The translations under genes were made by a program, and so were the position numbers. Positions 1 through 64,000 of a stretch of DNA of 64,000 nt are shown here, piece after piece. Source of the DNA: Zarea fungicola (lineage: Eukaryota; Ascomycota; Sordariomycetes; Hypocreales; Cordycipitaceae); the NCBI GenBank assembly GCA_900169235.1, contig FWCC01000028.1:71121-135120 (forward strand). Direction: 5' to 3'. Under the pieces are notes generated by a model. The model had not been told where the DNA came from and did no database searches. It worked only from the letters and a program-made list of their open reading frames with translations. The number at the start of each line of letters is the position of its first letter. The stretch's first letter is position 1.

Positions 1-376
1 AGTTCTCTATATCACCAAAGAAAGTTATTAGTATGAGATCTCACTCCCCAAGGATACGTTGCAGCTTTTCGCATACCACTTCCAAAAGGCAAAAGGCCGT
101 CAGCCACATGACAAAGAGGGCAAAGTCCATTGGCCATGCCCAATACTGGAGCTTGAACGGAATGATGCATGCCAGCGAGTACACGAGGCAGATGGCGCTG
201 AGAGCCAAGGTGTAGACGATGCGGTTATCAACAGACTCGTCATTGCTTTTGGTGCGGGCAGTGAATTCACCGAGGATACCGAGGACGATGGAGGCACAGA
301 CAATCTGGAAGAATCGGAGAATGGCAGACGCCACCTTGTGTCCATAGCTTTCTTCAGAATATGCCATGTTTGCCAA
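1..376 (-). CDS. MARVEL-like four-helix membrane protein, 5' part only
   Basis: The gene starts at 376 on the minus strand and runs off the left edge. The visible 111 residues hold at least three strongly hydrophobic segments (about residues 15-37, 52-76 and 80-100) separated by short charged loops. This is the layout of fungal MARVEL-domain integral membrane proteins, which are usually 150-200 residues with four helices. The frame stops at 41-43, but that stop lies inside a likely intron. A GTGAG donor is at 44-40 and an alternative GTATCC donor at 57. An ACTAAT branch sequence follows, then an ATAG acceptor ending at 7. The 57-7 version gives the more usual length of 51 nt. The final helix is therefore probably in the next exon. 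The exact function is unknown; the MARVEL assignment comes from hydrophobicity layout and general resemblance. Confidence 0.6.
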
Positions 377-1655
377 GTATGAATGAATCTGTTTTATAGC
401 TGGAGAAAGTGAAACTTATGGAATCAGTTTGAGGAAGCTGATCAAGTACATTGTAGAAACGACTTCTTTCAACACCTGAAACGGGAAAGGTTGGTCTTAA
501 ATATATGTGTGGTTTTCTCTTGTTTTACTTGGCCAAACTTTGAATTTCTCGTCTAATATTGGCATCCCCTCGCCACGGAGCTGTGGGTGGGAAGCAACGG
601 TAATGGGGCTTAAACTCTGAATGCCTCAAAGTTCAGCGGTCCACGTCCGCATGTGGTTTCCATGTGACTAAATGCCGGCTCCTGAAAGTTAATAAATCGG
701 GCTAAAATGGTCTATATGCTAAGTTATTATCCAGCTTATAGGTACAGACATAGGTCATTGTACGTTTGAAGGTCGGAGCTCGAAACTTGCAGCTTCTAGT
801 TTGAATAGATGATTCCTCTCCTAGATGCAGGCTTGAGCTTTGGGTAGCTAATTCCTTCTGCCGAGTCAAGCCTGTTCTAATTTAACGTATAAAACTGAAT
901 AAATGAAGTGAGGGGGCCACCTGTGACTATGAGCTGGCTCTAAAGCTACTGCGCAGAGCTGCTGTCATTGTCCAGTTATTACCGTACGTATCACCGCCAC
1001 AGTAAATGCAAACGGCAGCCTCCGGAATGCTCGGGAGTGCAAAAGAATAGCCTATACCAGCCAACGAATACAGTGGATCAAGTTCATCTATTATCGTATG
1101 ATGGTGAGTGATTCCTGTACTGGATGGTGTAGGTTTGCGACCGTTGAAGTGTGTCGGCGGAGCTGTTAAAGCAGTTGTGCGGGAAATTTATGAGTGGATG
1201 GTGGCCATTCTTTAAACTTTAGCCAGGGGCTTCGGACGACACACTCGAAGAGACTTTTATCCAATAAGTATTTAGTAAACCACACCACGATGCTGTATTG
1301 TGGAAAATGCACATGAAAAGCTGCATTTGGTCGAGAGGACCCATACGCCGGATTAAGGCACGCCATACGAGTCTTTGCCAAGAGTCCCAAGGAATGCCAA
1401 CCAGGGCCGCCATCTGGCATTGACGCAATGCCGAGAAGTTTGTCACGCATCGAAAAAGGCATGAATCCGGGTTTTGCAATGTTGCAGTTGCGGACACGTC
1501 CTTGGTGGCTAAACCCGGCAGTCCACTGTCCCGCCTGGGTTTCATGCATGACGTTTTGTATAGGAGACTAAACTTTTATGTTTAAACATTTTCAGGTCTT
1601 TTACTTTTGTACCTGAAATTACTTTTCAAGTCGAGGGAAAAACTCATTTACGATA
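377..1655. other. Intergenic region, no supported gene
   Basis: This is divergent upstream sequence shared by the MARVEL-like gene (-) and noxC (+). I see no coding segment with splice support. The 127-residue minus frame at 1166-1549 resembles nothing known and overlaps a second frame of similar length. No repeat or RNA gene was recognised. Confidence 0.5.
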
Positions 1656-3866
1656 ATGGAAGACAGCCAACAGCCTCTAGGGGCAGTGTCAACAGGGCAG
1701 CACCAACAGCACCAACACCCCCATACCAGCAGCAAGTTCCTCTGCCTCAGCGACGATGAAATCGCCCAATTCATCGACGAGCTGGACGAGAATAAAGACG
1801 GGCTCGTCGAATACAGCGAGATTGAAAAGAAGCTCGACGAGGTGCACGACTCGCTCGTCGGGCCAGACCACGCCGAGGACCACGCGCGCCGCCACGCCTT
1901 TCTGCGCAGCATCATGGGACCGGAAGACCAACTGACGCGCGCTGCCTTTACAAAGGTCGTGCGCGGCTGGAACGTGCCATCGCTCAAGCAGCTAAAGAAG
2001 GAAGAAGACGACGAGCACAGCTACTTTCGCGGGCGGCGCCTCGGATGGCGCCGCGTGCGCGCGTACCTCTCCGTGCAGGGGCCCAAGATTGCCTTCCTCA
2101 CCCTCTTTGTCGGCATGGAGCTCGCCTTTGGTATATGGCAGCTCGTCAAGTACCAGACGGTGCCCAAGTACCGCGCCGCGCTCGGCTGGGGCGTCGTCAT
2201 GTCCAAGACCAACGCGGGCACGCTGTACCCGACTTTCTTCTTCCTCATCCTCAGCATGTCGCGCTACCTGTCGACTTTCGTGAAGCAGTGGTACGCCGCG
2301 TCGCGGTACACGAGCGTGCTCTTTTCGCACGAGTTTCACATCATCGTGTCGTGCCTGGCGCTGGTGCAGGCGACGCTGCACGCGCTGGGCCACTTGGCCG
2401 CGGGCACCTTTCGACACGGCAGCAATCCTCGGTACCAAGACGCCGTGGCGGCGCTCCTAGGCCCCGACGCCGTGCCGCGGACGTACACCGACTACATTCG
2501 CTCGCTGCCCGGATGGACAGGCCTCGTGGGGATTGGCATGTTTTATCTGCTCTCGCTGCTAAGCGTACCTCAGGTGCGGCGGTGGAACTACCAAGTCTTC
2601 CAGCTCGGCCATCTGCTCATGTTCCCCATCATTGGGCTGATGATGGCCCACGGCACGGCGGCGCTGCTGCAGTGGCCCATGTTTGGCTACTTTCTCGCTT
2701 TTCCCACTCTACTCGTCGTCGCGGAGCGGACGATGCGCGTCGCGCTCGGGTTCCACGGCATCGACGCCACGGTCGAGGCGCTGGACGACGAGACGGTCGA
2801 GATTGTGGCCACGATCCCCCCGGAGCGCGTGTGGAGGTACAGGGCCGGGCAATACGTGCTGGTGCAGGTGCCGGCGATTAGCTTCTTCGAGTGGCACCCG
2901 TTCACCGTGTCGTTTCACCGGGGCAGCCAGATGTCGGTGCACATCAAGGCGGGCGGCGACTGGACGCGACGGCTATGCGCCCTGGCGGCGGCGGCCGAGG
3001 GGCCCGGCAAGACGCGCAGGATCCGGATCGGGTTGAACGGCCCGTTTGGCGCGCCGGCGCAGCACTTTTACGACTTTGACCAGTCCATCATCATCGGTGC
3101 GGGGATTGGCGTGACGCCGTTTGCCGGAATCCTGGCAGATTTGCAGCACAAGGAGGACCTAGATCATGGTGGCCCAGAGCGCCATGCAGGCAGCAGCAGC
3201 AAGTGCCATGATAAAGCTGCCATTGGCAAGGAAGAAGCGCAAGGCTTGCGCAACAACTCTCATGCCACGGCCTCTGCACCCGTCGAAGCACAGCCAGCAC
3301 CATCCAGCCCCGGTGGGGATACCATCCACACGACAAACCCGGAGCCATCATCCAAGGAACAAGATGGAACCCATTGCCACGGCAGCCGCCGGATCGACTT
3401 CCACTGGATGGTGCGGGACCGGAGCGCGCTGCTGTGGTTCGCGGACCTCCTCAACGACGTCTCGCGGAGCCAGGCGTGGCACGCCGCTCATGATCGCTGC
3501 GCGCACCTCGACATCCGCATCAACACGCACGTCACGGCGCGGCACAGGACCATCTCGCCGCACGTCTACCGGTGGCTCCTCGAGACGCACCGGACGGACC
3601 GTCATCCGGCGTCGCTGTTTACGGGCCTGCTGAACCCGACGCACTTTGGGCGGCCGGATTTCGACGGCATCTTTGCGCAGCACTACAAGGACATGTGCGA
3701 GCTCCGGGTCAGGAAGGGGGGCACGGGGGATATAAAGGTTGGCGTGTTTTACTGCGGCGCGCCTGCGGTGGGCGAGATTTTGGCGGACAAGTGCGCGGAG
3801 CTGACGGCGCGGAGCCGGTATGATGGGAATAGAATCCAGTATCGGTTCATGATGGAGATTTTCTAG
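1656..3866 (+). CDS. noxC: EF-hand NADPH oxidase, NoxC/Nox5 type
   Basis: Single-exon gene of 736 aa. A calcium-binding EF-hand region (about residues 35-95, acidic loop DENKDGLVEYSE) precedes a ferric-reductase/Nox transmembrane core (about residues 132-355). The heme ligands fit the Nox signature: H228-x13-H242 in one helix and H319-x12-H332 in the next. An FAD-binding HPFTVSF motif lies near residue 413 and an NADPH-binding GAGIGVTPF motif near 478. The family moves electrons from cytosolic NADPH through FAD and two hemes to oxygen across a membrane, producing superoxide. The EF-hand separates NoxC from NoxA/NoxB. A low-complexity Ser/Pro/His-rich insertion (about residues 493-575) splits the NADPH-binding domain. 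The ATG lies just after a stop-rich stretch. A ferric reductase is less likely because of the EF-hand and the exact histidine spacing. Confidence 0.93.
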   Translation: MEDSQQPLGAVSTGQHQQHQHPHTSSKFLCLSDDEIAQFIDELDENKDGLVEYSEIEKKLDEVHDSLVGPDHAEDHARRHAFLRSIMGPEDQLTRAAFTKVVRGWNVPSLKQLKKEEDDEHSYFRGRRLGWRRVRAYLSVQGPKIAFLTLFVGMELAFGIWQLVKYQTVPKYRAALGWGVVMSKTNAGTLYPTFFFLILSMSRYLSTFVKQWYAASRYTSVLFSHEFHIIVSCLALVQATLHALGHLAAGTFRHGSNPRYQDAVAALLGPDAVPRTYTDYIRSLPGWTGLVGIGMFYLLSLLSVPQVRRWNYQVFQLGHLLMFPIIGLMMAHGTAALLQWPMFGYFLAFPTLLVVAERTMRVALGFHGIDATVEALDDETVEIVATIPPERVWRYRAGQYVLVQVPAISFFEWHPFTVSFHRGSQMSVHIKAGGDWTRRLCALAAAAEGPGKTRRIRIGLNGPFGAPAQHFYDFDQSIIIGAGIGVTPFAGILADLQHKEDLDHGGPERHAGSSSKCHDKAAIGKEEAQGLRNNSHATASAPVEAQPAPSSPGGDTIHTTNPEPSSKEQDGTHCHGSRRIDFHWMVRDRSALLWFADLLNDVSRSQAWHAAHDRCAHLDIRINTHVTARHRTISPHVYRWLLETHRTDRHPASLFTGLLNPTHFGRPDFDGIFAQHYKDMCELRVRKGGTGDIKVGVFYCGAPAVGEILADKCAELTARSRYDGNRIQYRFMMEIF

Positions 3867-3867
3867 T

Positions 3868-4150
3868 ACGCAGCGTTCTGGATTCATGTCACGCTTTCTT
3901 ACGTTAATGGAGATTTTCTTGTACAGACGCGTTCTAATTGGATTCATGTTGCGTTTTTCTTACGTTTCCTTTTTGATTGGGTGATGCATTGATGTATTTT
4001 CTGTACAGAAGTGTTATAACCGGATTCATGTCACGTTTTCTTATGTTTGGAGAATTTAGTACAGAAGCGTTCTAATTGGATTCATGTTACATTTTTCTTA
4101 CATTTTCTTCTTGATTGGGTGATGCATTGATTTATTTTCTTTACAAATGG
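3868..4150 (+). repeat. Imperfect tandem repeat behind noxC
   Basis: Directly after the noxC stop codon there are four imperfect copies of a unit built around GTTCTAATTGGATTCATGT followed by a TTTTCTTACGTTT-like stretch. Each copy from the second onward is introduced by GTACAGA. Copies 2 and 4 share an extra tail (TGATTGGGTGATGCATTGAT) that copies 1 and 3 lack. The array is therefore best read as a duplicated dimer of a short and a long unit. It lies in the expected 3' untranslated or terminator region. Confidence 0.8.
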
Positions 4151-7126
4151 ACGAGGAAAAGTTAATGGTTTCCAAAAGTCTGGTATGGCGGGGAGCTTGT
4201 TAATGCTGCCTCTTCCGTAATTTACTTGACAAAAGTCGTGACGATGTCGTTATCAAAGGAAAAGTTACTAAACTAATAAAAAAAAAAGGAAAAAAGGAAA
4301 ACCCAGTTAATACATCATGTCTAAGACAGTCCCTTGTACCTTGTTGCTCTACTGTTTCAGTGCCATCATGACAACATCTAGCCAAGACCAATCTCGTACA
4401 CGGCACTATTGTGCCGAATTGTTTTACCCAAGTTGCTACGCCGAGAGCCAAGATGAGGGCCAAGAACATTCTTGGCGAGCAAAGGTTGGGCAACTGCCGA
4501 GGATGCCGGTTATATCCAGTGTAGTGTCCATTCTAGTCCGATTACAAAGCCACAAAGTTGGGGTGCAAGATAGCAACAATGAACCGTTTCTATTGCGTGA
4601 GCATTGAATGGGCTGCATAGTTTACTGCAGCGGATAAGCCCGTTCGGGTCATTGCTGCAGCAAGCTGTGGAGGCGAAGTCAGGTGCCTTCTGCAATAGGT
4701 GCCATTAGACTTTCGACGGACAACGCCACTTTTTTGTCTTTGCTGGAAACGAGGGGGGCATTCCAGGCATCGGCAACTACAAGTAGTGAGGAGAGTCAAC
4801 GCCAGGTCTGACATGCGTAGGCTTGGTGTTGATTATAGCTGCTGGTAGACTACGTGGTAGTCAACTAGAGAGTGCGCTAACAAGTCATGGAGACCTCCTC
4901 TTTCCAAAGATCGGCAAAGGGTATGGGCTTTGTCATGCCTGCAACTAAACGTTGGAAAAGGAGGAGTTGCTCCAAGGAGTGAGGAGTGCCGGCACCAGAT
5001 TAGGCTGCCGAGAGTAAAGGATGGAGAGGATCTGTGTCACTTGCTACAGAGATGCGTCTTGTGGAGCCAGCAAACTTGGTGGTTGCTTGAAAGTGAGTGG
5101 GAGATGGCACTATCCAGGCGAATGGGCCAAGCCTTGCGTATCAGCTGGCATATGCAGGACATGAAAATAAATTGCTGCAAACGCCAGTCTCGTGTCTGTG
5201 GCGCTGCCAGCCTGTCGATGAGAATTGGATTCCGTATGCATGATTTTTTTTTCTTCCTTCTTTGGCATGGCACAAGACAAAGCCCAAGCGCGCGCAAAGA
5301 AAACAACGGGCAGTGGGAATGACAAAAATAATATGGCGAGACGCTGTGGTCAGTGACTAGGGCGACCCAGACGGTTGGGTTAATTTTAGCAGTGGTCATG
5401 CTGCGTCTTCCTTTTTCGCCCCCTCATCCTACCAGTACTCATCCTGGAGGTTTCAAGTCTGGGTGGGATGGGCTGGTCTAGCGCTACGGTTGGTCTTCCC
5501 CGCGCCAGGGTAATTGGGGCAATTGGGGTCGAGCAAGGGCCTGGGGACATGGGATTGGCGTTCCGGAATTAGTTGTATCAGCACTGGCACGGCAGAGTGT
5601 GGTGATGAGTGAATGGCGTTGCTGGTCTGTCGTTCATGTCAGTGGTGGCTTGCGTATGTAGAGCAGACTGGGCGAGGCGACGATGAGCCAGTTGACAAGC
5701 CAAACTCTCAACTTTGAGTAGTTTGAATAGCAAGGCTTAGCATGAGTGAGGGCCAAGTTGATACCAAGGCTTGGTGTGCATGAATGCATGTCGTAGATGG
5801 CTAATAGGAGTCACTGGTGGCTGTGTGCCGAGCCTATCCAAGCCAGTCGTATGATGGTGCTGTGGGGAAGGCAGGGAGACAGGCCAAACAGGCGTAGGTT
5901 TGCTTTGGTGGCATCTTGCAGAGGAGGGTGGGCATCGAGATGATGTAAGTTGGTACTGATAGAGGTGTTGACTGTTGGGTGAGTTTTCATGTCTATCAAG
6001 GTTTGGCGTGGGACAGTGAGACGCCCTGGTTTGGCTTTGTGCCCATTCCTTGTGCATCCCTGTGCTCCGTACCAGTACTGGCAATTTCAGCTGGATTCGT
6101 GTATCCTTGTGCGTTCCATGACAGGGTGAGAGTAACACCAAGTATTCTGGAAGGTCTAGATGCCGGGGTGACGCCTGTTGTTTGTGGTCCTTGCGTTTGC
6201 TGAAATGAAGGGGAGGGGATTTGGGGAATACCAGTGACAGAAACGAGAGACGGGGGATGGCAGAGTACAAGGTACCTAAAAATGCATCGGCCAGGTGCCT
6301 ACTGGTACACTAACAGTTGGTGTACAAGTCTGCGGTTTGGTGCAGTGTCGCGGCGCTGCAGTGAGTTACTGGTGCAGCCTGCAGCCACCAACGGGTAATT
6401 GCCACAGTGGTCGACAGGCCGCATGTGACCCGTTTCTGGCCAAGTCGCCCTGATGCCTGCAATCCCCCTGCCAGTACGGAGTAGTGCCTCAGTGTCCAGT
6501 CCAGTGCGTCCGCAGCGACCGGTAGCCGCTAGGCTGGGGAACAGCGCTAAACTAGTGCCAAAGCCACTCACAGGGCTGCGAGACCAGAACATGAACAAGG
6601 TGCTCAAGTGCTCCAGCAGGCGAGGCCGAAGAAAGGGCCGCTAGGGAGTCCCAGAACCTGACGGCAGTGGACTGCAGTCACTGCTGCAGTCACTGCTGCA
6701 GTGCTGTACCAGAGTAACTCCTCATGCCTGCACCCCTCAAGCACCCCTGCCAGTCATTCCTTTGCCCAACTCCTCGGGTCACCAACACCCACGTAGGGCA
6801 TTTATATGTATCCATCCATCCTTGGTCATTCCCTCCTTTCTACTCTCACTCTCCCTCACTCTCCCTCACTCTCCTTTTTTCTTTCTTTATTCCTTTCTTA
6901 CCAATCCTCTTTGTTTCTTTTCCGACTTCTTTCCAACGCAATCGGCTACTCCCACTCGCCGTGTATCATCAAACTCACAACAAACGGCTGCCTGCTGCCT
7001 ACTGCCATCCCCAGCTTAGTACCCAACTAGCACGCAGCACGCCACTTACACGCAACTACCGTCACCATATTCACATCACCACCACCACCACCATCGCTGG
7101 TTCTCGTCTTGCATCGTAACAACAAA
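4151..7126. other. Long intergenic region and pyrimidine-rich leader
   Basis: Three kilobases without a supported gene. Several CAGTACT/GTACCAG palindromic motifs occur (for example near 5431-5440 and 6070-6080). A short tandem repeat of CACTGCTGCAGT lies near 6670-6705. From about 6780 to 7126 the strand is strongly C/T-rich with CTCACT repeats, typical of the core promoter and 5' leader of a well-expressed filamentous-fungal gene. It probably belongs to the downstream small gene. Confidence 0.55.
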
Positions 7127-7546
7127 ATGACCACCAGCCTCACCAGCGACGTCAACTTTCTCGAAATGGCCTCGCCTCACTCCCCCGAGGTCGACATGCG
7201 CGGCCGCAAGAGGCACCGCAGCCCGACCCGTCCAGAGATCCGAGCCCTGCGCACAGAGGAATCCAGCACTCTGCGTGGCCGGTCTCGCCACAGGTCCATC
7301 TCGCCCAACCGCTCCCAGACTCGCTCCCGCGCTCGTTCTCGTGCTGGCTCCGCTGCTCTTCGCACTTCCAACGGTCTCCGTCTTGCCTTTTACGCCAGAC
7401 AGCGAGACGCCCGCCGCGATCACTGTCCCTCTCGTGCCACCTCGCCGCACCCGACAGAGGCCTATCGTCGACAGCAGAGAACAAAGAGCAGGAACCGACC
7501 GGCACTAATGGAGCTTGAGGAGATGTCGAGGGTCTCTGTCTCCTGA
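7127..7546 (+). CDS. Small Arg/Ser-rich disordered protein
   Basis: An open frame of 139 aa. The start at 7127 is preferred over the in-frame ATG at 7109 because its context (AACAAAATGACC) fits a fungal start better. The protein is dominated by Arg, Ser, Pro and Thr, with RS/SR-type dipeptides around residues 25-80, and has no membrane segment or signal peptide. It is probably intrinsically disordered, and a nuclear or RNA-associated role is only a guess. It sits behind a long pyrimidine-rich leader and an unusually long intergenic region, which favours a real transcript. I do not recognise a family. Confidence 0.5.
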   Translation: MTTSLTSDVNFLEMASPHSPEVDMRGRKRHRSPTRPEIRALRTEESSTLRGRSRHRSISPNRSQTRSRARSRAGSAALRTSNGLRLAFYARQRDARRDHCPSRATSPHPTEAYRRQQRTKSRNRPALMELEEMSRVSVS

Positions 7547-8716
7547 GGAGGCCAGCTCACACATGGAGTACGCAAGAGGAAGAGGGGAGGATCAACTTTT
7601 TTCATGTACATGTACAACACCAGGCTTATGACAAACAGCCTCCTCAGCGTCAGTCTACCATCAAGGCTGGCCTGATGAATCAAAAGAGCGACGAAAAAAA
7701 AGACCACGAGTCAACATATTGTACCGCCATTATACCCAAAGCACGAGACAATACTATGCCAGTATTGTCCTTCTGTTTGTCGCCCGGCGAGAGGAAAATC
7801 AAGACGGCAACGCTGCAAACGCTGCAAATGCGGCGTCACAAGACGACGCTTTACTTGAACAAGGACATGGAGTTTTGAATTAATACCGAATGCTACCACC
7901 GCATGTACCATTGTCCCAGAGTCTAAAGATTGCTACAGGAGAGCATAGGATTTTCCAAAAGGGAAGAAAAAGGCGAAAAGGCGAAAAGGCAAAATTGAGC
8001 AAAATTGGGCAAAATTGGTTCAGATTGTATTACATGGTCGCCGCAGCTTCTCATAATAATACTCTTTGCTTTCACTGTATTTTTAACTAGTGGTCAGGCG
8101 ACCAGCTGCCACCACACATTTGCTATTGATGCAGCTCTATCTCTAGTATTCTTCGTTAGCCTTGCATAATTACGTCAGATTGCAAATGAAATAAATACAA
8201 ATATCATCATTCGAGAACCCCTAAATTATAAATCTTATAAATCTTATTAATCTGCCTCCTAGTTGACAGAAATGGCCTGAGGTTTTGTCGATACACCCAC
8301 TGTGCACGACCGGTGGGGGTCCTCTGACCAATTACACGTGCGGCTGCCGGCCGGGGCGGCCTAGTCTTCCCGAAGCCAAAGCTTCCGACCGACCAAACGC
8401 CAACTTTTTTTCCATCGTGATAAAGTCCAATACCCATCACCCTGACCGGCTCGTTGCGACCACATTGTCTCACCATTGACAAATACCACACTCACTCTCG
8501 TCAATTCGGTACAGACTCTCCTCTCAGCCGCTATTGCATCATACAGCAGCCTGCATCGCCGCAACGACAACTCCCCGGTCCCTCTCCTAATCGACCCGCC
8601 GACCATTCTGCACCGCACCGCAGTCGACTCCCATTGAAATGTATATATTCTCCTCACCAACACCGTCTTGCACTGTATAGCGGCTGTCCTGCCCTACACG
8701 CCGCCGCATCGGCCCG
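7547..8716. other. Intergenic region between the RS-rich gene and the PPR gene
   Basis: No supported gene. It contains the 3' region of the small Arg/Ser-rich gene and a C-rich leader (about 8450-8716) of the Cya5-like gene. Near 7970-8020 a short run repeats GGCGAAAAGG and GCAAAATTGG. Nothing else was recognised. Confidence 0.5.
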
Positions 8717-11700
8717 ATGATTGAACGGGCAGTGGCCAGCTTGGAGTCGGGCCAGCTCCAGCGCGCCATCCCCAAAGCACGACGAGCCGCCAGAAAGTCG
8801 CGCCACCTTCACACCGGCTTCTGGCAACATGGTGCCTCTGCCCTCGAGCTCTCCAGCTTCTGGCCGCCCTCGCAACCCACCGATGTGGCCCACGATGCCA
8901 CCCCGGCCAAGTCCGTCGTCGAGCTGCTCGAGCCCAAGCTTGCCGCAACCTCCTTTCTCCTCGACTTCCTCTATCCCAACGACACCCAATCCTTTCTGCA
9001 TCGATTCCTCGCGCCCCGTCCTCGCTCCAATCGACTGCGCCCTCTCCGACGCAGGCAATACTCGGCACAGCAGCTCGCCTCGTTCCAACGAAGCGAGCCC
9101 TCGATACTATGCACAACTGGCTTCGATGCCACAATCCGAGCGCCTACCACTGCATCTGCAGACCGTTCATCCAGCTTGGCGTCAAATTCTATACGGGGAA
9201 AGGCGCAGGCGGCTGAGAGAGTGCCCAAAGCTCCCAAAGGCACAGGAATAAACGAAACAGAACACCCTGGGGATACAGCAGCAGCCGAGGAAACCTTTTT
9301 CGACCAGTTTACTACACGTATCAAGGCAGCCTCCCCTGCCTCGAAAGACGCCTGGAGTCGTTATCGAGCAGCCAGTCCAGACGAGCAGCAAACACTCCGC
9401 CCCGAGCTCATTCTAAACTTTTCCAAATCCGACGACTTTGTCGAGTGTGCTCGAGCCTCGGCCTTGTTTCAGGAGATACCCAAAGACCAATGGACCGACG
9501 AGCTGCATTCTGCCGCCATTCGCGCCCATGCTGTCTGCGGCGACTTTTCCGCTGCCATGGACAAGTTCAAGGATGGGCTCATCTACAACTTTACCAGTGG
9601 CATGCAGTATATAATCGCCAGTGCCTTTGCCGCTCGAAACTGGCCCCAGGTCTTCAACGCCTGGTTCACCTGCTTGCATCTTGTCCGACAAGGAGACATG
9701 AAGGAACCCACTTTGGAGTATTTATCATCTGTGCCAAAGTTGGATACCCTCTTTGCAGCCTTTGAGAAGCACATCAAATACGCCGGACTCGCCAAAATTC
9801 GTGCCCAGAACAGAGACCTCTTCTCAAGAGAAGTATTCGACCAGTTGCGCTTGACGCTAGCCCGCGCAGTCCTGGTGAAACCTTGCCAGCCAGCCAAGGC
9901 CGTGGGCATTCTGTCGCTCTTCAATGACGCCTCCCTCTACCAATCATATATCGAATCAATGCTACAGCTCGTCAAGGAGGGGAAGCAGTCCAAGTCTGGT
10001 GCTAAACAGCTTGACAAGATATATACTCAATATCGGCAATTAGCAAACGCCGCCTTTACCCAGCCTATCCTCCAGGGCATGTTTACACTCTTCAGTCCTC
10101 ATAACCCCTCTGGGCTGGCACAGTTGTATCAGGACTGGACCAGGTCCGAGGGCGGGCTGGACAAGTGGGCATACGAAAAGTTTCTCACGTTTTATGCAAA
10201 CTCGGGAGATTTCACCTCTGTTCGAGATTTGTGGCAACGATACGTGGCCGCCTTTCCCGACGCTGCCAAGGAGACCAGCGGCTATTATAGCCTCGTGGAT
10301 GCACATGCCCAATCTGGCAGCGTTGCTGGGGTCAGACAGGAGATGGCTATCATGCAAGATAATGGCGTGCCGTTGGATCTTGTCATTCACAACGCCTTGC
10401 TCAAGTGCCATGTACGCGCGGGCAATTACACTGAAGCCCAGGCATGTTTTGCAGAAACTGCCAGCCAGTACAAACCGAACGGGGAGACGTACGGCCACAT
10501 CATGGAACTGCACTCTGCAAACGGCAATCTAGAACAAACCGTCGCCATGTTCAACCAGGCTCAGGCAGCGCTTGTGCGCCCGTCGGAGAGCATGGCCAAG
10601 TCGCTCGTGGTGGCCTACTTACACAACGGCTTGGTCCAGGAGGCTGAGCAAATATGCCGCGAAATGGCCCGCCGCGGCATCACCAGCACCGACATCTGGA
10701 ACAGGCTGATAACCGCCTATGCGATCGCTGGTAAACCCGACAAATGTTTCCATCTGCTCCCCGCCATGCAGAGCAACAATCTCCCCTGGGACCACAACAC
10801 ATGTGCCGCCGTGCTGCTAGCACAGGCGCGAGCCAGACAGACAGCCCCGGCGCATCGTCTCCTCCGAAGCGCCGTAGCAGATAATCTACTGCCCATCAGC
10901 GCCAACCACTTTGCCATTGTCATGAATAGCGCCATCAATACGAATCAGGTCGCTCTAGTTGATATTCTGGCGGCCGAGATGGAGCGAGCCGATATTCAGC
11001 CAAGCCTAGCCACCCACCTGTCACAGTTCCACGCTGGCTTCGTGCGTGCGCCGACCGCAGAGCGAACCGCGAGGCTCGCAAAGGATCTTGTCCAGTATAT
11101 GCGGAGCATAACGCACGTCAAAGCCACTGCACCTTCACTACCAACACCCCACCTGCATCCCTGTCCGGCAAAGGGCGTCACTGAGCTCAAGGGTGAGCTT
11201 CGCCACGTCGGAGAGGCCCTCAAACTGCTCATTGATAAGCGGGAGATGGCACTGGCTGAAGAACTCGTCACACTATACAGCCAGATACGACCAGTCTCGC
11301 AACAAGGCGAACATCTGCCGTCCGACATTATTGCCATCATCATGGGCGCCTATCTCGAACAGGGCCAGCACGACCGCGTTCTCCAGCTCTGGGCGACTGT
11401 GCTCAAGGACATTCGCAAAAGGACGGAAAATCCAGACACCAAGACGGTCTTTCCCGTCCACGCCTACCACCTCAGCGCGCCGCTCGCCCACGTCGCCAAG
11501 GTCTACCGCGACGCCGGCGATGGCAAGCGCCTCCTCGCCTACACACAGGCCGCGCTGGACGCCGGGTTCAAATTCACCCGCGACACGTGGAACACGCTCA
11601 TCTGCTGTCTCGCTGATCTAGGTCAGTGGGAGCCCGCCATGGCCTGGTGCGAGTCCCTCCTCATGCCTCGCTGGCGCGGCTGGCACAACACTGGCGGCGG

Positions 11701-12190
11701 CGCGCGCCACCACCGCATCCGTCTCGCCGCTGCGGAACGGCACGAGCTCAGCGATGGCCGCGTGCTCATGGCCTCGCAGCCCGCCGTGCTGAGTCTCCAG
11801 CGCGAGTGGCTCCGCCTGCGCAAGCTCGCGGCGTGGTCGGCCGGCGTCACGGCGAAGCTGCGCCGCATCGAGACGCAGTACCCGCTTCTGCACCACGCCT
11901 TTACCACGGTCGACTTTGACGATTTGCCGACGACGTGGGCGCAATTGACGCCCACTCATTGTGGGGACGGTACTGCCAGCAGTGGTGGGGCGGTGGGCGA
12001 GATTCCTACGAGCCTGAACAAGGCCATCATGGAGGATATGCTGGGGGCGATGCCGCTGGCGGATTTATTGGCGATGCGGCTCAATCTCGAGGGCCAGCTG
12101 AGTAAGGAGAGGGATCGGGTGCGGAGGGAGGCGGCGCGGAAAAAGGGCGAGGTGTATGTGCCGAGAAAGGGATCCAGGCGGCGGTTCTAA
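8717..12190 (+). CDS. cya5: Mitochondrial pentatricopeptide-repeat protein, Cya5-like
   Basis: Single-exon gene of 1157 aa. The N-terminus is rich in Arg, Lys and Ala without acidic residues over about 35 positions and ends in RHLHTGFW, as expected for a mitochondrial targeting peptide. The body is alpha-helical with repeated about 35-residue units. Clear examples lie at about residues 570-720, including one containing YGHIMELHSANGNLEQ and one containing WNRLITAYAIAGKPDKC. These are PPR motifs, which bind organellar RNA. The N-terminal block and length match the fungal Cya5 family (Pet309-related), needed for translation of mitochondrial COX1 mRNA. The Cya5 orthology is from memory of that N-terminal pattern; the PPR assignment is firmer. 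The extreme C-terminus is basic. Confidence 0.85.
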   Translation: MIERAVASLESGQLQRAIPKARRAARKSRHLHTGFWQHGASALELSSFWPPSQPTDVAHDATPAKSVVELLEPKLAATSFLLDFLYPNDTQSFLHRFLAPRPRSNRLRPLRRRQYSAQQLASFQRSEPSILCTTGFDATIRAPTTASADRSSSLASNSIRGKAQAAERVPKAPKGTGINETEHPGDTAAAEETFFDQFTTRIKAASPASKDAWSRYRAASPDEQQTLRPELILNFSKSDDFVECARASALFQEIPKDQWTDELHSAAIRAHAVCGDFSAAMDKFKDGLIYNFTSGMQYIIASAFAARNWPQVFNAWFTCLHLVRQGDMKEPTLEYLSSVPKLDTLFAAFEKHIKYAGLAKIRAQNRDLFSREVFDQLRLTLARAVLVKPCQPAKAVGILSLFNDASLYQSYIESMLQLVKEGKQSKSGAKQLDKIYTQYRQLANAAFTQPILQGMFTLFSPHNPSGLAQLYQDWTRSEGGLDKWAYEKFLTFYANSGDFTSVRDLWQRYVAAFPDAAKETSGYYSLVDAHAQSGSVAGVRQEMAIMQDNGVPLDLVIHNALLKCHVRAGNYTEAQACFAETASQYKPNGETYGHIMELHSANGNLEQTVAMFNQAQAALVRPSESMAKSLVVAYLHNGLVQEAEQICREMARRGITSTDIWNRLITAYAIAGKPDKCFHLLPAMQSNNLPWDHNTCAAVLLAQARARQTAPAHRLLRSAVADNLLPISANHFAIVMNSAINTNQVALVDILAAEMERADIQPSLATHLSQFHAGFVRAPTAERTARLAKDLVQYMRSITHVKATAPSLPTPHLHPCPAKGVTELKGELRHVGEALKLLIDKREMALAEELVTLYSQIRPVSQQGEHLPSDIIAIIMGAYLEQGQHDRVLQLWATVLKDIRKRTENPDTKTVFPVHAYHLSAPLAHVAKVYRDAGDGKRLLAYTQAALDAGFKFTRDTWNTLICCLADLGQWEPAMAWCESLLMPRWRGWHNTGGGARHHRIRLAAAERHELSDGRVLMASQPAVLSLQREWLRLRKLAAWSAGVTAKLRRIETQYPLLHHAFTTVDFDDLPTTWAQLTPTHCGDGTASSGGAVGEIPTSLNKAIMEDMLGAMPLADLLAMRLNLEGQLSKERDRVRREAARKKGEVYVPRKGSRRRF

Positions 12191-12849
12191 TGTCATGTCA
12201 TGTCATTGGCACATGAAAAGTGACGCATGATGGATGTAAATTCTAAGAATGTATTTATAAAGCTATCGTTTTTTTTTCTATAGAGAAATGTCTTTTATAA
12301 TTAGAAAGATGTCATCTTTCATATGAAACCCTATTTCTAATATTTTAAGAATAACCACCACAGATGAAACAAGTTTCGTGGTCATCATCCAGTTTCATGT
12401 TCATCTTACCATTGTCGTTGCAGATGCACAAAGTGGTAATGGTTTGTCAATTACATATTCAAACACAGATATATATATATGTTTGAATGTGTTGGGTGTA
12501 TTGCTATTTACTCTCAAGCCGTCTGCTAATAATGAGCGGTTGTGCTGTTGGGACACATCTTGGTATCTATATAAAAACGAAACCCAAAAAGAAACAAAAA
12601 GCCCAAGGGTAAACCTACCCAAAATGAAGGTTGTCGTGACGATGAGTGATGTGCGCCGTTTGACCCCCATTGTATAATCCCAATAAAAATGCAAAATGCA
12701 AAAAATACAAAAAGATATCCCAAAATTCTGCTGGGATGTAGAAACACACCTATACTTGTGTGTCTCGAATTCTATAAGCTATACAAAAAAAAATGGGTTT
12801 CCCTTTTGTCCTCCTCTTTCTCTTGTGACTCTCATTGTAGAAATGCCAC
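12191..12849. other. Convergent 3' intergenic region
   Basis: AT-rich sequence between the tails of the PPR gene (+) and the Atos-domain gene (-). It contains several imperfect inverted stretches of TTTCTA/TAGAAA type near 12265-12350 and an ATATATATATA run near 12470. No coding potential was supported. Confidence 0.5.
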
Positions 12850-15366
12850 TCACGGCGGCGGCAAGTTGTACAACTTGGCCTGCTCAACCCCTAATGACCG
12901 CAAACTCTGCGAGAGCAGTCCCTCGCCACCACCACCGCCCAGAGGACTCCCACTGCGGCCCCCCCTCGCATCAGCAGCCGCAAACGCATTACCCCCATAG
13001 CCTGCATCGCCTTTGCTCAGCTTTTCGTACTGCGGAGGGGAGGAAAAGGCCCAGCTAGTGCCGCCGCCTGCTCCATGGATCGTCGAGTCCTTTGTCGACG
13101 GCCGACTCGGCGAGTGCGGCGGGCCACTCTCATCATCAACCACCATGGCAATGATGGGGCCGCTGCCAGCACTATCGCTCCCCTCGTCGCTATCCTGGTG
13201 CGCGGGGAAGCGAAACGGAACGGGCTCGACGGGCAGTGTGTTGCCGCCGCCTGCTGCATAGCCCATCCTGGGGCCAGTCGAGAGCCGTCTCTGGGGAGGA
13301 TTCAGCGAGCCGAGGGCCGAGGCGGAAAACGGCGAGCGATGATGTGCTGCCTCGGTGGGAGCAGCAGCCGGAATGCCGAGACTGCGTCGGCGAAAGGCCT
13401 TGTCAGCGGCAAGCATGGCGCCGCCGCCGGAGCGATGGGTGGCGTGGAGGGGGGACGACGTGATGGGCGGGTGCATCTGCAGGATGGGCTTGTACGGCGA
13501 GAAGCGCGGCTCCGGCCAGCTCGTCTCGTTGCGGAGCTTCTCCTTGCCCTCGGGGACGCGGTTGGCAAAAACGATGCGAATGCTCTTGTACAGGTAGAAT
13601 CGTCCCTTGGAGGGGCTGCAGATGTGCAGGTGAACAAGGTAGCGCAGTGTCGGGCGGCCCATGGCGACGGCGGCCGCGGAGGCGGACAGGTTAGGTAGGT
13701 TGTCGATGATGGGACCGTGCGAGTAGCTCCGCTGCCGGATAAAGGTCTTGGTGCCGGGAGGCATGCCGTTGAGGTCATAGGGCACAAGGAAAAGTTTGAC
13801 GGCAGTCTTGTTCTGGTTCTTTACGACGATTTGGATCTGGCCCTTTTCGGGAATGCGGTAACTGCCACCAGGCGGTGCCTTTAACGGGGCAGATGAGTTC
13901 TCCTGGTCGAATCCAGCTGGCTGCGGAGGGCCGTCGATGAGCATGTCGAGGTCAATATCTGCAGACTCGGATTGCTGCCTCCTGGCTCTTCGTCTGTTGG
14001 CCTCGGCGGTTGGGTTCGGTAGGCCATTCTCCAAATCAATCTGTCCGACGTATGGGCTTGGGCCATCATTGGTTTGAGATCTGCCTGTACCAGCATTGTT
14101 GTAGCTGTAAAAGACGGCGGGAAAATGCAAGGTGACATGAGGAGGGCATCGCAGACGCGACTTGCATTTTCCTTTTCCGAGAACGCCAATCTGGGCCATG
14201 AAATCAAAGGGCTTGGAGGGCGTGGTTGACATTCTGCCATGCAGAATACTCTCCTCATAGGGACCAACCATGGAGGCATGCTGAGAAGGCGACGAGTCAC
14301 CACCCAGAGATGGACGACGAGAGCGAGCTGTAGGTCGCTGTGGCGAGGGCCCAGGATTCAGCATACCCATTCCGGAGCCAGACGAGCGTCGCGGTTGGTG
14401 AGCCTGGTATGGGAAAGTGGCCTCTCTGCGAAATGAGGAGCAGCCCTGGCCACGGTATGCCCCTAGAGGTGACGAAAAAGGCGAAACATCTTCGAAACTT
14501 GCTCGTGGCATTTCCATTCTGTCGGCCAAGAAGCCTCCCGCACGGAATGCTGTGGTGAAGCCATCCTCGTCCTCATTCGTGATTGACTGTGCAAGTGGGC
14601 TGGTTGGCGGCTGGTATGCAAAAGATGAAGAAAAGGACGACGACAGTGGCGATGCCGTAGACTTGAAGCTGCTGCCAGGTTCGGCAAAAGGGCCTCTTCG
14701 GTCAAACTGAAACGTGGGCATTGATGTTCTGGGTGGAGACGTGGACATCCAGGTCATGTCGACGGAGAGGTGATCTTGGCGGTGCCTGGCCGGTCTTTGG
14801 GGACTCTCATTTTGGGAGGAATCCTCAGCAGTAAAGTCACCGCTATGCAGGGCAGAGCGCGGTCGCTCGATGCCGAGGCCATCCTTTAACCGGTCAGGAA
14901 TTGGCGATATGGAGCGACCTTTTTCGGGGGATATCTGCGGCGAAGGTAATAAGTTGGGCGACTCGGAAGCCTTTTGGGGTGGTGAAGTGGGAGATTTATT
15001 GCTTATTGATATCGAGTCAACCTGTTCATCTTTGTTAGCAAGCAAAGAAACGTGGTCATGTCTCTGGTTGGCTCGTACATGTCGAGTCGGTATCCATGAC
15101 GGGCTCTCTCGGCGCTTTAGCCTCTCGATAAGCGCGGATCTGTCTACCCCGTGGGAGCAATTCTGGTTTTCTGGAGTCGTCGGCCGCTGTGTAGGACTAT
15201 CTGGTATGGGGCCCTCACAGAGCTCGACAGGGAGGCTCTCTTCCGAGAAACGTCGTGCGTCGAGGAGCAGTGTCGGGCCATGGCCGCCTCGCATCAGCTG
15301 TTGGGGCTGGTGAGGCTGGCCGGCGGGTGGCCTCTGGTGGTCTATGTCCTCTTGGAAGATGGGCAT
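12850..15366 (-). CDS. Atos/FAM214-type protein with chromosome-segregation domain
   Basis: A single open frame of 838 aa. The N-terminal 350 residues are low-complexity (Ser/Pro/Gln-rich). A conserved core starts near residue 370 with SILHGRMSTTPSKPFDF and continues through LRCPPHVTLHFPAVFYSY. This is the Atos/DUF4210 domain of fungal and animal FAM214 relatives. It is followed by a second conserved block (about residues 500-620, including KGQIQIVVKNQNKTAVKLF and YLVHLHICSPSKGRFYLYKS) that corresponds to the Chromosome_seg domain. A fission yeast relative is annotated as a meiotic chromosome segregation protein, but the biochemical role is unknown. The last 200 residues are again low-complexity. 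The family call rests on these two blocks. Confidence 0.85.
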   Translation of the reverse strand: MPIFQEDIDHQRPPAGQPHQPQQLMRGGHGPTLLLDARRFSEESLPVELCEGPIPDSPTQRPTTPENQNCSHGVDRSALIERLKRRESPSWIPTRHVRANQRHDHVSLLANKDEQVDSISISNKSPTSPPQKASESPNLLPSPQISPEKGRSISPIPDRLKDGLGIERPRSALHSGDFTAEDSSQNESPQRPARHRQDHLSVDMTWMSTSPPRTSMPTFQFDRRGPFAEPGSSFKSTASPLSSSFSSSFAYQPPTSPLAQSITNEDEDGFTTAFRAGGFLADRMEMPRASFEDVSPFSSPLGAYRGQGCSSFRREATFPYQAHQPRRSSGSGMGMLNPGPSPQRPTARSRRPSLGGDSSPSQHASMVGPYEESILHGRMSTTPSKPFDFMAQIGVLGKGKCKSRLRCPPHVTLHFPAVFYSYNNAGTGRSQTNDGPSPYVGQIDLENGLPNPTAEANRRRARRQQSESADIDLDMLIDGPPQPAGFDQENSSAPLKAPPGGSYRIPEKGQIQIVVKNQNKTAVKLFLVPYDLNGMPPGTKTFIRQRSYSHGPIIDNLPNLSASAAAVAMGRPTLRYLVHLHICSPSKGRFYLYKSIRIVFANRVPEGKEKLRNETSWPEPRFSPYKPILQMHPPITSSPLHATHRSGGGAMLAADKAFRRRSLGIPAAAPTEAAHHRSPFSASALGSLNPPQRRLSTGPRMGYAAGGGNTLPVEPVPFRFPAHQDSDEGSDSAGSGPIIAMVVDDESGPPHSPSRPSTKDSTIHGAGGGTSWAFSSPPQYEKLSKGDAGYGGNAFAAADARGGRSGSPLGGGGGEGLLSQSLRSLGVEQAKLYNLPPP

Positions 15367-16508
15367 GTCGTCATGTATCCTGAACCACAGCCAAGCTGCG
15401 GTCCTGGAGGTTTTTGATGCAAAACAGACGCAGGCGTGGTGTGATTCGGGCCAAGATGACGGGTCGGAGGCTCCGACAGCGGCTAAGCAAACAGGTCAAC
15501 GGTTTGGGTAGTCTGCGGTGTGGCAGGCCGCACAATGATGGTGCAGAGACAGCAGCAGCTTGGTCGGAAGCTTGACGAGCAGAGAGAGGTTACAACGATG
15601 TATAAAGAAGAAGAAATGCAGCGGTGAATGCTTTTGGAGCGGAACGAATGAGTCGGGCAGAGGGACGATAGTTGGGTGGGGCAGAGGTCGTCATGCGACA
15701 GTCTCGCAGTTGAGAGCCCGGGTCCTTGAGTGGCGGGGGGCTGTTGGGGGACGGAAGGCCTGGAAGGTGGCAGAGGTGGCCTGGAAGGTGGGCGGCTACA
15801 GTGAGCCAATCTGCAGTGGGACGAGGCCGCTAGCGCTTGATTGTTATAGGCCATTGTTCCACTGTGACTCTTATCCAGTCAATGTTAGGGTCCCATTATT
15901 CCAGCGGAGAGCACAGCGCACGACCAACTGTAATTGTCCCTGCAGCACTGGCGCAGTCCGTTCATGGCAAGACCGCTCCGTAGGTGCCGCTCGGGACGCA
16001 CCCGCAAACAGCAACCCTTTAGGTTCTGATGAATCCACTAACCTGCAGCGAGTCTCTTACTGGTACTGGTCCTGCCAGCGGCCTTGCCACTAATGCAATA
16101 CTGGCTGGTGGCACCCATGGCGCTTGGATCGGCTTCGGTCCCGGCCCATTAGGGAATGCATGATGCTGGCTCCAGCCACTGGTGTACATGAATCATTTCC
16201 CGCAGACATTTTGTCCTCCAAAGCGATAGTGTGCATTTTCCTACATGATCCATCTATACTCCGTAGTACCGGCTTTGCCGTCAACCGTGTCCGGCAAGCC
16301 TATAATGAAGCCATCAACCAATGGAACTCGTGCGTGAATCTTCTTTTCTCGAGGGTGCAAGCCATCACCCGCCACAGACCCCACTGCTTGCCTCCACTCT
16401 GCATCCCAATCGGGACGAGTACCTTGGTACCTCAACGACCATCACGAAGAAATTTGTTCGCATGGCCGACAGCTTCAAACAGCAATACACATCACAGCCA
16501 GGCTCATC
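15367..16508. other. Divergent promoter region between the Atos gene and fyv7
   Basis: No supported gene. The region includes the Atos-gene leader on the minus strand (C/T-rich on that strand) and a GTAC-palindrome site (TACTGGTACTGGT) near 16059-16071. Several short open frames here overlap each other on both strands and show no family resemblance. Confidence 0.5.
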
Positions 16509-17414
16509 ATGGCCCCCAGACCTCCGCGCAAGTCGTCCGACGACAACCAAGCAGTGAAGCAGCACCGTAAGGGTTTCAGAGTCGGCCCAGACAATTTGCC
16601 AGATGGGCCATGGCGCCGCAAGGGTACGTGTTGACGCTTTTTTTTTTTTTTTTCATAATGCTCTTCATCCTGTCTACGACGGTAATATGGAGGCTTCCCA
16701 CATCACCGCGGGGGAAAAAGAGAATCAAGTTTTTCACACCCTCCGGGAATAAGACTGCATTTTACTTTATTATTATTATTATTTTTGCTTTATTTTTTTT
16801 ATTTTCTTTTAAAGTGATGACGCTGACGCTTACCCTCTCTCCTCTCAGTAACCAAAATCAAAAAGGATCTTATCCACAAGGCCAAGGTGAAGAAGGCCTA
16901 TGCCAAAATCAAGCACCGCGAGCCACGCACCACCAGCACCACCGCCCGCGGAGACGGCGAGGCCGTCGGTGAGCATGATGGCCATGGTGCGGAAAAGGAG
17001 GACGCCCATGAGACGATGCACCCCACGCGCGGGCTCATGATCAAAGACGAAGACGTTGCCCAGGCATCGGCCGCCGCCAGGAAAGGTAGTGATGATCAGC
17101 AGGAGGAGAGCGGCGCCGCAGAGACGACGACGGATGCGGCAGCATCATCCAGCGACGGTCACCGGCGCCGGACACGCCGTCCGGGGTACTACGACAAGCA
17201 GCTGGCCAGGGCGGACCAGCTCCGGGAGGAGAGGGAGGGCCGGCAGAGGGAGAGGGAGGAGCGCATGGCGCAGCGCGCGGAGAAGATGGCGCAGCGCGAC
17301 AAGTTTAAGCGCGCCATGGCCAAGACGGTGGGCAGGGACGGCAAGAAGAAGCTGGGGCGGGAGAGCGGGCTGCTGCTGGACAAGGTCAAGCGGATGATGG
17401 CCGAGAAGAAGTAA
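16509..17414 (+). CDS. fyv7: rRNA-processing protein Fyv7
   Basis: Two exons, 16509-16623 and 16849-17414, joined across a 225-nt intron (donor GTACGT, acceptor CTCTCAG, phase 1), give 226 aa. The first exon encodes the conserved N-terminal signature KGFRVGPDNLPDGPWRRK, which continues across the splice into VTKIKKDLIHKAKVKKAYAK. The C-terminus is a basic coiled coil ending KLGRESGLLLDKVKRMMAEKK. Both ends are diagnostic of Fyv7/TAP26, a nucleolar factor needed for early 35S pre-rRNA cleavage and 40S maturation. The central section (about residues 65-130) is acidic, Ala-rich and poorly conserved in the family. The intron is long for this locus and contains poly-T and TTATTATTATT runs. Without the first exon the protein would lose its most conserved motif, so the start at 16509 is secure. 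Confidence 0.9.
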
Positions 17415-20400
17415 TGCTTTTACTCAGGGTCAAGCGGATGCGTCCGAGAAGGAGTAATGCTTTCACTCGAGTTCGATGAGATCCCATTACGGACTAAAAG
17501 AGAGCATAAAAAAGGGCGTGTGACAGGGTACCTGTATCAAAGGTATTTTGTTTGTTGATTCATATAGCATTTGGTGTTTTAGCGTTGGACATTGTCATTA
17601 TATTTACCACGGCAATTGAATCTTGTTTAATGTTTCATCAGATCCGTCCAGATCCGTCAACCCAGCATCATCAATCCAGTATCATGTGCTCTTTCTTTCA
17701 TGAGGTTAAAAGTTGAATGAACGTGCCTCGGTTGTTACTGAGTGTCTATTTCGAGGTCAGGATTGTTGCTGTCTCGGTTATTGTCTTGCATGTTTCATAA
17801 ATTTCCCGACCGTCATGCGTAGCCCTGGCAAGAGTACTGGTACAACCCTTTCCACGCGCTGAAAAGGTAGACGCGTTTGACGTGGCCTGCAAAAAAATTC
17901 CACCAACGGAAACGGGAGCAGGCATCATGCATCCTTGTGTTTAATAAGAAAGATCTCATTATAACCGGCCCATGGGTGGTTCATTTCATGTGCTTCTGGC
18001 AACGTTGCTTTCCCATAATTAATACGCCACGACTATAGATGTTTCGTGGCAGGGCTGCGGGTGCATCATAGGGCTACCCAAGCAGACGAGTTTGAACCCA
18101 AGAATCCTGAGAGGCATGAAAAGGGGTCAAGATGGGGTGTTGCATATTCACCTGCCGACAGGACGAGATGCCGTACCGAGGCAGAGATGCGAGGTATTTT
18201 GCATTACATGGTATGATTCCAGATGTCTGAAACAGGGAAGCCAGCATTGCGGCCGCCACAATGGCACGCTGCATGTGAGCTTGGTTGACTATACAGGGCA
18301 GGCCGACACGAGTGTGAGAGTATATCGATCATCTACAGTTCTGTAGCATGTGGCGTTGAAGGGGGACCATCACATGGTGACTAGTGTTGACGACTGCAGG
18401 AATCAAGACGTGACTGTTGAAAATTCAATGGCAATTCCAGCATAACTGGGCCGTACTGGGCCGTACTGGGCCGTCCCTGATTATCGCCAGACTAGCATCG
18501 GATTTTCAGACAAGGGAATTTTGGCCAAGACACGGCTCAGTCCTGGATAATACTATACGCTTGCCCTTGGATCCCGTGCTGGAATGCCGGATTAGTTAGT
18601 TGGCAGACGGACTAAAAGGGAAAAAAGAATTTGGAAGGATCGACAGGGACTTGGGATGGGATTGATCAGACTTGGCATGTGGTATTTTTTTATTATCCCC
18701 GTTGAACGATTTTATGCATGAAAGCTGTGTCAAGTACCAGTACTCCGTACAGTGTAACAAGTGTAGTATGTGCTGGTGTAGTATGGAGGGCCAGTTGGCC
18801 GTACAAGCCCGGTGGGTTGAGGATTTTCGAAACACATGGCTTGCCTCATCCCTGTTCGGGCATCACCATTTGCCAGGGACCCAGGCCCGCCGTGTTTACT
18901 TGAACCATGGGGCAAGCTGGGACGCCCATCATGCAGAGTAGCAGTAATGAAGAAGACGGGATGAGCCGAAGCAGTTTGCTGGTTCCTACCAGGGAAGGAG
19001 AGAAGCGATGGTAGGGCGCAATTTCTGTTATATTAATTAAACACACCCAGTACTCAGTAGTACATTGTGGCGAGCGCGGCTGAAGCCTGAGCGCCGTTGG
19101 GTGGGCAAGGAACGAATGGCTTACCAATGGGATGGGTGGGATAACGGCGCAATAACCCTAGCAGTACTGGTGCTGGTTCTGCGAGGAGAAGCAAAAGGTC
19201 CAGAAGCAGAAGCAGGGGATGGTGGTGTGCGAGCCACGTCAAACAAAAGAAGGAAAGAAAGGGTAGATCATTGGTGGGGGGATGTTTGAGATGAATGTCG
19301 CTGGGGCCAGTGGGATTCGTGGAAAGGCATATCGTGCGACTACTAACAATGGACAAGTACTGGTAGGCTGGCGTTGTCGATGATCATGGTGGCATACTGT
19401 CATGCGTGGATGGTGTCAATAGAGCCAGACATGTAAAGATGAAAAGATGAAAAGATGCAAAGATGCAAAAGGACAAGAATCGAGAAAAGGTTGGGCCAAT
19501 GGATGTGCAAATACAAGGCAAGGCTCATTGCAGGCTTGTTGATGTACAGGTAGCCACGCCTGTTGGTTACCAGTAGACAAGACTGAAAAGTACACAAGCT
19601 TCCATGAGCCATCTGGCATCTGGCATCTGTTGACCAGCTTGGAAACAAGTGATGCATATTCCTAGTCTCCCGCCTAAAATAGAATTCAACTAGTTGGAAA
19701 CACAGGAATCACTGTTGCAGTCATGTACATAATAGCAGTATGTGGCTGTTGGTGGCCCTTGTCCATCGGAATACTGTTCGTGGTTAGTAAGGGGCGGACG
19801 ATGTGCTAATAATAAATAGGTACAAGGAGGTAGTAATTAGTGTACAGTCTGGCTAGATTGACCAGGTCACGCCTGTATTGAATGTTTCCGTGGCTTCTGC
19901 GGTCTGCTTCTACAGGCGTTTGGTTGGTGTTTGGTGGTGCTGGTGGTGCTGGTGGTGTTTGGTGGATGCTTCAGTGGGTGCCTGGGGGCAGTTACAGGTA
20001 CATGGCTCCACAAGACCCTGCAACACCTCGCCCATGGCCCTCAAAAGGACGGCTGGTACTTTGCACTGGCACCATCCGGCGTTGAATTCATTTAATTGTC
20101 TCGTCTTGTGGTGAAGAAGGCTGTTATATATAATATTAGTAGTAGATTAAACAGGTGTCAACTTGTCGAGCAGGGGTGCGAACAGAGGACAGACAATAGA
20201 CTTGTCTCGCTGGCCGGTACCTACAAACAGGTACAAGTACCGGTACAGCCCTCTTGCTCACTAATCCCATGTAATTACCAGGTACATGCATCTCGAAACA
20301 TGTACCTCGACCCTTGTCGGGCCAGTCCACTGGACATTTGAAACTTTTACCAGTAGGCAGTACTTGAATTGATGTACATGTGTATGTACATGCTTGTACT

Positions 20401-21538
20401 TTATTACACTGTAGTAGTTACAATGTACAGAGTAGTCGTCTTTTATTTGTTTGTCATCTGTACCAGCAGTGTCGACTTGTATTATATTCTAGTCTGCCAA
20501 AATTCTGCAATTCTTCACTTGGTTGCCTGCATTAAAATCAGGGGATTCTACCCACACCACCCTGTATATCCTCCCACCCAAATACCCGCACCACCACACC
20601 ACACCACACTGGTGTCTGTCTTGCATTACCTTGTTGCTTGTGTCTCTACTGGCCAGATAGTCGTCAGGTACCAAGTCAACTCTAATAACCTAATAACCCT
20701 CAACCCACTCCTCCCCCCAACTGCCCATCGCCACTTTCAACGACAAACCGACACCCAACCCGCCCGCCCGTCGCCCGTCCGTCTTGCGCGCGCCAACCCC
20801 ATCGCCGCCACCACTGCACCACTGCACCTCTGCACTACGGCACAACCCACCAACCCCCCGTGCGTCCTGCGTCTTGCGTGCGTCGCTTGCCTGCAGATTT
20901 GTGCCATTTGTGCCATAGTGCCATTGTCGCTACACAACCACTCCTGCTCTGCTTTTGGCCTCTTGTCAAATCCTCCCATCATCAACACAGACGCGCCGTG
21001 TGCCCTTCCCACACACAGCACACACCTAGGCGCCCTTGTGCTTTTCGTCTCCTTGCTTGACGACCTCCTCACACCCCTGCTCGCTGCGCCTTCTCCCACA
21101 CCGAGTACTCCTACGCACCCTCTGCACTCTTACCTGCAAACAAGTTCCAGTCCACGCCATCCGCATCGAAAAGCCACATCCCACCCCGGCTGGGCACAGC
21201 TCAATCTTGATTCTTTCTGCACACGCCTGCTCTCACGCCTGCTCTCTGTGCCTCCTTCCTCGTCCTAGCGCGCACTGCTTTGAACATCTAGTCTGTTCGC
21301 CAGTCTGTTCGCCGCTTCCAAGCTCCAATACCCGACCACGACTCCACGACTCCCTCTATACCATTACCGTTTATGCAACAGCCCTCTCTTCCACCGAATT
21401 CACTCGAGTGCTTCGTCTTGCCAACTCTCGAAATTCCCAGACGCCCCTGACAGCTTTACCTGCCACCACACGGCCACTCGCCGGCCTCGATACCCTCAAC
21501 TGGTTTGAACCCGGCCCCCGGCCCTCAGATCGACAGAC
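17415..21538. other. 4.1 kb non-coding block rich in GTAC palindromes
   Basis: No gene with splice or family support. It contains a perfect 10-base unit (ACTGGGCCGT) repeated three times near 18447-18477, an AGATGMAA-type tandem run near 19427-19466, and a TGGTGCTGG-type run near 19935-19965. Many GTACCAGTACT/GTACTGGTAC motifs lie between 18730 and 20400. From about 20560 to 21538 the plus strand is strongly C-rich, consistent with a long 5' leader of rga1. A 299-codon open frame in that leader (20369-21268) has biased composition and is probably not a gene. Confidence 0.55.
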
Positions 21539-24500
21539 ATGACTTCCGTCGTCGATGAATATCTCGACGGTGCCCTCGATAATGACGACATTTTTCCCTG
21601 CAAAGGTTGCGGAGAGGTATGTATTCTACATCCTACATGCAATGCCACTGGCCGGCCGTCCACCTACTAACCAACTCTCTTCCCCTCCAGATTCTCGAAG
21701 AAGGAAAGGCTTTCGAATTAGGTATGCAGCTATTCACCTTGCCGTTTTACCTGCCGTTTTACCTGCCGTTTTACCCTACCCTAATGCTACCCACTTGTTA
21801 CCTGCTAACACCATTCAGCTGGTAACCGATGGCATCTCGACTGCTTCCGCTGCCACTCCTGCGGCACCCTCCTCGATTCCGACGCCAACCTCCTCCTCCT
21901 CGGCGACGGCTCCCTCATCTGCAACAACTGCACATATACCTGCAACGCCTGCAACAACAAAATAGAGGACCTCGCCATCCTCACCGGAGATCAGGCCTTT
22001 TGCTCCACATGCTTTCGCTGCCGCAACTGCAAACGCAAAATCGAGAACCTGCGTTATGCGCGCACATCACAGGGCATCTTTTGCATGGACTGCCACGAAA
22101 CCCTCATGGCTCGCCGACGGAAACGCGCCAAGGCCGCTGCCGCTGCAAAGGCCAGAGACAAGGAAAACTCACCCATGATCACCGACAAGTCCCTCCCTGC
22201 TCTGCCTCCAGAGAGTACCGCCGGCCAAGACCCTGCTGACCGGCACGATCCCGACTCGGACGCGGCCGGAAACACCTCCCCTCGCCCACACCATTCAGGC
22301 AAGAGCTCCAGAGCCGCCGCTCCCATCCCGGCCCGATCGCCTGAGCGCCCCTCCATCGACGCAGCCGCCAGCAACAAGGAGACTCTCACCTTGCCCTCAA
22401 GCACCTACAGGAAGAATCGCAACTCCACCATTCTTCCCCCAAGCGGCCATGCCAGCAACCAGAATGACTCTCCCGATGGCTTCTACATCTCCGTCGCCCT
22501 CGATCCTAATCCCAGTCCAAACGGCTCCGCCAGAACCCCGACAGAGGCTTTTGCTGATGCCTCCTTCAGAAAACCCAAGCCCGCCGCGGACAGGCGCCCT
22601 GATCCCGCCGCCTCGCCTCACATTGCATTCCAGGAAAAGAACCACCAGCAGTCTGCAAACCACATTGCGCAGGCCATGGCTCCCTCTCGCAAACTCTCCA
22701 AAAACGACAGGGATTCCATCAAGGCCTCGCCCGACACGGATGAATCTCGACCCCCCGAGCCACCTCGTAGCAAGCGTCTGCCCGCCACACGCACCAACAG
22801 CTCCCAATCTTCATCCATTGACCAGCCAAACGGCACATCCCGGCCTCGCGCATCTCAGGATACTAGGCCCGCAGACGATGATGATGCCCCGGCCTCACCT
22901 GAGCCCAAGTTGCCTCGATCAGGCCCGGCCGGCCCCATTCCCCGCAAGGAGGTGCCCTCTCTCACCCGTCCTCGTAAGTTTCCATGACCAACATCGGTTT
23001 CCCTCTTCAAAACATGTTGCTAACTCGGGCTCCAGCTATAAACGCCACAGAAAAGCCTGCACTAAGTGATACCTACATGCAACCCCGGGCCGCTCCCGCG
23101 CCTCCGGGCTCAAGAGGCTCTGTTGGAGCCAGAGAAGATGGTCAGTCTCCCAAAGTCTCGCCGAAACTACCTAGATGGAGTAGCGGCGCCGACTTTACGT
23201 TGGACGAGGACATGGCTAGAATCCTTGGCACGGATGAAGGCTCGTCCTCGCTCTTGCGTCGGGTTTCTAACGCGGTCCGACATGGTCGTACAGGCAGCAT
23301 CGAGTCTAGCCACAACCCCCGGCAGAGCCACACTCGCAGCATAAGCGAGACTACGCGATCGACCCTCTCGCCCCGATGGTCTCGAACGCCCCTCGTCGAC
23401 GATCACCTCGCCCACGACATTAGCGGCCCCATTGCATTCAACAAGGGTGAGGATCCTGCCATGCTGAAGCGCCAGCTCAGAAACTCGGAACAGCGCGTCG
23501 CCGAGCTCGAGAGGCAGTTCAACACGGAAAAGAACCTGCAAACCCTCGACAAGAAGCTCGTAGAGAAGCGCAAGACTGTGTCCGTCTTGGATACCCAAGC
23601 TGAGATTATGATCCGTCAGCTGGAAGTCCTCGCCGGATACGTCGAAAAGGCAAAGGAAACCAAGGCCCCCATTGACGTCCAGGAACTCGAAGACTCGGCC
23701 ATCAAGGACTTTGTCAATAAGCTCGAGCGCGTCAAGGCCGCCATGTCGTCGGAAATCGAAGAGCTACACGAAGAACGCGATAAGCTCATGGAGGAGAGAA
23801 GTCAGGCAGTGGCCGACCGTGATCGCGCTCTCATGGAATTTGAGCAGCTTTCCTCCAAGAATGCCCAGCTGGCCGACATGAACAACGAAATGACGCATCA
23901 GATCCAGGAGCGTTTCAAGTCCCAAGTCGGCGGCACATCCAACGGCCTTGGCATCTATGGCCACCGCGGCGCCGCTGGCTCCAACGTCAACCTCGACACG
24001 GCCAGCATGACGACGGGTGCCACGCTTGTGCCGGATGACGATGCCATTGTCGAGACTGGGCCTACCGTCGTCCACGTGCGCAAGGGCCAGGTCAAAAAGT
24101 TCAACTGGAAAAAGGGCTCCAAGACCATGGCGCAAAACGTCGCCAAGGGTGTCAACCGTGCCGTCGTTGCCTTTCAGCAAAACGAACGCGAGCGCGGCCA
24201 GATGGGTGGACAGCCTGGCGGCCTAACTGCCGATAACATAGGATTGCCATACAACATGACGGTCACCCAGGCAGACTTGTCCAGCACCATGCCTCTGGCG
24301 CACCCTGGCGCCGGCGGTCCAAACGCCGCCGCCAACAAGCAGCAAGGCTTTGGCTTCTTTGGAAAGAAGACCAACATGCCCAAGTCGGTCTCTGCCAATG
24401 CCGTCATGGCTCCCGTCGCAGCTGAGCCCCCCACCACATTGTTCGGCTCCGAACTCACCGAGCGCGCAGACCACGAGCGCCGACAAATACCAAGCGTAGT

Positions 24501-25096
24501 CACTCGCTGCATCGAGGAAGTCGAGCTGCGTGGCATGGACCAGGAGGGCATCTACCGCAAGACTGGCGGCAACTCTCAGGTGAACCAAATCAAGGACGGC
24601 TTTGAAAAGAGCGAAAACTTTGACATTTCCGATCCCGATCTGGACATTACTGCCGTGACCAGTGTACTGAAGCAGTACTTCCGCAAGCTGCCGATGCCGC
24701 TGTTGACGTTTGATGTCTATGACCGTGTCTTGGAATCAAATGGTACGTTTAAATTTTCCAAATATTATTAGTATTATTTGGATTATTTGGATTCTTGAAG
24801 CTAACAACTAGACAGCCATTTCCGACGAAGCAGAGCGCTGCTCGCAACTACGCAAGACGTTTGACATGATGCCTCAGAGCCACCGCGACTGCCTCGAGTT
24901 CCTCATGTTCCACTTGCAGCGTGTCGCCCAGCGCGAGCCGGAGAACCTCATGTCGCCCAAGAACCTGGCCGTCGTCTTTGCGCCCACGATTATGCGCGAC
25001 TTGAGCATTGAGAGGGAAATGACTGACATGCATGCCAAGAATATTGCCGTGCAGTTTGTCATTGAAAACAGTCATATTATCTTTGAAGAGGCGTGA
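21539..25096 (+). CDS. rga1: LIM-domain RhoGAP, Rga1-like
   Basis: Five exons: 21539-21616, 21691-21721, 21819-22973, 23036-24742 and 24816-25096. All junctions are GT-AG with matching phase, and the product is 1083 aa. Residues about 21-130 form two LIM zinc fingers: the first runs from CKGC to the CFRCHSC block, the second from CNACNNK to FCMDC. The cysteine pairs are assembled only when introns 1 and 2 are removed. A long Ser/Pro-rich linker and a coiled coil (about 563-715) follow. The RhoGAP domain (about 889-1083) has the arginine finger in GIYRKTGG near residue 928 and a conserved LMSPKNLAVVFAPTIM block. The family stimulates GTP hydrolysis by Cdc42/Rho GTPases at sites of polar growth and septation. 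Two LIM domains favour Rga1/Rga2 over Lrg1. Intron 2 carries a small tandem repeat. Confidence 0.92.
21741..21776 (+). repeat. Three-copy 12-nt tandem repeat inside rga1 intron 2
   Basis: The unit GCCGTTTTACCT is repeated three times head to tail between the donor and the branch region of the 97-nt intron (21722-21818). The last unit ends CCC instead of CCT. It does not disturb the splice sites. Confidence 0.85.
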
Positions 25097-25733
25097 AACG
25101 ACAAAAGAAGAATGGGTTGAATTTATATAAAACTGGTCTCTTTATGTTGGCATTGTGAAGCTTTGGGATGCCGTACTATTTTGTTTTGGTCGTTTCTGTT
25201 GAAAAGGGTGGGCCATGGGAGTTTTTTGCAATGCAGGTGAGAGATGGACAAAGATATCTCTCCAAATGCGCATTTCATGTCTTTTTTCTTCTTCTGTTGG
25301 GCTGTTGCTACTTGACGTTGAATTTCCTCGTTTGCGGCTACTTTTTTTTCTTATTCTTTTCTGCTTTCTCAGCGGCCCGACTGTTTCTTTTTTTTTTCAT
25401 TCTTGTTTCTCATCTTTCTTTTTTTTTGGCGGAAATGATTTGATTCTTCTTCGTGTTCATCTTGGCATTCGTCTTGCGTGAGTAGCAAAAACCTACCTAG
25501 TTATGATTTGGGTTTTTTATAAAGGAACATTGACAAATACAACTACAACTACCTCTGATACTGTGATGAAAGTAGAAAGAACACAAGTTTACAATGTTTT
25601 TATATCTAATGATTCCATACATGATGATTTTCTCTCCCATTTACATATTTACATTCTCCCAGCAAGACGAAAACCTCCGGCGCCAAAAACACGACGAAAA
25701 ATATACACAATTTTTAATCTCAAGGTGGTAAAG
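25097..25733. other. Convergent 3' region of rga1 and stu1
   Basis: This T-rich sequence separates the stop codons of two convergent genes. Long T-runs with TTTCTT repeats lie at 25270-25430. No gene is supported. Confidence 0.5.
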
Positions 25734-28700
25734 TTACGCCTGCTGCTCACGCTGACGCTTCACAATATAATAAGTAATCAGGCTCTTGGGATCATCCTTG
25801 ACACCGCTGAGGGCTTCCCAAAACGTCACCTCGCCGACACGCGCATGCAGCGCCACGCAAAACTTGACGGCATCCATGCGCACGCCCGAATCGGTCGACT
25901 CGAGGCAGTGGCCCGCCAATCCAGTCAGCTGCGCAAGCTCCGTCGCCGTGGGCTGAAACTCGGTGCGCTTGTCCAGCATCTCCTTAAGCACATGCAGACC
26001 CATGCTGAGGGTGCGGCACCCCTCCGTCGTCGCGTCCGTCATGTCCTGCAGCTGGCGCGTCAGCACAACCACAATCTCGGAGCCGTCGCCCAGGCCGACC
26101 AGCTCATCGGCCAGCAGCTCCAGGCCGCTGACCACGTGTGCCCGCGCGTCGTAGGCGCTGCGTGTCTGCAGCAGCGCCTCGAGGCCCTTGGAGATGTGTG
26201 GCTGAAAGTTTTCCTTTTGGTTCTTGAGCAGAAGCTTGATGGTGGCAAGAATCTGCGCCTTGATGTCTTGGGCCTTGTCCGCGGCCAGGCTGCTCAGAGG
26301 ATTCTCAAGATACTTGAACAGCCCAAGTAAGAGGGCCTCGAACTTGTCATCCGTAAACACCGTCTTGCTGTCCCTGATGAGAGACTGCAGCTTGCGGAAT
26401 CCGTGGACTTCAAGAGACATGGCCTTGATCTTGGCTATGCCACTATCAAGGAGGCGAGAGTTTTGTCGCGTCTTGTCGGGAGAATCGGGCTCGGCAGGAG
26501 CGGCAGTCACTTCGGCTGCCTTTTGAAGCCTGGCCGCATCCTCGTTGACAGGCTTGTCCTCCAAAACAGGAATGGACAGCTCAGGCTTGGGCGTTGTCTG
26601 CATCTCCGTATCCGGGTCCTCATACACTGTCAGGGGCTCAGCATGGCGCTGTGGCTCGACTTGGCGTACGATTGTGGCCATCACTGGCGTTGGTGAATCA
26701 GGGACCTCCGCATCAACGAGATCATCTGTATCGACCACAATGGTAGAGGCTGATTCAAGGCTGGGCATGCTCGGCACGACGAGGCTAATATCCTCGTTGC
26801 CCTTGGTAGGTGAGGGTCGTAGCGCAAGGGGTCTTCCAGGGCTAAGGCGTGCTGGGCTTGAACCGAGCATCTCCTCGTGAGGCATTCGTGGCTTCCCAGG
26901 GCTAGTCCGGGGCGAGACGACTCTCGGCTTGGCCCCGGTTCTCGAAGTCGGCGAAGGAATACTAGAGTCACTATTATGGGAAACATGGCCAGGGCGGGTG
27001 CGGGAGACGAGCTTCTTTGGCGTCGTATCCTTGACTCTCGGTGTCTGGCCTCTGGTTTTGAGCAACTCGGGGCTATTGATCTCTATTGATCCAGGTTGGT
27101 CGCGCACGGAATACGGGCCGGCAGTGGCAGGTCGGGTCATCTCTGGACGTCTCCTGGACGGTCGCATTGGTGCAACGGACATGCCACCAGCATTGACAGA
27201 TATGGTGGATTCCGGTCGTGTTCTTGATACTGGCTTTGGTGCGGCGGCCGAATGCGTGGAGAGTGTGGATTGGCTGGACGAGTGTGAGGTAGGGCGAACG
27301 GGTGATAGCTGGGCCATTGCAGAGCCAGGACGAGGCGGTAACTTTTGGGCAGCCATGGCCCTTTTCTGCGCCAGCATTGTCTCGCGAATGTTGGGTCTGC
27401 TGGTCGTCTTTGACCTGGAAAGGCTGCTGCCGGGTCGAGCAGCTTCTGTTTTCTTGGGAGAGTTTGGATTGCTGGGGTCCTTGTTGAGAAGCTTCTGCGC
27501 TGTGGCATCCAAATCTTCCATTATACTAGGCCAATGAGATTAGTTTGATTCGTCAAAGAGGTAGACAAAACTCACGCATCAGCTCGGGCAGGCCACACTG
27601 CCCAAAAGGTCCAATATGTAGCACGCATCTTTTCTCGAACACCTGGGTTGGCATCGGCAAGGCCCTTCTTCAGACACTTTTCCATGAGGTCGACTCCGCC
27701 CGTATGCTCAATATGGTGCTTGTTGCCCTCGACCTTTCTGATCATTGTCTTGAGCCAAACGGATGTGTACAGCCGAGGCTGAACATTCTTGTCCTGGCAT
27801 GCGCCCCAAATGTGTTGCATCAGTCGAGGAGTGTATGAAAGGCGGCTGAATAACGTGTCAATGGTGGTACATGCCATTTGTGAAGCAATCTTCTTGGTGG
27901 CTGCAGTCATCTTAAGGAGAGCCTGCATCAGCAATTCGGCCATGGGTTCCATGGCGGGGCCAAAGGTAAGAGCAATGTCTTCAATCAGGGCGCAGGCTTC
28001 CTTGGACAAGCTTGTTCTGAGCGAAGTCAGAGACTTGAGAATGCCGTCAAGCATGGCGCGCAAGCCATTGAGAAACGTGTCGTGAAAGTCTGACGCGGCG
28101 TTTCCGGCATTGAGTCGACGCAAAGTAGTCATGCCCTGCTCTCGCTTCTGCCAATTCTGCTCTGTTTCACGACCCTCGTACTCCCAAGCCATGCTTTTGA
28201 AGACGTCGTCCAGCTCACGGTTGGTGTTGACATATTGGGGTTCGACAGGGTCTGACTGGGACTCGGTGACAGCGGGAGTGATTGGGCGCTCAACCGATAC
28301 GGACGAAACACTGGCGGCAAGATGAGGCCGGCTCGTCGTGGTGGGTGGAGCGGGCGCAGACGGTGTCTCTGAGCGGGTTCCGCCGGGAGCCAGTTCCTTA
28401 ACAATGGCTTGCTCAATGGCTGGACGGACTTTATAGTTTTTGAGTTGTCGCTTCAGATCCGACTTGGCGGTATTGGGCGCATTTCTGCATGGCAGTTAGC
28501 ATGATGCGGCAGAAGAATGTGACTACCCACGTACCGGAAGAGCTCGATAACAGTGTGCTTGGCGGCATCGCGAACCATGCCGTCGGCATCCTCGAGCAGC
28601 TCCATAAGCAGTGGTACGTAAGTGCGGAACTGCAGTCCATGCTCTTGGTGCATCTGCGCACGATTAGCTACAAGGTTTTTAAGTCTGACAGTGGTCGCAT

Positions 28701-29172
28701 TGCCTACCTCTAGCAGCCACTGCAATGAAGCTTCTTTGGCGCGGGGATTCTTTCCAGACATGGCCATGGTGCGAACCATGCGCTCAACCTCGCCAGGATT
28801 CACAGCATATATGGTGATGAGGGCCTGTGACGCAAGGGTACGGTACTTGTCCTTCTGGTCGCCAAGCTTCTCGATAATGACGGGCAGCGTGCGAACGGCC
28901 TCCTTTCCAATGTGCTTGGGTTCCTGGCGCGAGAGGCGAGTCAGGAGATGACCGAGGGCAGTGAAGCCGGCATTGACGAGGGCAGCGTGCTGTGAGGTGC
29001 TCGCAGTGCGCAGGCCTTCAAAGAGCTGTGCGATGCAGGGCTCGGGGACATTGTGCTGTTTGATGGCAGACTTGACGGCGGTCACCATCTGGACCTTGTT
29101 GTCGAGAGCGGCATCGCTGCGTAGAATGGTCAGCAAGTCGGCGACCTGCTTATCGGTGAGCCGGTCAGCCAT
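25734..29172 (-). CDS. stu1: CLASP-family microtubule-stabilising protein Stu1
   Basis: Four exons on the minus strand: 29172-28708, 28653-28535, 28484-27576 and 27525-25734. The three introns are 54, 50 and 50 nt, all GT-AG and phase-consistent, giving 1094 aa. HEAT/TOG-type helical repeats fill about residues 1-195, with LLEDADGMVRDAAKHTVIELF spanning the second exon. A CLASP_N TOG domain lies at about residues 275-490. A basic Ser/Pro-rich linker (about 500-830) follows, and a C-terminal helical domain ends KRQREQQA. CLASPs bind microtubule plus ends and kinetochores and promote rescue; Stu1 is essential for spindle assembly in yeast. The length is close to other filamentous-fungal Stu1 proteins. 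The ATG at 29172 is the first in a well-aligned N-terminus (MADRLTDKQV). Intron 1 is in frame and stop-free. Confidence 0.92.
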
Positions 29173-30506
29173 GGCAAGTGGCAGTGGCACGCGAGTTTCT
29201 CCTTGACAATGTCGAGCTGCAGTGGTGTAGAGTTGATGGGCGGTCTTGAGGTCGCAGCGCGAGCTGACCTTGTCGGTGCGACAGCTGGGCCAAACGGTCA
29301 GCAAAGGACAGGCAAACAATTAAACGGCAGGAACAGCTAGGCAATGATGATATCTGCATGCACCTGCCGGGAGCAGCCAAGGGTGCTTTTCCAGATTCGA
29401 AAAGCGAGACACGCCGGGGTCGTATCAGGGGGGAGATTAAGGGTGCTCACTTAAAAGAAGGAGGGGTCGGTTCCCGTTCCCGCCTTGGTTGGTTGGTGGT
29501 TTTGGTGGTTGTGCACGCGGGCGGACGTTGCGCTACGTGTCTAAAGCTAAATGTCAGAGACTCGGGCAAGAAAAGTGAGTTTGTTTCGCGACTGGTGCTG
29601 TCATTTGGGAAATCGGCAGGATCTTGGGGCCGTGTGAATGGGCGACGATGCCAGCAGGACGTTGTTGCGCCTAAAAGGCGGCGAGCCAATATTTACTATT
29701 TGGTGGTTTACATACTGGACGACGCCAGGACAACCGGTACCTGGCGCAGCCACTAGGGGACCTGTGTGACCAGGAGATGGAGGGGCATTGGCCATGTACC
29801 GAGCAGGTACCCGCCGTCCCACAACCGTCCAACGCGTTTGTTGCTGCCCGTCGCCCCGCCAATCCAAAGCTTTGTGTACGCCTACCCTATACTGCATCCT
29901 TTGACACGGACGCAGACCTTGCAGGCCCTGAGGCAGGAGAGGATAAAGTTGAGTTGAGAATAAATGTGGTTTAAGGACTGTATTTGTGGGCAAACAAAAC
30001 CAGGTTTATTGAGGTATGCTCTTGGCAGAATACCGACATGGTGGGGATCGTCTTCAACAGCGTCCAACCTTGTTGACAACCCCTCATATAGTAAACATCA
30101 GCATGACTGAAACTCTGTTTCCCGCCGACAGTAGACGCTGTTAATCTACGAGAACGAAGTGCTAAGCAGTCAAATAAACCGACATTCCAACCTCACCCAA
30201 TTCACTGTCCGCGTCGGCTTACTCTACATCTAATTGACATGACACACTGGAGAAACACGGCTCTATCGTTGTGACTTTGATAATTTATTGATCCAAGCGA
30301 GACATTCGACCCAATAATCAATATGAACCGTTTGTATTGCCACTGATGCATGTTGAATTCATCTGTGTAAGTGCTCCATCACCCTCGCAGTACGTGATGG
30401 ATAGACTTTGAATTTTTTTTTTTCTTTTCGTTGTTCTTTCTTCCTTTTCTGAACAAATAAATGTCAGTATTCCTGCAAAATTCATCGGATAATTGATGTT
30501 GAATCC
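29173..30506. other. Intergenic region upstream of stu1
   Basis: Promoter-side sequence of stu1 plus the 3' side of the SDR gene. Open frames at 29358-29756 and 29601-29993 overlap on opposite strands and have no recognisable features. A poly-T tract lies near 30412-30425. Nothing else is supported. Confidence 0.5.
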
Positions 30507-31475
30507 CTATTCGCTGCCTTCCCTTGCTGCCTTCCAGGCAAGCACAATCTGAGGCAGGTTGCGCACAAAATCACGACGAAGAGGGGTCCAGCCGAGCTGG
30601 GATCGCGCCCTGTTGGACGTCACATTGGAAACCAGCGCCAAAGCCTCGAGGAACGGATTACCCATCGTGCCCAGATAGACAATTTCCCCCTTGGCCCCGA
30701 GCACACGCTTGCTCTCCTCCATCACGGTGGTAATCTCGACCGTCTCGCCCACGAGGTCAAAGACGGGCCAGGACCCAAGACGTCCGAGCTGACCAATGGC
30801 CGCGACAAAGCCGCCCGCCACGTCGTCCACATGCGTGACACCCGTGCGGGAGGTCTTGTCCGCCGGCACCTGGATGGCAGTATCGGTGCCGGCCGTGGCG
30901 GCAAGCAGCGGCTCCCACCAGGTCGACCAGGCCCACGAGCCGCGGCCGTAGATGGCACCGGGGCGCAGGACGGCCACGTCCAGCACGTCCTGGGCGGCCA
31001 CGACGGCCTGCTCGTGGGCAGGGCGCCAGGACACGGCGGTGGCGGGCTTGTCCGCGGCGGACTTTGTGCCTGGAACCATGGTGTCGTCGACACGCACGTC
31101 ACCCGACGAGCCATGCACCCAGACGCCGGAGCAGTAGACGAGACCGAGCTTGGGGCCTACGGCGCCGTCTGCGGCGAGGTTTTGGCGGCGCTCTTTGGCG
31201 GCCTCGAGCACCTGCTGGAGGACAAAGCCGGCGTCCTCGTAGCCCTGGGAGGCATCGACAATCACATTGATGCGATGCTCCGCAATGGCCGACTTGATGA
31301 AGCCAGGATCACGAAATTGCCCGACAAGAGGAGTAATCTCGTTTTCTAGAAGCTTGTTGCTCTTCTTCGCATCACGCGTAGTGGCAAAAACGGCGTAGTT
31401 GCCGGTACGGAGAAGGGCCTGGCCAAGTGCAAGGCCAAGGTAACCGGCACCACCAAGAATGAGAACTTTGGACAT
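30507..31475 (-). CDS. Extended-SDR NAD(P)-binding epimerase/dehydratase-like protein
   Basis: Single-exon gene of 322 aa when started at the ATG at 31475. An upstream in-frame ATG at 31553 would add 26 residues with no family match, and the Rossmann fold begins right after MSKVLILGG. The dinucleotide motif G8-x-x-G11-x-x-G14 (GGAGYLG) is intact, and FATTRDAKK follows where the second strand and cofactor-specificity loop lie. AIYGRGSW corresponds to the extended-SDR active-site lip. A YxxxK catalytic pair is not obvious, so this may be an atypical SDR (NmrA/epimerase-like) whose substrate cannot be guessed. No signal peptide or membrane segment is present, so the protein is probably cytosolic. 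Confidence 0.85.
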   Translation of the reverse strand: MSKVLILGGAGYLGLALGQALLRTGNYAVFATTRDAKKSNKLLENEITPLVGQFRDPGFIKSAIAEHRINVIVDASQGYEDAGFVLQQVLEAAKERRQNLAADGAVGPKLGLVYCSGVWVHGSSGDVRVDDTMVPGTKSAADKPATAVSWRPAHEQAVVAAQDVLDVAVLRPGAIYGRGSWAWSTWWEPLLAATAGTDTAIQVPADKTSRTGVTHVDDVAGGFVAAIGQLGRLGSWPVFDLVGETVEITTVMEESKRVLGAKGEIVYLGTMGNPFLEALALVSNVTSNRARSQLGWTPLRRDFVRNLPQIVLAWKAAREGSE

Positions 31476-31563
31476 GATGAGAATGTGAATTTGATGTATT
31501 GCTTGAGTTGATAGTGTGTAAATTGCTGTTGTTTTTGCTACGGAGGAGGGCACTCAAAGCCCT

Positions 31564-31571
31564 TCTTATAT
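31564..31571 (-). promoter_or_regulatory. Possible TATA box of the SDR gene
   Basis: CATATAAG on the minus strand, about 90 nt upstream of the preferred ATG at 31475. The position suits a TATA element with a leader of roughly 50-60 nt. This is pattern and position only. Confidence 0.4.
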
Positions 31572-32380
31572 GCCTGTAGACTGCACACTTGCGCCTTTAA
31601 TATACCTGAAGCTGAAGCTGAAAGTATACTTGCCTAACCTCTGAAGAGGTTCCTTTGATGCCTCTCGTAGACATTGCCGCCACAGCGTGCTACGTACATG
31701 ATAATCTCTCAAGGTGGCAGGCTTACAAATATCAAGACAACGGAAATGTTGCCACTATTCGCTCTCAAAATCCGACGTAGCAGCAAGGGAATTATACACG
31801 TCTTGTTGAAGCTTAATCCGTTTTCTTGCTTCTTCGGCTTAATCGTGCCGTGTGGCGGGCTCCGTTGGCTTTGGTGCAGTGGGTGGTGCAATTACCAAGA
31901 TTTTGGGCTGACAAACTCGAGGAACCGGTCGGATATACTGGCGCAACTCCGACATATGATAATAGTTAATTATTGTCCACCTAATTTTTAGAAGAGCTGA
32001 CCATCTTGCCAACGTAACAGATGCTGCCTTGTTTCTCGTTTACTTCGTATGTAAACGGGTGTTTCTACAGTAAGCAATTAATTTCATGGCGCCAGGGCTG
32101 AACTATCGCCGCGGTCGAGATCCAATAAGAGTTGCGAATGCTTGTAGTAATGCTGCTTAGTGGCAACGAGAGCCACGATGCCGGGCTTGTCATTTTTAAT
32201 ATCAATTACATAGTCTCGACCTTATTCAAGGCGGAGACTTCCGTCCGCCTATTAGAGTTCCTGTCTCGAGTTTACTGATCACTCGACATGCCAAGCAGCT
32301 CTTTAGAATCAATTCAAGAACATTATCAAGTAAGCCAATAATTTTGTACATTCAACTACAGTACGAAAAATAAAAAAAAA

Positions 32381-32412
<32 letters not shown>

Positions 32413-32537
32413 AACAACACCAAAGTCCAAATTCCACTGATTGACTTGCGCGCGACGAGCCAAACAGGGAGTGGCTGCACCAAAAGGCGCTAACACAAGA
32501 ATTGAGGACCAAAAAAATAGCACCGAAAGGTGGGAAT
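31572..32537. other. Intergenic region with A-rich microsatellite
   Basis: No supported gene. An (TAAAAAAA)n-type microsatellite lies near 32366-32414. A 105-residue open frame at 31674-31991 lacks any recognisable feature. Confidence 0.5.
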
Positions 32538-32673
32538 TGAACCCAAGGCGATTCGAACGCCTACTGTGTGGATGTTAGACAATGCCTCGCAGAAAGTCTC
32601 AAGAGTAGAAACGTACACCTTCAGGAAATTCCAGGAACTGGAATCTGACGCGCTACCGTTGCGCCATGGGTCC
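32538..32673 (-). tRNA. tRNA-Trp (anticodon CCA), copy 1, interrupted by two insertions
   Basis: Read on the minus strand from 32673. The acceptor stem GGACCCA pairs with TGGGTTC (one G-U), followed by discriminator A. The D arm is GCGC-AACGGTA-GCGC and carries the conserved A14, G18, G19 and A21. The anticodon stem TCAGA/CCTGA has one A-C mismatch at 31-39. The anticodon is CCA, with U33. The T arm is AGGCG-TTCGAAT-CGCCT. Two insertions interrupt it. The first is an 11-nt intron (32637-32627) directly after position 37, the normal place for nuclear tRNA introns; its TGG can pair with the CCA anticodon. The second is a 53-nt insertion (32616-32564) in the variable loop, bounded by GTACGT and ACAG. 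Removing both leaves 72 nt. A TTTTTTT terminator lies about 20 nt downstream. Confidence 0.8.
32564..32616 (-). other. GT-AG insertion in the variable loop of tRNA-Trp copy 1
   Basis: 53 nt starting GTACGT, with CTAAC 16 nt before the 3' end, and ending CCACACAG. These are the donor, branch and acceptor signals of the window's mRNA introns, and the length is also typical. Excision joins AGGT to T and restores a standard five-base variable loop. The first six and last 15 nt match the equivalent insertion in copy 2, whereas the interior is unrelated. Confidence 0.65.
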
Positions 32674-33220
32674 TGAGTTGAAATTGATGACACTATTTTG
32701 TTTTATAAAGTAATATTGCCCCTCTCATGCGACACAACAGTGTCAGAGACGTGTTTGCTGAATTTGATGCTGAGATACTTCAAAGACATGTACTGTTGGT
32801 GGATTCATGTATCTTCAGCGATAGTTGGTTTTGTTTTCTTACTATAGAAGTGACATGATCCTTTGATTGTTCTACCGCCTCGGCTATGAACTGATGGCGT
32901 TGGCAGAGCGTCTGTTCATGTTGTCGCAAACTGTGACTGCAGGCTGTGTATTGCCTGGCCCTTTCAAGAGACTATTTTTCTTCTCATTCCGTCGGCGACT
33001 TGGTAATGTTTGCTCATTATGACCCTGCCAACAGCCATTAATTAAATGGCACGCTCTGTTAATCCTGCCTGGTTGCCTTCAAGCCGAGACATGACGCACT
33101 TCAACCCCCACCTTTCAGTACCACGCACCGAAACCTCAACGACACCACACCATCTCGTCACCAACACACACACACACGGTAATGCAATACGTCAGAGCCG
33201 TCTTCCAGTCCACCGGAACC
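32674..33220. other. Intergenic region between tRNA-Trp copy 1 and the BSP gene
   Basis: Shared upstream region of the tRNA (-) and the BSP-family gene (+). A short CA microsatellite (ACACACACACACA) lies near 33166-33178, immediately upstream of the first ATG of the BSP gene. Nothing else was recognised. Confidence 0.5.
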
Positions 33221-33967
33221 ATGAGTCTACCACCGGCCACATCCTCTGCCGTACCGGAAGGCCTCCTCCACCCGGAGCCCATGTCCCGCCCCAATGGCGA
33301 CCACCACGTCTCCTTCCTGCTGCCCAAGCTGCGCCTCGAGATCCGCGACCTCAAGGACCAGGCCATTGTGCGCGCGCTGTCCGCCGTCAATTTCAGCGAG
33401 TGCCTCACCGAGTGCACGCAAAACGTGCTGCGCCACCTGTACCTGCACCCCGAGGAGGCGTCGACCAACGTGCCGCCCACGCGCTCCGTCACGCTCATCC
33501 TGCGCGACATGGAGGGCGTCGCCTACACCACGGGCTCGGAGCTCGATAACGACCACAAGGAGATTCACTTTTCGACGCGGCACATGGGGAACACGAAAGC
33601 CGAGAATCTGCGCAGCGAGCTGTACGGCGTCGTCACGCACGAGCTCGTGCACTGCTTCCAGTACAACGGCCTGCACAGCTGCAACGGCGGGCTGATTGAG
33701 GGCATCGCGGACTGGGTGCGGCTGCGGTGCGGGCATGTGCCGCCGCACTGGTCGCCCAAGACGGAGGACAAGACGTGGGATGCCGGGTACGAGACGACGG
33801 GGTACTTTTTGGACTTTTTGGAGAGGCAGTGCGGCGAGGGCACGGTGCGGCGCATCAACGAGAAACTGCGGCTGGAGCGCTACGAGGAGAAGACGTTTTG
33901 GCCGGAGCTTCTCGACGACACGGTAGAGAACCTGTGGTGCATCTACGCAGCATCGTTGGCCAAGTGA
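33221..33967 (+). CDS. Basic secretory protein (BSP)-family zinc peptidase-like protein
   Basis: Single-exon gene of 248 aa from the ATG at 33221, whose ACCATGA context is good; an in-frame ATG at 33182 would add 13 residues. The zinc-binding motif HELVH lies at residues 140-144, followed by CFQYNG and then GGLIEGIADWVRLRCG. This is the conserved active-site block of the plant BSP / bacterial peptidase family PF04450, where the later E and D residues complete the site. The C-terminal TTGYFLDFLERQ block also matches. The plant prototypes are secreted and pathogenesis-related, but this protein has no signal peptide, so it is probably cytosolic. Its substrate is unknown. It is convergent with the aminopeptidase gene. 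A GAGAAT hexamer is repeated directly after the stop codon. Confidence 0.85.
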   Translation: MSLPPATSSAVPEGLLHPEPMSRPNGDHHVSFLLPKLRLEIRDLKDQAIVRALSAVNFSECLTECTQNVLRHLYLHPEEASTNVPPTRSVTLILRDMEGVAYTTGSELDNDHKEIHFSTRHMGNTKAENLRSELYGVVTHELVHCFQYNGLHSCNGGLIEGIADWVRLRCGHVPPHWSPKTEDKTWDAGYETTGYFLDFLERQCGEGTVRRINEKLRLERYEEKTFWPELLDDTVENLWCIYAASLAK

Positions 33968-34171
33968 TGCCAAGTGAGAATGAGAATGAGAATGAGAATT
34001 AAAGGCACTGAGTTGCTTGTATAATAATTATAGCGGCTTGCTTTTGTAAAATTTAATACTAAAAATAGATACTCGCCTTTTTTTTTTTTTTTTTAAATCT
34101 CGAAAAGGCCCAGGTTTGGGGGGGGGAGGGGTCTTGCTTTTCTTGTTTTTGGTGGAAGAAAAAAAAATCGC
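33968..34171. terminator. Convergent 3' ends with GAGAAT repeat and poly-T/poly-G tracts
   Basis: 204 nt between the stop codons of the BSP gene (+) and the aminopeptidase gene (-). It holds about four GAGAAT hexamers at 33976-34000, a T-tract at 34079-34094, and a GGGGGGG stretch near 34119. It presumably carries the 3' processing signals of both genes. Confidence 0.45.
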
Positions 34172-35786
34172 TCATGGGGCATATTCACCATCAATCTTTT
34201 CCCAGTTTTCCAAAAATCCCTTGTAAAACAATACGCCCAGCCCAGGATCCAGCGCGCCCGTCGTCGCCCGCACGGAATGCATACTAAGCTGCACCAGCCC
34301 CGCGTCCGTCGACCGGCATCCCATCATGGTCGACATGACGGGACCGATGCTGCCCCCCGCGCGGACGTCGTTGCGCGCCTGGTACGGCTGCGTCTTGGCG
34401 CCGATGAGCTCGCCGACGCGCATGAGCACCGACGCGGACACGGCGTCGGTGCTGAACCCGCCGTTGGGGTCGTTCTTGATGGCGATGCCCGTGTTGAGCT
34501 GCGGTACGTGGCCCTCGGCGTAGTCGTCGAGGAAGTTGGGATGCCCCGCGTGCGACACGTCCGAGGCGATGAGGAACGACTTGGCGTACGTCTGCGCCAG
34601 GAGACCGGCCGCCTCCCCTCGGGGGACGTTGGACGACGCGGCGCCGGCTAGGGCTTCCACCGCGCACTCTATCGTGGAGGACAGGAAGTTGCTCTGGGCG
34701 CCCTGGCGCGTCTTGTTGCCAATCTCCTCATTGTCAAACAGGCTCACCAGCTTTATGTATCCATCGTCCTCCCGCTGCTGCGAGACGAGCAGGCCCATCA
34801 TCGCCGCCCACGAGCACAGCTTGTCGTCGAGGCGGCCGGCGGTGATGAGCTCCCTGCGCATGCCAAAGACCTGCGCCGGCTGAAAGTCGTACAGCTCGAG
34901 ATCCCAGCTGGTGATTTGCGTGTACGAGATGCCAAGCTCCCCCGCAATCAGCTGCACCAGCTCCGGCGGCTGCCCGTGGATGAACGAGTCGGGCCTCCCC
35001 AGCGGCTGCCGCTCCGCCTCGGTGTACGCGCTGGCCAGGCCGATGATGGGCGCGGTCCTCGTCTCCAGGTTCCCGTCGCCGAGGAACTGCTGCCGGTCGA
35101 GGTGCGCCGCAATGGTGGCCACCTTGGCCACGGGCCAGTCCAGCTTGACCAGCCGCGTCGAGCATTTGCCCGTGTCCGGGTCGCGCACCACCACGCGGCC
35201 GCCGATGCCGAGGTCGCGGTCCCACCACGTCTTGTTGAGCCCCTGCGCGTACGGCGCGACGCCGAGCTGGATGCACCCGGCCTCGTTGATGGGCTTGGCG
35301 CTCACGGGCTTGAGCTTGGCCGTGTTGGCGTCAATGTGGCCGGCGACCATGCCGATGCCGTTGCCCGGCTTGTAGGCGCGGCCGACGATGAAGGCGATGA
35401 TGGCGCTGCCATTGCGCGTGGTGAAGTACTTGCCGCCAGGGCGTATCTTGCCGGCCCACGATTCTCTAGACGGGAGCTGCCAATTCAACTTGATTAATTT
35501 TCGGGGTAATTCCTCGCGTAATGTTTCGTCAAAATGATGACATGATTGTGGGACTCACCTCTTCGAAACCACCCGCGTCGAGCCTGGCCTTGCAGTAGTC
35601 GACGACGTGAAATACTGTAGGACATTGCCTCATAAAGTCGCAAAATGGCTGTGTGAATTGTTCTGGCTTATAGTTCTTGTCCTCGTGACCGGCTGTCGTC
35701 GCGATCACCGGCTGTCGGTGAACCAGTCCCAGAGAGTTGGCAGAGGCCACGGAGCCTGCTATTGACGCTGTTCTGTTTCGTGCCAT
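34172..35786 (-). CDS. lap4: M18 vacuolar aminopeptidase I
   Basis: Two exons, 35786-35559 and 35488-34172, with a 70-nt GT-AG intron in phase 0. The product is 514 aa, the same length as yeast Lap4/Ape1. Metal-site motifs of family M18 are present: GHIDANTAKLKP (H127 and D129), a DRDLGIGGR block, LFDNEEIGNKTRQGA with the catalytic Glu pair, ASDVSHAGHPNF, and the C-terminal MHSVRATTG histidine. KPVSAKPINEAG and LNKTWWDRDLGIGG favour Lap4 over the cytosolic aspartyl aminopeptidase Ape4. M18 enzymes are dodecameric zinc exopeptidases. Yeast Ape1 reaches the vacuole by the Cvt/autophagy route through an N-terminal propeptide; residues 1-45 here could play that part, but I see no clear amphipathic helix match. 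The second exon starts TTG, so it is not a separate gene. Confidence 0.9.
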
Positions 35787-36388
35787 TTTGTTCTTTTATC
35801 GAAACAACCCAATACTTGTCTTGTTTCTTGTCCTTCCCGTGGTTAAATAAATTATTTCCGCTAAACGGCGTGAAAACCAGACTAACTGGTGCGGGACGCT
35901 TTCTGGGGTTCTTTGCCGGTTGCGGGGTTCTTTAAACGATCAAACCAGTCGAACGCCTTTGATTCCCATTTTAGGCTTGTCTAATCTGTATGCCGTGGGA
36001 AGCGCCACTCAGCCTGAATCCCAGCTGATTAGAAACTATGACCTTATTACAACCTGCCCAGCAAAAGGTCTGCGGCCGGGAGCTGCACCCGCTCGTTAAC
36101 GTGAAGAAAGCGGAACCGTTCAAAAAGACGAATCGAAAACTGGCGGCTTAAGAGGGCTTGTCACGGTGAAATGTTGAGATTACAACGATACTGGGCTGCT
36201 GTAGAGCGAGGATGTATGGTGCCACGCGTCTCACGTTCGGGTAGTTACAAATTTAAATCGTGTCATACTTATTCGGATAACGATTAGGCCGATTTGCTAA
36301 ACTAACTGATACGATACGCGGAAACGGAGACATACACGACTCGTACGCATTCCAAGCCGTGCAAAAGTAGAAACTAACCCATTTAGGC
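35787..36388. other. Intergenic region upstream of the aminopeptidase
   Basis: Promoter side of the M18 gene and 3' side of the sugar transporter. No gene, RNA or repeat was recognised. Confidence 0.5.
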
Positions 36389-38357
36389 TTATTGTACCTC
36401 TCGATGCTGAATCGAGGTGGCGCTTTGCTCGATATCAGTCTTGTTGGCCTGGAGAGATCCAACTGCTTTGCCACTCTCTGAATCAACGACCTGGTCGCCA
36501 AACGACGCAGCAATTTCTTCCAAGGTCTGTCGACGCGTCTCACTGCGCCGCAAAATTAGCAAAAAGTTTCTCGAATCAATGACATGGCAAGGCGTACGGA
36601 AAGAACATGTATGCAATGACGAGGAAAAATGTCGTGCAGCATACAAAGACATAGTAGTAATTCTCCTTGATGGTAGCAAATGCAGTCGGGCCGGCCTCGG
36701 TAACTAGAATTATCAGAAAATACCACAAAATATAATAAATATTTTTTGAACAACTAACTGGCAACGTTGACGATGAAGTGGGATGCAGAGGCGACACCCA
36801 TGATTTTGCTGCGTAGGGCAATGGGGAGGACCTCGGCACCGTAGAGCCAGGTTGTGCTGTTGAGCATGCCATCTGTATTGGTCAATATTCTCTCAGTTTT
36901 TTTTTTCAGTTTAAGAAACGATAAAAGCGCTCACAGTAAACCACGGCAAATAAATATATGCCCAAAATTGTAAAGCCCTTGCCGACTTTGTCATCAGTGT
37001 GCTGAAATTGTCGCTGCATGACGGCTGTATAAATCTCGACAAGAATCACACCAAAAAGACCAGTGAGAATCATTTTACGACGACCCCATTGATCAGTCAA
37101 GAATCGGGTTGTGATGACGTTGGAGACAAAGGTGACGGTGCCATACACGCCAGCCAGGGCAAGAATGGTCGCCGGCTTCATCCCGAGACTCTTGTAGAGG
37201 ATTGCTACCGTTTTGTGAATAAAAAACGTGGCGTAAAAAGGACGGCGTGAATACATACTTTGGTAATATTGAATTACATTGACACCCGTCAACGACGTCA
37301 TGGTCTGTACAGCAATTGATCTGCTCACGTTAAACAGTGCTTCTTTCGTCGAGGATGGCCGACTTACACCAGTGCACGACGCCGAAACAGCCGAAAGATT
37401 TCCTTGTACGAGGTAACCTCGCGTTCCATTTCAAACTGAATTTGTGATTTCATGGCCAGAAACTCGTCTTCTGCATCTTGAAGCTTTAATTCTCGTCGAA
37501 TTTTGCCAAAATTCCTCCGCGCCTCCTCGACGCGACCCTGCCGGATCAACTGTCGCGGCGAGTTGGGCATGAATGTCGCCAGGCCAACAAACAGGAGCAC
37601 ACCCCACGGAATCTGCAGTCCGAGAGGAAGACGCCACTGTCGCTGGCCGTAGGGCATGAATGAGCAGCCGTAGCCGACCCAGTTGGATGTCATGGTGCCA
37701 AAGGAGATGCCGCACCCCGAGATGCCACCAATCATGCCGCGCTGGTTCGGGGGCGAGATTTCGCTGAGGTAAATGGGCACGGTGGAAACCAGGCCGCTTT
37801 TTTTTGTCAGAGTAGCTAAGATGAATGGATATATATGGGAATGATTCATACCCGACCGCAAAACCCGCCAATACTCGACCTGCGAGAAACATGCCAACAT
37901 TGACCGCGCCGGTCTGGATGGCTGTTCCGATCGTGACGGCGACGCACATCATCTGCATGAAGCGAATACGACCCATCCGATCGCCGACAGCGGTTTGTGT
38001 GAGGGCACCAACTGCTTCACCGGCAATGTATACGGCTACAACCTATCAACAGATTTATTAGCATGTATTGTGTACATGTCCATTCTCGTCTTCAGCGCAT
38101 ACTGCACCAGTCAGACCGGCCGATGGATGCTTCATGTAGTCAACCCAGCTCTGATGAGCAATTGCTAAAATAATCAGCAAGAAACACCATCCTCAGAATC
38201 TTTAGCTTATTAAGCTTACTTGTCGTCGCGATACCGGTATCAAACCCCTGGAAGTGGTTAATGCGGGGAAGGCAGGTAGTCAGTGGGAGTGACGTACAAA
38301 GAGAAAGGTGCCGATTGCTGCAAAGAGCGCGACGCCAAAAGTATACCCGCTTCCCAT
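36389..38357 (-). CDS. MFS sugar transporter, ten exons
   Basis: Exons on the minus strand: 38357-38298, 38247-38220, 38164-38103, 38042-37852, 37796-37368, 37320-37259, 37204-36935, 36872-36759, 36703-36598 and 36542-36389. All nine introns are GT-AG, 47-62 nt long, and phase-consistent, giving 491 aa. The assembled protein reads as a sugar-porter family member. FGFDTGIATT ends helix 1 across introns 1 and 2. Further blocks are GLTGAVVAVYIAGEAVGAL, DRMGRIRFM (the loop 2-3 GRR-type motif), VPIYLSEISPPNQRG, the PESPR-like PNSPRQL before the cytosolic loop, VNVIQYYQ in helix 7, DQWGRRK, and PETRRQTLEEI near the C-terminus. It should be a twelve-helix plasma-membrane proton symporter or facilitator for hexoses or oligosaccharides; the substrate cannot be read. 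The N-terminus starts unusually close to helix 1. Confidence 0.9.
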
Positions 38358-39271
38358 TCTACTTGATATGTGACTAATTTATTTCACATGTATTTTAACA
38401 ACAGGAAGCCCGAGTTCTTGTCTAAATGACCCAAGAAGATGGTTTGCCAACGGTGATGGTGTAAGTGAGAGGATCTGCCTCCACCTCGCTCCAGATCGGG
38501 GACATGAGAATGCGACTGATACTCCCACCACAAAAGCCATCAATGCATAGGGAATGGGGCATTGGAAACTGCCGGACTTGACGAAATCATCCTTCGGATA
38601 GCTGTCCGCGGTAGTTTTGCCCTAAATGGCAGACTTCGTGCGGGGGAAACGTGGGGGTGGGGGCACACCGTCGATCCGTACTCTGTAGAAGAAGCCGACT
38701 TGAGGGCGAGAATTCCCAAGGGAGGACTGATACTGGTATATCACTGATAATTTTGAACAAAGCGCGGCTGTGGTAGAGCACGGCGGGGGAATCAGAAGAA
38801 GGCACACTGGGCCGCCACTTGTTTCGATGTGGCGTTGGCCCATGGACCTCTAAAGGCTGAAGGCACTTAATAAACATGCAAAACGCAACAATATTTCCCA
38901 GGCCGTGAGTGAGTCCACTTCCATCGGGAATTAAACGGCTGATTTGAGCGCCACATTTCACAGGGCATGGTGATTAATCAGGTTGAAACCAGGTGTGGCG
39001 TGAAACTGTATATTATTGGCTGCGTTTTCCTATTAATTTTTATTACTTAGTTATCCTTAAAATTAGTTATCTTATTAATTTTGTTCAATTTCTTAAATTT
39101 ATAGTTATTTTCACCCTCATCCTTATTGTGAGCTTGGCATGTTATCTCAAGCTTTGTAGGTGGCAGGTTGATAGGTGCCCGACTGTACATGTTTGGTGAG
39201 AAGAACTTCTATATAGTAGGCAATGGATACATATTCAGCATAATAATAACGGTTTTATTATTTGAAAATAA
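38358..39271. other. Intergenic region, partly AT-rich
   Basis: No supported gene. The stretch 39015-39125 is strongly AT-rich, with repeated TTAGTTATC and TTATTAATTTT words, and lies next to the 3' end of the hexosaminidase gene. Confidence 0.5.
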
Positions 39272-41095
39272 TTAAGAGTCTTGGTCATCCAAGTGTAAGA
39301 TGCTGCCAGAACAAGCATCGCTCTCCGCTTGATCACACCAAAGTTGCGTGATGGGTGCCCCTTTAACTCCCCTGGACAGCATCCTCTCCCTTTGCTCAGA
39401 CAGACGGATTCGAACGTCGATAATTGACCTATTCTTGCCGGTATCAGGCTCTGTGCTGCCGGACCACCAAGCCTCGCCTGCTGCCGCGGCCCTCGGCCAC
39501 ACAATGGAATCAAGGTTGGCGCCATCAATGGTTTCCGACCAGAGCGGGGTTTCACCTCCGATAACGAGCTTCGCAGATTCGGCCGATAGGCCAGCCATGG
39601 GATCATGGGAGTAGATCAAGCGCCAGTTCTTGACAGGCGAACACCAGTCCACAAATGGATAATTGGCCTGGTAGATTGGCCCGTTTGGATAGTCGATAAA
39701 CTCGCCACGCCCGCAGTCAAGATAGGTATAATCGTTGCTAGAGTCAATCACTTTATAGCCTGCTTCTGTAATGGGCTTGATTGCGTCCGCTCCAAGCCAA
39801 GTCTGCACTACAACATCTTTCTCAAGCGTCAGGTTCCAGCCGATTATCATTTCCTCCCAGACAAAGGGGATCAAGCCGTGGCGACGCAATCGATCATGGG
39901 TAAAGGTTAAAAAGTCCTGCAAGAGCGGCTGGATAACTTTTGGATCATTGCTTCTGATGTTCGGATCAATGAGCGAGTTGTTGGCCTTGTATTCATCGCC
40001 TCCGGTGTGAAAATAGGCTGAATAAGGAGACACGCGGGGGAGCAAGTCGTCGAATAGTTTTTCGACAAAGGCATTTGTGTCCGAGTTGTTGAGCCTGAAA
40101 GACCCGCATGGCGGTTGAGAGCAGTAGTACTCAAACGGCTTCTTCGCATATGCCACTGATATATTCGGATACGCCTTGTCAATGCCGACATGGCTGGGCA
40201 TGTCAATCTCCATTATTATCTGCACGCCGCGGTGAATCCCATATTCGTATAAATGAGCGATATCACTGGGCGTATAGACCAAGTCCGCGCCGTAGGCGTG
40301 ATATTTTGTAAGTCTTGGGAGAGCCGGTATTTCTAGTGGCCATGACTGCGTATCGGTAATGTGCAAGTGTAATACATTCATTTTGTTCATCGCCAGCCCG
40401 TCGATTGTGCGTTTGATGTCCTCCAACGGGTAGAAGTGGCGACTGACATCTAGCAAGAGACCACGATGCGCAAATTTTGGCTTGTCAGTAATGGTCAGCG
40501 GTGCCCGAGTAGTGTACCAAGATGTGCCGGAGCTGTGCTTGAAGAATAGCTGGGAAAACGTCTCTAATCCTCGGAGCACACCGGTGGATGTTGCTGCTTG
40601 GATTAAGACGTGCCCAGTGTCGGTTAAATTGAGTGTGTATGATTCATCCAAAGTCCCGGCAACGGGTTTGAACGTGTTGGTAGTGTCTTTGCTAGTCTGA
40701 ATGATTTCAAGTGTCGAAATTCGGCTTGTGGAAGCCAAATCAGGCTCATAATTGGAATCTCGTGGCCTCAGCATCCATGGGACAAATCCTTTCTGGAAAA
40801 TAGCATCGAATGCCCGTGAGACTCCGCCTTGAACAATATCTTTACCGCTAAAGCTGTAGCCAGATTGGGGCTCGTACCCAGCCGTATAGGAAATCTAGCG
40901 GGACCATTAGTGTTGTAAGCGAATCTCATGATACAGTCGGCTACGTACCTGATTTCCATTATAAGTCACTCTGACCGTTTGGTCAATAGTGATGGCTTTT
41001 TCACCAGCCTTGGATGAGGCCGGAACCGGCCAGAGTGCGTTTGTAGGGGCCGCGGCTCCGGCGGTTAGGATTAGAAGTACGTTGCGCCAATACAT
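39272..41095 (-). CDS. Secreted GH20 beta-N-acetylhexosaminidase
   Basis: Two exons, 41095-40949 and 40894-39272, with a 54-nt GT-AG intron in phase 0, giving 589 aa. Residues 1-20 (MYWRNVLLILTAGAAAPTNA) form a signal peptide, followed by LWPVPAS at the mature N-terminus typical of fungal NagA/Nag1. The N-terminal GH20b domain is followed by the TIM-barrel, with GLLLDVSRHFYPLEDIKRTI, MNVLHLHITDTQSWP, and the catalytic pair in HTGGDE (around residue 344). VVQTWLGAD, GGETPLWSETIDG and WPRAAAAGEAWWS complete the substrate site. The enzyme removes terminal GlcNAc (or GalNAc) from chitooligosaccharides with substrate-assisted retention. The length fits the family. It lies upstream of, and on the same strand as, the sugar transporter gene, but 0.9 kb away. 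Confidence 0.93.
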
Positions 41096-41700
41096 TGTCA
41101 AGATCCTTCAGTCTCGCCTGCAAATCAAGAAAAGACCATTGGCATACTAAGTTAGTACTTTATATGCGAAAAACCATTCTTCTCAAATACTTTGTTTCCC
41201 GGCGGAGACGGCTATCGTTCCGGTAACGTTACACATGCATGGAAGCCAGAGTTGCCATAGTTCCCCGGGGTTTTTAATGCATGTAATTCAAGGCGTTGTG
41301 CAAAAAAAATATTAGGGACGTTGCATTGGCCGGCAGTTTGGAGATCTGCAAGTTGGGGGGCGGGGATGCTGTCAAACTACCCCCGTAACCGACGCCATTT
41401 ACCCTTTCTGGACTTGCATGGCGGAGGGCGCCGAAAGTCAACGCTTGTACACCGCGATTTCTCGGTAGTTATTAAAGCCCGACGGTAATAGTACTGCAAC
41501 CTTGGGTATAAAATAATGCGGACATCACCGCTCGCCCTCCAGGCAAGTTGTAAAAATAACGTTGGCTATCTGTTCTGTAGGGCTTGCGCATGTTTCTATT
41601 GCTTGACTGTCCTAACGTTACTTTTTGTTGGTTACACCAGTGCCACTGTGGAAATTATTCCAACTCTTCATCCAGGGACGGGCAGCTTTCAGCTGATTGT

Positions 41701-41752
41701 ACGCCTTACATGTACGACGTAGGGCGCTTGATAACCACTGGACTACAGAGAC
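41701..41752 (-). other. tRNA-like 5' half (A-box region), probably a relic
   Basis: On the minus strand GTCTCTG is followed by TAGTCCAGTGGTTATCA, a good match to the D-arm/A-box region of eukaryotic tRNAs. A possible anticodon stem GCGCC/GGCGT encloses CTACG. No T arm with TTCGANT and no CAGAGAC acceptor partner is found within the next 250 nt, so this is not a complete tRNA gene. Confidence 0.3.
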
Positions 41753-41789
41753 CCCAAAGATCAAGCATTAGCTAGTAGTAACTGGACAT

Positions 41790-42172
41790 CTGTCGCCTCT
41801 AATTCACTCTTTCTAGATCCCAAAAGTTACACCACTATATAACGATGGCTTAATCAGCGCAAGTCACAGTTAGGGTATACTCTAAAGCAAGCTAGGCTAT
41901 TTAAATAATATACTTTGTAAATATTATTAGGAGATTAACTCTTGATAGAAAACTATTACTTAGATTAATTAATAGAGACCTAAACTATCTAGACTAGCTA
42001 CTAGAATACTTCTAACTTAAGTACTCATTCATTGCTCTATTAGATCCCACGCTCACTAGTGATCGGAGTAATCGGTCAGATGACCTCTCACTTACTTCCT
42101 AATCAGGCTTCACGTCAAGGCGCCCGTCACTAGGTCTCCTTCGGGCCGTCTCAGCCTTCCTATGTCATAACA
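41790..42172. mobile_element. Possible solo LTR or decayed retroelement
   Basis: The segment starts TGTCGCCTCT and ends TATGTCATAACA, so it has TG...CA ends. One end read on the minus strand (TGTTATGACATAG) resembles LTR ends of fungal Ty1/copia elements. The interior is AT-rich with many CTAG and TTAAT words. I could not find a convincing target-site duplication. Its closeness to a tRNA-like sequence fits the insertion preference of such elements. This is suggestive only. Confidence 0.3.
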
Positions 42173-42337
42173 CAATGCTCTCAAGTACACATGCGACGTA
42201 GTATTTTCGTAGCTACATGGTGAGAAATCCAAGTCCGATGCGTTGTTATGAGACAAAACAAACGGTGAAAAGTTTCAGTGATCAACGCGAAGGACAGCTT
42301 TGGATGCCGGGGAAAGCGCCAGCAGCTGGCTTGGGGG

Positions 42338-42508
42338 CTGCGGCGTGATATGGCAGCGTTTGGTATAATTCCGACTCCTTTGTAGAGGCATTGATATTAT
42401 CAAACATTTCAACAAATTCTCTATACATTAATTGGTAAGAGAAACAAACTCAGCTTGAATATAACATGACAGCTTCAGACGAGGTTGTGGAGATCGATGG
42501 TTGCCCCT
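42338..42508 (+). repeat. Diverged duplicate block, copy A
   Basis: About 170 nt is clearly related to 48647-48819, with shared runs such as CTTTGTAGAG, GATATGGCAGC and GAGATCGATGG. In the frame of copy B it would encode LRRDMAAFGIIPTPL followed by a stop, against LRRDMAALCINPGPL and a stop in copy B. Similarity continues through the 3' flank. Upstream of 42338 the resemblance ends. Confidence 0.7.
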
Positions 42509-44233
42509 CCTGTTTACCAAGTATAGCAGAGGCTCAATGCGTAGAACACGTCTCTTTTTATCCCCTCCAATAAGTCCCGAGGAACGCCTGGCAACCACAT
42601 GCATACAGCTGGTCATTTGCTGCTTGGATGCCTTTTCCAAGAAGTGCGCTTGACTATCTACGTGCGCCTCGCTAGAAAGTGAAAGCCATACGTGCTTGAA
42701 GTTTTTTTGGCCATGCCCAGCAAGGGCATTCGGCGAACTGGCGGGCTAAATCGGATCGGGCTATTTAGTTACATATTCATGCCTTACAAGGCTTCTACTT
42801 GGAACGCCAATTATGATTAGTAAATATTGATTCCCACTGTCCTCTCCGTTTTTAGATAATGGCCTTTCTTAGTTAGTGGGATGCTTACTATAGTGGCTGC
42901 TTATGTTGGCCGCTTATAGTGGGCTGTTTCTAAGTGTTGTCGCATAGCACTTTCTATATGTACCGCTGCAGCATCTTTTACTGGTTGAGTACGTGCTTTC
43001 AACTTGTATCACGCCACAGGCTAGGTATTCGTCACGATGAACTCATTATGTAGTTTCGCCGCTGTCTCAGTCTGACTCGCCAACACGACAAATCGAATTT
43101 CGAACGCGGGTTTTTGAAAGACCCACAGTATTCAAGTCAATCAAATCCATAATACCCTTAATATGCAAGTTAAAAAAGTACCTTAAATGTTAACCTTTCC
43201 TATTTCCCTTAACCTCCTCTTTGGACTTGAACCCTACTACTAGCCATAAGCCCTATTGCTGGTCCCATTGCTAGCCTTGTTGCCGACTTGAAGACTGCTG
43301 AGCTGGTGTTGCTCCTGGCTTTATTTTTTGTATGGCTGCCTTACCCCTTGGTAGGTTCCTATGCTTGGTATGTCCTGTTGCGGACTTACCAAAATGAGGT
43401 CTGCAAAATTGGCAACTCCACCAACACACCATTGGATTTAGAAAGTGAGGGGACTTGTGGCGGCCTGCCAGATATAGCACAATTAGCTCCCGCTGGCGGG
43501 TTAACAACGCGCCGTTGCTGACTTCCATTCCTGCTCTCCACATTGCTTATGCCTCGTTCCACCGATAGTTCCTGGGAGTCATGGGCGCTCTTTTCATTAC
43601 GAAGCTGTGCGCAAGCAATGTACCTACACGGAAGCCTTTGCAGGTATGTAGTGCGATTACGCTGTTTGAGCGTCGACGTTTGGAATTTCATACATGACCA
43701 GTGCATGGGACTGTTTATAAGCCCATGCTGTAAGATAGAACCATTGCCTGGCTCTTGCCAAGCTCAGCGACTCACTGTGCTCCCTGTAAAGATGCGGAAT
43801 CTTTACCATGCTCCAATCAGACCTTTTAGGAATATGGTCAGAACTTTGGGAATATGGATCTGGCTTATGAACTTAGTGGCACGGGTAGTTACTGGAGTCT
43901 ATGTTTCGCTTTCCATCGTTATGTGCTAGTCATGACTTGCTCTCCGGCATTGGCTAGTGTTTGGTAACGACAAATATGGAGAGGTGAAGAACTTTTGTCT
44001 ACCCACCGTAAGTGACAGCGGCAAGGTTATTGACTCGGGTCGGAGTTGATTATCTTTTTTGCATTTCTCTTGTCTAGACCGCTTCCCTTATCTATAGCAA
44101 TGAACGATCAGTACTTAAACATGCCTTCTTCCTGGAAATCGACTTGACGTTTTCACTACCCAACCTCAACATTCTATATTCTACCAAAAACATTTATCAG
44201 AACCTTACTCAAAACCAATCAGCACCCATCAAG

Positions 44234-44650
44234 ATGGTTCAACTTGTCGCAAATGTGGCTTCACTAATGGTGCTGATGGCCTCAGTCGTCGGTACTGTCG
44301 CACAGCCCACGAAGGAATTGGCCGAGCCTCGCGAAGCTGAAACGGCCTCGACTGCGGCGGCTCCGAGCTGGGCCCTCGCTGTTTTTGCTCAAGGTCCCGG
44401 GCCTGCAGCTTGTTCTTTTGCTACAGTCCGTCAAGTCGACTCTGGTACACAGGGAAGAGGCTGCAAGAAATTTGCATCTGGGCCTAAAGCCATCCAATTC
44501 AATGGTGATGGAAAATTCAGACTCACTGTGTGTCCTGGCGGCATCACAGGCCCCGACGTATGCGATGACCCCCGATGCGTGACCCAAGAGTCTACAGGTG
44601 TCCTTCCATGCACTCGCATGTCCGGATTTGAGTTCTACAAGGTCGAATAG
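44234..44650 (+). CDS. Small secreted cysteine-containing protein
   Basis: Open frame of 138 aa from the ATG at 44234; an upstream in-frame ATG at 44144 adds 30 residues that lack a signal-like start. Residues 1-23 (MVQLVANVASLMVLMASVVG...) form a good secretion signal with cleavage near AQP. The mature part has six cysteines (in AACSF, GRGCKKF, TVCPGG, DVCDDPRC and PCTRM), enough for three disulfides, and ends FEFYKVE. The likely fate is extracellular. Small secreted Cys-containing proteins in repeat-rich islands are often candidate effectors, but no family is recognised and no function should be assumed. It stands alone between AT-rich stretches. Confidence 0.6.
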   Translation: MVQLVANVASLMVLMASVVGTVAQPTKELAEPREAETASTAAAPSWALAVFAQGPGPAACSFATVRQVDSGTQGRGCKKFASGPKAIQFNGDGKFRLTVCPGGITGPDVCDDPRCVTQESTGVLPCTRMSGFEFYKVE

Positions 44651-45770
44651 GCTACAGTCCATCAGAAAGCACGGGTCAAGTTGTAAAATTGGTGGCACGA
44701 GCTTTGGGGCGTGAATCTTTATCAAATATTTTGCCCCTCACGCCAGGTTACTTGAGAGTCTCTGCTCCTTGCAATGGTTATGAGCTGGGTTTGTTGAAAA
44801 CTGGTTCTATCTGGATCGCAAGACAAAGTTGAGAACAGCTTCTTGCGCTGTCGAAATTGCTGGAATGCGGTTAGAAATATGTAGTTGATTTATAGCTTGA
44901 AATACAACCACAGATAAATTCCAAATTTGCCAGTATGGCTTTCACTCTTAACCCGTCTATCCTCCAAAACCTTTTGGAGCCAGTTGGCTGGACTAACTGC
45001 AATTCAAAGTTTAAAGAGTTGGCCAAATGCCTTAAAGTTTGGCATTATAGTGACCAGACAAAGAATTTTTCTTAGAGTCATCTTTATCCTTGACCACTTC
45101 CTCTGGCATTTCGTGAGCCTCCACGCTTGGCGTGTCATCCGCGGTATCGGTTTCCGCTTTCGTCTCAAGGGCGCTCATTTTCGGGTTTATCCATGCTTGT
45201 GGGTGTTCGTTTTCCGTACTCAGTGCTATCCCACAATTCTAACAGCGGGAACTCCTGGCAAAGAAGCGGTAGGGATGGTAGCCGTGGCACCCGGGACTAT
45301 GACGAGAGATCGCAGGCTTTTTCTTTTGTATGAGCCAGGACAGAGCAAAGAACAATGTTAGTTTGGAGAACAAGGATCTTGCCTTCATCCAGCAGGTAGG
45401 CGTTCTTACTAGAATGTCATGCCTTTAGCATTAGAACATGGGGGTATTGATTGCAGACAGTGTTACAATTAGACAGCAAGGAGATTCAATTTAAAAAAGA
45501 CTAGTATTACTACATGTTCTTGAGTGCAGTTAAGCAACTTGTACGATTAACCTGATGCGCCGCCGATACGTTATTAATAATTCTTTAATGCGTCATTCTA
45601 TGCGGCGAGAAGAAGCCGATTTTAATAGAATGAGAGCTTTCCATCTTTAAATCGGGATGTCTAATTGTCTACGTATAAGCAGCTACGCTGTCGGTTGTCT
45701 TCATATGTGTTGCGGGGTGTAGCTTTCTTCATTCATAATATGAAATAATTGCTCGAAAAACACCACGCTA
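44651..45770. other. Intergenic stretch, no supported gene
   Basis: An open frame of 144 codons (44927-45361) has no recognisable domain and contains no start context of note. I see nothing else that can be supported. Confidence 0.45.
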
Positions 45771-45793
45771 GGACCCATGGCGCAACGGTAGCG

Positions 45794-45847
45794 GTTAGTA
45801 CCCTAGACTCGCAGCTGTTAGATCAACTGTACTAACTTCCTCATCAG
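45794..45847 (+). other. GT-AG insertion in the D arm of tRNA-Trp copy 2
   Basis: 54 nt, absent from copy 1 at the identical position. It starts GTTAGT, contains the perfect yeast-type branch sequence TACTAAC 18 nt before the end, and ends CATCAG. Excision restores GGTAGCG-CGTCAG, exactly as in copy 1. An alternative boundary shifted by one base is equally compatible with the repair, but only the chosen one gives GT...AG. Confidence 0.65.
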
Positions 45848-45883
45848 CGTCAGATTCCAGTTACAATGGAGTTTCCTGAAGGT

Positions 45884-45938
45884 GTACGTGCTAGCTAAAC
45901 GAGTACCTCCAACACACATGTGCCTAACATCCACACAG
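45884..45938 (+). other. GT-AG insertion in the variable loop of tRNA-Trp copy 2
   Basis: 55 nt between AGGT and TAGGCG. It begins GTACGT and ends CTAACATCCACACAG, both shared with copy 1; the 34 nt between are unrelated to copy 1. Conserved ends with a free interior is how functional short introns evolve. Confidence 0.65.
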
Positions 45939-46009
45939 TAGGCGTTCGAATCGCCTTGGGTTCAATTCCCACCATTCGGTGAACAATTTTTTTTTGATTC
46001 CCCCATCTA

Positions 46010-46082
46010 ATAATGGAGTTTCCTGAAGGCTAGGCTTGAATGCCTTGGGTTTAATTCACACGTTTCTGTGACTTAATTTTTT
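46010..46082 (+). pseudogene. Partial, decayed third tRNA-Trp copy without the variable-loop insertion
   Basis: Starts with AATGGAGTTTCCTGAAGG, which matches the 3' end of the anticodon intron and the 3' anticodon stem of copy 2. It then passes directly into TAGGC TTGAATGCCT TGGGTTT. The 55-nt variable-loop insertion is missing exactly at its predicted boundaries, apart from a T-to-C change at the junction. The T arm has lost three bases. A CACA/TGTG hairpin and a TTTTTT run follow, as in the other copies. Confidence 0.6.
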
Positions 46083-46409
46083 GTTCCTCGTTTTTGTGTT
46101 TTTGTACCGCCTTTCGCATTCTACGCATGTGTTATAGGCTGGGTGGTTGGGATGCTGTAAAACTACCGTAGCTTATAAGGAGATGAGTTGCCAGAAAACG
46201 CATTTTGGAGTTGCCTAGGAGAAAAGGGAGAGTTTGATAGAGCCGAAAAGAAGGTAGAATACGCGTTGTCAAAGTGATTGAACCCAGCGTTGATTCGCCA
46301 GAGGAGCATGGCATTCATTACAGTTGCGAATACACCGCCGAGGTAATCATAGTGGTGGGAAAGAAAAGGCGCCAACAATAAATCAACAGCGGCGCCAACT
46401 CCGTATAGA

Positions 46410-46463
46410 NNNNNNNNNNNNNNNNNNNNNNNNNNNNNNNNNNNNNNNNNNNNNNNNNNNNNN
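46410..46463. other. Assembly gap (54 N)
   Basis: A run of unknown bases. Its true size and content cannot be told. It lies 330 nt downstream of the tRNA-Trp copies, in a repeat-bearing region. Confidence 0.99.
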
Positions 46464-48026
46464 CAATAGATTGAAGTAATAAATCACATTAGGAAATGTC
46501 TCTGGCTTTCAACTTTATTGGTACCAAGTAGAGAGGGCGACAAGTAGACAAGTCAGAATTGGACGTAGGTGTAAACTAGCCACTATGAGGTCTTGTCTGT
46601 TTCCAGGCGACTATTCGGTGGAAGCACGCAGAAACCAAGGTCTTCTTGGTGCGCAATCATGTCACTCCAGATGATGCGATCCAGGCGGAAGCTGCACGTC
46701 CCCCAGTTGTTTTGCGTGTAGTCATGTGGTGCTGCAGCCGCAATAACAGCGCCGCACCAGTCATCTGGTGGATCGTGCAATGCCCCAAAACGCCTTGTGT
46801 AAAACCCAGCCTCATGTCAGCCTGCTAGACATGCAAGAAGCGATCCAAAAGTGGAATCCAAAAATGGCAAAATAGACACTCGCCAAAAGTGGACACCCAG
46901 AGTTGGGAACTCACCCGGAGTGGACGTATACCATACATGACAAGTACAGAAGTGAAAAACCAAACCTTATTGGGCAACGGCTGTTTGAATCGTTGGACAC
47001 AGTACGTTTCTTGGCGCTGGCGTGGCGTAGAGGACGCCTCTCTCCTCATATGGAGGAATTGACTTGCTGGTGGCAGAATTATCAAAAAAAAAAAAACAAA
47101 GCTTCTGCCAGCAGAAAACACAATTTCAAATAGCCAATGACAGGTTTGTTTTGTGCCAACCATTCTATTCCTAGTTGAGACATTGCATGTCGATGGTGTG
47201 CCTTCTAGGTGCTCAGCAAAAGCAAAAAAGGTTCAATATGTGGCTTGGCGGCTTAGCGTGGGCTTCCAGTGTTAACGGAGTGCAGGCGCCATCAAGTTGA
47301 CCATTTATCGAGAAAGCTGAAACTATACGACGGGCTGTAAGATATCTCCTGTCACTTAATGAAACGGCTGCAACTTTAGGGTTTAAACTATCGAGAGAGA
47401 GCTGAAACGGAGTTTCGCTAGGGATAGTCAGCTGGTGGAAACACCTTGCTATCATTATAGATATGTAGATAAAGAGTTGGAAAAGTATAGAAGTGATGAA
47501 ATAATGGCTTTCTATATTTCCTCGTGGTCTCACCGGAAATGAGGACTCATTAGTTAATATGTAATTCAAGTCTATAGGAAAACAAGCAAGAAATATATTA
47601 CTACATTATAAGCATGAGTTTAGAAAAGAATGCAGAGATTATAATAAGGTAAGTAAACTGCCTGCAATGCCATTAGAGTGTATATAATGCTATTTAATGC
47701 TGCCAAGAATGTAGAGCTTTAGAAAGTTAGAGAGCAATTTAAGTTCAATCTGACGAAACTTTATTGTGGCAAACAACCAGCTCAATTTCATATGGTGGCG
47801 GTTGGCCCTTTGTCGAGGCGGCCTTGCACACGCCATGCAGTTTACAGGTGATCCATCCACGGGATAAATGTCTGCTCCCATCGCGAGTTCACGCAGCCAC
47901 TTTCTTCATTTTCCTAAAGGAGCTACTGCAATACAATCCCTTGGTACTTGAGAATCCAGCGGATGGCCGTCCTCTACGCGCCATACATACAAAATGCCAT
48001 CAGACTCTGGCTTTACGTTTTTGAAC
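46464..48026. other. Non-coding stretch after the gap
   Basis: No supported gene. Open frames at 46825-47163 and 47213-47569 (minus) have no recognisable features or splice support. The sequence 47560-47720 is AT-rich. Confidence 0.45.
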
Positions 48027-48694
48027 ATGACAAATCCACCCAAGCTATTCAGTGCAGATGCAAAGCAGGCACGAAGTCACAACACAAGCACGACGTGGAG
48101 CAATTACAGGGCGCGCAAAGCCAGGGGCCATGGACATGGAGCTGACAATGCTGTCTCTGGACCACAAAGGGAGACAACAAATTACAACTTGGCCGCAATC
48201 TTTTCTGACTTCTCTTCTGAAAGCGATGACTTTGCGGAGCTGCGTGAGTAAAAGTACACGACTTGTTCAGAGTCTGGAGAGTTGACAGCCACCAACTAGT
48301 GGATTCGCTCCGCCAAATTGTGTTGAGCACAAACTTATCCAGCACTGGTGAACAATGTACAAATGCCCGACTGGACAGGAATGTGTGCAGCATCGTGTCT
48401 GATCTGGCGCTTTCTACTAAAGAACTGCGCCAACGCGTTCGGTCGCTCCAGTCCAGGGGCACCGGGTCGATAGATATGCCACCAAAAATAGTCCGAGAAT
48501 GCATGAAGTTGGTGATGAAGATGCAGTTCTTACATTGGGGGGACAATCTGTATATAAAAGCGGTGGCACAGGGTTTAGAGCTGTGTCTGCATTTGACAGT
48601 GTTTGATCAGGAAAAAATAAGCAGGATTGGACATCTGACTGAGGATTTGCGGCGCGATATGGCAGCACTTTGCATAAATCCGGGTCCTTTGTAG
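48027..48694 (+). CDS. Hypothetical protein, two exons
   Basis: Exons 48027-48243 and 48300-48694 are joined by a 56-nt GT-AG intron (donor GTGAGT, TTGAC near the acceptor, ending CTAG), with matching phase, giving 203 aa. The N-terminal 60 residues are basic and low-complexity. An acidic stretch (DFSSESDDFAELLDS) lies across the splice. The C-terminal 110 residues look helical and end RRDMAALCINPGPL. No signal peptide, membrane helix or known domain is visible. Its last 15 codons and 3' flank are duplicated at 42338-42508. The model is uncertain because the acceptor sits close to other AG dinucleotides. Confidence 0.42.
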
Positions 48695-48819
48695 AGTCAT
48701 GGATATTATTAAACATTTTAACTAACCGTCCATAAGTTACATAGTAAAAGAAATCAAAATCAGCTCCAATATTCACATAACAGTTTCCAGACCGGGATGT
48801 CGAGATCGATGGCTGCCCA
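48647..48819 (+). repeat. Diverged duplicate block, copy B
   Basis: This is the partner of 42338-42508. It covers the last 15 codons of the hypothetical gene and about 125 nt of its 3' flank, at roughly 70-75% visual identity with small gaps. Confidence 0.7.
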
Positions 48820-49149
48820 CAGGGCAAAGAATGTATTCTTTCTATGCTATTCTATATAATAAGGAAGAAAAAACCTATATTAATCGAATAAACGTCTTTT
48901 ATCGTAAATAACGATGTCTACTTATAAGCGGCTTGTTTTCTGTGCCTTTTGAGCCGCAGACTCTGTATCCACTTGCCAACCACCACCTTTGTTTGTTACA
49001 CAAAAGGGACAAACACCCACGACCAATCCACACTCCGCTGGTAAGTTTGTCCTGCTGCATTATTGCTTTATGGTTGTCCGATAACAGATTACATTCGAAT
49101 TTTAACTATTATGTACATTACGCAAACAATCTACTGAAGTCAATCGCGG

Positions 49150-51350
49150 ATGTCTCGTTACCGCCTTTTCGGCTGCCTGGAACTTGATTGCCCGGAGAAT
49201 CATCTCGACGATACGCAATTGCAACGATTACGCGAACTAGAGCCCTACTTAAAAGATTTGGAAGAACGCCAGAGCGGTAAGACCATGATAGAACGGAACC
49301 AGGATAGAGAGCGGTTTCTGACCGGAAATATGAAGATGAACGTCAGAATTGGGACTATAATGCCGCTTTCGAACTCGCAGCAGGCGAAGAGACGGCCGCC
49401 TGGCGCCATCTTGGTGTCGCTAGAGAGCGCCGATTTGCCATACCTCCGGAAGGGCCTCTCAATGCTCGCATTGCTTGTCACCTGCATAATCCGACATTCT
49501 CTGTTCAAGATCCATTCAACCAAAAAACTTGCGACGCTTCGAATATGTGCATCAGCCAACTCCTGCAAATTGGCTTCTCACCCGATAACTGTCTCTTTTA
49601 CGATCACCTCTTCCGTAGGGAGAAGACTCTTGAGCTCAGAGTATATCCTGAGCCAATATTCAACATTCACGAAAGATTCATCTTCAGCTTAAGAAAAGAG
49701 ATGCATGCGGTAGTGGAAATTGTGTGGGGGAGTTACGTCCGTCGTAGGTTGGAAAAGACCTGCAATTTGGAAAAGTTGAGCCTCTGGGGTGAGTTCAAAG
49801 ACGTTGATATATGGCTTGAATAGTGCAAATCTGCAGAACCAGGTTCAATGCCAAGTGTCAAACGCTTCGTGGTTTGTGTTATGCATCCTCAGGCAATGGT
49901 ATATTTACCGCGGGGGCCGAAGGCTGTGATACAAGATCGCCATCTTACTGCAGCAGCACGATTTGGGGGCATTACAATCAACGAAACCTTTTATGAGAAA
50001 ACTCATAAGAAGAATACGTATGGTCGCCTCTGTGGGTTTCAACGCGAAGTTCAAAAGAGTTTAGAGAAGAAAGCGAAGGTTGAGGTTGCCACGGCGATCG
50101 AAAACTGGCATGGAAACTTGAGCGGTGTTGTTTCAATGTCGATCGCTAGCAGTGAAGTTATCAATGAGAAATCCGATGAACCTAGCGAAGAACTCTCAGC
50201 AGAAACTTCTGCCGATCGCGCACGCAGCCCGACCTCGGAGGTAAGGACAATTCCCGGCTTCCATGCTTTATGCTCTGCGACCCAAGACTGATCGACTGGT
50301 TCACAGCAATTTGCGATCGAGAGTGGCTATATAGACCCGAAAGTTGATGAAATAATGCTGAGTTCGCTTGGCATAAAACACTTTGCCACTGGATTGATTC
50401 GCGATGATTTTACTGCCGACGATGCGATTGCGCTCGTCAGCGACGCTCTGAACGACGAGTTCAATACCTTCAATGGTCAAACCTTTGAAGATATCCCCAA
50501 ACCCTTTCGCCGATGGGTTCAAGAGCAGGATGGCCTCAAGATATCTGGCCAACCTATTCAATCTCTTGACCAGCTTTCAACTACCTATCAGCTGCTTTCT
50601 CGCAAGCCTGCCGGTTTGGCAGTCACCCAGATGAAAATGAACAGTACTAAATTGATTTTCGACATTGCAAAAAGATACTTCAAGCAGGTTCTTCGATTTA
50701 ATTGGACACTGAGTAAAATCGCAGCCGTCACTGTCCAAGGCCAAACACCGCTGGCTAGGAAATGCGGTTCTTACGGGCAACCGCTATTGGATGACCCATA
50801 TCCAAGATTCAAGAAAGCCGAACCGACGCGCTATGTGGCCCGGTATCTGAAGCATGGATGTGGCCGCGAAAGCTGCTGTCCTAGGGCTACAACGGTATAT
50901 GCTCTGCCGCTTGACCCATCGCGAACCTGGAGTCCGCAGGACAAAAACCTCCTATCGCGTCGGCCACAAGTTGCTGACTGGAAACGCCATTTCATTCGGC
51001 AACCTCATATAGCAGAAAAACTTGCTCGTGAGGTAACCTGCGTATGTAGACCTTGCACAAAACGAGGACTCGAGTGCATGAAACGTGTGGACAAGAACCC
51101 GGAGTGGACCGTCGAGAGCCACCCACGGTACGTCACAAAAGGGTACAGATGTCAAGTTTGCGGAGCCTCAACCAAGTGGATTCCCTTTGACGAAGCTGTT
51201 GGCTACATTGATAGAGCGCTCCTTACAAAGTCGTGGAAGACTTTTGTAAATCAGAATGGTTCTCTGAAAGATCTTCGCGATCATCCTGATTGGTTTTTTC
51301 CCAAGCGGGCCGCCGATAGGAAGAGGCAATGTCGCAAAGATACGCAATAA
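49150..51350 (+). CDS. Orphan 675-residue protein with Cys motifs
   Basis: Proposed exons: 49150-49276, 49336-49788, 49837-50240 and 50307-51350. The introns are 59, 48 and 66 nt. Introns 2 and 3 have strong donors (GTGAGT, GTAAGG) and CTGCAG/TTCACAG acceptors. Intron 1 has GTAAGA and CTGAC but a weaker GAAG acceptor. All phases agree, giving 675 aa. The body is hydrophilic with no membrane segment: acidic helical N-terminus, a middle region with CHLHNPTFSVQDPF, and a Ser/Glu-rich linker (about 290-325). The C-terminal part contains clustered cysteines (CGRESCC, then CVCRPCTKRGLEC and CQVC), which may bind zinc. I recognise no family; similar orphan multi-exon proteins are common in hypocrealean accessory regions. 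A single-base error could also explain the frame change placed in intron 1. Confidence 0.6.
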
Positions 51351-52260
51351 ACCCATGTGGCACAGTCTAAGAGGCCCAGAGTGGTGAATTGGGAAGAAAT
51401 CCATGTTTGACTAGTGATTGAGCTACAGCAAGGGACATGACGGCGCAGATTAGAGTTCTTGTACATTAATGGATAAAACCTGTACAAAATTTTGGCTTCT
51501 GCAGGTAGCACACCTCGCCGGGTAATAATGAGCCATTCGAAGCAGCGGGCCAACTCAAATCCCCTACAGCCCGTTACATTTTGGCAAAGGAAAGAGGGCC
51601 CTGCAGCTGCTATCGACATTTTTGTTTTCTGCTGTTGGGGTTAAGAAACAACACTCAATAGCTTATATTAGAATTGAAAATAATAAGCTTTCTGCTCCGA
51701 CATCTTCAGCTGAGTGGCAAAAGCCATGTGTCGTCGTCATGCGCGCTCTGCCTTATGAGGCCAACAGCAGGTACCCAGGTACCAACCTGAGTGGTGGTGC
51801 GTGCTGCTGGCGCTGTTGCGGGGTGCCTACAGGCGGGCAACAGGGGACAATAGGGCTGCGGCCTCCTGAGGGCCATGCTGTAGGGATGCCGTAGGGGGCT
51901 GAGGTGGCGAATGATGTGGCGCATCCCTCCGCCTTCCCCTCCGCCCTCCACGACAGGGCATACGCAATCAATCCCTCTGGCCACATTCGACTTATTTTCT
52001 TTCTTGCAACACGTTTTGCCATGTGAGAAACCTACGCAAGCCTACGTAGGCCATCTTCTTGCATCTCCCTTTTTATCGAGACTAGAACCCTCACACCTAT
52101 TTTCTTATCCTTTCCCTCTCCTTCACCTTTTACGCGGCCGCAGGATACAGAAGCCCCGCCTGTCGTCATACAGCACCCCACTGTCTCGAATCGACAGCCA
52201 CAGTCTGATTAGATTTCTCGATACAAATCAGTTCCGTTGCATTTTATATAGAAAAACACG
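51351..52260. other. Intergenic region upstream of the membrane-anchored protein gene
   Basis: No supported gene. A short palindromic GGTACCCAGGTACC site lies near 51770-51783. The plus strand from 51900 to 52260 is C/T-rich and looks like the leader of the next gene. Confidence 0.5.
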
Positions 52261-53490
52261 ATGCCCGCCGTCAACCATGTCATCCTCGCCTCGGGTGCCG
52301 TCGTCGCCGTCTCCGCCGTCATAGCAACCGCCATCGCCATCTACGAGTCCCCCGAGCTGCGCCGCTACACCGACGACGTCCGCCGCCGCATCGCCATGGC
52401 CCTGCAGTCCCTCGGCCAGGGCATCAACCCGCCCGACCGCGAGCCCATGTTTAACAGGCCCGAGGACGCCGAGGGCTTTCTCCAGTCGAGGCGCGGAGCC
52501 GGGGCTGAACCCGGTGTGGATGCTGACGAGGCCACCCGGAGGAGCCAGCGGGAGGAGCTCATATACTGGAACTCGGTCAGGCTGCAGAAGCAGGTCGAGG
52601 AGGAACTCAACAAGCATGCCGAGAAGCAGCAGGAGGCCGAGGCGAGGGCACTCACAGAAGCCGCTGCCCCGGCAGCTATTGAGGCGCCTCCGCTACGAGC
52701 AAGAGGGACCTCGTTTGACGACTTTTTGAAGCCCTCCCGCGGCGACGGGATCGAGTCTGGTGCCTACGTCGTCAGCGGCGCACAAATCAATGAGAGTGTA
52801 GGCCAGCTCCGTCATCGTGGTGAAAATGGTGGTGCTGCTGCTCGAGGTTTCGCTGCCGCCGCCATCTACTCGAACCCCTTTGGCGATGAGCACCACATTG
52901 ACCCGGCCGAGTTTGGCAACATGGGCCTCGGCACGGGAAGGCTGATGCAGGAGAGCCACAGCGACATTTACAGCGCCACCACGCGCGAGGAGGATCGCAA
53001 GGCGAGCACCGTTGCTTCGACGGCAACCATGGAGGCGGCCGAGGCGGCCGAGTCACAGCCGTCCCTGATTGACTTTAGCACCGACACCCTGCCGAGCCCG
53101 GCTGCCGTGCAGAGAGCGCTGGAGGAGCAGGCCCTCCCCGAAAATGAGGTGCCCGCTGAAGCGTATGCCTCCATCCAGGCCTGGGCGCGCGACTCGGGCT
53201 TCTACTCGCCGTTGCCCGTCACACCGGTCGCGCCCGTCTCCGAGGCCGAGGTGGTCAGCGACGATGGCGAGCTGACCCCGACGGACTCGGTGTCGCTTGT
53301 TGGCTCCGGAGAGGATATTGGAGCCGGTCTCGAGTGGCAATCGTCGCGTGCCGAGTCGTCACACAACGGTGAGACTGGCAAGCCGTACGACGTCTTGAGC
53401 GAGACGGACGGCATGCTGACACCTGCGAGCTGGTCCGAGGTGGGCAGCCAGATTAGCGAGAGCGACCACCCTCAGGCCCAGCATGCCTAA
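52261..53490 (+). CDS. Membrane-anchored acidic protein of unknown function
   Basis: Single-exon gene of 409 aa. One hydrophobic segment (about residues 6-28, VILASGAVVAVSAVIATAIA) near the N-terminus is followed by a basic stretch (RRYTDDVRRRI). This predicts a single-pass anchor with the bulk of the protein in the cytosol. A conserved-looking helical block follows (about 92-125, EELIYWNSVRLQKQVEEEL), then a GTSFDDFLK motif. The rest is acidic and Ser/Glu/Ala-rich, ending in a disordered tail. The composition and G/C-rich codon use match the conserved genes in the window rather than the island to the left. I do not recognise a function. Confidence 0.72.
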   Translation: MPAVNHVILASGAVVAVSAVIATAIAIYESPELRRYTDDVRRRIAMALQSLGQGINPPDREPMFNRPEDAEGFLQSRRGAGAEPGVDADEATRRSQREELIYWNSVRLQKQVEEELNKHAEKQQEAEARALTEAAAPAAIEAPPLRARGTSFDDFLKPSRGDGIESGAYVVSGAQINESVGQLRHRGENGGAAARGFAAAAIYSNPFGDEHHIDPAEFGNMGLGTGRLMQESHSDIYSATTREEDRKASTVASTATMEAAEAAESQPSLIDFSTDTLPSPAAVQRALEEQALPENEVPAEAYASIQAWARDSGFYSPLPVTPVAPVSEAEVVSDDGELTPTDSVSLVGSGEDIGAGLEWQSSRAESSHNGETGKPYDVLSETDGMLTPASWSEVGSQISESDHPQAQHA

Positions 53491-53765
53491 GTGTCTGACT
53501 TGCACGCTTTTCGAGGTTTTTGTAATTTATTTCCACATGGGCTTGTTGCTTTCGTGTGCTTTGTAGCCAATTGGCCGGCGTTTTGGTGGCGAAATTCTTT
53601 GCAAGCAGATACTCCCCTGGTTTACGCAGCTGGCTTTTTTAAATAGAGTCAAATCAAAATACATTTTACTCATTCATAATTCATCATTCATGATGCAAGT
53701 TTTTTTTGCCTGCCTACCATACTGAACTGCCTGTATTTCTGAACTCCCATTTCCTTCTTACGTTG

Positions 53766-54834
53766 TTACATCTTCTTCGCCCTGAGGTAGTTGTAATCAA
53801 CCAGATTCTCCTCGGTCAGATTGACCAGGTAATCGCCCACCTCATCCCCGTACAGCTCATGCCAGCTCTTGTACTTGGCCTCGAGGTCCAGAAACTTGGC
53901 GCTCTTGGACGTGTCGATCCCCGTCGACTGCCATATCCCCTCCACGTAGCTCTTGTCAATCGGCACCATGCCGTCCGTCGACTTTTTTTCCCACCGGCTC
54001 AGCACCTGCGCCGGATCCATGCTAATCGTCTCCGTCAGCCGCCTGACCGTGTCGCCCTCGAGAATGTCGTCTGCGTCGACGACGATGGGATACCCCACGT
54101 CGCCCGGCGCCGCTATGGAGGAGGAGGAGGAGGAGGTGGTGGTGGTGTCTGATTTTCTAGCGAGGCGGTCGGCGTACCAGTCGTACAGGATGCGCGCGAT
54201 GCCGAGGCCCTGGCTGAGCTCCCTCGTGCGCAAGCTAATGTCGGGCGCCATGCCGACGCGCGCTTCGGTGCGGTACCACGAGTCGATCATGAGAGCCGGG
54301 TGGCGGATGAGGAAGAGCGGCACAAAGGAGGTGAGGAAGCCGTCTGGGAGCATGGTTGGGTTGGTGTGCTGCGCTGTGGATTCGTCGGACATGGTGAATT
54401 CGGAGGCAAACTCGCCGTGGCAGGTGGCTTCAAAGATTGGTGAGGGTTCCCAGATTTGGCAGATGTGGCTCTTGAGGAATATGGAATTTCCCTATATTTT
54501 AAAACGTCAGAGATATGATGATGAGGCCTCAAAAAGACAAATCACAATTGACATGTGTTGGGAAAAAAAGTACATTTGCGTGTGCCGTCTCACGAGCGGC
54601 CAACATCTCGGCATAGCCCTCGCGAAGCTGCTTTACAAATTCCTGTCGGTCTTCTGGCTCCGCCTTTGCGTCCACTGATGTGCTAAAGTGCTGCAGGCCA
54701 TAAAGATAGGCACCGTGCAAGTGGTACCCCGACTCCTCCCAGCCGTTCTGCTTTGAGAGCAGCTTGACGAGGAGGTTTGAAAGTGTCCGCGCGCAACTGA
54801 AGAAGAAGACGTCCTTGGGGCGTGTCTCTGCCAT
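53766..54834 (-). CDS. P-loop sulfotransferase-like protein
   Basis: Two exons, 54834-54574 and 54491-53766, with an 82-nt GT-AG intron (donor GTACTT) in phase 0, giving 328 aa. The N-terminal strand-loop-helix (VFFFSCARTLSNLLVKLLSKQ) corresponds to the PAPS-binding loop of the fungal sulfotransferase-like P-loop family. GNSIFLKSHIC right after the splice matches the second conserved strand (KxH), and FLIRHPALMIDSWYR matches the 3'-phosphate-binding RHP...S helix. These three motifs in order support the family. Sulfotransferases move sulfate from PAPS to an alcohol or amine; the acceptor here is unknown and some relatives are not demonstrated enzymes. A (Ser)n run near residue 215 comes from a GAGGAG/GGTGGT repeat. 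Confidence 0.78.
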
Positions 54835-55806
54835 TGTATGCTCCGTTTTTGGCCTCCTGTCTAACCCAAAGTTTTAATCAAAACTTTGCAGAAACTGCAG
54901 TTGAACAAGTTGAGTGTAATGTTGCGAGGATAGTGGTAAGAAGCGCTCGCTGCATCTCTTGAGGGACGGAAATTTACAAATCTCTCGATGGTGACGCAGT
55001 CGTATCTAATAAATGGCTCTACAGTCGTTGAGCAAGCCTGCGGGCCTTGCGCGGGGGTTCCTAGGCAGTAGTTGGTTCCCAGTTGGATTATGAGACAAAA
55101 TTAACCCAGTAACTAGAAGATCGACCCCGTCCTCCCGCAATCTTCTACCTTTCGGAACTGGGACTTGGCCGATTTGGCCGACTTGACCGACAAGGCGGAG
55201 AAGGCGCCACATTTCAGCCTTTCCATGTTGGATGAGTTATGAGGACCAGCATGAGGCCTTCGCCAAGTCACGGTATTCTTATTGACGATATGCAGGACTG
55301 TTGATTTAGTCAGACATTATGCCGTGACTCTGCAGCTCGGACATCTTCAAAGTCCTTCTCGGTAATGAGGCCGTGTCCGAATGTTACGCCAAGAAACGGA
55401 GCCGAGCTAATGTCGGACCATCGCGTCTTCGGTCGAGATGCGAATGCTACCTTGCCTGCCGTTTGGGAATTATTCTTTCTCCCCTTTGCGTCATCTTGCA
55501 TTCGATGGAGGAAATGTAGTACTGAAAACAACTCTATTTAGAATTGAACATCAGCTTTCCTCGGCCCTTCGGTCTTGGAGCGTCTCGGCCCGTCGTCGCA
55601 ACAGCATCATCCAGGTCTAGATTTAATATTATGAATGTATAGAAACAATGTGTATAGTGCTACATCAGCAATAACAACCCTGACTCGGAGAGGCCACATT
55701 ATAGAGACCGCCCTCCTTTGACCCTGTTCGCCACCCCTTGGGTCTATCTCCTCGGCTGCGCGAAGAAACTACTTCCACCCGGCCGAGAGCAGTCTTTCCG
55801 GCCATC
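54835..55806. other. Intergenic region, no supported gene
   Basis: Two short minus frames (55006-55212 and 55310-55531) lack features. No repeat or RNA gene was recognised. Confidence 0.5.
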
Positions 55807-56646
55807 TCATTGAAAGCCGAGGCTTGCAATCAATTTATCATCAAGCTCCTTGAGCTCTCTCCTCTTGCTCTCCACTGCAGGGGTTTTAACCGGCAGCCTG
55901 GGTGATGTGATTTCCAGCCCGCGCAGCTCCTTTAGCTCGCGCAACGCCGCGGCGATGTCGTCCGCAAAGCGACTCCAGATGCTCTTTTCCATGTGCCACT
56001 CGCAGCACGCTCGATTGATCCGCAGATGCCGCACGCCGGATGCCGGCGCAATGGCCCGGATGAAGTGCAGCTGTTCGTAGTCGGACCACACGTAGATGGC
56101 CATGCTCCGAATCGCCTCCCTGCGCGTTTGGCTGACGGTGCTGAAGAACACGCCCGCATGGGCCGAGTTTGGCAGCTCGAGGCGGTTCACCCGGTAAAAG
56201 ATGGGCTCGGCCTCTGCGTGTATGCGCCGGCACGTCTCCAGCAGCATGAGGACCGTCACCCGCTGCCTGTACTTGCGCAGGAAATGCGGTGCGACCAGCA
56301 AAACGGTTTCCCGCTCGACTGAGAGTGCGTGCTCATAAATTTGCAGTCGGAGCTCGGCTGGTAGGGTGAAGAGTACGGACTGCGACTGGGAGTTCGCGCG
56401 GTGGTGGCGTCCTGCGCTCGTTCGGTCCTGGGGCAGTTGATACTGTGCAAATGTGTAGCGACCGTTCAGCCAGCCGTTCGGTGCGCTGTAGACTACGGAG
56501 TTTTCGAGGCCGTATGGGAATTGGAATCTTGCTTGCAGTGTTGCAGTGTATTGTTCGTTGGCATCCAGTGGTTCAATGACCTCCCCGACATGACCACTGC
56601 CGCCGCTGGGCTCGGCAGTCGAATTCTCATCGCGTTCTGACGACAT
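55807..56646 (-). CDS. DUF7730/F-box-like fungal protein
   Basis: Single-exon gene of 279 aa. The central block FTLPAELRLQIYEHAL (about residues 93-108), followed by LLETCRRIHAEAEPIFYRVN (about 135-154), is the signature of a very large group of fungal proteins. These have an F-box-like helix pair or the DUF7730 domain. Members may serve as substrate adaptors of ubiquitin ligases, but most are uncharacterised. The C-terminal half is helical with leucine-rich stretches. No signal peptide is present. A strong TATA element sits about 95 nt upstream of the ATG. Confidence 0.75.
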   Translation of the reverse strand: MSSERDENSTAEPSGGSGHVGEVIEPLDANEQYTATLQARFQFPYGLENSVVYSAPNGWLNGRYTFAQYQLPQDRTSAGRHHRANSQSQSVLFTLPAELRLQIYEHALSVERETVLLVAPHFLRKYRQRVTVLMLLETCRRIHAEAEPIFYRVNRLELPNSAHAGVFFSTVSQTRREAIRSMAIYVWSDYEQLHFIRAIAPASGVRHLRINRACCEWHMEKSIWSRFADDIAAALRELKELRGLEITSPRLPVKTPAVESKRRELKELDDKLIASLGFQ

Positions 56647-56740
56647 ATTTGGGCACTTTCATTCGCAGACGCAGTTAGGTAATTGTTGGTGGGTTGAGTT
56701 TTAGTTTGAATGGATTCATTGGCGCCAGAGTCGAGCAGAG

Positions 56741-56748
56741 TATTTATA
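56741..56748 (-). promoter_or_regulatory. TATA box of the DUF7730-like gene
   Basis: TATAAATA on the minus strand, about 95 nt upstream of the ATG at 56646, within a GC-richer context. It matches the TATA consensus and the usual spacing. Confidence 0.5.
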
Positions 56749-56954
56749 CTCGGCAGCTTGGGCGTGGCGCGCGTGGCGTTTAAACATGCCGTATTATAGT
56801 TTGATGGCCTTCACGATGAATCACCAGAATAATGTTGGATTTTGGTTGCGAGCAATTAAATTACATAAAACGTGCACTGCAATGAGATCTGACAAAAACG
56901 GGTGCTATTGGTAGTCATGCAACTACCGAACCTGAAACCAAATGCTTGACACCG

Positions 56955-57908
56955 TTACTTCTTGATTTTTCTTGGGCGTAGTTTGTCTGTGTAGTCGAGG
57001 TTCTTGAACCGCCTCCAGCTAATTAGATACCCTTCATTGTCGGCAATCTCCTCCAGCGCAACTACGTCACCTACTTTGACCTCATCAACCTCTTTAGCAT
57101 TTATAGTATTCATGCAGCAATATGGTTCTGTCCATGCGGAGCCAAAGTCCACCAGTTTACCATCCAGGAAGTTATCCATGCGAGCATCCCTATTGTATAC
57201 GTGGAGTCGGTTCAGAGCCAAGATATCCCTTCGCATTTTATCTATGCTCCGATAATTGACACCTGAACTAGAAGATGCAAGTGCCTTGACTATGCCACGG
57301 ATGGGCGCTTTGGAGGGATCTCGAGTTCTGGGTGGTGGTGGTGTTGCAGACTCGGACGCCGTGGAAACCCAGTGTTCGCGGAGTAGGCAGTCCTCTTCAA
57401 GATCAACGCCGCTCTCTAGCAAGATGGGCAAGTACTTCTCGTCTACGAAAAGAAACCCAAAACACGCTATCGAAATGGCTTGTTTAACTTGTCCCTTTTC
57501 CGTCGCCTCGTTGATTCTTCCGTATGCGCGACACTCAGCGTAGAAGGGATCCTTGTGCAACTCAACTTGTCGCCTGGCGTTGGGTCCTTCCACAATATCG
57601 TTCCAATAGTTGAAGCTGTCGTCTGGATTGAAGAACTTGAACTAAAACAATATTAGCCGTGTTGGTACACAACGTATCCCTAGCAGACAAGAAAAAAAGA
57701 GCTTTACCACTTTCAAAGCATAGAGCTTTGATTTAATCTTGACTTTGAAGACGTACCCCTGTCTTCCCGATTCGGAATGATCTGGTAGATGGCTGTCCAG
57801 CCGACCCAGCCACTCGATGGGTGAATTCCAATGCGGAAAGGGGCGGAGCTTTGGCCCATCGCAGGGGGGCAGCTCCTTGGGCGGCCGAGGCCGTTTTTTA
57901 GCACCCAT
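56955..57908 (-). CDS. FTA2-type protein-kinase-like protein
   Basis: Two exons, 57908-57708 and 57641-56955, with a 66-nt GT-AG intron in phase 0, giving 295 aa. LPPCDGPKLRPF opens the domain. YVFKVKIKSKLYALKVFKFF, formed across the splice, is the strand with the ATP-site lysine. VYNRDARMDNFLDGKLVDFGSA is a kinase-like catalytic loop followed by the metal-binding DFG. The pattern matches the Sim4-complex FTA2 domain, a kinase-like family greatly expanded in filamentous ascomycetes, most members having no known link to kinetochores. The HRD histidine is replaced (YNRDA), so activity is uncertain. A longer start at 58079 lacks similarity. The gene is divergent from the orphan gene at 58383. 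Confidence 0.78.
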
Positions 57909-58382
57909 ACTGTTGTTTTGAGCAGGCCATCGGCCATCAGGATGCTGGAATTTCCGTGAACATATATGGGAAGTTGAGTGGCGAAGGAATCGGAGCAGCG
58001 GAACAAGGATATTGGAATGGCGGCGGCCCGACCCGTCTGACATGCAGCAGGAGGCTGTAGGGGGGTCGGGCGGAGCCACTGATACGCGGCCAATGATATT
58101 GGGCTTGTCATTTCATATTGGTGGTCACGTCATGCTAGTTCGCGTGTCGCACCCGGATTGGCTCTTTCTTCTCAGCTTGACATCTGTAGTGGTGTTGTCC
58201 TTGGCCTAACGGGCGCTAAAGGACATCAGGGAGAGAACGGCGGGGGCCAGCCAGCCCTCCTCAACGGATAGGATTTGGATCAGATGGCTGTCGCCCTATT
58301 TTATCTCCTTTATCTTACCTTGCTTAATTTTTTCCCTTCTGCAGCGTCATAAGAACACGCCAAACATCAAACTCATGGTACA
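57909..58382. promoter_or_regulatory. Divergent promoter region of the FTA2-like gene and the orphan gene
   Basis: 474 nt between two ATGs pointing away from each other, so a shared regulatory region is likely. No TATA element is clear. A T-rich stretch near 58300-58345 precedes the plus-strand gene. Confidence 0.45.
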
Positions 58383-60060
58383 ATGCCAGAGCCTAATGCA
58401 GTAACAGTACTTGATTCATTAATGTGGGAGAACCCCGAGGTTCAACTCAAAATTCCTGCGAGTAAAAGCCTTACTACAAACCGGGATTACATTTTTCCTG
58501 CTAGACTCCAGGAATGGGAAGATTTCAATTTCGAGACTCTCAAGGAACTGAATCTACTTGATCTCATTCGCGAAGCGAGAACTGGTCTGAGTGGCCCTCC
58601 TTACCTTGGCCGAGGGGAGCGTTTTGTAAAAGCAGAGCCTCAAACCCTTCATATTCTTACCAAATGGAGCCACAGTATTGTTCAAGCGGGTCTGGATGCT
58701 GTGGAAAAGAAAATTCCAACCTGTACCTGGAATGCTGCAGTGACGAAAGAAGACAAAGCATCCAGCACACATCAAAGCACGCCAGCGCCCACGGAGTCCA
58801 GCCCATCGTGTCCCCCTACCCCATCCAAGAAAGGGCAACATACAAACAAAAGAGGGCGAAAAAGGCCCAGATTTAACCCAGATGGAGGTGCGACGGCCAT
58901 TTGTCGCACTCATGGAATTTCATGTCCGGCGAGCGAGGTTGAGCTGCTGCCAAAAGATTACAAACCCTCTACTAAATGGAAAAGCAAACAGGTTCTGCAA
59001 AAGTTTATTAAAGAAGATGGGTCATGGATAAAAGGAGCTACCCGAAACTCGATGACACTCCCTATACAGCAGGCATTCACCTATAGCGTGGAGTTTGGAT
59101 GCCGATACGGATGCGTCTTGACGACGGAGGAGGCCTTCATCTTCCGTGTGCGCCCAGGTAAGGCATGATGTAAATTCATGTGATGCCTTTGTTTCTGCAG
59201 AGAATTATGCACTAATTTGCTGGAAAGATTTGAAGCCCGGCGCCTCGACGAAGTCGCTCAAACAAGTGCTCAGAGACGATGCGTGTCTGGAGTATGTTGT
59301 TGTTCCATGGTCAACTAACGAGGAACACTCAGACGAGGTACTTACGCCATGCACCTGCGAGATTGCCCAAGAAACTTGAAAAAATCTTCCATGGCTTCGT
59401 TAAGATTTCAATATGGCGAAGTGCGGTGAACCCTGGACAGCCAGGCAACTGCTGTCTGTAGTTGATTCTCGCTAATAGCATCTTGACAGAGCGGGAATGT
59501 GACCGGTTCACCGTCGTCCGGTCTGACATTTAACTTGGCTTTGTGGTTCATTCATGTTCTAGCTTCTGCGGACCACAGAATTCAATGGGAATACGGAAAA
59601 CTATCCGACTTGAGTATGGCTATTAGGGAATGCGACACAATCATGACCCCTGCCACGCCGGACAGCCATTCTCATACACGGAAGCGAAAGGGTGCCAGGT
59701 CAACCACACCGAGAGACCACTCCAGAGAATCTTCAGTTGAACAAATTAGTCACTCCTTTATAAGTGAAAGTACACAGTTTGGCCCAAAGCCTCCGGTATG
59801 TGTAGCGCCTCTACTCATAACTTTCACATCTACTTCCATCATCTGACAATAAGAGCTAATGGGCATAGCTTCCTCGAGGGATTTCATCATCAAGCGATGC
59901 TACCCTACTTAATGGTGAATCATCCCTCCAATTACCTACCACTAGTTTTGCGGTTGGCGATGAACGAGTCGTCGACACCCAATGCCAGGACACTGGGCAG
60001 GACGATGAACGGGAATTGAGAAGGTCGAAGCGAGTTCGAGCTCGATACGATGGCTTATAA
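58383..60060 (+). CDS. Orphan fungal protein of 469 aa, four exons
   Basis: Exons 58383-59157, 59201-59337, 59490-59795 and 59869-60060. The introns are 43, 152 and 73 nt, all GT-AG with agreeing phases. The middle section reads continuously across introns 1 and 2: a FGCRYGCVLTTEEAFIFRVRP block, then YALICWKDLKPGAS, an EYVVVPW strand, and SGLTFNLALWFIHVLA. This resembles a fold often seen in uncharacterised hypocrealean proteins next to kinase-like genes, but I cannot name a family. A basic, Lys/Arg-rich segment (about residues 155-165) and a C-terminal RRSKRVRARYDGL could be nuclear signals. No membrane segment is present. Intron 2 is long for the locus. Confidence 0.68.
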
Positions 60061-63000
60061 ATTGCAAAAATTTAAAGAGACACAGTGGGTCACGGTGAAC
60101 CAGTAAACTTTTATTGAAAGGCATTAATACATTTGGAGGCTCAAAGTTGGGGATTACCGTGATGTCGCTGCTTACTTTGATGTTGACTATGCATGGTGTT
60201 TGTGGGCAGTTCTGACTTTGAACGGCTGAGTAGCTGAGACTGGCACCCCTTTGCAATTTTATAATGTACAATGGCATCATAGCCAGACGTTATTTTATTC
60301 TAGCAACACATTACAGTTGACGTGAACAAAAACAGTAATGTAAAGCAATATATTATGTTTAAATGAATTATTATTTAATGCTGATGATAAAGTCAGCTAC
60401 CCCATACCCCCTTTTGATTATCCGCCAGACCATAACATCCAAGTGCTTCGCTCGTACAGCTCAGAATTTCGAAGAAGAGCTTCATCTCAGCTAGCACATA
60501 CAGAAAAGCCGAAAGTTGGAGGAATGTCATGCTACCCAGCCCAGCGTTATGCCATTGAGAGCGAGTTCTTCTCTACAGATGTAATAATATACTGGACGAT
60601 TTATTTTGGGTTGGAAGCAGTCCATTTACCGCAAACAGGTGCGACACCACATGACAGCAGTACAAATAGCCAACCGCGGTGATTTGGTAAAGGACAATGT
60701 TACCTGGAACCCAAGACAGCAAGCCATGGCGGTAAAAAGTCATGAGAGGACTTTAGCAGAGAGGTCAGGATACGATATCCACCGTTATAGCAGCCTTTTC
60801 GCAAATTTTAAGTGCTGTAATCGCTACTACTCCTGCCTGGAGCAATTGAATATCTGCCAAGCGCGTTGAGCCTTCTTCCAAAATATTGGATCATACCCCG
60901 TCACTATATAATTATCCACATTTTCAGAGATGATGTAGATATTATGAACAGGTAGCAATGCATCAATGGTCCCTCTGAAAAAGCCCTGTACTGAAGGTCG
61001 TGGTGCAACTTCCACGGAGCTACTGCTGCTTTGGTGACGTGGGTAGGGCTGATGCAATGGCGAGAGGTCCAGGTTTAATACCCCACACGTTGCCCAGTTT
61101 GTGAAGAAGATTATAGTAGCATTTAGGGTGCTAAAAAAGGGAGGAATATGTCCTGGCATATTCCTCTAGAGAGCCATATATGCCCTAACTTGCCTTAGGG
61201 TCTTTATAGACGAGATCAACCTTCTCACCTCTATAGCAACGTATTAATACAGCCTAAGCAGATGCAATCATTAGAATGATAGCAATAGTATTTCTAGTGT
61301 ACACCTTGTCGTCTAATATGCTACTTATAACTGCCTTTTTAAAGCAATGCGCATTGTCGGTTATGGTAGCGTGTTTTAGGTTAGGGGCTTTGCATTTTAT
61401 AGTGGTTTTAGTCCACTAGGCATAGAGAATATTATTATTAGAAAGAAATAATGTCTTCTTAGTACTAGTCACCTACACAGCTTCTTTACGGGCTATTTAC
61501 CTTCTGCTCTTTGTAAAGATTTTAGGAACGTAAATCCTATGGGGTTGGCCACTCTTTAGTGCTGTAGGTCTAGCGCAAAGACCATGATTAGAGAAATACG
61601 TCTTAAGAGGTATAACGTTTGCAGTGTGTAAATGGGTTTCTCTACGGCGATGCTAAAACTAGAAAATAGATTAGTGTTAATGCTAATGGCTCTTAACATT
61701 AAACTAGACTTACTTTAAAGAACACTCTACTATTCGCTAAGAAGGTCTATAAAACCTATAAAATCTATTAAGACACAAGGCTAATAAAAGCTTAAAAAGG
61801 TTACATGACGAAAAGAAACAGTATATAGACTAAGAAGAGGCCACTTAGTTCTAATATAGTTCAGTAGACTTCAAGGACAAGGCTTGGGAAGGAGATCCTA
61901 GTCGCAGTCATAAAAGCCATATATAATTTTAGAGTTTGTTAGCTCTCTTTTTAGAGGCCCTTATAAATGCGGTGATCTATGACACTTATTAGATGAAGAG
62001 TATTAGAGTGCTTTATTGTAAGACTGTTCTCTAAGAACATTTTAGAAGTGTATTGCTTTAGGTGGCTTTTCTGAGAACTATTAACAAAATAAGAAGTAAA
62101 GGCTGAGATTTGTTAAAATGAGTCTTACTATATAGTAAATATGTAAACCATATGTGTTCCATCCTTCACAATTAATTATGCTGCTAAAAGATAATTCAAG
62201 TAGACGTTGATCAATTACGTGTAGAAGCTAGATTATTGCATACACAATTATAGATTGATACATTGGGTTACGATCTAGGACACGCAATCTCCACCACTTA
62301 TCACTTGCGCTAGACACTTTCCTTTGGCTCAAGTATCGAAATATAGTCAGTGCGGCGTAAACACGCGACTCTGTTCCAAGGACGGGTCATTCTTTACGTG
62401 CTGGCGTGGCTGAAAAAAGGATAGTCATCTGTCCTGGCAGGTTAGGTAGGGTTCTATTCATAAGCTCTGGTTGCTATTCCTAATTATCTTATCGAATATC
62501 CATCATAATTATGATAATTGTCTTGGACAGCCGCCAAAACAGGAACTTCGTCTCACCAATAAACCCCTGCGTAGTCGCTTTGGTCCCAAAGGCAGGACTA
62601 TTGCAGCCGCTATACAACACATACCACTAAGATCTACTGTCAGTATAGTTGTTTGATTCAGCCAGAGTATGATAGCGAGTGGGCAGCTAGTGATGTTGCA
62701 GCTTGTCCCTGGTGAGTCAAACACATTGGCTGGCAACCTGTTTCATAGCTGCTACAAGGTCGCAAACCTTTTATTTTTTACTGTTATAGATCTTTTATAG
62801 TTGCTAGTTGTTCTTGCAGTTGGCTGATTAGGCTCACAACTAAATGAAGTACTCCACAGCAGTTCCAGCGGGGCTGGCAGTAACTATTGTGCGAGACCGT
62901 GGTCTTGCACTTGAAAGTCGTCTAGTACTTCACATTTTGTTGGTGTCAAACTAGCGTTCGCTGGCTGCTTCGTGTTTGATAAGATAGCTGTCTCCTAAAT

Positions 63001-63260
63001 AGTCACTATATTGCTTAATGAGTACAGGTGCACAGAGCACAGGGAAATGTTAGGTAATTTGCCCCAAATCCGGGCTACGCTGACCTGAGACAAGTTCTGG
63101 GGCGCTTCTTGCCCGCACAAATTGATTTTCTTCACAGCTTGGTTTGTATTCCTGTAGATAACTCTGCCTACTATTGACTTGGTAGCGTCTCAGTGTCATG
63201 TTGACAAACTTGTGATATGCGCAGGCCTCTCGACCATCACCTCTATTACCTAGCCAAGGA
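60061..63260. other. 3.2 kb AT-rich non-coding stretch
   Basis: No gene is supported. Small frames at 60443-60682, 60606-60869, 60827-61159 and 62471-62656 lack features. The most AT-rich part (61180-62260) is described separately. Confidence 0.5.
61180..62260. mobile_element. Probable decayed transposon, type unknown
   Basis: Very AT-rich, with TTA/CTA/TAG words in all frames and no open frame above 60 codons, unlike its flanks. Fragments read as plausible codons interrupted by many stops (for example around 61740-61930 on the plus strand). This fits a transposon mutated by repeat-induced C-to-T change, but I see no terminal repeats and cannot assign a class. Confidence 0.35.
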
Positions 63261-64000
63261 TCACGAAATGGTTTCTACTGCTCTATTTAGAAGCATCTCA
63301 AACATGGCCCTTTTCAGTCCCTCCGCCTCGTCAACCTGTTCAATCATTGCCCGTACATCTCTCGCCCACTCCAGTGCAAACATACCCTCGCCAGCTTCTC
63401 CAGCCTTGTCCTGTAGTTGCTGGTACTCTCCCAGGACCATGAGTATTTTCTTCGACTGCTCTAGGTTCTTGGGTGTTGCCAGGTTTAGTTGATGCAGAGC
63501 TAAAGTGGCAGGGAGATAAAATGAATAAACCGGCGTGTTGAGGGCGTTACACGCCTGGTCGCACATGGCCGACTCAGTCACGGTAGCGCCATGTTTAGGC
63601 AGCCGACCGAGCTGTGTCTCAAGAGAAATTTCGTGAAAAAGTTCGACAAAAGAGGTATACGACGGATGGGTACGGAAAAACTCCGCCAGGAGAATATAAA
63701 TTGCAGACTCGAGCATACTGGCGTCGTTGATGGCCATCAGGCCGACGCCTTTGGCTCGATACCAGCAGACCTTACCGTGGCGAGTGGCGCTGCTATTCTT
63801 AATATCATCGCATACACCAAAAACGCTCTGAAGGAGCTCAATCATCCATCCAAGAGTGGCGGCGTCAAAGTACTGCTCGTCTGATAGAGCTGTGCCACCC
63901 TGCAGAAGGAGGACGCAGTCCGGCACGGAAACTCCAAAAATACAGGAGCTGCCGAGGATATTATGCTCAACATTCTTGAAGCTCAGTCAGCAACTTTTCG
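63261..64000 (-). CDS. Farnesyl-diphosphate-synthase-like protein with degenerate metal motifs, N-terminus beyond window
   Basis: The frame ends at 63261 and continues to the right edge. A probable acceptor (CTTCAAG, with CTGAC upstream) near 63979-63985 suggests that the preceding exon lies outside. Family landmarks are clear: FDAATLGWMIELLQSVFGV, ATRHGKVCWYR, VGLMAINDASMLESAIY, ELFHEISLETQLG and VYSFYLPATLALH. Trans-isoprenyl diphosphate synthases need two Asp-rich motifs. The first (DDxxD) reads DDIKN here, and the second, normally LGEYFQxQDDxxD, reads LGEYQQLQDKAGE, after which only about 45 residues remain instead of about 100. The protein is therefore truncated and probably inactive as an FPP synthase. 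It may be a pseudo-enzyme, a regulatory partner or a pseudogene, although the frame itself is intact. Confidence 0.75.

Follow-up and report, generated by a model that had tools for sequence, protein, structure and literature searches.

We found that a tRNA-Trp(CCA) gene of Zarea fungicola, located at 45771–45964 (+) of the window (the 64,000 nt stretch of contig C357 that was analyzed), is 194 nt long and, as judged from sequence and alignment, consists of 72 nt of exon sequence and three inserts. Two of the inserts (54 and 55 nt) are most probably U2-type spliceosomal introns within a nuclear tRNA gene transcribed by RNA polymerase III (Pol III), and the third (13 nt) would be an ordinary tRNA intron; going by the sequence signals described below, we place the probability of this reading at roughly 0.88. 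What was observed here is the identity of the exons between copies, the form of the insert ends, the presence or absence of inserts at the same site in paralogous genes, and the match of the inserts to mRNA introns of the same genome. The genome searches covered 43.1 Mb in 456 contigs.

Organization of the Window tRNA-Trp Gene

The exons of the gene, all on the + strand, are 23, 13, 10, and 26 nt long. The first (45771–45793) contains the 5′ strand of the acceptor stem, the A box, and the D arm to approximately position 24, and it is identical in all four of the tRNA-Trp genes that we found. It is followed by a 54 nt GT-AG insert in the D arm (45794–45847, +; GTTAGT..TACTAAC..CATCAG), in which the putative branch-site A lies 12 nt before the end. 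The next exon (45848–45860) supplies the 5′ strand of the anticodon stem, the CCA anticodon, and position 37, and it adjoins a 13 nt insert at the canonical 37/38 position (45861–45873, +) that pairs with the anticodon; ARAGORN describes this insert as i(37,13), and four of four central-helix pairs are present. Alignment and identity between copies define both this exon and the one that follows (45874–45883), which contains the 3′ strand of the anticodon stem and the variable loop. A 55 nt GT-AG insert then interrupts the variable loop (45884–45938, +; GTACGT..CCTAAC..CACACAG), with the putative branch-site A 11 nt before the end. The last exon (45939–45964) carries the T arm (B box core GTTCGAATC), the 3′ strand of the acceptor stem, and the discriminator A, and in a pattern search of the genome its last 20 nt had four exact matches, all of them in the tRNA-Trp genes. 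A T9 run resembling a Pol III terminator is present at 45987–45995 (+), and TATA-like stretches were seen by eye upstream of the tRNA-Trp genes in the alignment.

The original prediction proposed that one tRNA-Trp gene contains three inserts, two of them of the GT-AG type, and sequence and alignment confirm both the sizes (54, 13, and 55 nt) and the signals. The further proposal that these represent three introns in a single nuclear tRNA gene, two of them apparently of the mRNA type, is supported at the level of sequence.

Four tRNA-Trp Genes with Identical Exons and Different Inserts

The window gene had been described as a second tRNA-Trp gene; it is one of four rather than the second of two. 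Copy 1, which was identified by an Rfam match and by alignment, lies at 32538–32673 (−) of the window. It has an 11 nt canonical anticodon intron (32627–32637, −; assigned from its sequence and a pairing test) and a 53 nt variable-loop GT-AG insert (32564–32616, −) that obeys the signal rule described below, and it lacks the D-arm insert. A DNA search of the genome revealed two further full copies, on contigs C341 and C318, each of which has both GT-AG inserts. The variable-loop insert is therefore found in 4/4 of the tRNA-Trp(CCA) genes and the D-arm insert in 3/4. The canonical 37/38 inserts of the four genes are 11–14 nt long, and ARAGORN agrees on their position for two.

No intronless tRNA-Trp gene was found in the genome with a joined-exon query: none of the matches crossed the variable-loop junction, and the D-arm junction was crossed only by copy 1. 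A pattern representing the insert-free variable-loop junction had zero matches in the genome, and it missed even the truncated copy that lies downstream of the window gene, because there are gaps at that place in the truncated copy. When three mismatches were allowed, the 3′ exon pattern gave two extra matches, compared with one for its reversed-pattern control. A tRNA family search of the genome, in which 63 of 1250 candidates were scored, led to 48 loci that were typed with ARAGORN, and none of the 48 is a nuclear tRNA-Trp gene; a tRNA with the anticodon TCA on an apparently mitochondrial contig was called SeC. A further tRNA-Trp gene that is strongly diverged, or that is absent from the 456-contig assembly, may still exist. 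As expected, the tRNA-Trp patterns had no match in viral contigs or in the prokaryote genome collection.

It had been claimed that the exons of the window gene are identical to those of copy 1 even though the inserts differ. This is correct, and all four genes share the same 72 nt. Against this complete exon identity (100%), the interior of the variable-loop insert has a mean identity of 44% in the four genes, and the D-arm insert is 66% identical overall in the three genes that have it. The identity of the flanks is 50% on the 5′ side and 44% on the 3′ side. All four genes share the same 5′ site in the variable-loop insert (100% identity), and the last 17 nt of this insert (45922–45938 and the equivalent positions of its relatives) are 97% identical, which is far more conservation than a branch site and a CAG would need. 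The combination of identical exons with diverged insert interiors supports the earlier suggestion that selection acts on the processed RNA. Rather than lacking conserved ends, the inserts keep their ends in every copy, and these ends recur in tRNA genes for threonine, leucine, and proline. Purifying selection on the spliced product would be a simpler explanation of this pattern than gene conversion, because conversion tracts would need to break off at each insert boundary.

Similar Inserts in tRNA-Thr, tRNA-Leu, and tRNA-Pro Genes

We searched the genome with patterns that combined the branch-site motif, CAG, and the B box, each with a reversed-pattern control. The first pattern gave eight matches (four Trp, one Thr, and three others; one match for the control), and the second gave six (one Leu, two Pro, and three others; two for the control). 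The others, on contigs C315, C344, and C456 for the first pattern and C275, C370, and C315 for the second, were inspected and are not tRNA genes. Five of the seven matches to the third pattern (four for the control) were dropped as not being tRNA genes, three after reading of the sequence (C208, C377, and C425) and two on the match alone (C301 and C424). In total, we identified 11 GT-AG inserts of 53–69 nt at five sites in eight tRNA genes; the number of genes is a lower bound because the patterns seek one kind of layout.

The tRNA-Thr(CGU) gene on C172 has a 69 nt insert (GTAAGT...GCTAAC...CAG) inside the anticodon (CG|T), and its exons match those of an intronless gene on C170 at 72/72 positions. 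The anticodon is also divided in a tRNA-Leu(UAA) gene (G000:C98:27449-27604), in this case by a 58 nt insert (GTAAGC...ACTAAC...GCGCAG) that is directly followed by an ordinary tRNA intron. The 3′ exon of this gene occurs only once in the genome when up to three mismatches are allowed, and this is the only tRNA-Leu(UAA) gene that we found. In two tRNA-Pro(AGG) genes (G000:C299:273338 and G000:C305:188794), a 58 nt insert (GTAAGT...CTAAC...CAG) splits the A box. The insert is absent from two other tRNA-Pro(AGG) genes, both on C135, and from two tRNA-Pro(UGG) genes (C301 and C326), and in the gene at C135:148328 the 5′ exon sequence corresponds exactly to that of the interrupted genes with the insert taken out. 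Presence and absence of an insert are exact with respect to the exons for the tRNA-Trp D arm, for tRNA-Thr (C172 versus C170), and for tRNA-Pro (C299 and C305 versus C135). No target-site duplications were seen by eye at the Thr, Pro, and Trp D-arm sites. The insert-bearing Trp, Leu, and Pro genes also contain a canonical intron of the 37/38 type, which would therefore have to be removed from the same precursor.

The Inserts Carry the Signals of Protein-Gene Introns

All 11 of the inserts in tRNA genes start with GTNNGY, contain a CTAAY motif in which the A lies 11–12 nt before the 3′ end, and end with CAG. When this rule was applied to every stretch of 50–75 nt in the window, it was obeyed by six of 3,324,750, and the six places are the three tRNA-Trp inserts and three introns of protein genes. 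Since the rule was derived from the tRNA inserts, the protein-gene introns constitute an independent test of it. Chance matches to the rule in a Markov-simulated window numbered 1.55 ± 1.24 (maximum 4) over 40 runs, and the reversed window had no match.

Two of the three protein-gene introns lie in a RhoGAP gene and were assigned by homology: a 62 nt intron at 22974–23035 (+; GTAAGT..GCTAAC..CAG, branch A 12 nt before the end) and a 73 nt intron at 24743–24815 (+; GTACGT..GCTAAC..CAG, branch A 11 nt before the end). A Beauveria homologue (P0126) aligns through both joins in one piece, and the homologues P0122 and P0124 stop at, or shift frame near, the second join. The third (28485–28534, −; 50 nt, GTACGT..GCTAAC..CAG) was assigned because one reading frame is open across the join. 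An intron of an aminopeptidase gene (about 35477–35558, probably 82 nt) has GTGAGT and CAG and lacks CTAAY, and the rule thus does not cover all introns of the genome. No intron was seen in the GH20 gene of the window. The lengths of the protein-gene introns in the window (50, 62, 73, and probably 82 nt) may be compared with 53–69 nt for the tRNA inserts, and the signals considered here do not distinguish the tRNA inserts from the mRNA introns within these 64 kb. The usual exon context before a 5′ splice site is CAG/. The bases that precede the five insert sites are G, T, G, T, and T, so this context is mostly unmatched in the tRNA genes. Among named relatives, two proteins encoded in the window are nearest to those of Aphanocladium, Lecanicillium, and Beauveria (79%–88% identity), and a third is nearest to those of Purpureocillium (70%) and Cladobotryum. 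These matches agree with a placement in the Hypocreales, and those of the first two proteins make the Cordycipitaceae the probable family.

Removal of the Inserts Restores Recognition by ARAGORN

With the settings that we used, ARAGORN called no tRNA in the window, and the Rfam tRNA model at its gathering score detected only copy 1. We compared the output of ARAGORN (introns of up to 60 nt) for the eight genes before and after removal of the GT-AG inserts. Before removal, one of the eight was recognized, and this gene (copy 1) was assigned a wrong 43 nt intron. After removal, all eight were called as tRNAs and six had the right identity; the window gene was reported as tRNA-Trp(cca) i(37,13), and two of the tRNA-Trp genes were reported as tRNA-??? 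with the four-letter anticodon ccag. The tRNA-Leu(UAA) gene with its insert left in was miscalled as tRNA-Thr with a wrong intron. The minimum-energy fold that RNAfold gave for the spliced tRNA-Trp sequence is not a full cloverleaf.

Alternative Explanations

The GT-AG inserts lie in the D arm, the anticodon, or the variable loop (or, in tRNA-Pro, the A box) and not at 37/38, and they might be ectopic introns of the archaeal or red algal type, in which bulge-helix-bulge motifs guide cutting by the tRNA splicing endonuclease. We looked for such motifs by requiring a four-pair central helix and at least two outer-helix pairs in any of nine registers (the exact boundaries and one-base shifts). 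None of the 11 GT-AG inserts passed this test, compared with 4/4 of the tRNA-Trp anticodon introns, and the four-pair central helix alone was present in two of the 11. The canonical introns of two tRNA-Lys genes, included as controls, both failed, and the test is therefore only moderately sensitive. Moreover, one review describes tRNA genes of Cyanidioschyzon as highly disrupted and ectopic introns of the Guillardia nucleomorph as often forming no defined motif (PMC3978253), so the absence of the motif is not final. The presence of GTNNGY, CTAAY at 11–12 nt, and CAG in 11/11 inserts is nevertheless left unaccounted for by cleavage of this kind, which we regard as highly unlikely. The interrupted genes might instead be pseudogenes, with the tRNAs supplied by other, intact genes. 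Intact paralogues do exist for tRNA-Thr(CGU) and tRNA-Pro(AGG), and the division of the assembly into 456 contigs and the scoring of 63 of 1250 candidates in the tRNA survey leave some room for others; but no intact tRNA-Trp or tRNA-Leu(UAA) gene was found in the genome, and the tRNA-Trp exons have remained unchanged in four copies, with their insert ends kept, while the inserts and flanks diverged. These observations leave the pseudogene explanation a very slim chance.

Sequence alone does not tell which polymerase makes the precursor, and the introns could in principle belong to overlapping Pol II transcripts and be irrelevant to the tRNAs. This is scarcely credible given that the five unrelated sites are all inside tRNA bodies, that removal of the inserts gives sequences recognized as tRNAs by ARAGORN in 8/8 cases, and that the flanks vary between copies whereas the T runs follow the genes. 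Self-splicing group I or group II introns were rejected on the basis of size: the catalytic core of such introns needs at least some hundred nucleotides, the inserts are 53–69 nt long, and the window contains no such Rfam match. A further alternative concerns origin only, and attributes the introns to recent copying of a mobile introner family. The existence of several insertion sites within one genome fits this idea, as does the similarity of the branch-to-end segments in the Trp variable-loop, Thr, and Pro C299 introns (CTAACATC...CAG). Against it, neither the Thr intron nor the Leu gene searched together with its intron, the two queries used, had another match in the genome, and we consider an introner origin unlikely. 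Intron gain into tRNA genes, for example by reverse splicing, is probably how the inserts arose.

A Predicted Pathway with Two Splicing Systems

If the GT-AG inserts are spliceosomal introns, Pol III would transcribe the tRNA-Trp precursor from its internal A and B boxes to the T run. U1 would recognize GTTAGT and GTACGT, U2 would recognize TACTAAC and CCTAAC, and the spliceosome would excise both GT-AG introns as lariats. Once they are gone, the D arm and variable loop would be whole again, as would the tRNA body, which is what the tRNA splicing endonuclease measures, and this enzyme and tRNA ligase would then excise the anticodon intron. We propose that the spliceosome acts first, since the endonuclease recognizes a shape that the D-arm and anticodon inserts destroy. 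The intron that splits the A box of tRNA-Pro should weaken Pol III transcription of those two genes.

Such introns occur in each of the four tRNA-Trp genes and in the single tRNA-Leu(UAA) gene that we found, so the translation of the codons UGG and UUA should depend on their removal. From the sequences, we lean toward a broader proposal: the spliceosome would be obligatory for the production of every tRNA-Trp and of the only tRNA-Leu(UAA), with the endonuclease acting afterward; its activity could limit the translation of UGG and UUA; and the phenomenon may be common in filamentous ascomycetes, where it may go unnoticed because tRNA finders overlook the genes concerned or call them wrongly. 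Splicing of these introns would mean that the spliceosome acts on an essential class of Pol III RNA and would place two unrelated splicing systems one after the other on a single precursor. It would also turn the tRNA paralogues that either have or lack an intron at a given base into a clean test bed for intron gain. The annotation of tRNA genes would then need repair.

Relation to Known Introns in Noncoding RNA Genes

The new element is that ordinary introns are predicted to interrupt tRNA genes: among the matches listed in the open-access literature searched (subscription papers and preprints being outside the scope of the search), none reports spliceosomal introns in this class of host gene. 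The closest precedent comes from fission yeast, where the U6 snRNA gene has an mRNA-type intron that has been attributed to reverse splicing (Tani and Ohshima, 1989, 1991, as cited in PMC10484740). In both cases, a spliceosomal intron resides, or in our case is predicted to reside, in a Pol III RNA with a structured noncoding product. U6 is itself a spliceosomal RNA and so has a natural link to the spliceosome, unlike the tRNAs described here, in which there are five sites and up to two introns plus a tRNA intron per gene. An mRNA-type intron has also been described in the nuclear 18S rDNA of deuteromycete fungi (Rogers et al., 1993, as cited in PMC11782384); that case likewise involves a spliceosomal-type intron in a fungal noncoding RNA gene, but the host is an rRNA gene transcribed by Pol I.

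According to a review, nuclear tRNA introns are exclusively at 37/38 (PMC3978253). Unlike these canonical introns, which are removed by the endonuclease, the GT-AG inserts are located elsewhere and lack the pairing for which we tested. Noncanonical positions are known from the tRNA genes of Cyanidioschyzon merolae, the Guillardia nucleomorph, and archaea, with several introns per gene in archaea, but these introns are mostly described as having bulge-helix-bulge motifs (PMC8450103, PMC3978253), whereas those found here have the signals of mRNA introns. They resemble three protein-gene introns of this fungus in size, 5′ site, branch site, branch-to-end distance, and CAG, and differ from them in that the host is a tRNA gene. 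A search for noncanonical introns is described for archaeal tRNAs in the account of tRNAscan-SE 2.0 (PMC8450103). A study of Aspergillus niger lists one tRNA-Trp gene, compared with 8–24 genes for 17 of 20 amino acids, and mentions the removal of 14 ARAGORN models with introns of more than 100 nt (PMC6108506); that the removed models or the lone tRNA-Trp gene reflect the same phenomenon is a guess.

Trailer and Truncated Copy Downstream of the tRNA-Trp Gene

Directly behind the window gene is a 17 nt 3′ trailer, ATTCCCACCATTCGGTG (45965–45981, +; 32521–32537 in copy 1), which has a mean identity of 96% in the four tRNA-Trp genes. It can form a CACC/GGTG hairpin that is no stronger than those of shuffled sequences (z = −0.5). 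Together with the end of the acceptor stem, the trailer forms a second perfect match to the B box, GGTTCAATTCC.

A truncated tRNA-Trp-like copy at 46012–46082 (+) starts inside the anticodon intron and contains the T arm, the trailer hairpin, and a T6 run. The variable-loop insert is absent from it at the exact site, and its start agrees at 18/18 bases with the window gene's own version of the anticodon intron. The truncated copy may be a relic of a splicing intermediate of the kind proposed above, produced by reverse transcription of a spliced precursor, or it may stem from an old partial duplication; the latter is considered because the part comprising the T arm and trailer is only 35/44 identical, with gaps. 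Its hairpin has changed pairs (CACA/TGTG). Behind copy 1, at approximately 32360–32415 (−), there is a row of T stretches of approximately 5–9 nt that are broken by single A residues.
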